A stretch of 29,810 nt of DNA from Saccoglossus kowalevskii (lineage: Eukaryota; Hemichordata; Enteropneusta; Harrimaniidae). Positions within the stretch are counted from its first letter, which is position 1; every line of letters begins with the position of its first letter. Both the position numbers and the translations under genes were made by a program. A model generated the notes under the pieces. That model did not search any database, was not told where the DNA came from, and saw nothing but the letters and a program-made list of their open reading frames with translations. This document shows positions 1-29,810 of the stretch, piece after piece. The stretch is from positions 1 through 29,810 of the forward strand of contig NW_003106253.1 in NCBI RefSeq assembly GCF_000003605.2. Direction: 5' to 3'.

Positions 1-467
1 TCATTCGATGTTAGCAACCTCTCATATGAGCCAACCGTAAAAGGTACAAACAAACAGCTTAAAACTTGAAAAGCGATTGAAAAGTTGTTAGATATGCGTG
101 TATATTTCCCCTAAGTAATTTCATATAGAACCCCGCAGAAAATTTTTTAAAATAAGTAAAAGTCTAAAAATATCATTTATGTTCGCAGATTGTACCACTG
201 TCCAAGTTTAAGAGGATAAACAAAGTGCTTACAAAGTTGTGAAAAGCTAGTGCAAAGTTGTCAGATTTACATGGAAATGTTACTTATGGTGTTAAATTAC
301 CGAGACCTGGAGTTAAATGTTCGGAAAAGTAAATAAATATTTCGTAAAATGCCGTTTGAATATCGTAGTTGCTCCCGAAGCACGTGGAATTTTGAAACAT
401 TCGCAAACATTTAATGGTCTCCAATTTCAAAAAATGACAAATGATTCTCATAGGTGAGTGGTCAGGT
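1..467 (+). repeat. M0, partial monomer at left edge
   Basis: The window opens inside subunit A, at the shared TTCGATGTTAGCAAC. Subunit B, subunit C and the partial D region follow. The 5S-like element belonging to this copy lies upstream of the window. Confidence 0.95.
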
Positions 468-558
468 GATCAACTGATAATAAAAGTAAAGATCAATTGG
501 TCGCGGTTAGTACCTGCATGGGAGACCAACTGAGACAACAGTCGGAGAATATGTTTTT
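468..558 (+). pseudogene. 5S rRNA-derived segment with Pol III-type internal promoter (M1, reference)
   Basis: Box C spans 505-527 and reads GGTTAGTACCTGCATGGGAG + ACC. Animal 5S rRNA genes have GGTTAGTACTTGGATGGGAG + ACC here, so the match is 21 of 23. Exactly 21 bases before it starts AAGTAAAG, in the place of 5S box A (AAGCTAAG or AAGTTAAG, also 21 bases before), and TCGG or a variant marks the intermediate element. In 5S these bind TFIIIA and recruit TFIIIC, TFIIIB and Pol III. The 5S loop E letters (AGTA and GGGAGA) are kept. A possible stem, CCAACTG with CAGTCGG, follows, then T5 at 554-558, enough for Pol III to stop. The first third of 5S is not recognisable and the ends do not pair, so it is no functional 5S gene. 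It could be a 5S-derived SINE remnant or a transcribed satellite RNA gene. Confidence 0.6.
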
Positions 559-599
559 GGCTTTGCCTTACACATTGAAATTACACTTACGCAGTTTTA

Positions 600-775
600 G
601 TGCATCATTTCATACTCTAATGTCAAACATTTAAGAACAGAATTTGTGGAAATTTTTATAAAAGTTCCAGTACATGGAGAATTTTAAAAAATGCTTGTAT
701 TTTTAATGGAAAAACAGTTTTTGTAGTCTGCCCTTTTTTATCTAAAGCTGAAAAAAACAGCGTGCAAAGTTGTTC
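600..775 (+). repeat. Partial subunit E in M1 (right part only recognisable)
   Basis: From about 720 to 775 this stretch aligns by eye with the ends of subunits A and B: an AAACAG (or ACAAAG) then GTGCAAAGTTGT, ending in CAAAGCGATTG. In alpha-class monomers the match to the end of B is clearer (GCAGTCTGCACC against GCAGATTGTACC). I cannot align the left part, so the left boundary is only a projection from the ~175 bp spacing. Confidence 0.4.
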
Positions 776-950
776 AAAGCGATTGCAAAGTTTGTAGATT
801 TGCGTGTTTATTTGACCTAAATTGTTGCTATATCGAACCCTGCCGTTATAAAGTATGAAAAACGTATAAAAACCATGTAAAGCCTTCGATGTTAGCAACT
901 TGTCATATGAGCCAGCCGTAAAAGGTACAAACAAACAACTTAAAACTTGA
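776..950 (+). repeat. Internal subunit A of the monomer (in M1)
   Basis: Subunit A runs from AAAGCGATTGCAAAG to the next AAAGCGATTG, 175 bp later. Landmarks shared with B and C in the same order are: AAAGCGATTG, TAGATTTGCGTGT, ATATCGAACCCTGC, an A/T-rich stretch, GATGTTAGCAAC and ACAAACAA-CTTAAAACTTG. Its homologue recurs in every monomer. Confidence 0.7.
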
Positions 951-1124
951 AAAGCGATTGAAAAGTTGTTAGATATGCGTGTATATTTCCCCTAAGTAAT
1001 TTCATATAGAACCCCGCAGTAAAATTTTTTAAAATATGTAAAAGTCTAAAAATATCATTTATGTTCGCAGATTGTACCACTGTCCAAGTGTAAGAGGATA
1101 AACAAAGTGCTTACAAAGTTGTGA
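951..1124 (+). repeat. Internal subunit B of the monomer (in M1)
   Basis: Subunit B is 174 bp. It matches A in order: AAAGCGATTGAAAAG, TTAGATATGCGTGT, ATATAGAACCCCGC, an A/T-rich stretch, TATGTTCGCAGATTG and ATAAACAAAGTGCTTACAAAG. It looks like an old direct duplication of A, now well diverged. Confidence 0.7.
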
Positions 1125-1276
1125 AAAGCTAGTGCAAAGTTGTCAGATTTACATGGAAATGTTACCTATGGTGTTACCTTACCGAGACCTGGTGTTAAAT
1201 GTTCGGAAAAGTAAATAAATATTTCGTAAAATGCCGTTTGAATATCGTAGTTGCTCCCGAAACACATGGAATTTTG
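1125..1276 (+). repeat. Internal subunit C of the monomer (in M1)
   Basis: Subunit C starts at AAAGCTAGTGCAAAGTTGTC, 174 bp after B. It keeps TACCGAGACCTGG, which parallels TATCGAACCCTGG of A in alpha-class copies, then GTTAAATGTTCGGAAAAG and ATATCGTAGTTGCTCC, which parallel GTTATAAAGTATGAAA and TTCGATGTTAGCAACC of A. Its right end shades into a fourth, partial unit at about AAACGTTGGCAAAC. Confidence 0.6.
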
Positions 1277-1349
1277 AAACGTTGGCAAACATTTAATGGT
1301 CTCCAATTTCAATACATTTCAAATGATTCTAATAGGTAAGTGGTCAGGT
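1277..1349 (+). repeat. Partial subunit D leading into the 5S-like element (in M1)
   Basis: AAACGTTGGCAAACATTTAATGG resembles the opening of subunit C (AAAGCTAGTGCAAAG). After about 25 bases the resemblance fades, and the 5S-like element follows. This suggests, weakly, that the element sits inside an ancestral subunit. Confidence 0.35.
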
Positions 1350-1439
1350 GATTGACCGATATTAAAAGTAAAGATCAAACGGTCGTGGTTAGTACCTGCA
1401 TGGGAGACAACTGAGATAGCAGTCGGAGAATATTTTTTT
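1350..1439 (+). pseudogene. 5S-derived segment, M2 (second form)
   Basis: Second form: GATTGACCG start, AACGGTCGTGG before box C, T7 end. Box C at 1387-1408 is one C short (GGGAGACAAC). Confidence 0.55.
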
Positions 1440-2219
1440 GGCTTTGCCTTACACATTGAAATTACACTTACGCAATTTTAGTGCATTATTTCATACTCTA
1501 ATGTTAAACATTTAATAACAGAATTTGTGGAAATTATTATAAAATTTCCAGTTCATAAAGAATTTAAAAAAAATGCTTGTATTTTTAATGAAAAAACAGT
1601 GTTTGCAGTCTGCACCTATTTGTTCTAAAGCTGATAAAACACCGTGCAAAGTTGTACAAAGCGATTGCAAAGTTTGTAGATTTGCGTGTTTATTTTACCT
1701 AAATTGTTGCTATATCGAACCCTGCGTTATAAAGTATGAAAGACAAATAAAAACCATGTAAAGCCTTCGATGTTAGCAACCTGTCATATGAGCCAGCCGT
1801 AAAAGTACAACAAACAGCTTAAACTGAAAAGCGATGAAAAGTGTAGATATGCGTGTATATTCCCATAAGTATTCATATAGAACCCCGCAGTAAATTTTTT
1901 AAAATATGTAAACGTCTAAAAATATCATTTATGTTCGCAGATTGTACCACTGTCCAAGTGTAAGAGGATAAACAAAGTGCTTACAAAGTTGTGAAAAGCT
2001 AGTGCAAAGTTCTCAGATTTACATGGAAATGTTACTTATGGTGTTAAATTACCGAAACCTGGAGTTAAATGTTCAGAAAAGTAAATAAATATTTCGTAAA
2101 ATGCCGTTTGAATATCGTAGTTGCTCCCGAAGCAAGTGGAATTTTGAAACATTGGCAAACATTTAATGGTCTCCAATTTCAAAAAAATTCAAATGATTCT
2201 CATAGGTGAGTGGTCAGGT
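1350..2219 (+). repeat. M2, monomer 870 bp, alpha class, short patch
   Basis: This is the shortest copy apart from those affected by the 73-74 bp deletion. Most of the missing bases come from one patch at about 1798-1880, where single bases are lost from many short homopolymers. Otherwise it is of alpha class, with GTGTTTGCAGTCTGCACC. Confidence 0.95.
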
Positions 2220-2310
2220 GATCAACCGATAATAAAAGTAAAGATCAATCGGTCGCGGTTAGTACCTGCATGGGAGACCAACTGAGACAACAGTCGGAAA
2301 ATACGTTTTT
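2220..2310 (+). pseudogene. 5S-derived segment, M3 (first form)
   Basis: First form: GATCAACCG start, box C 2257-2279 unaltered, T5 end in the rarer ATACGTTTTTGGTTTTGCC context shared with M27. Confidence 0.55.
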
Positions 2311-3092
2311 GGTTTTGCCTTACACATTGAAATTACACTTACGCAATTTTAGTGCATTATTTCATACTCTAATGTTAAACATTTAATAACAGAATTTGTG
2401 GAAATTATTATAAAATTTTCAGTTCATAGAGAATTTTTAAAAATGCTTGTATTTTTAATGAAAAAACAGTGTTTGCAGTCTGCACCTATTTGTTCTAAAG
2501 CTGATAAAACAGCGTGCAAAGTTGTACAAAGCGATTGCAAAGTTTGTAGATTTGCGTGTTTATTTTACCTAAATTGTTGCTATATCGAACCCTGGCGTTA
2601 TAAAGTATGAAACACAAATAAAAACCATGTAAAGCCTTCGATGTTAGCAACCTGTCATATGAGCCAGCCGTAAAAGGTACAAACAAACAGCTTAAAACTT
2701 GAAAAGCGATTGAAAAGTTGTTAGATATGCGTGTATATTTCCCCTAAGTAATTTCATATAGAACCCCGCAGTAAATTTTTTTAAAATATGTCAACGTCTA
2801 AAAATATCATTTATGTTCGCAGATTGTACCACAGTCCAAGTGTAAGAGGATAAACAAAGTGCTTACAAAGTTGTGAAAAGCTAGTGCAAAGTTGTCAGAT
2901 TTACATGGAAATGTTACTTATGGTGTTAAATTACCGAAACCTGGAGTTAAATGTTCGGAAAAGTAAATAAATATTTCGTAAAATGCCGTTTGAATATCGT
3001 AGTTGCTCCCGAAGCAAGTGGAATTTTGAAACATTCGCAAACATTTAATGGTCTCTAATTTCAACAAATTCAAATGATTCTCATAGTCAGGT
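2220..3092 (+). repeat. M3, monomer 873 bp, alpha class with TGTCAACGTC marker
   Basis: This alpha-class copy carries the rare TGTCAACGTC variant also found in M6, M25 and M27. Its right end lacks the 8 bases GTGAGTGG before the next 5S-like element. M26-M27 resembles it most closely at the element (ATACGTTTTTGGTTTTGCC in both). Confidence 0.95.
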
Positions 3093-3182
3093 GATCAACC
3101 GATAATAAAAGTAAAGATCAATCAGTCGCGGTTAGTACCTGCATGGCAGACCAACTGAGACAACAGTCGGATAATATGTTTT
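3093..3182 (+). pseudogene. 5S-derived segment, M4 (8-base upstream loss)
   Basis: Box C 3130-3152 has ATGGCAGACC; T4 end. Upstream GTGAGTGG is missing (CATAGTCAGG). Confidence 0.5.
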
Positions 3183-3965
3183 GGCTTTGCCTTACACATT
3201 GAAATTACACTTACGCAATTTTAGTGCATTATTTCATACTCTAATGTCAATCATTTAATAACAGAATTTGTGGAATTTTTTTTAAAAGTTCCAGTTCACG
3301 GAGAATTTTAAAAAATGCTTGTATTTTTAATGGAAAAACAGTTTTTGTAGTCTGCTCTGTTTGATCTAAAGCTGAAAAAAACAGCGTGCAAAGTTGTTCA
3401 AAGAGATTGCATAGTTTTTAGATTTGCGTGTTTATTTGACCTAAATTGTTGCTATATCGAACCCTGCCGTTATAAAGTATGAAAAACGTATAAAAACAAT
3501 GTAAAGCCTTCGATGTTAGCAATCTGTCATATGAGCCAGCCGTAAAAGGTACAAACAAACAGCTTAAAACTTGAAAAGCGATTGAAAAGTTGTTAGATAT
3601 GCGTGTATATTTCCCCTAAGTAATTTCATATAGAACCCCGCAGTAATTTTTTTTAAAATATGTAAACGTCTAAAAATATCATTTATGTTCGCAGATTGTA
3701 CCACTGTCCAAGTGTAAGAGGATAAACAAAGTGCTTACAAAGTTGTGAAAAGCTAGTGCAAAGTTGTCAGATTTACATGGAAATGTTACTTATGGTGTTA
3801 AATTACCGAAACCTGGAGTTAAATGTTCGGAAAAGTAAATAAATATTTCGTAAAATGCCGTTTGAATATCGTAGTTGCTCCCGAAGCAAGTGGAATTTTG
3901 AAACATTCGCAAAGATTTAATGGTCTCCAATTTCAAAAAAATTCAAATGATTCTCATAGTCAGGT
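3093..3965 (+). repeat. M4, monomer 873 bp, beta-prime class
   Basis: Beta-prime class: GTTCAAAGAGATTGCATAG replaces CAAAGCGATTGCAAAG in subunit A. Both the preceding and the following 5S-like elements lack the upstream GTGAGTGG. Confidence 0.95.
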
Positions 3966-4055
3966 GATCAACCGATAATAAAAGTAAAGATCAATCAGTC
4001 GCGGTTAGTACCTGCATGAGAGACCAACTGAGACAACAGTCGGATAATATGTTTT
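3966..4055 (+). pseudogene. 5S-derived segment, M5 (8-base upstream loss)
   Basis: Box C 4003-4025 has ATGAGAGACC; T4 end; upstream GTGAGTGG missing. Confidence 0.5.
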
Positions 4056-4846
4056 GGCTTTGCCTTACACATTGAAATTACACTTACGCAATTTTAGTGC
4101 ATTATTTCATACTCTAATGTCAATCATTTAATAACAGAATTTGTGGAATTTTTTTTAAAAGTTCCAGTTCACGGAGAATTTTAAAAAATGCTTGTATTTT
4201 TAATGGAAAAACAGTTTTTGTAGTCTGCTCTGTTTGATCTAAAGCTGAAAAAAACAGCGTGCAAAGTTGTTCAAAGAGATTGCATAGTTTTTAGATTTGC
4301 GTGTTTATTTGACCTAAATTGTTGCTATATCGAACCCTGCCGTTATAAAGTATGAAAAACGTATAAAAACAATGTAAAGCCTTCGATGTTAGCAATCTGT
4401 CATATGAGCCAACAGTAAAAGGTACAAACAAACAGCTTAAAACTTGAAAAGCGATTGAAAAGTTGTTAGATATGCGTGTATATTTCCCCTAAGTAATTTC
4501 ATATAGAACCCCGCAGTAAATTTTTTTAAAATATGTAAAAGTCTAAAAATATCATTTATGTTCGCAGATTGTACCACTGTCCAAGTGTAAGAGGATAAAC
4601 AAAGTGCTTACAAAGTTGTGAAAAGCTAGTGCAAAGTTCTCAGATTTACATGGAAATGTTACTTATGGTGTTAAATTACCGAAACCTGGAGTTAAATGTT
4701 CAGAAAAGTAAATAAATATTTCGTAAAATGCCGTTTGAATATCGTAGTTGCTCCCGAAACACGTGGAATTTTGAAACATTGGCAAACATTTAATGGTCTC
4801 CAATTTCAAAAAAATTCAAATGATTCTCATAGGTGAGTGGTCAGGT
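3966..4846 (+). repeat. M5, monomer 881 bp, beta-prime class
   Basis: Nearly a twin of the preceding M4 in its first half (same GATTGCATAG and TTTTTTTTAAAAG), then switches to the sequence that precedes M3-type alpha copies. It reads as a local duplication. Confidence 0.95.
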
Positions 4847-4937
4847 GATCAACCGATAATAAAAGTAAAGATCAATCGGTCGCGGTTAGTACCTGCATGG
4901 GAGACCAACTGAGACAACAGTCGGAAAATATGTTTTT
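4847..4937 (+). pseudogene. 5S-derived segment, M6 (first form)
   Basis: Box C 4884-4906 unaltered; ACCGAT can pair with ATCGGT around box A; T5 end. Confidence 0.55.
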
Positions 4938-5719
4938 GGTTTTGCCTTACACATTGAAATTACACTTACGCAATTTTAGTGCATTATTTCATACTCTAAT
5001 GTTAAACATTTAATAACAGAATTTGTGGAAATTATTATAAAATTTCCAGTTCATAGAGAATTTTTAAAAATGCTTGTATTTTTAATGAAAAAACAGTGTT
5101 TGCAGTCTGCACCTATTTGTTCTAAAGCTGATAAAACAGCGTGCAAAGTTGTACAAAGCGATTGCAAAGTTTGTAGATTTGCGTGTTTATTTTACCTAAA
5201 TTGTTGCTATATCGAACCCTGGCGTTATAAAGTATGAAACACAAATAAAAACCATGTAAAGCCTTCGATGTTAGCAACCTGTCATATGAGCCAGCCGTAA
5301 AAGGTACAAACAAACAGCTTAAAACTTGAAAAGCGATTGAAAAGTTGTTAGATATGCGTGTATATTTCCCCTAAGTAATTTCATATAGAACCCCGCAGTA
5401 AATTTTTTTAAAATATGTCAACGTCTAAAAATATCATTTATGTTCGCAGATTGTACCACTGTCCAAGTGTAAGAGGATAAACAAAGTGCTTACAAAGTTG
5501 TGAAAAGCTAGTGCAAAGTTGTCAGATTTACATGGAAATGTTACTTATGGTGTTAAATTACCGAAACCTGGAGTTAAATGTTCGGAAAAGTAAATAAATA
5601 TTTCGTAAAATGCCGTTTGAATATCGTAGTTGCTCCCGAAGCAAGTGGAATTTTGAAACATTCGCAAACATTTAATGGTCTCTAATTTCAAAAAATTCAA
5701 ATGATTCTCATAGTCAGGT
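4847..5719 (+). repeat. M6, monomer 873 bp, alpha class, near-twin of M3
   Basis: It has the same length as M3, with the TGTCAACGTC marker and the same 8-base loss at its right end. It lies 2,627 bp, about three monomers, downstream of M3. Confidence 0.95.
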
Positions 5720-5809
5720 GATCAACCGATAATAAAAGTAAAGATCAATCAGTCGCGGTTAGTACCTGCATGGCAGACCAACTGAGACAACAGTCGGATA
5801 ATATGTTTT
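5720..5809 (+). pseudogene. 5S-derived segment, M7 (8-base upstream loss)
   Basis: Box C 5757-5779 has ATGGCAGACC, as in M4; T4 end; upstream GTGAGTGG missing. Confidence 0.5.
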
Positions 5810-6600
5810 GGCTTTGCCTTACACATTGAAATTACACTTACGCAATTTTAGTGCATTATTTCATACTCTAATGTCAATCATTTAATAACAGAATTTGTGG
5901 AATTTTTTTTAAAAGTTCCAGTTCACGGAGAATTTTAAAAAATGCTTGTATTTTTAATGGAAAAACAGTTTTTGTAGTCTGCTCTGTTTGATCTAAAGCT
6001 GAAAAAAACAGCGTGCAAAGTTGTTCAAAGAGATTGCATAGTTTTTAGATTTGCGTGTTTATTTGACCTAAATTGTTGCTATATCGAACCCTGCCGTTAT
6101 AAAGTATGAAAAACGTATAAAAACAATGTAAAGCCTTCGATGTTAGCAATCTGTCATATGAGCCAGCCGTAAAAGGTACAAACAAACAGCTTAAAACTTG
6201 AAAAGCGATTGAAAAGTTGTTAGATATGCGTGTATATTTCCCCTAAGTAATTTCATATAGAACCCCGCAGTAAATTTTTTTAAAATATGTAAACGTCTAA
6301 AAATATCATTTATGTTCGCAGATTGTACCACTGTCCAAGTGTAAGAGGATAAACAAAGTGCTTACAAAGTTGTGAATAGCTAGTGCAAAGTTGTCAGATT
6401 TACATGGAAATGTTACTTATGGTGTTAAATTACCGAGACCTGGAGTTAAATGTTCGGAAAAGTAAATAAATATTTCGTAAAATGCCGTTTGAATATCGTA
6501 GTTGCTCCCGAAGCACGTGGAATTTTGAAACATTCGCAAACATTTAATGGTCTCCAATTTCAAAAAATTTCAAATGATTCTCATAGGTGAGTGGTCAGGT
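5720..6600 (+). repeat. M7, monomer 881 bp, beta-prime class, near-twin of M4
   Basis: Shares GGATAATATGTTTTGG, the run of eight T and the GATTGCATAG variant with M4 and M5. Its right half regains the GTGAGTGG string. Confidence 0.95.
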
Positions 6601-6691
6601 GATTAACCGATAATAAAAGTAAAGATCAATCAGTCGCGGTTAGTACCTGCATGGTAGACCAACTGAGACAACAGTTGGAGAATATGTTTTT
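6601..6691 (+). pseudogene. 5S-derived segment, M8
   Basis: Starts GATTAACCG. Box C 6638-6660 has ATGGTAGACC. The downstream stem is perfect here: CCAACTG with CAGTTGG. T5 end. Confidence 0.55.
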
Positions 6692-7478
6692 GGCTTTGCC
6701 TTACACATTGAAATAACACTTACGCAATTTTAGTGCATTATTTCATACTCTAATGTCAAACATTTAATAACAGAATTTGTGGAAATTTTTATAAAAGTTC
6801 CAGTTCATGGAGAATTTTAAAAAATGCTTGTACTTTTAATGGAAAAACAGTTTGTGTAGTCTGCCCTGTTTGATCTAAAGCTGAAAAAACAGCGTGCAAA
6901 GTTGTTCAAAGCGATTGCAAAGTTTGTAGATTTGCGTGTTTATTTGACCTAAATTGTTTCTATATCGAACCCTGCCGTTATAAAGTATGAAAAACGTATA
7001 AAAACCATGTAAAGCCTTCGATGTTAGCAACCTGTCATATGAGCCAGCCGTAAAAGGTACAAACAAACAGCTTAAACTTGTAAAGCGATTGAAAAGTTGT
7101 AGATATGCATGTATATTTCCCATAAGTAATTCATATAGAACCCCGCAGTAAAATTTTTTAAAATAAGTAAAAGTCTAAAAATATCATTTATGTTCGCAGA
7201 TTGTACCACTGTCCAAGTGTAAGAGGATAAACAAAGTGCTTACAAAGTTGTGAAAAGCTAGTGCAAAGTTGTCAGATTTACATGGAAATGTTACTTATGG
7301 TGTTAAATTACCGAGACCTGGAGTTAAATGTTCGGAAAAGTAAATAAATATTTCGTAAAATGCCGTTTGAATATCGTAGTTGCTCCCGAAGTACGTGGAA
7401 TTTTGAAACATTCGCAAACATTTAATGGTCTCCAATTTCAAAACATTTCAAATGTTTCTCATAGGTGAGTGGTCAGGT
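6601..7478 (+). repeat. M8, monomer 878 bp, beta class
   Basis: Contains a second, milder homopolymer-loss patch at about 7070-7132, including the TTCCCATAAGT form also seen in the M2 patch. The stem after its box C is perfectly paired (6659-6665 with 6672-6678). Confidence 0.95.
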
Positions 7479-7569
7479 GATCAACTGATAATAAAAGTAA
7501 AGATCAATCGGTCGCGGTTAGTACCTGCATGGGAGACCAACTGAGACAACAGTCGGAGAATATGTTTTT
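7479..7569 (+). pseudogene. 5S-derived segment, M9 (first form)
   Basis: GATCAACTG start, still able to pair with ATCGGT through G-T; box C 7516-7538 unaltered; T5 end. Confidence 0.55.
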
Positions 7570-8360
7570 GGCTTTGCCTTACACATTGAAATAACACTTA
7601 CGCAATTTTAGTGCATTATTTCATACTCTAATGTCAAACATTTAATAACAGAATTTGTGGAAATTTTAATAAAAGTTCCAGTTCATGGAGAATTTTAAAA
7701 AATGCTTGTATTTTTAATGGAAAAACAGTTTGTGTAGTCTGCCCTGTTTGATCTAAAGCTGAAAAAAACAGCGTGCAAAGTTGTTCAAAGAGATTGCATA
7801 GTTTTTAGATTTGCGTGTTTATTTGACCTAAATTGTTGCTATATCGAACCCTGCCGTTATAAAGTATGAAAAACGTATAAAAACAATGTAAAGCCTTCGA
7901 TGTTAGCAACCTGTCATATGAGCCAACCGTAAAAGGTACAAACAAACAGCTTAAAACTTGAAAAGCGATTGAAAAGTTGTTAGATATGCGTGTATATTTC
8001 CCCTAAGTAATTTCATATAGAACCCCGCAGTAAAATTTTTTAAAATAAGTAAAAGTCTAAAAATATCATTTATGTTCGCAGATTGTACCACTGTCCAAGT
8101 GTAAGAGGATAAACAAAGTGCTTACAAAGTTGTGAAAAGCTAGTGCAAAGTTGTCAGATTTACATGGAAATGTTACTTATGGTGTTAAATTACCGAGACC
8201 TGGAGTTAAATGTTCGGAGAAGTAAATAAATATTTCGTAAAATGCCGTTTGAATATCGTAGTTGCTCCCGAAGCACGTGGAATTTTCAAACATTCGCAAA
8301 CATTTAATGGTCTCCAATTTCAAAAAATTTCAAATGATTCTCATAGGTGAGTGGTCAGGT
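7479..8360 (+). repeat. M9, monomer 882 bp, beta-prime class
   Basis: Beta-prime class with GTTTGTGTAGTCTGCCCTG, close to M16, M23, M24 and M30. Confidence 0.95.
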
Positions 8361-8451
8361 GATCAACTGATAATAAAAGTAAAGATCAATTGCACGCGGT
8401 TAGTACCTGCATGGGAGACCAACTGAGATAACAGTCGGAGAATATTTTTTT
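8361..8451 (+). pseudogene. 5S-derived segment, M10 (mixed form)
   Basis: First-form start with the unusual AATTGCACGCGG before box C 8398-8420, then a second-form T7 end. Confidence 0.55.
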
Positions 8452-9242
8452 GGCTTTGCCTTACACATTGAAATTACACTTACGCAATTTTAGTGCATTA
8501 TTTCATACTCTAATGTTAAACATTTAATAACAGAATTTGTGGAAATTATTATAAAATTTCCAGTTCATAGAGAATTTTAAAAAATGCTTGTATTTTTAAT
8601 GAAAAAACAGTGTTTGCAGTCTGCACCTATTTGTTTTAAAGCTGATAAAACAGCGTGCAAAGTTGTACAAAGCGATTGCAAAGTTTGTAGATTTGCGTGT
8701 TTATTTTACCTAAATTGTTGCTATATCGAACCCTGGCGTTATAAAGTATGAAACACAAATAAAAACCATGTAAAGCCTTCGATGTTAGCAACCTGTTATA
8801 TGAGCCAGCCGTAAAAGGTACAAACAAACAGCTTAAAACTTGAAAAGCGATTGAAAAGTTGTTAGATATGCGTGTATATTTCCCCTAAGTAAGTTCATAT
8901 AGAACCCCGCAGTAAAAATTTTTAAAATATGTAAAAGTCTAAAAATATAATTTATGTTCACAGATTGTACCACTGTCCAAGTGTAAGAGGATAAACAAAG
9001 TGCTTACAAAGTTGTGAAAAGCTAGTGCAAAGTTGTCAGATTTTACATGGAAATGTTACCTATGATGTTACATTACCGAGACCTGGAGTTAAATGTTCGG
9101 AAAGTAAATAAATATTTCGTAAAATGCCGTTTGAATATCGTAGTTGCTCCCGAAACACATGTAATTTTGAAACGTTGGCAAACATTTAATGGTCTCCAAT
9201 TTCAATAAATTTCAAATGATTCTAATAGGTAAGTGGTCAGGT
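8361..9242 (+). repeat. M10, monomer 882 bp, alpha class
   Basis: Alpha-class segment behind a 5S-like element of mixed type: first-form GATCAACTG start but second-form T7 run. Subunit B/C region carries TATAATTTATGTTCACAG, shared with M12-M17, M21, M31 and M33. Confidence 0.95.
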
Positions 9243-9333
9243 GATTGACCGATAATAAAAGTAAAGATCAAACGGTCGTGGTTAGTACCTGCATGGGAGA
9301 CCAACTGAGATAACAGTCGGAGAATATTTTTTT
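9243..9333 (+). pseudogene. 5S-derived segment, M11 (second form)
   Basis: GATTGACCG start, AACGGTCGTGG, box C 9280-9302 unaltered, T7 end. Confidence 0.55.
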
Positions 9334-10124
9334 GGCTTTGCCTTACACATTGAAATTACACTTACGCAATTTTAGTGCATTATTTCATACTCTAATGTTA
9401 AACATTTAATAACAGAATTTGTGGAAATTATTATAAAATTTCCAGTTCATAGAGAATTTTAAAAAATGCTTGTATTTTTAATAAAAAAACAGTGTTTGCA
9501 GTCTGCACCTATTTGTTCTAAAGCTGATAAAACAGCGTGCAAAGTTGTACAAAGCGATTGCAAAGTTTGTAGATTTGCGTGTTTATTTGACCTAAATTGT
9601 TGCTATATCGAACCCTGGCGTTATAAAGTATGAAACACAAATAAAAACCATGTAAAGCCTTCGATGTTAGCAGCCTGTCATATGAGCCAGCCGTAAAAGG
9701 TACAAACAAACAGCTTAAAACTTGAAAAGCGATTGAAAAGTTGTTAGATATGCGTGTATATTTCCCCTAAGTAATTTCATATAGAACCCCGCAGTAATTT
9801 TTTTTAAAATAAGTAAAAGTCTAAAAATATCATTTATGTTCGCAGATTGTACCACTGTCCAAGTGTAAGAGGATAAACAAAGTGCTTACAAAGTTGTGAA
9901 AAGCTAGTGCAAAGTTGTCAGATTTACATGGAAATGTTACTTATGGTGTTAAATTACCGAGACCTGGAGTTAAATGTTCGGAAAAGTAAATAAATATTTC
10001 GTAAAATGCCGTTTGAATATCGTAGTTGCTCCCGAAGCACGTGGAATTTTGAAACATTCGCAAACATTTAATGGTCTCCAATTTCAAAAAAGTTCAAATG
10101 ATTCTCATAGGTGAGTGGTCAGGT
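9243..10124 (+). repeat. M11, monomer 882 bp, alpha class
   Basis: Alpha class after a second-form 5S-like element (GATTGACCG, T7). It carries GTTAGCAGCCTG where most copies have GTTAGCAACCTG. Confidence 0.95.
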
Positions 10125-10215
10125 GATCAACTGATAATAAAAGTAAAGATCAATCGGTCGCGGTTAGTACCTGCATGGGAGACCAACTGAAACAACAGTC
10201 GGAGAATATGTTTTT
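10125..10215 (+). pseudogene. 5S-derived segment, M12 (first form)
   Basis: Box C 10162-10184 unaltered; the following stem loop reads ACTGAAACAACAGT; T5 end. Confidence 0.55.
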
Positions 10216-11006
10216 GGCTTTGCCTTACACATTGAAATTACACTTACGCAATTTTAGTGCATTATTTCATACTCTAATGTCAAACATTTAATAACAGAAT
10301 TTGTGGAAATTTTTATAAAAGTTCCAGTACATGGAGAATTTTAAAAAATGCTTGTATTTTTAATGGAAAAACAGTTTTTGTAGTCTGCCCTATTTGATCT
10401 AAAGCTGAAAAAAACAGCGTGCAAAGTTGTTCAAAGCGATTGCAAAGTTTGTAGATTTGCGTGTTTATTTGACCTAAATTGTTGCTATATCGAACCCTGC
10501 CGTTATAAAGTATGAAAAACGTATAAAAACCATGTAAAGCCTTCGATGTTAGCAACTTGTCATATGAGCCAGCCGTAAAAGGTACAAACAAACAACTTAA
10601 AAATTGAAAAGCGATTGAAAAGTTGTTAGATATGCGTGTAAATTTCCCCTATGTAATTTCATATAGAACCCCGCAGTAAAATTTTTTAAAATATGTAAAA
10701 GTCTAAAAATATAATTTATGTTCACAGATTGTACCACTGTCCAAGTGTAAGAGGATAAACAAAGTGCTTACAAAGTTGTGAAAAGCTAGTGCAAAGTTGT
10801 CAGATTTACATGGAAATGTTACCTATGGTGTTACCTTACCGAGACCTGGAGTTAAATGTTCGGAAAAGTAAATAAATATTTCGTAAAATGCCGTTTGAAT
10901 ATCGTAGTTGCTCCCGAAACACATGGAATTTTGAAACGTTGGCAAACATTTAATGGTCTCCAATTTCAATAAATTTCAAATGATTCTAATAGGTAAGTGG
11001 TCAGGT
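10125..11006 (+). repeat. M12, monomer 882 bp, beta class
   Basis: Beta class, very close to M1, M15 and M18 in the segment after the 5S-like element (AGTACATGGAG in M1, M12, M15 and M18). Confidence 0.95.
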
Positions 11007-11097
11007 GATTGACCGATAATAAAAGTAAAGATCTAACGGTCGTGGTTAGTACCTGCATGGGAGACCAACTGAGATAACAGTCGGAGAATATTTTTTT
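11007..11097 (+). pseudogene. 5S-derived segment, M13 (second form)
   Basis: GATTGACCG start, AAAGATCTAACGGTCG before box C 11044-11066, T7 end. Confidence 0.55.
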
Positions 11098-11895
11098 GGC
11101 TTTGCCTTACACATTGAAATTACACTTACGCAATTTTAATTTTAGTGCATTATTTCATACTCTAATGTTAAACATTTAATAACAGAATTTGTGGAAATTA
11201 TTATAAAATTTCCAGTTCATAAAGAATTTAAAAAAAATGCTTGTATTTTTAATGAAAAAACAGTGTTTGCAGTCTGCACCTATTTGTTCTAAAGCTGATA
11301 AAACAGCGTGCAAAGTTGTACAAAGCGATTGCAAAGTTTGTATATTTGCGTGTTTATTTGACCTAAATTGTTGCTATATCGAACCCTGCCGTTATAAAGT
11401 ATGAAAAACGTATAAAAACCATGTAAAGCCTTCGATGTTAGCAACTTGTTATATGAGCCAGCCGTAAAAGGTACAAACAAACAACTTAAAACTTGAAAAG
11501 CGATTGAAAAGTTGTTAGATATGCGTGTAAATTTCCCCTAAGTAATTTCATATAGAACCCCGCAGTAAAATTTTTTAAAATATGTAAAAGTCTAAAAATA
11601 TAATTTATGTTCACAGATTGTACCACTGTCCAAGTGTAAGAGGATAAACAAAGTGCTTACAAAGTTGTGAAAAGCTAGTGCAAAGTTGTCAGATTTACAT
11701 GGAAATGTTACCTATGGTGTTACATTACCGAGACCTGGAGTTAAATGTTCGAAAAAGTAAATAAATATTTCGTAAAATGCCGTTTAAATATCGTAGTTGC
11801 TCCCGAAACACATGGAATTTTGAAACGTTGGCAAACATTTAATGGTCTCCAATTTCAATAAATTTCAAATGATTCTAATAGGTAAGTGGTCAGGT
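11007..11895 (+). repeat. M13, longest monomer, 889 bp, alpha class
   Basis: Its extra length comes mainly from a 6-base tandem duplication at about 11131-11145, where CAATTTTAG becomes CAATTTTAATTTTAG. Alpha class on the left, but its subunit A ends in the beta-type TGCCGTTATAAAGTATGAAAA, so it is a mosaic. Confidence 0.95.
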
Positions 11896-11984
11896 GATTG
11901 ACCGATAATAAAAGTAAAGATCAAACGGTCGTGGTTAGTACCTGCATGGGAGACCAACTGAGACAACAGTCGGAGAATATTTTT
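11896..11984 (+). pseudogene. 5S-derived segment, M14 (second form)
   Basis: Box C 11933-11955 unaltered; the T run is T5 followed by C rather than T7. Confidence 0.55.
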
Positions 11985-12776
11985 CTGGCTTTGCCTTACA
12001 CATTGAAATTACACTTACGCAATTTTAGTGCATTATTTCATACTCTAATGTTAAACATTTAATAACAGAATTTGTGGAAATTATTATAAAATTTCCAGTT
12101 CATAGAGAATTTAAAAAAATGCTTGTATTTTTAATAAAAAAACAGTGTTTGCAGTCTGCACCTATTTGTTCTAAAGCTGATAAAACAGCGTGCAAAGTTG
12201 TACAAAGCGATTGCAAAGTTTGTAGATTTGCGTGTTTATTTGATCTAAATTGTTGCTATATCGAACCCTGCCGTTATAAAGTATGAAAAACGTATAAAAA
12301 CCATGTAAAGCCTTCGATGTTAGCAACTTGTCATATGAGCCAGCCGTAAAAGGTACAAACAAACAACTTAAAACTTGAAAAGCGATTGAAAAGTTGTTAG
12401 ATATGCGTGTAAATTTCCCCTAAGTAATTTCATATAAAACCCCGCAGTAAAATTTTTTAAAATATGTAAAAGTCTAAAAATATAATTTATGTTCACAGAT
12501 TGCACCACTGTCCAAGTGTAAGAGGATAAACAAAGTGCTTACAAAGTTGTGAAAAGCTAGTGCAAAGTTGTCAGATTTACATGGAAATGTTACCTATGAT
12601 GTTACATTACCGAGACCTGGAGTTAAATGTTCGGAAAGTAAATAAATATTTCGTAAAATGCCGTTTGAATAACGTAGTTGCTCCCGAAACACGTGGAATT
12701 TTGAAACATTCGCAAGCATTTAATGGTCTCCAATTTCAAGAAATTCAAAATGATTCTCATAGGTGAGTGGTCAGCT
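11896..12776 (+). repeat. M14, monomer 881 bp, alpha/beta mosaic
   Basis: Resembles M13: alpha-type left segment followed by a beta-type subunit A. The single G-A-A-A-G-T form (TTCGGAAAGTAAATAAAT) appears at its right end. Confidence 0.95.
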
Positions 12777-12867
12777 GATCAACCGATAATAAAAGTAAAG
12801 ATCAATCGGGCGCGGTTAGTACCTTCATGGGAGACCAACTGAGACAACAGTCGGAGAATATGTTTTT
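12777..12867 (+). pseudogene. 5S-derived segment, M15
   Basis: Preceded by TCAGCT; box C 12814-12836 has ACCTTCATGG; ATCGGGCG instead of ATCGGTCG; T5 end. Confidence 0.55.
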
Positions 12868-13656
12868 GGCTTTGCCTTACACATTGAAATTACACTTACG
12901 CAATTTTAGTGCATTATTTCATACTCTAATGTCAAACATTTAATAACAGAATTTGTGGAAATTTTTATAAAAGTTCCAGTACATGGAGTATTTTAAAAAA
13001 TGCTTGTATTTTTAATGGAAAAACAGTTTTTGTAGTCTGCCCTATTTTATCTAAAGCTGAAAAAAACAGCGTGCAAAGTTGTTCAAAGCGATTGCAAAGT
13101 TTGTAGATTTGCGTGTTTATTTGACCTAAATTGTTGCTATATCGAACCCTGCCGTTATAAAGTATGAAAAACGTATAAAAACCATGTAAAGCCTTCGATG
13201 TTAGCAACTTGTCATATGAGCCAGCCGTAAAAGGTACAAACAAACAACTTAAAACTTGAAAAGCGATTGAAAAGTTGTTAGATATGCGTGTAAATTTCCC
13301 CTAAGTAATTTCATATAGAACCCCGCAGTAAAATTTTTTAAAATATGTAAAAGTCTAAAAATATAATTTATGTTCACAGATTGTACCACTGTCCAAGTGT
13401 AAGAGGATAAACAAAGTGCTGACAAAGTTGTGAAAAGCTAGTGCAAAGTTGTCAGATTTACATGGAAATGTTACCTATGATGTTACATTACCGAGACCTG
13501 GAGTTAAATGTTCGGAAAGTAAATAAATATTCGTAAAATGCCGTTTGAATATCGTAGTTGCTCCCGAAACACGTGGAATTTTGAAACATTCGCAAGCATT
13601 TAATGGTCTCCAATTTCAAGAAAATCAAAATGATTCTCATAGGTGAGTGGTCAGCT
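12777..13656 (+). repeat. M15, monomer 880 bp, beta class
   Basis: Opens with TCAGCTGATC and the box C variant ACCTTCATGG. Both are shared with the next monomer, which suggests that M15 and M16 arose by a recent neighbouring duplication. Confidence 0.95.
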
Positions 13657-13747
13657 GATCAACCGATAATAAAAGTAAAAATCAATCGGGCGCGGTTAGT
13701 ACCTTCATGGGAGACCAACTGAGACAACAGTCGGAGAATATGTTTTT
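13657..13747 (+). pseudogene. 5S-derived segment, M16
   Basis: Same ACCTTCATGG box C (13694-13716) and ATCGGGCG as M15; box A region AAGTAAAAATC; T5 end. Confidence 0.55.
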
Positions 13748-14536
13748 GGCTTTGCCTTACACATTGAAATTACACTTACGCAATTTTAGTGCATTATTTC
13801 ATACTCTAATGTCAAACATTTAATAACAGAATTTGTGGAAATTTTAATAAAAGTTCCAGTTCATGGAGAATTTTAAAAAATGCTTGTATTTTTAATGGAA
13901 AAACAGTTTGTGTAGTCTGCCCTGTTTGATCTAAAGCTGAAAAAAACAGCGTGCAAAGTTGTTCAAAGAGATTGCATAGTTTTTAGATTTGCGTGTTTAT
14001 TTGACCTAAATTGTTGCTATATCGAACCCTGGCGTTATAAAGTATGAAAAACGTATAAAAACAATGTAAAGCCTTCGATGTTAGCAACCTGTTATATGAG
14101 CAAGCCGTAAAAGGTACAAACAAACAGCTTAAAACTTGAAAAGCGATTGAAAAGTTGTTAGATATGCGTGTATATTTCCCCTAAGTAAGTTCATATAGAA
14201 CCCCGCAGTAAAAATTTTTAAAATATGTAAAAGTCTAAAAATATAATTTATGTTCACAGATTGTACCACTGTCCAAGTGTAAGAGGATAAACAAAGTGCT
14301 TACAAAGTTGTGAAAAGCTAGTGCAAAGTTGACAGATTTACATGGAAATGTTACCTATGATGTTACATTACCGAGACCTGGAGTTAAATGTTCGGAAAGT
14401 AAATAAATATTTCGTAAAATGCCGTTTGAATATCGTAGTTGCTCCCGAAACACGTGGAATTTTGAAACATTCGCAAGCATTTAATGGTCTCCAATTCCAT
14501 AAATTCAAAATGATTCTCATAGGTGAGTGGTAAGCT
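13657..14536 (+). repeat. M16, monomer 880 bp, beta-prime class
   Basis: Same 5S-like element variant as M15 but a beta-prime segment after it, so an exchange breakpoint lies between about 13760 and 13850. Confidence 0.95.
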
Positions 14537-14627
14537 GATCAACCGATAATAAAAGTAAAGATCAATCGGTCGTGGTTAATACCTGCATGGGAGACCAACT
14601 GAGACAACAGTCGGAGAATATGTTTTT
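14537..14627 (+). pseudogene. 5S-derived segment, M17
   Basis: Box C 14574-14596 has GGTTAATACC, which changes the AGTA of loop E. It is preceded by GGTAAGCT; T5 end. Confidence 0.55.
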
Positions 14628-15418
14628 GGCTTTGCCTTACACATTGAAATTACACTTACGCAATTTTAGTGCATTATTTCATACTTGAATGTCAAACATT
14701 TAATAACAGAATTTGTGGGAATTTTTATAAAAGTTCTAGTTCATAGAGAATTTTAAAAAATGCTTGTATTTTTAATGAAAAAACAGTTTTTGCAGTCTGC
14801 ACCTATTTGTTCTAAAGCTGATAAAACAGCGTGCAACGTTGTTCAAAGCGATTGCAAAGTTTGTAGATTTGCGTGTTTATTTTACCTAAATTGTTGCTAT
14901 ATCGAACCCTGGCGTTATAAAGTATGAAACACAAATACAAACCATGTAAAGCCTTCGATGTTAGCAACCTGTCATATGAGCCAGCCGTAAAAGGTACAAA
15001 CAAACAGCTTAAAACATGAAAAGCGATTGAAAAGTTGTTAGATATGCGTGTATATTTCCCCTAAATAATTTCATATAGAACCCCGCAGTAAAATTTTTTA
15101 AAATATGTAAAAGTCTAAAAATATAATTTATGTTCACAGATTGTACCACTGTCCAAGTGTAAGAGGATAAACAAAGTGCTTACAAAGTTGTGAAAAGCTA
15201 GTGCAAAGTTGTCAGATTTACATGGAAATGTTACCTATGGTGTTACATTACCGAGACCTGTAGTTAAATGTTCGGAAAAGTAAATAAATATTTCGTAAAA
15301 TGCCGTTTGAATATCGTAGTTGCTCCCGAAACACATGGAATTTTGAAACGTTGGCAAACATTTAATGGTCTCCAATTTCAATAAATTTCAAATGATTCTA
15401 ATAGGTAAGTGGTCAGGT
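14537..15418 (+). repeat. M17, monomer 882 bp, alpha-like class
   Basis: Carries rare variants GGTTAATACC, CATACTTGAATGTC, AAAGTTCTAGTTCATAG and GTGCAACGTTGTTC. All recur together in M22, 4,403 bp (five monomers) away. Confidence 0.95.
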
Positions 15419-15509
15419 GATTGACCGATAATAAAAGTAAAGACCAATCGGTCGTGGTTAGTACCTGCATGGGAGACCAACTGAGATAACAGTCGGAGAA
15501 TATTTTTTT
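15419..15509 (+). pseudogene. 5S-derived segment, M18 (second form)
   Basis: GATTGACCG start with AAGACCAATCGGTCG, so GACCGAT pairs fully with ATCGGTC; box C 15456-15478 unaltered; T7 end. Confidence 0.55.
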
Positions 15510-16301
15510 GGCTTTGCCTTACACATTGAAATTACACTTACGCAATTTTAGTGCATTATTTCATACTCTAATGTCAAACATTTAATAACAGAATTTGTGG
15601 AAATTTTTATAAAAGTTCCAGTACATGGAGAATTTTAAAAAATGCTTGTATTTTTAATGGAAAAACAGTTTTTTGTAGTCTGCCCTATTTGATCTATAGC
15701 TGAAAAAAACAGCGTGCAAAGTTGTTCAAAGCGATTGCAAAGTTTGTAGATTTGCGTGTTTATTTGACCTAAATTGTTGCTATATCGAACCCTGCCGTTA
15801 TAAAGTATGAAAAACGTATAAAAACCATGTAAAGCCTTCGATGTTAGCAACTTGTCATATGAGCCAGCCGTAAAAGGTACAAACAAACAACTTAAAACTT
15901 GAAAAGCGATTGAAAAGTTGTTAGATATGCGTGTATATTTCCCCTAAGTAATTTCATATAGAACCCCGCAGTAAAATTTTTTAAAATATGTAAAAGTCTA
16001 AAAATATCATTTATGTTCGCAGATTGTACCACTGTCCAAGTGTAAGAGGATAAACAAAGTGCTTACAAAGTTGTGAAAAGCTAGTGCAAAGTTGTCAGAT
16101 TTACATGGAAATGTTACTTATGGTGTTAAATTACCGAGACCTGGAGTTAAATGTTCGGAAAAGTAAATAAATATTTCGTAAAATGCCGTTTGAATATCGT
16201 AGTTGCTTCCGAAGCACGTGGAATTTTGAAACATTCGCAAACATTTAATGGTCTCCAATTTTAAAAAATTTCAAATGATTCTCATAGGTGAGTGGTCAGG
16301 T
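15419..16301 (+). repeat. M18, monomer 883 bp, beta class
   Basis: Second-form 5S-like element (GATTGACCG, T7) joined to a beta-class segment. Subunits B and C are of the common ATATCATTTATGTTCGC type. Confidence 0.95.
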
Positions 16302-16392
16302 GATCAACTGATAATAAAAGTAAAGATCAATCGGTCGCGGTTAGTACCTGCATGGGAGACCAACTGAGACAACAGTCGGAGAATATGTTTTT
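16302..16392 (+). pseudogene. 5S-derived segment, M19 (first form)
   Basis: GATCAACTG start, box C 16339-16361 unaltered, T5 end. Confidence 0.55.
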
Positions 16393-17182
16393 GGCTTTGC
16401 CTTACACATTGAAATTACACTTACGCAATTTTAGTGCATTATTTCATACTCTAATGTCAAACATTTAATAACAGAAGTTGTGGAAATTTTTATAAAAGTT
16501 CCAGTTCATGGAGAATTTTAAAAAATGCTTGTATTTTTAATGGAAAAACAGTTTTTGTAGTCTGCCCTATTTGATCTAAAGCTGAAAAAACAGCGTGCAA
16601 AGTTGTTCAAAGCGATTGCAAAGTTTGTAGATTTGCGTGTTTATTTGACCTAAATTGTTGCTATATCGAACCCTGGTGTTATAAAGTATGAAACACAAAT
16701 AAAAACCATGTAAAGCTTTCGATGTTAGCAACCTGTCATATGAGCCAGCCGTAAAAGGTACAAACAAACAGCTTAAAACTTGAAAAGCGATTGAAAAGTT
16801 GTTAGATATGCCTGTATATTTCCCCTAAGTAATTTCATATAGAACCCCGCAGTAAAATTTTTTAAAATATGTAAAAGTCTAAAAATATCATTTATGTTCG
16901 CAGATTGTACCACTGTCCAAGTGTAAGAGGATAAACAAAGTGCTTACAAAGTTGTGAAAAGCTAGTGCAAAGTTCTCAGATTTACATGGAAATGTTACCT
17001 ATGGTGATACATTACCGAGACCTGGAGTTAAATGTTCGGAAAAGTAAATAAATATTTCGTAAAATGCCGTGAGAATATCGTAGTTGCTCCCGAAACACGT
17101 GGAATTTTGAAACATTGGCAAACATTTAATGGTCTCCAATTTCAAAAAATTTCAAATGATTCTCATAGGTGAGTGGTCAGGT
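16302..17182 (+). repeat. M19, monomer 881 bp, beta class
   Basis: Beta class with an alpha-type end to subunit A (CCCTGGTGTTATAAAG). Subunit C carries GGTGATACATTACC and CCGTGAGAATATCG, shared with the ends of M24 and M27. Confidence 0.95.
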
Positions 17183-17273
17183 GATCAACCGATAATAAAA
17201 GTAAAGATCAGTTGGTCGCGGTTAGTACCTGCATGGGAGACCAACTGAGACAACAGTCGGAAAATATGTTTTT
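17183..17273 (+). pseudogene. 5S-derived segment, M20 (first form)
   Basis: AAAGATCAGTTGGTCG before box C 17220-17242, which is unaltered; T5 end. Confidence 0.55.
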
Positions 17274-18061
17274 GGCTTTGCCTTACACATTGAAATTACA
17301 CTTACGCAATTTTAGTGCATTATTTCATACTCTAATGTCAAACATTTAATAACAGAATTTGTGGAAATTTTTTAAAAGTTCCAGTTCATGGAGAATTTTA
17401 AAAAATGCTTGTATTTTTAATGGAAAAACAGTTTTTGTAGTCTGCCCTATTTGATCTAAAGCTGAAAAAACAGCGTGCAAAGTTGTTCAAAGCGATTGCA
17501 AAGTTTGTAGATTTGCGTGTTTATTTGACCTAAATTGTTTCTATATCGAACCCTGCCGTTATAAAGTATGAAAAACGTATAAAAACAATGTAAAGCCTTC
17601 GATGTTAGCACCTGTCATATGAGCCAACCGTAAAAGGTACAAACAAACAGCTTAAAACTTGAAAAGCGATTGAAAAGTTGTTAGATATGCGTATATATTT
17701 CCCCTAAGTAATTTCATATAGAACCCCGCAGTATAATTTTTTAAAATATGTAAAAGTCTAAAAATATCATTTATGTTCGCAGATTGTACCACTGTCCAAG
17801 TGTAAGAGGATAAACAAAGTGCTTACAAAGTTGTGAAAAGCTAGTGCAAAGTTCTCAGATTTACATGGAAATGTTACTTATGGTGTTAAATTACCGAGAC
17901 CTGGAGTTAAATGTTCGGAAAAGTAAATAAATATTTCGTAAAATGCCGTTTGAATATCGTAGTTGCTCCCGAAGCACGTGGAATTTTGAAACATTGGCAA
18001 ACATTTAATGGTCTCCAATTTCAAAAAATTTCAAATGATTCTCATAGGTGAGTGGTCAGGT
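17183..18061 (+). repeat. M20, monomer 879 bp, beta class
   Basis: Beta class with TTTTTTAAAAGTTCC. The AATTGTTTCTATATCG variant is shared with M8 and M21. Confidence 0.95.
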
Positions 18062-18152
18062 GATCAACCGATAATAAAAGTATAGATAAATCAGTCGCGG
18101 TTAGTACCTGCATGGGAGACCAACTGAGACAACAGTCGGAAAATATGTTTTT
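18062..18152 (+). pseudogene. 5S-derived segment, M21 (first form)
   Basis: Box A region changed to AAGTATAGATAAATCAG; box C 18099-18121 unaltered; T5 end. Confidence 0.5.
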
Positions 18153-18939
18153 GGCTTTGCCTTACACATTGAAATTACACTTACGCAATTTTAGTGCATT
18201 ATTTCATACTCTAATGTCAAACATTTAATAACAGAATTTGTGGAAATGTTTTAAAAGTTCCAGTTCATGGAGAATTTTAAAAAATGCTTGTATTTTTAAT
18301 GGAAAAACAGTTTTTGTAGTCTACCCTATTTGATCTAAAGCTGAAAAAACAGCGTGCAAAGTTGTTCAAAGCGATTGCAAAGTTTGTAGATTTGCGTGTT
18401 TATTTGACCTAAATTGTTTCTATATCGAACCCTGCCGTTATAAAGTATGAAAAACGTATAAAAACAATGTAAAGCCTTCGATGTTTGCAACCTGTCATAT
18501 GAGCCAGCCGTAAAAGGTACAAACAAACAGCTTAAAACTTGAAAAGCGATTGAAAAGTTATTAGATATGCGTGTATATTTCCCCTAAGTAAGTTCATATA
18601 GAACCCCGCAGTAAAAATTTTTAAAATATGTAAAAGTCTAAAAATATAATTTATGTTCACAGATTGTACCACTGTCCAAGTGTAAGAGGATAAACAAAGT
18701 GCTTACAAAGTTGTGAAAAGCTAGTGCAAAGTTGTCAGATTTACATGGAAATGTTACCTATGATGTTACATTACCGAGACCTGGAGTTAAATGTTCGGAA
18801 AGTAAATAAATATTTCGTAAAATGCCGTTTGAATATCGTAGTTGCTCCCGAAACACGTGGAATTTTGAAACATTCGCAAGCATTTAATGGTCTCCAATTC
18901 CAAAAATTCAAAATGATTCTCATAGGTGAGTGGTCAGCT
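18062..18939 (+). repeat. M21, monomer 878 bp, beta class
   Basis: Like M20 on the left. Its right half changes to the TATAATTTATGTTCACAG type that precedes M17-like copies. Confidence 0.95.
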
Positions 18940-19030
18940 GATCAACCGATAATAAAAGTAAAGATCAATCGGTCGTGGTTAATACCTGCATGGGAGACCG
19001 ACTGAGACAACAGTCGGAGAATATGTTTTT
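18940..19030 (+). pseudogene. 5S-derived segment, M22
   Basis: GGTTAATACC box C (18977-18999) as in M17. The stem after it is perfect: CCGACTG with CAGTCGG. T5 end. Confidence 0.55.
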
Positions 19031-19820
19031 GGCTTTGCCTTACACATTGAAATTACACTTACGCAATTTTAGTGCATTATTTCATACTTGAATGTCAAAC
19101 ATTTAATAACAGAATTTGTGGGAATTTTTATAAAAGTTCTAGTTCATAGAGAATTTTAAAAAATGCTTGTATTTTTAATGAAAAAACAGTTTTTGCAGTC
19201 TGCACCTATTTGTTCTAAAGCTGATAAAACAGCGTGCAACGTTGTTCAAAGCGATTGCAAAGTTTGTAGATTTGCGTGTTTATTTTACCTAAATTGTTAC
19301 TATATCGAACCCTGGCGTTATAAAGTATGAAACACAAATACAAACCATGTAAAGCCTTCGATGTTAGCAACCTGTCATATGAGCCAGCCGTAAAAGGTAC
19401 AAACAAACAGCTTAAAACATGAAAAGCGATTGAAAAGTTGTTAGATATGCGTGTATATTTCCCCTAAGTAATTTCATATAGAACCCCGCAGTAAAATTTT
19501 TTAAAATATGTAAAGTCTAAAAATATCATTTATGTTCGCAGATTGTACCACTGTCCAAGTGTAAGAGGATAAACAAAGTGCTTACAAAGTTGTGAAAAGC
19601 TAGTGCAAAGTTGTCAGATTTACATGGAAATGTTACCTATGATGTTACATTACCGAGACCTGGAGTTAAATGTTCGGAAAAGTAAATAAATATTTCGTAA
19701 AATGCCGTTTGAATATCGTAGTTGCCCCCGAAGCACGTGGAATTTTGAAACATTCGCAAACATTTAATGGTCTCCAATTTCAAAAAATTTCGAATGATTC
19801 TCATAGGTGAGTGGTCAGGT
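18940..19820 (+). repeat. M22, monomer 881 bp, alpha-like class, near-twin of M17
   Basis: Repeats the rare variants of M17 in order. Box C is followed by CGACTG rather than AACTG, which makes the stem 18998-19004 / 19011-19017 perfectly paired. Confidence 0.95.
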
Positions 19821-19911
19821 GATCAACTGATAATAAAAGTAAAGATCAATCGGTCGCGGTTAGTACCTGCATGGGAGACCAACTGAGACAACAGTCGGAG
19901 AATATGTTTTT
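19821..19911 (+). pseudogene. 5S-derived segment, M23 (first form)
   Basis: GATCAACTG start, box C 19858-19880 unaltered, T5 end. Confidence 0.55.
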
Positions 19912-20704
19912 GGCTTTGCCTTACACATTGAAATTACACTTACGCAATTTTAGTGCATTATTTCATACTCTAATGTCAAACATTTAATAACAGAATTTGT
20001 GAAAATTTTAATAAAAGTTCCAGTTCATGGAGAATTTTAAAAAATGCTTGTATTTTTAATGGAAAAACAGTTTGTGTAGTCTGCCCTGTTTGATCTAAAG
20101 CTGAAAAAAAACAGCGTGCAAAGTTGTTCAAAGAGATTGCATAGTTTTTAGATTTGCGTGTTTATTTGACCTAAATTGTTGCTATATCGAACCCTGCCGT
20201 TATAAAGTATGAAAAACGTATAAAAACAATGTAAAGCCTTCGATGTTAGCAACCTGTCATATGAGCCAACCGTAAAAGGTACAAACAAACAGCTTAAAAC
20301 TTGAAAAGCGATTGAAAAGTTGTTAGATATGCGTGTATATTTCCCCTAAGTAATTTCATATAGAACCCCGCAGTAAAATTTTTTAAAATATGTAAAAGTC
20401 TAAAAATATCATTTATGTTCGCAGATTGTACCACTGTCCAAGTGTAAGAGGATAAACAAAGTGCTTACAGAGTTGTGAAAAGCTAGTGCAAAGTTGTCAG
20501 ATTTACATGGAAATGTTACTTATGGTGTTAAATTACCGAGACCTGGAGTTAAATGTTCGGAAAAGTAAATAAATATTTCGTAAAATGCCGTTTGAATATC
20601 GTAGTTGCCCCCGAAGCACGTGGAATTTTGAAACATTCGCAAACATTTAATGGTCTCCAATTTCAAAAAAATTTCGAATGATTCTCATAGGTGAGTGGTC
20701 AGGT
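19821..20704 (+). repeat. M23, monomer 884 bp, beta-prime class
   Basis: Beta-prime class with a longer A run (CTGAAAAAAAACAG). M23 and M24 share GTTGCCCCCGAAGCACG and TTTCGAATG at their left borders, so they look like a recent tandem pair. Confidence 0.95.
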
Positions 20705-20795
20705 GATCAACTGATAATAAAAGTAAAGATCAATCGGTCGCGGTTAGTACCTGCATGGGAGACCAACTGAGACAACAGTCGGAGAATATGTTTTT
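20705..20795 (+). pseudogene. 5S-derived segment, M24 (first form)
   Basis: Same as M23; box C 20742-20764 unaltered, T5 end. Confidence 0.55.
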
Positions 20796-21588
20796 GGCTT
20801 TGCCTTACACATTGAAATTACACTTACGCAATTTTAGTGCATTATTTCATACTCTAATGTCAAACATTTAATAACAGAATTTGTGGAAATTCTAATAAAA
20901 GTTCCAGTTCATGGAGAATTTTAAAAAATGCTTGTATTTTTAATGGAAAAACAGTTTGTGTAGTCTGCCCTGTTTGATCTAAAGCTGAAAAAAAAACAGC
21001 GTGCAAAGTTGTTCAAAGAGATTGCATAGTTTTTAGATTTGCGTGTTTATTTGACCTAAATTGTTGCTATATCGAACCCTGGTGTTATAAAGTATGAAAA
21101 ACGTATAAAAACAATGTAAAGCCTTCGATGTTAGCAACCTGTCATATGAGCCAACCGTAAAAGGTACAAACAAACAGCTTAAAACTTGTAAAGCGATTGA
21201 AAAGTTGTTAGATATGCATGTATATTTCCCCTAAGTAATTTCATATAGAACCCCGCAGTAAAATTTTTTAAAATAAGTAAAAGTCTAAAATTATCATTTA
21301 TGTTCGCAGATTGTACCACTGTCCAAGTGTAAGAGGATAAACAAAGTGCTTACAAAGTTGTGAAAAGCTAGTGCAAAGTTCTCAGATTTACATGGAAATG
21401 TTACCTATGGTGATACATTACCGAGACCTGGAGTTAAATGTTCGGGAAAGTAAATAAATATTTCGTAAAATGCCGTGAGAATATCGTAGTTGCTCCCGAA
21501 ACACGTGGAATTTTGAAACATTGGCAAACATTTAATGGTCTCAAATTTCAAAAAAATTCAAATGATTCTCATAGGTGAGTGGTCAGGT
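20705..21588 (+). repeat. M24, monomer 884 bp, beta-prime class
   Basis: Sister of M23. Its right half carries GGTGATACATTACC and CCGTGAGAATATCG, as in M19 (five monomers upstream) and M27 (three monomers downstream). Confidence 0.95.
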
Positions 21589-21679
21589 GATCAACCGATA
21601 ATAAAAGTAAAGATCAATCGGTCGCGGTTAGTACCTGCATGGGAGACCAACTGAGACAACAGTCGGAAAATATGTCTTT
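21589..21679 (+). pseudogene. 5S-derived segment, M25 (T run interrupted)
   Basis: Box C 21626-21648 unaltered. The T run is broken (TATGTCTTTGG); the next T4 comes three bases later in GGTTTTGCC. Confidence 0.5.
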
Positions 21680-22461
21680 GGTTTTGCCTTACACATTGAA
21701 ATTACACTTATGCAATTTTAGTGCATTATTTCATACTCTAATGTTAAACATTTAATAACAGAATTTGTGGAAATTATTATAAAATTTCCAGTTCATAGAG
21801 AATTTTTAAAAATGCTTGTATTTTTAATGAAAAAACAGTGTTTGCAGTCTGCACCTATTTGTTCTAAAGCTGATAAAACAGCGTGCAAAGTTGTACAAAG
21901 CGATTGCAAAGTTTGTAGATTTGCGTGTTTATTTTACCTAAATTGTTGCTATATCGAACCCTGGCGTTATAAAGTATGAAACACAAATAAAAACCATGTA
22001 AAGCCTTCGATGTTAGCAACCTGTCATATGAGCCAGCCGTAAAAGGTACAAACAAACAGCTTAAAACTTGAAAAGCGATTGAAAAGTTGTTAGATATGCG
22101 TGTATATTTCCCCTAAGTAATTTCATATAGAACCCCGCAGTAAATTTTTTTAAAATATGTCAACGTCTAAAAATATCATTTATGTTCGCAGATTGTACCA
22201 CTGTCCAAGTGTAAGAGGATAAACAAAGTGCTTACAAAGTTGTGAAAAGCTAGTGCAAAGTTCTCAGATTTACACGGAAATGTTACCTATGGTGTTAAAT
22301 TACCGAGACCTGGAGTTAAATGTTCGGAAAAGTAAATAAATATTTCGTAAAATGCCGTTTGAATATCGTAGTTGCTCCCGAAGCAAGTGGAATTTTGAAA
22401 CATTCGCAAACATTTAATGGTCTCCAATTTCAAAAAATTCAAATGATTCTCATAGTCAGGT
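21589..22461 (+). repeat. M25, monomer 873 bp, alpha class with TGTCAACGTC marker
   Basis: Carries the same marker and the same 8-base loss at its right end as M3 and M6, about 19 and 22 monomers away. Confidence 0.95.
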
Positions 22462-22551
22462 GATCAACCGATAATAAAAGTAAAGATCAATCAGTCGCGG
22501 TTAGTACCTGCATGGGAGACCAACTGAGACAACAGTCGGATAATATGTTTT
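22462..22551 (+). pseudogene. 5S-derived segment, M26 (8-base upstream loss)
   Basis: Upstream GTGAGTGG missing; box C 22499-22521 unaltered; T4 end. Confidence 0.5.
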
Positions 22552-23342
22552 GGCTTTGCCTTACACATTGAAATTACACTTACGCAATTTTAGTGCATTA
22601 TTTCATACTCTAATGTCAATCATTTAATAACAGAATTTGTGGAATTTTTTTTAAAAGTTCCAGTTCACGGAGAATTTTAAAAAATGCTTGTATTTTTAAT
22701 GGAAAAACAGTTTTTGTAGTCTGCTCTGTTTGATCTAAAGCTGAAAAAAACAGCGTGCAAAGTTGTTCAAAGAGATTGCATAGTTTTTAGATTTGCGTGT
22801 TTATTTGACCTAAATTGTTGCTATATCGAACCCTGCCGTTATAAAGTATGAAAAACGTATAAAAACAATGTAAAGCCTTCGATGTTAGCAATCTGTCATA
22901 TGAGCCAGCCGTAAAAGGTACAAACAAACAGCTTAAAACTTGAAAAGCGATTGAAAAGTTGTTAGATATGCGTGTATATTTCCCCTAAGTAATTTCATAT
23001 AGAATCCCGCAGTAAATTTTTTTAAAATATGTAAACGTCTAAAAATATCATTTATGTTCGCAGATTGTACCACTGTCCAAGTGTAAGAGGATAAACAAAG
23101 TGCTTACAAAGTTGTGAAAAGCTAGTGCAAAGTTCTCAGATTTACATGGAAATGTTACTTATGGTGTTAAATTACCGAAACCTGGAGTTAAATGTTCAGA
23201 AAAGTAAATAAATATTTCGTAAAATGCCGTTTGAATATCGTAGTTGCTCCCGAAGCAAGTGGAATTTTGAAACATTGGCAAACATTTAATGGTCTCCAAT
23301 TTCAAAAAAATTCAAATGATTCTCATAGGTGAGTGGTCAGGT
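22462..23342 (+). repeat. M26, monomer 881 bp, beta-prime class
   Basis: Beta-prime partner of M25, like M4 after M3 and M7 after M6: GGATAATATGTTTTGG, eight T and GATTGCATAG. Confidence 0.95.
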
Positions 23343-23433
23343 GATCAACCGATAATAAAAGTAAAGATCAATCGGTCGCGGTTAGTACCTGCATGGGAGA
23401 CCAACTGAGACAACAGTCGGAAAATACGTTTTT
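23343..23433 (+). pseudogene. 5S-derived segment, M27 (first form)
   Basis: Matches the M3 element, including the ATACGTTTTT end; box C 23380-23402 unaltered. Confidence 0.55.
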
Positions 23434-24224
23434 GGTTTTGCCTTACACATTGAAATTACACTTACGCAATTTTAGTGCATTATTTCATACTCTAATGTTA
23501 AACATTTAATAACAGAATTTGTGGAAATTATTATAAAATTTCCCGTTCATAGAGAATTTTTAAAAATGCTTGTATTTTTAATGAAAAAACAGTGTTTGCA
23601 GTCTGCACCTATTTATTCTAAAGCTGATAAAACAGCGTGCAAAGTTGTACAAAGCGATTGCAAAGTTTGTAGATTTGCGTGTTTATTTTACCTAAATTGT
23701 TGCTATATCGAACCCTGGCGTTATAAAGTATGAAACACAATTAAAAACCATGTAAAGCCTTCGATGTTAGCAACCTGTCATATGAGCCAGCCGTAAAAGG
23801 TACAAACAAACAGCTTAAAACTTGAAAAGCGATTGAAAAGTTGTTAGATATGCGTGTATATTTCCCCTAAGTAATTTCATATAGAACCCCGCAGTAAATT
23901 TTTTTAAAATATGTCAACGTCTAAAAATATCATTTATGTTCGCAGATTGTACCACTGTCCAAGTGTAGGAGGATAAACAAAGTGCTTACAAAGTTGTGAA
24001 AAGCTAGTGCAAAGTTCTCAGATTTACATGGAAATGTTACCTATGGTGATACATTACCGAGACCTGGAGTTAAATGTTCGGGAAAGTAAATAAATATTTC
24101 GTAAAATGCCGTGAGAATATCGTAGTTGCTCCCGAAACACGTGGAATTTTGAAACATTGGCAAACATTTAATGGTCTCCAATTTCAAAAAAATTCAAATG
24201 ATTCTCATAGGTGAGTGGTCAGGT
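23343..24224 (+). repeat. M27, monomer 882 bp, alpha class, mosaic right end
   Basis: Its left half carries the same rare variants as M3, 24 monomers away. It has the TGTCAACGTC marker but not the expected 8-base loss. Instead it ends with the GTGATACATT/CCGTGAGAATATC sequence of M19 and M24, so a switch lies between about 23915 and 24050. Confidence 0.95.
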
Positions 24225-24315
24225 GATCAACCGATAATAAAAGTAAAGATCAATCGGTCGCGGTTAGTACCTGCATGGGAGACCAACTGAGACAACAGTC
24301 GGAAAATATGTTTTT
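24225..24315 (+). pseudogene. 5S-derived segment, M28 (first form)
   Basis: ACCGAT/ATCGGT pairing possible; box C 24262-24284 unaltered; T5 end. Confidence 0.55.
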
Positions 24316-25105
24316 GGCTTTGCCTTACACATTGAAATTACACTTACGCAATTTTAGTGCATTATTTCATACTCTAATGTCAAACATTTAATAACAGAAT
24401 TTGTGGAAATTTTTATAAAAGTTCCAGTTCATGGAGAATTTTAAAAAATGCTTGTATTTTTAATGGAAAAACAGTTTTTGCAGTCTGCCCTATTTGATCT
24501 AAAGCTGAAAAAACAGCGTGCAAAGTTGTTCAAAGCGATTGCAAAGTTTGTAGATTTGCGTGTTTATTTGACCTAAATTGTTGCTATATCGAACCCTGCC
24601 GTTATAAAGTATGAAAAACGTATAAAAACCATGTAAAGCCTTCGATGTTAGCAACTTGTCATATGAGCCAGCCGTAAAAGGTACAAACAAACAACTTAAA
24701 ACTTGAAAAGCGATTGAAAAGTTGTTAGATATGCGTGTATATTTCCCCTAAGTAATTTCATATAGAACCCCGCAGTAAATTTTTTTAAAATAAGTAAAAG
24801 TCTAAAAATATCATTTATGTTCGCAGATTGTACCACTGTCCAAGTGTAAGAGGATAAACAAAGTGCTTACAAAGTTGTGAAAAGCTAGTGCAAAGTTGTC
24901 AGATTTACATGGAAATGTTACTTATGGTGTTAAATTACCGAGACCTGGAGTTAAATGTTCGGAAAAGTAAATAAATATTTCGTAAAATGCCGTTTGAATA
25001 TCGTAGTTGCTCCCGAAGCACGTGGAATTTTGAAACATTCGCAAACATTTAATGGTCTCCAATTTCAAAAAATTTCAAATGATTCTCATAGGTGAGTGGT
25101 CAGGT
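24225..25105 (+). repeat. M28, monomer 881 bp, beta class
   Basis: Beta class. GTTTTTGCAGTCTGCCC joins an alpha-type GCAG to a beta-type GCCC. Confidence 0.95.
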
Positions 25106-25196
25106 GATCAACTGATAATAAAAGTAAAGATCAATCGGTCGCGGTTAGTACCTGCATGGGAGACCAACTGAGACAACAGTCGGAGAATATGTTTTT
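25106..25196 (+). pseudogene. 5S-derived segment, M29 (first form)
   Basis: GATCAACTG start; box C 25143-25165 unaltered; T5 end. Confidence 0.55.
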
Positions 25197-25985
25197 GGCT
25201 TTGCCTTACACATTGAAATTACACTTACGCAATTTTAGTGCATTATTTCATACTCTAATGTCAAACATTTAATAACAGAATTTGTGGAATTTTTTATAAA
25301 AGTTCCAGTTCATGGAGAATTTTAAAAAATGCTTGTATTTTTAATGGAAAAAACAGTTTTTGTAGTCTGCCCTATTTGATCTAAAGCTGAAAAAACAGCG
25401 TGCAAATTTGTTCAAAGCGATTGCAAAGTTTGTAGATTTGCGTGTTTATTTGACCTAAATTGTTGCTATATCGAACCCTGTGTTATAAAGTATGAAACAC
25501 AAATAAAAACCATGTAAAGCTTTCGATGTTTGCAACCTGTCATATGAGCCAACCGTAAAAGGTACAAACAAACAGCTTAAACTTGAAAAGCGATTGAAAA
25601 GTTGTTAGATATGCGTGTATATTTCCCCTAAGTAATTTCATATAGAACCCCGCAGTATAATTTTTTAAAATATGTAAAAGTCTAAAAATATCATTTATGT
25701 TCGCAGATTGTACCACTGTCCAAGTGTAAGAGGATAAACAAAGTGCTTACAAAGTTGTGAAAAGCTAGTGCAAAGTTGTCAGATTTACATGGAAATGTTA
25801 CTTATGGTGTTAAATTACCGAGACCTGGAGTTAAATGTTCGGAAAAGTAAATAAATATTTCGTAAAATGCCGTTTGAATATCGTAGTTGCTCCCGAAGCA
25901 CGTGGAATTTTGAAACATTCGCAAACATTTAATGGTCTCCAATTTCAAAAAATTTCAAATGATTCTCATAGGTGAGTGGTCAGGT
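25106..25985 (+). repeat. M29, monomer 880 bp, beta class
   Basis: Beta class. Subunit A shows a short CCCTGTGTTATAAAG and GATGTTTGCAACC. Confidence 0.95.
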
Positions 25986-26076
25986 GATCAACCGATAATA
26001 AAAGTATAGATCAATCAGTCGCGGTTAGTACCTGCATGGGAGACCAACTGAGACAACAGTCGGAGAATATGTTTTT
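25986..26076 (+). pseudogene. 5S-derived segment, M30
   Basis: Box A region AAGTATAGATCAATCAG; box C 26023-26045 unaltered; T5 end. Confidence 0.55.
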
Positions 26077-26867
26077 GGCTTTGCCTTACACATTGAAATA
26101 ACACTTACGCAATTTTAGTGCATTATTTCATACTCTAATGTCAAACATTTAATAACAGAATTTGTGGAAATTTTTATAAAAGTTCCAGTTCATGGAGAAT
26201 TTTAAAAAATGCTTGTATTTTTAATGGAAAAACAGTTTGTGTAGTCTGCCCTGTTTGATCTAAAGCTGAAAAAAACAGCGTGCAAAGTTGTTCAAAGAGA
26301 TTGCATAGTTTTTAGACTTGCGTGTTTATTTGACCAAAATTGTTGCTATATCGAACCCTGCCGTTATAAAGTATAAAACACGTATAAAAACAATGTAAAG
26401 CCTTCGATGTTAGCAACCTGTCATATGAGCCAACCGTAAAAGGTACAAACAAACAGCTTAAAACTTGAAAAGCGATTGAAAAGTTGTTAGATATGCGTGT
26501 ATATTTCCCCTAAGTAATTTCATATAGAACCCCGCAGTAAAATTTTTTAAAATATGTAAAAGTCTAAAAATATCATTTATGTTCGCAGATTGTACCACTG
26601 TCCAAGTGTAAGAGGATAAACAAAGTGCTTACAAAGTTGTGAAAAGCTAGTGCAAAGTTGTCAGATTTACATGGAAATGTTACTTATGGTGTTAAATTAC
26701 CGAGACCTGGAGTTAAATGTTCGGAAAAGTAAATAAATATTTCGTAAAATGCCGTTTGAATATCGTAGTTGCTCCCGAAGCACGTGGAATTTTGAAACAT
26801 TCGCAAACATTTAATGGTCTCCAATTTCAAAAAATTTCAAATGATTCTCATAGGTGAGTGGTCAGGT
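25986..26867 (+). repeat. M30, monomer 882 bp, beta-prime class
   Basis: Beta-prime class. M30 and M31 share AAAGTATAGATCAATCAG in the 5S-like element, also approached by M21. Confidence 0.95.
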
Positions 26868-26959
26868 GATCAACCGATAATAAAAGTATAGATCAATCAG
26901 TCGCGGTTAGTACCTGCATGGGAGACCAACTGAGACAACAGTCGGAGAAATATGTTTTT
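26868..26959 (+). pseudogene. 5S-derived segment, M31
   Basis: Box A region as in M30; box C 26905-26927 unaltered; one extra A before TATGTTTTTGG. Confidence 0.55.
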
Positions 26960-27745
26960 GGCTTTGCCTTACACATTGAAATAACACTACGCAATTTAGT
27001 GCATATTTCATACTCTAATGCCAAACATTAATAACAGAATTTGTGGAAATTATTATAAAATTTCCAGTTCATAGAGAATTTTAAAAAATACTTGTATTTT
27101 TAATGAAAAAACAGTTTTTGCAGTCTGCACCTATTTGTTCTAAAGCTGATAAAACAGCGTGCAACGTTGTTCAAAGCGATTGCAAAGTTTGTAGATTTGC
27201 GTGTTTATTTTACCTAAATTGTTGCTATATCGAACCCTGGCGTTATAAAGTATGAAACACAAATAAAAACCATGTAAAGCCTTCGATGTTAGCAACCTGT
27301 CATATGAGCCAGCCGTAAAAGGAAAAAACAAATAGCTTAAAACTTGAAAAGCGATTGAAAAGTTATTAGATATGCGTGTATATTTCCCCTAAGTAAGTTC
27401 ATATAGAACCCCGCAGTAAAAATTTTTAAAATATGTAAAAGTCTAAAAATATAATTTATGTTCACAGATTGTACCACTGTCCAAGTGTAAGAGGATAAAC
27501 AAAGTGCTTACAAAGTTGTGAAAAGCTAGTGCAAAGTTGTCAGATTTACATGGAAATGTTACCTATGATGTTACATTACCGAGACCTGGAGTTAAATGTT
27601 CGGAAAGTAAATAAATATTTCGTAAAATGCCGTTTGAATATCGTAGTTGCTCCCGAAACACATGGAATTTTGAAACGTTGGCAAACATTTAATGGTCTCC
27701 AATTTCAATAAATTTCAAATGATTCTAATAGGTAAGTGGTCAGGT
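26868..27745 (+). repeat. M31, monomer 878 bp, alpha-like class, short patch
   Basis: Several single-base losses cluster at about 26985-27030 (CACTACGC, AATTTAGTG, GCATATTTC, CATTAATAAC). After that the M17-like GTGCAACGTTGTTC segment follows. Confidence 0.95.
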
Positions 27746-27836
27746 GATTGACCGATAATAAAAGTAAAGATCAAATGGTCGTGGTTAGTACCTGCATGGG
27801 AGACCAACTGAGATAGCAGTCGGAGAATATTTTTTT
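27746..27836 (+). pseudogene. 5S-derived segment, M32 (second form)
   Basis: GATTGACCG start, AAATGGTCGTGG, box C 27783-27805 unaltered, T7 end. Confidence 0.55.
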
Positions 27837-28598
27837 GGCTTTGCCTTACACATTGAAATTACACTTACGCAATTTTAGTGCATTATTTCATACTCTAAAG
27901 TTAAACATTTAATAACAGAATTTGTGGAAATTATTATAAAATTTCCAGTTCATAAAGAATTTTAAAAAATGCTTGTATTTTTAATGAAAAAAACAGTGTT
28001 TGCAGTCTGCACCTATTTGTTCTAAAGCTGATAAAACAGCGTGCAAAGTTGTACAAAGCGATTGCAAAGTTTGTAGATTTGCGTGTTTATTTTACCTAAA
28101 TTGTTGCTATATCGAACCCTGGCGTTATAAAGTATGAAACACAAATAAAAACCATGTAAAGCCTTCGATGTTAGCAACCTGTCATATGAGCCAGCCGTAA
28201 AAGGTACAAACAAACAGCTTAAAACTTGAAAAGCGATTGAAAAGTTGACAGATATGCGTGTATATTTCCCCTAAGTAATTTCATATAGAACCCCGCAGTA
28301 AATTTTTTTAAAATATGTAAAAGTCTAAAAATATAATTTATGTTCACAGATTGTACCACTGTCCAAGTGTAAGAGGATAAACAAAGTGCTTACAAAGTTG
28401 TGAAAAGCTAGTGCAAAGTTCTCAGATTTACACGGAAATGTTACCTATGGTGTTAAATTACCGAGACCTGGAGATAAATGTTCGGAAAAGTAAATAAATA
28501 TTTCGTAAAATGCCGTTTGAATATCGTAGTTGCTCCCGAAACACATGGAATTTTGAAACATTGGCAAACATTTAATGGTCTCCAATTTCAGTAAATTT
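27746..28598 (+). repeat. M32, monomer shortened at its right end by deletion
   Basis: Alpha class after a second-form 5S-like element. The last ~50 bases of the normal monomer are missing because the deletion at 28598/28599 starts here. Confidence 0.93.
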
Positions 28599-28645
28599 AC
28601 CTGCATGGGAGACCAACTGAGACAAAAGTTCGAGAATATTTTTTT
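28599..28645 (+). pseudogene. Truncated 5S-derived segment, M33
   Basis: Only ACCTGCATGGGAGACC and the downstream part remain; a deletion removed box A, the intermediate element and the first part of box C. The T7 run is kept. This copy cannot have the internal promoter proposed for the others. Confidence 0.55.
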
Positions 28646-29436
28646 GGTTTTGCCTTACACATTGAAATGACACTTACGCAATTTTAGTGCATTATTTCAT
28701 ACTCTAATGCCAAACATTTAATAACAGAATTTGTGGAAATTATTATAAAATTTCCAGTTCATAGAGAATTTTAAAAAATGCTTGTATTTTTAATGAAAAA
28801 ACAGTTTTTGCAGTCTGCACCTATTTGTTCTAAAGCTGATAAAACAGCGTGCAACGTTGTTCAAAGCGATTGCAAAGTTTGTAGATTTGCGTGTTTATTT
28901 TACCTAAATTATTGCTATATCGAACCCTGGCGTTATAAAGTATGAAACACAAATACAAACCATGTAAAGCCTTCGATGTTAGCAACCTGTCATATGAGCC
29001 AGCCGTAAAAGGTACAAACAAACAGCTTAAAACATGAAAAGCGATTGAAAAGTTGTTAGATATGCGTGTATATTTCCCCTAAGTAATTTCATATAGAACC
29101 CCGCAGTAAAATTTTTTAAAATATGTAAAAGTCTAAAAATATAATTTATGTTCACAGATTGTACCACTGTCCAAGTGTAAGAGGATAAACAAAGTGCTTA
29201 CAAAGTTGTGAAAAGCTAGTGCAAAGTTGTCAGATTTACATGGAAATGTTACTTATGGTGTTACATTACCGAGACCTGTAGTTAAATGTTCGGAAAAGTA
29301 AATAAATAGTTCGTAAAATGCCGTTTGAATATCGTAGTTGCTCCCGAAACACATGGAATTTTGAAACGTTGGCAAACATTTAATGGTCTCCAATTTCAAT
29401 AAATTTCAAATGATTCTAATAGGTAAGTGGTCAGGT
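28599..29436 (+). repeat. M33, monomer lacking its 5' end by deletion
   Basis: Begins inside box C of the 5S-like element; the box A and intermediate regions are gone. The rest is an M17-like alpha copy with GTGCAACGTTGTTC and AAAACATGAAAAGCG. Confidence 0.93.
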
Positions 29437-29527
29437 GATTGACCGATAATAAAAGTAAAGATCAATCGGTCGCGGTTAGTACCTGCATGGGAGACCAACT
29501 GAGACAAAAGTCGGAGAATATTTTTTT
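29437..29527 (+). pseudogene. 5S-derived segment, M34 (second form)
   Basis: GATTGACCG start with ATCGGTCGCGG; box C 29474-29496 unaltered; ACTGAGACAAAAGT has lost one pair of the downstream stem; T7 end. Confidence 0.55.
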
Positions 29528-29810
29528 GGCTTTGCCTTACACATTGAAATTACACTTACGCAATTTTTATGCATTATTTCATACTCTAATGTCAAACATT
29601 TAATAACAGAATTTGTGGAAATTATTATAAAATTTCCAGTTCATAGAGAATTTTAAAAAATGCTTGTATTTTTAATGAAAAAAACAGTTTTTGCAGTCTG
29701 CCCTATTTGTTCTAAAGCTGAAAAAACAGCGTGCAAAGTTGTTCAAAGAGATTGCATAGTTTTTAGATTTGCGTGTCTATTTTGACCTAAATTGTTGCTA
29801 TATCGAACCC
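29437..29810 (+). repeat. M34, partial monomer at right edge, mosaic
   Basis: Alpha-type TTATTATAAAATTTCC and TTTGCAGTCTG run into beta-type GCCCTATTTG and then beta-prime GAGATTGCATAG, all within about 130 bp. The window ends inside subunit A. Confidence 0.95.

Follow-up and report, generated by a model that had tools for sequence, protein, structure and literature searches.

A 5S-type internal promoter is carried by SINE3 elements, dispersed retroposons with a 5S-like head plus a tail; the Meloidogyne centromere box was also considered as a comparison. Satellites derived from 5S rRNA genes are in print for frogs (PMC11675491, PMC3342222), and PcP190 of hyloid frogs is described as having a 5S-like part ~70% like the host 5S, with RNA-seq transcription reported in two species (PMC11675491). 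In fish, a 5S-derived centromeric satellite of Hoplias malabaricus is cited in PMC3342222 and PMC5437419, and the pikes (Esox) are reported to have 220-base 5S units in tens of thousands, including some degenerate blocks, which were proposed as nascent satellites (PMC5437419). Within Tribolium, 5S repeats mixed with satellite are described for T. freemani (PMC11202950) and an enrichment of 5S rDNA in centromeric chromatin for T. castaneum (PMC7598501). Among plants, a 5S-derived satellite of the Plantago B chromosome is known through citing papers, and Cassandra is described as a repeated element that has a 5S promoter and occurs in tandem arrays (PMC7215508).

The window analysed here is a stretch of 29,810 bases, the whole of contig C108 in an animal assembly of 572 Mb and 4830 contigs. 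The reading favoured, with moderate confidence and on sequence grounds, is that it holds a composite satellite whose 5S piece is largely a passenger, transcribed by Pol III weakly or occasionally at most.

An 881-base satellite with 5S-like elements

A single head-to-tail array on one strand fills the window (positions 1–29,810, + strand, from box spacing and monomer coverage), with a consensus monomer of 881 bases covering 99.9% of it, and has the tandem arrangement of a 5S-derived satellite. The 33 monomers cut from the window share a mean pairwise identity of 95.5% (minimum, 90.0%), and their similarity is level across lags 1–11, so no higher-order repeat shows in the array. TRF reported no repeats in the window because its longest allowed period (500 bases) is below the monomer length. 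Each monomer contains three mutually diverged subrepeats of ~175 bases (consensus 311–835; pairwise z, 12.7, 8.3 and 6.7 versus shuffles), which map to positions 751–1275 (+ strand, ends approximate) in the first full monomer and are an older tandem repeat inside it.

A pattern for the 23-base box, GGTTAGTACYTGSATGGGAGACC, matched 33 sites in the window at up to three mismatches, all on the + strand, and none in 100 dinucleotide shuffles. In the unit cited by the initial annotation, the box chosen there (5S 70–92) lies at 505–527 (+ strand, pattern scan) and agrees with the host 5S at 22 of 23 bases; across the 34 units, agreement is 22/23 in 24, 21/23 in nine and 16/23 in one. The 21 of 23 bases originally given against the animal 5S consensus is correct; within the box the host gene reads TTGCATGG where the usual animal sequence is TTGGATGG, and the satellite has the same C as the host. 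The box A-like octamer claimed 21 bases before the box, AAGTAAAG, was found exactly in 29/34 units and with at most one mismatch in 33/34, and the host gene has AAGTTAAG at the identical distance. A stretch of at least four T near the position at which the 5S gene ends, where a type 1 promoter has its terminator, is likewise present in 33/34 window units (the exception, at 21,626, has T3) and in 105 of the 106 monomers compared below. This run begins 49 bases after the box start in 23/34 units, and does so as T4+ in both the consensus monomer and the host gene, of which two of five printed copies have one extra C that places a T4 run at 50 bases. The chance of a T-run at the exact 5S place is 0.9%, and within 3 bases 6.4%, which counts against the favoured reading.

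Placed by 5S numbering, in which box A is given as 50–64 and the intermediate element as 67–72 (PMC3342222), the elements of the cited unit lie on the + strand at 485–499 (box A place, AGTAAAGATCAATTG), 502–507 (intermediate element place, CGCGGT versus CGTGGT in the host), 515–532 (box C in published numbering, 5S 80–97) and 554–558 (a T5 run in the terminator place). With 5S spacing kept, the consensus monomer matches the host at 10/15 positions of box A, 5/6 of the intermediate element and 16/18 of box C. The TCGG that had been assigned to the intermediate element is misplaced: it corresponds to 5S positions 62–65, at the end of box A, occurs in 17/34 units and reads TTGG in the cited unit. 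The feature had been started at 468, and 5S +1 itself corresponds to about position 436; the 5S-equivalent stretch, from there to the end of the T-run, covers 436–558 (+ strand, 5S numbering) and corresponds to a predicted transcript of ~120 nt.

The promoter had been placed in every unit and the set counted 34 times. The count holds for the box sites, of which there are 34 at a spacing of ~881 bases (range, 815–889 bases; 32 of 33 spacings at 869–889 and one at 815), but a complete box preceded by the box A-like octamer is present in 33/34: from the unit with its box expected at 28,592 (28,592–28,614, + strand, unit-by-unit comparison), box A, the intermediate element and the start of the box are missing.

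The B box of type 2 promoters is GGTTCGANTCC. The consensus had no such site in either orientation at up to two mismatches, a tRNA search of the window found none, and a tRNA-type promoter was rejected on both counts.

Comparison with the host's 5S genes

Of 18,217 first-look candidates in the host, an Rfam 5S search scored 47, all above the cut-off (105–113 bits); these genes sit on contigs C3485, C2212 and C3801. A 31-base host-gene pattern with at most one mismatch has 65 sites, of which 52 are on the same three contigs (50 exact) and 13 elsewhere. The host 5S genes occur in two unit lengths, about 1139 bases (C3485) and about 1580 bases (C2212, C3801). Among the matches listed, the 881-base arrays and the 5S-gene arrays are on different contigs, the satellite being separate from 5S rDNA, and two 5S gene loci (L017, L019), compared with their spacers, match this satellite and the 216-base satellite described below solely within the gene.

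In an ungapped alignment anchored on the box, the consensus monomer equals the host gene at 41/52 positions over 5S 49–100 (484–535 of the cited unit, + strand, alignment to host 5S), including an unusual TGCATGG that is common to the host 5S genes and the satellite (blastn, E 2e-7). A gapped local alignment extends along the greater part of the gene with a score of 208, the highest among 1000 base shuffles being 140. Outside the three promoter elements, identities with the host are 15/37 (5S 1–37), 7/12 (38–49), 6/7 (73–79) and 6/22 (98–119). Homology to the host 5S exceeds the 23-base box, yet it fades outside 49–100. The initial annotation had proposed this alignment, naming a lack of similarity beyond the box as an outcome that would speak against its promoter claim; given the match over 52 bases, TGCATGG and the alignment score, the result therefore speaks the other way.

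A 5S origin of the box region is supported by these comparisons, and the satellite is read as a probable 5S-derived composite because of the core identity with TGCATGG and the score, because the octamer, box and T-run are spaced as in the gene, and because host 5S genes do found satellites, as in the 216-base family with its whole 5S-like gene. That an AT-rich satellite resembles the 5S box by mere coincidence is so improbable as to be negligible: the dinucleotide shuffles, the alignment score, the blastn value and a reversed pattern with no site genome-wide all reject it, and nothing was found in its favour.

The covariance-model search suggested at the outset returned no RF00001 match in the window at gathering level, and none in bases 1–2700 at E up to 10. 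The RNA fold of the predicted transcript was no better than shuffles in three units (z, -1.1, -0.5 and 0.1), and no covariation was seen in two candidate hairpins when site counts were viewed by eye. Neither the Rfam match nor the secondary structure of a 5S rRNA gene (RF00001) was found in these searches and folds.

The second satellite and the distribution of both families

The 33-base spacer pattern of the 881-base unit has 231 sites in the assembly at up to three mismatches (reversed control, 0), and the unit occurs, among the matches listed, on C108, C1044, C2575, C4689 and C1694. On C1694 (L009, 1983–10,000) the array stops mid-monomer against DNA matching no satellite studied here, and a short reverse-transcriptase-like reading was noticed by eye near 3,980–4,055. 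A phage search using the flank of this array gave no match, and viral contigs scanned for a 41-base exact pattern gave none.

The box pattern, at up to two mismatches, has 8102 sites in the whole genome (reversed control, 0). Arrays of a 216-base satellite were found in the sampled parts of C111, C242, C404, C554 and C576 (within L062–L066), and short pieces of C2833 and C981 (L068, L069) belong to the same family. Its unit is a full-length 5S-like gene plus a spacer of ~97 bases, with local duplication of the ~118-base gene alone. In L062 and L064 Rfam gives 36 matches to 5S, of which 34 exceed the cut-off (57.7 to 99.1 bits); the other two are clipped by the end of the stretch. Copies number in the thousands (28-base pattern, up to three mismatches, at least 4194 sites), and the five sampled stretches hold 73 box matches and 75 matches to the 28-mer.

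Subtracting the 28-mer sites, the 231 spacer-pattern sites of the 881-base unit and the 52 true genes from the 8102 box sites leaves an estimated ~3,700, possibly diverged 216-base units or a further 5S family. These sites, outside all three groups, lend something to the proposal that the 5S part arrived with a 5S-headed SINE (SINE3-like) or other retroelement, as does the existence of such elements, Cassandra being described as forming tandem arrays in plants (PMC7215508). We consider this very unlikely: no poly-A or other SINE sign was noticed in the unit, and the first 100 of the 8102 box sites lie in arrays.

Pairing was analysed in 61 units of 205–225 bases, others being dropped. The 216-base consensus keeps 34/34 tested pairs; relative to the host gene three pairs have changed on both sides (compensatory) and two on one side, and all still pair. 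Among the units, the pair survives in 53 of 197 one-sided changes (expected, 54.3; sd, 2.3) and in 4/7 two-sided changes. Divergence is 6.2% at paired sites, 5.6% at other gene sites and 8.5% in the spacer, and within the promoter 7.0% in box A, 3.8% in the intermediate element and 8.4% in the C box. The gene part is somewhat better kept than the spacer; its pairs and C box are not. Because the consensus keeps pairs while units break them as at random, the founder is read as a structurally constrained 5S gene and the family as now drifting.

The 881-base unit could have had as its source a whole 5S gene of the 216-base lineage rather than a fragment, with ends decayed past recognition. At the sole core site that differs between host and 216-base consensus (5S 61), the 881-base consensus has the 216-base family's base, and core identity is 80.8% to the 216-base consensus and 78.8% to the host gene; in addition, the T-run is in place and the upstream flank is weakly like the host gene (P, 0.07 against dinucleotide shuffles and 0.03 against 602 other satellite windows). 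The same flank, however, gives P of 0.14 and 0.15 against the 216-base consensus, the downstream flank tested alone gives P of 0.25 to 0.51, and the 216-base spacer is not significantly similar to the 881-base monomer (score, 117, against a mean of 107 and a highest value of 145 in 300 shuffles). Such a source seems quite unlikely.

Contig C4830 (L067) is mitochondrial; its COX1 lies on the strand opposite ND1 and COX2 and is separated from COX2 by tRNA-Gln and tRNA-Ala. ND1, COX1 and COX2 fit TGA as Trp, AGA as Ser and AAA as Lys at positions that we take to be conserved, and COX1 has many ATA codons at positions that are presumably Ile as a rule.

Promoter conservation and relation to described systems

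Conservation was assessed in 106 alignments from five contigs, each covering at least 780 of the 881 positions, with shorter ones dropped. The box is exact in 78 monomers, with one mismatch in 25, two in two and seven in one, and AAGTAAAG is present in 95. Compared to all monomer windows of the same length, the core falls at the 49th percentile, box A at the 22nd, the intermediate element at the 20th and box C at the 80th, and the 5S-equivalent flanks at the 5th (6–48) and 15th (101–119). The C box (98.9%) exceeds these flanks (94.2% and 94.5%) in conservation but does not significantly exceed the monomer overall, in a test that array homogenisation blunts. Only one of the 11 core differences to the host falls inside 5S 70–92 (P, 0.008), and this sparing is the strongest point in favour of a function having been retained. 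Its weight is reduced because the span was originally picked for resembling 5S, because P is 0.18 for the C box in published numbering (80–97; for 80–92, P, 0.03) and because the 216-base family has no such sparing. The sparing, and a C box kept above its 5S-like flanks, would both fit a retained promoter, against the favoured reading.

Each monomer might be a functional Pol III unit of type 1, with its promoter under selection and the arrays yielding many short satellite RNAs. The elements at 5S spacing and the T4+ runs in 33/34 units, the box with at most one mismatch in 103/106 monomers, the T4+ run in 105/106 and the spared 70–92 span are consistent with this, as is the transcription reported for the 5S-like frog satellite PcP190 (PMC11675491). 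The degraded box A, a box conservation not significantly above that of the monomer and the ordinary fold in three units argue against it, and the transcription of PcP190 is described as taking in the whole repeat, beyond the 5S-like part (PMC11675491). Overall, working units appear unlikely. Carriage of a mainly passive 5S piece in a composite satellite is preferred because box conservation among the 106 monomers is ordinary and because the C box of the 216-base family diverges (8.4%) like its spacer (8.5%).

The favoured composite monomer would consist of a host-type 5S piece (at least positions 49–100), the three older subrepeats and other AT-rich DNA. A 5S fragment may have been captured, or a whole gene may have decayed, inside it, and the captured piece would span the internal control region. 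The monomer was presumably multiplied as one unit, with unequal exchange or rolling circles as possible means of its spread. TFIIIA binding to the satellite C box is plausible, as the putative site is nearly intact, and candidate Pol III transcripts would be ~120 nt long, end at the T-run and be weak or occasional at most.

Within one genome, working 5S genes, a full-length 5S satellite and a monomer with little but the promoter span recognisable make up a series. It is tempting, though doubtful, to suppose that satellites otherwise unlike one another repeatedly contain the 5S internal control region and retain it, forming fields of TFIIIA or Pol III sites; just as tentatively, the spacing of promoter and terminator might have been kept as the 5S body wore away, for satellite RNA or chromatin organisation. 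If the box binds TFIIIA, the arrays would offer a ready system in which to ask whether Pol III promoters aid satellite spread or silencing; if it does not, they would warn that even a persuasive promoter may reflect nothing more than descent.

Literature searches for the 23-base box sequence and for '5S-derived' invertebrate satellites found no paper, though an invertebrate case may already be in print. Like PcP190, the 881-base array is a satellite containing a 5S-like part, but the PcP190 unit has ~190 bases with a 120-base conserved 5S-like region, whereas here the unit has 881 bases and only 5S 49–100 is clearly alike; PcP190 is closer to the 216-base family. The Hoplias satellite shares the 5S derivation. 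The amplified 5S rDNA of Esox resembles the 216-base family in its short 5S units and very many copies, although most Esox genes look functional while the 216-base units break pairs as at random. Tribolium provides an invertebrate likeness, but there 5S genes adjoin the satellite, and here a decayed piece lies within a long monomer. Cassandra is a plant LTR retroelement, and no LTR-internal structure was noticed in the 881-base unit; SINE3 shares the 5S-type promoter but is dispersed, whereas the 881-base unit is tandem. Compared with the cases consulted, the 881-base unit is distinct as a long composite monomer in which little beyond the promoter span is retained.
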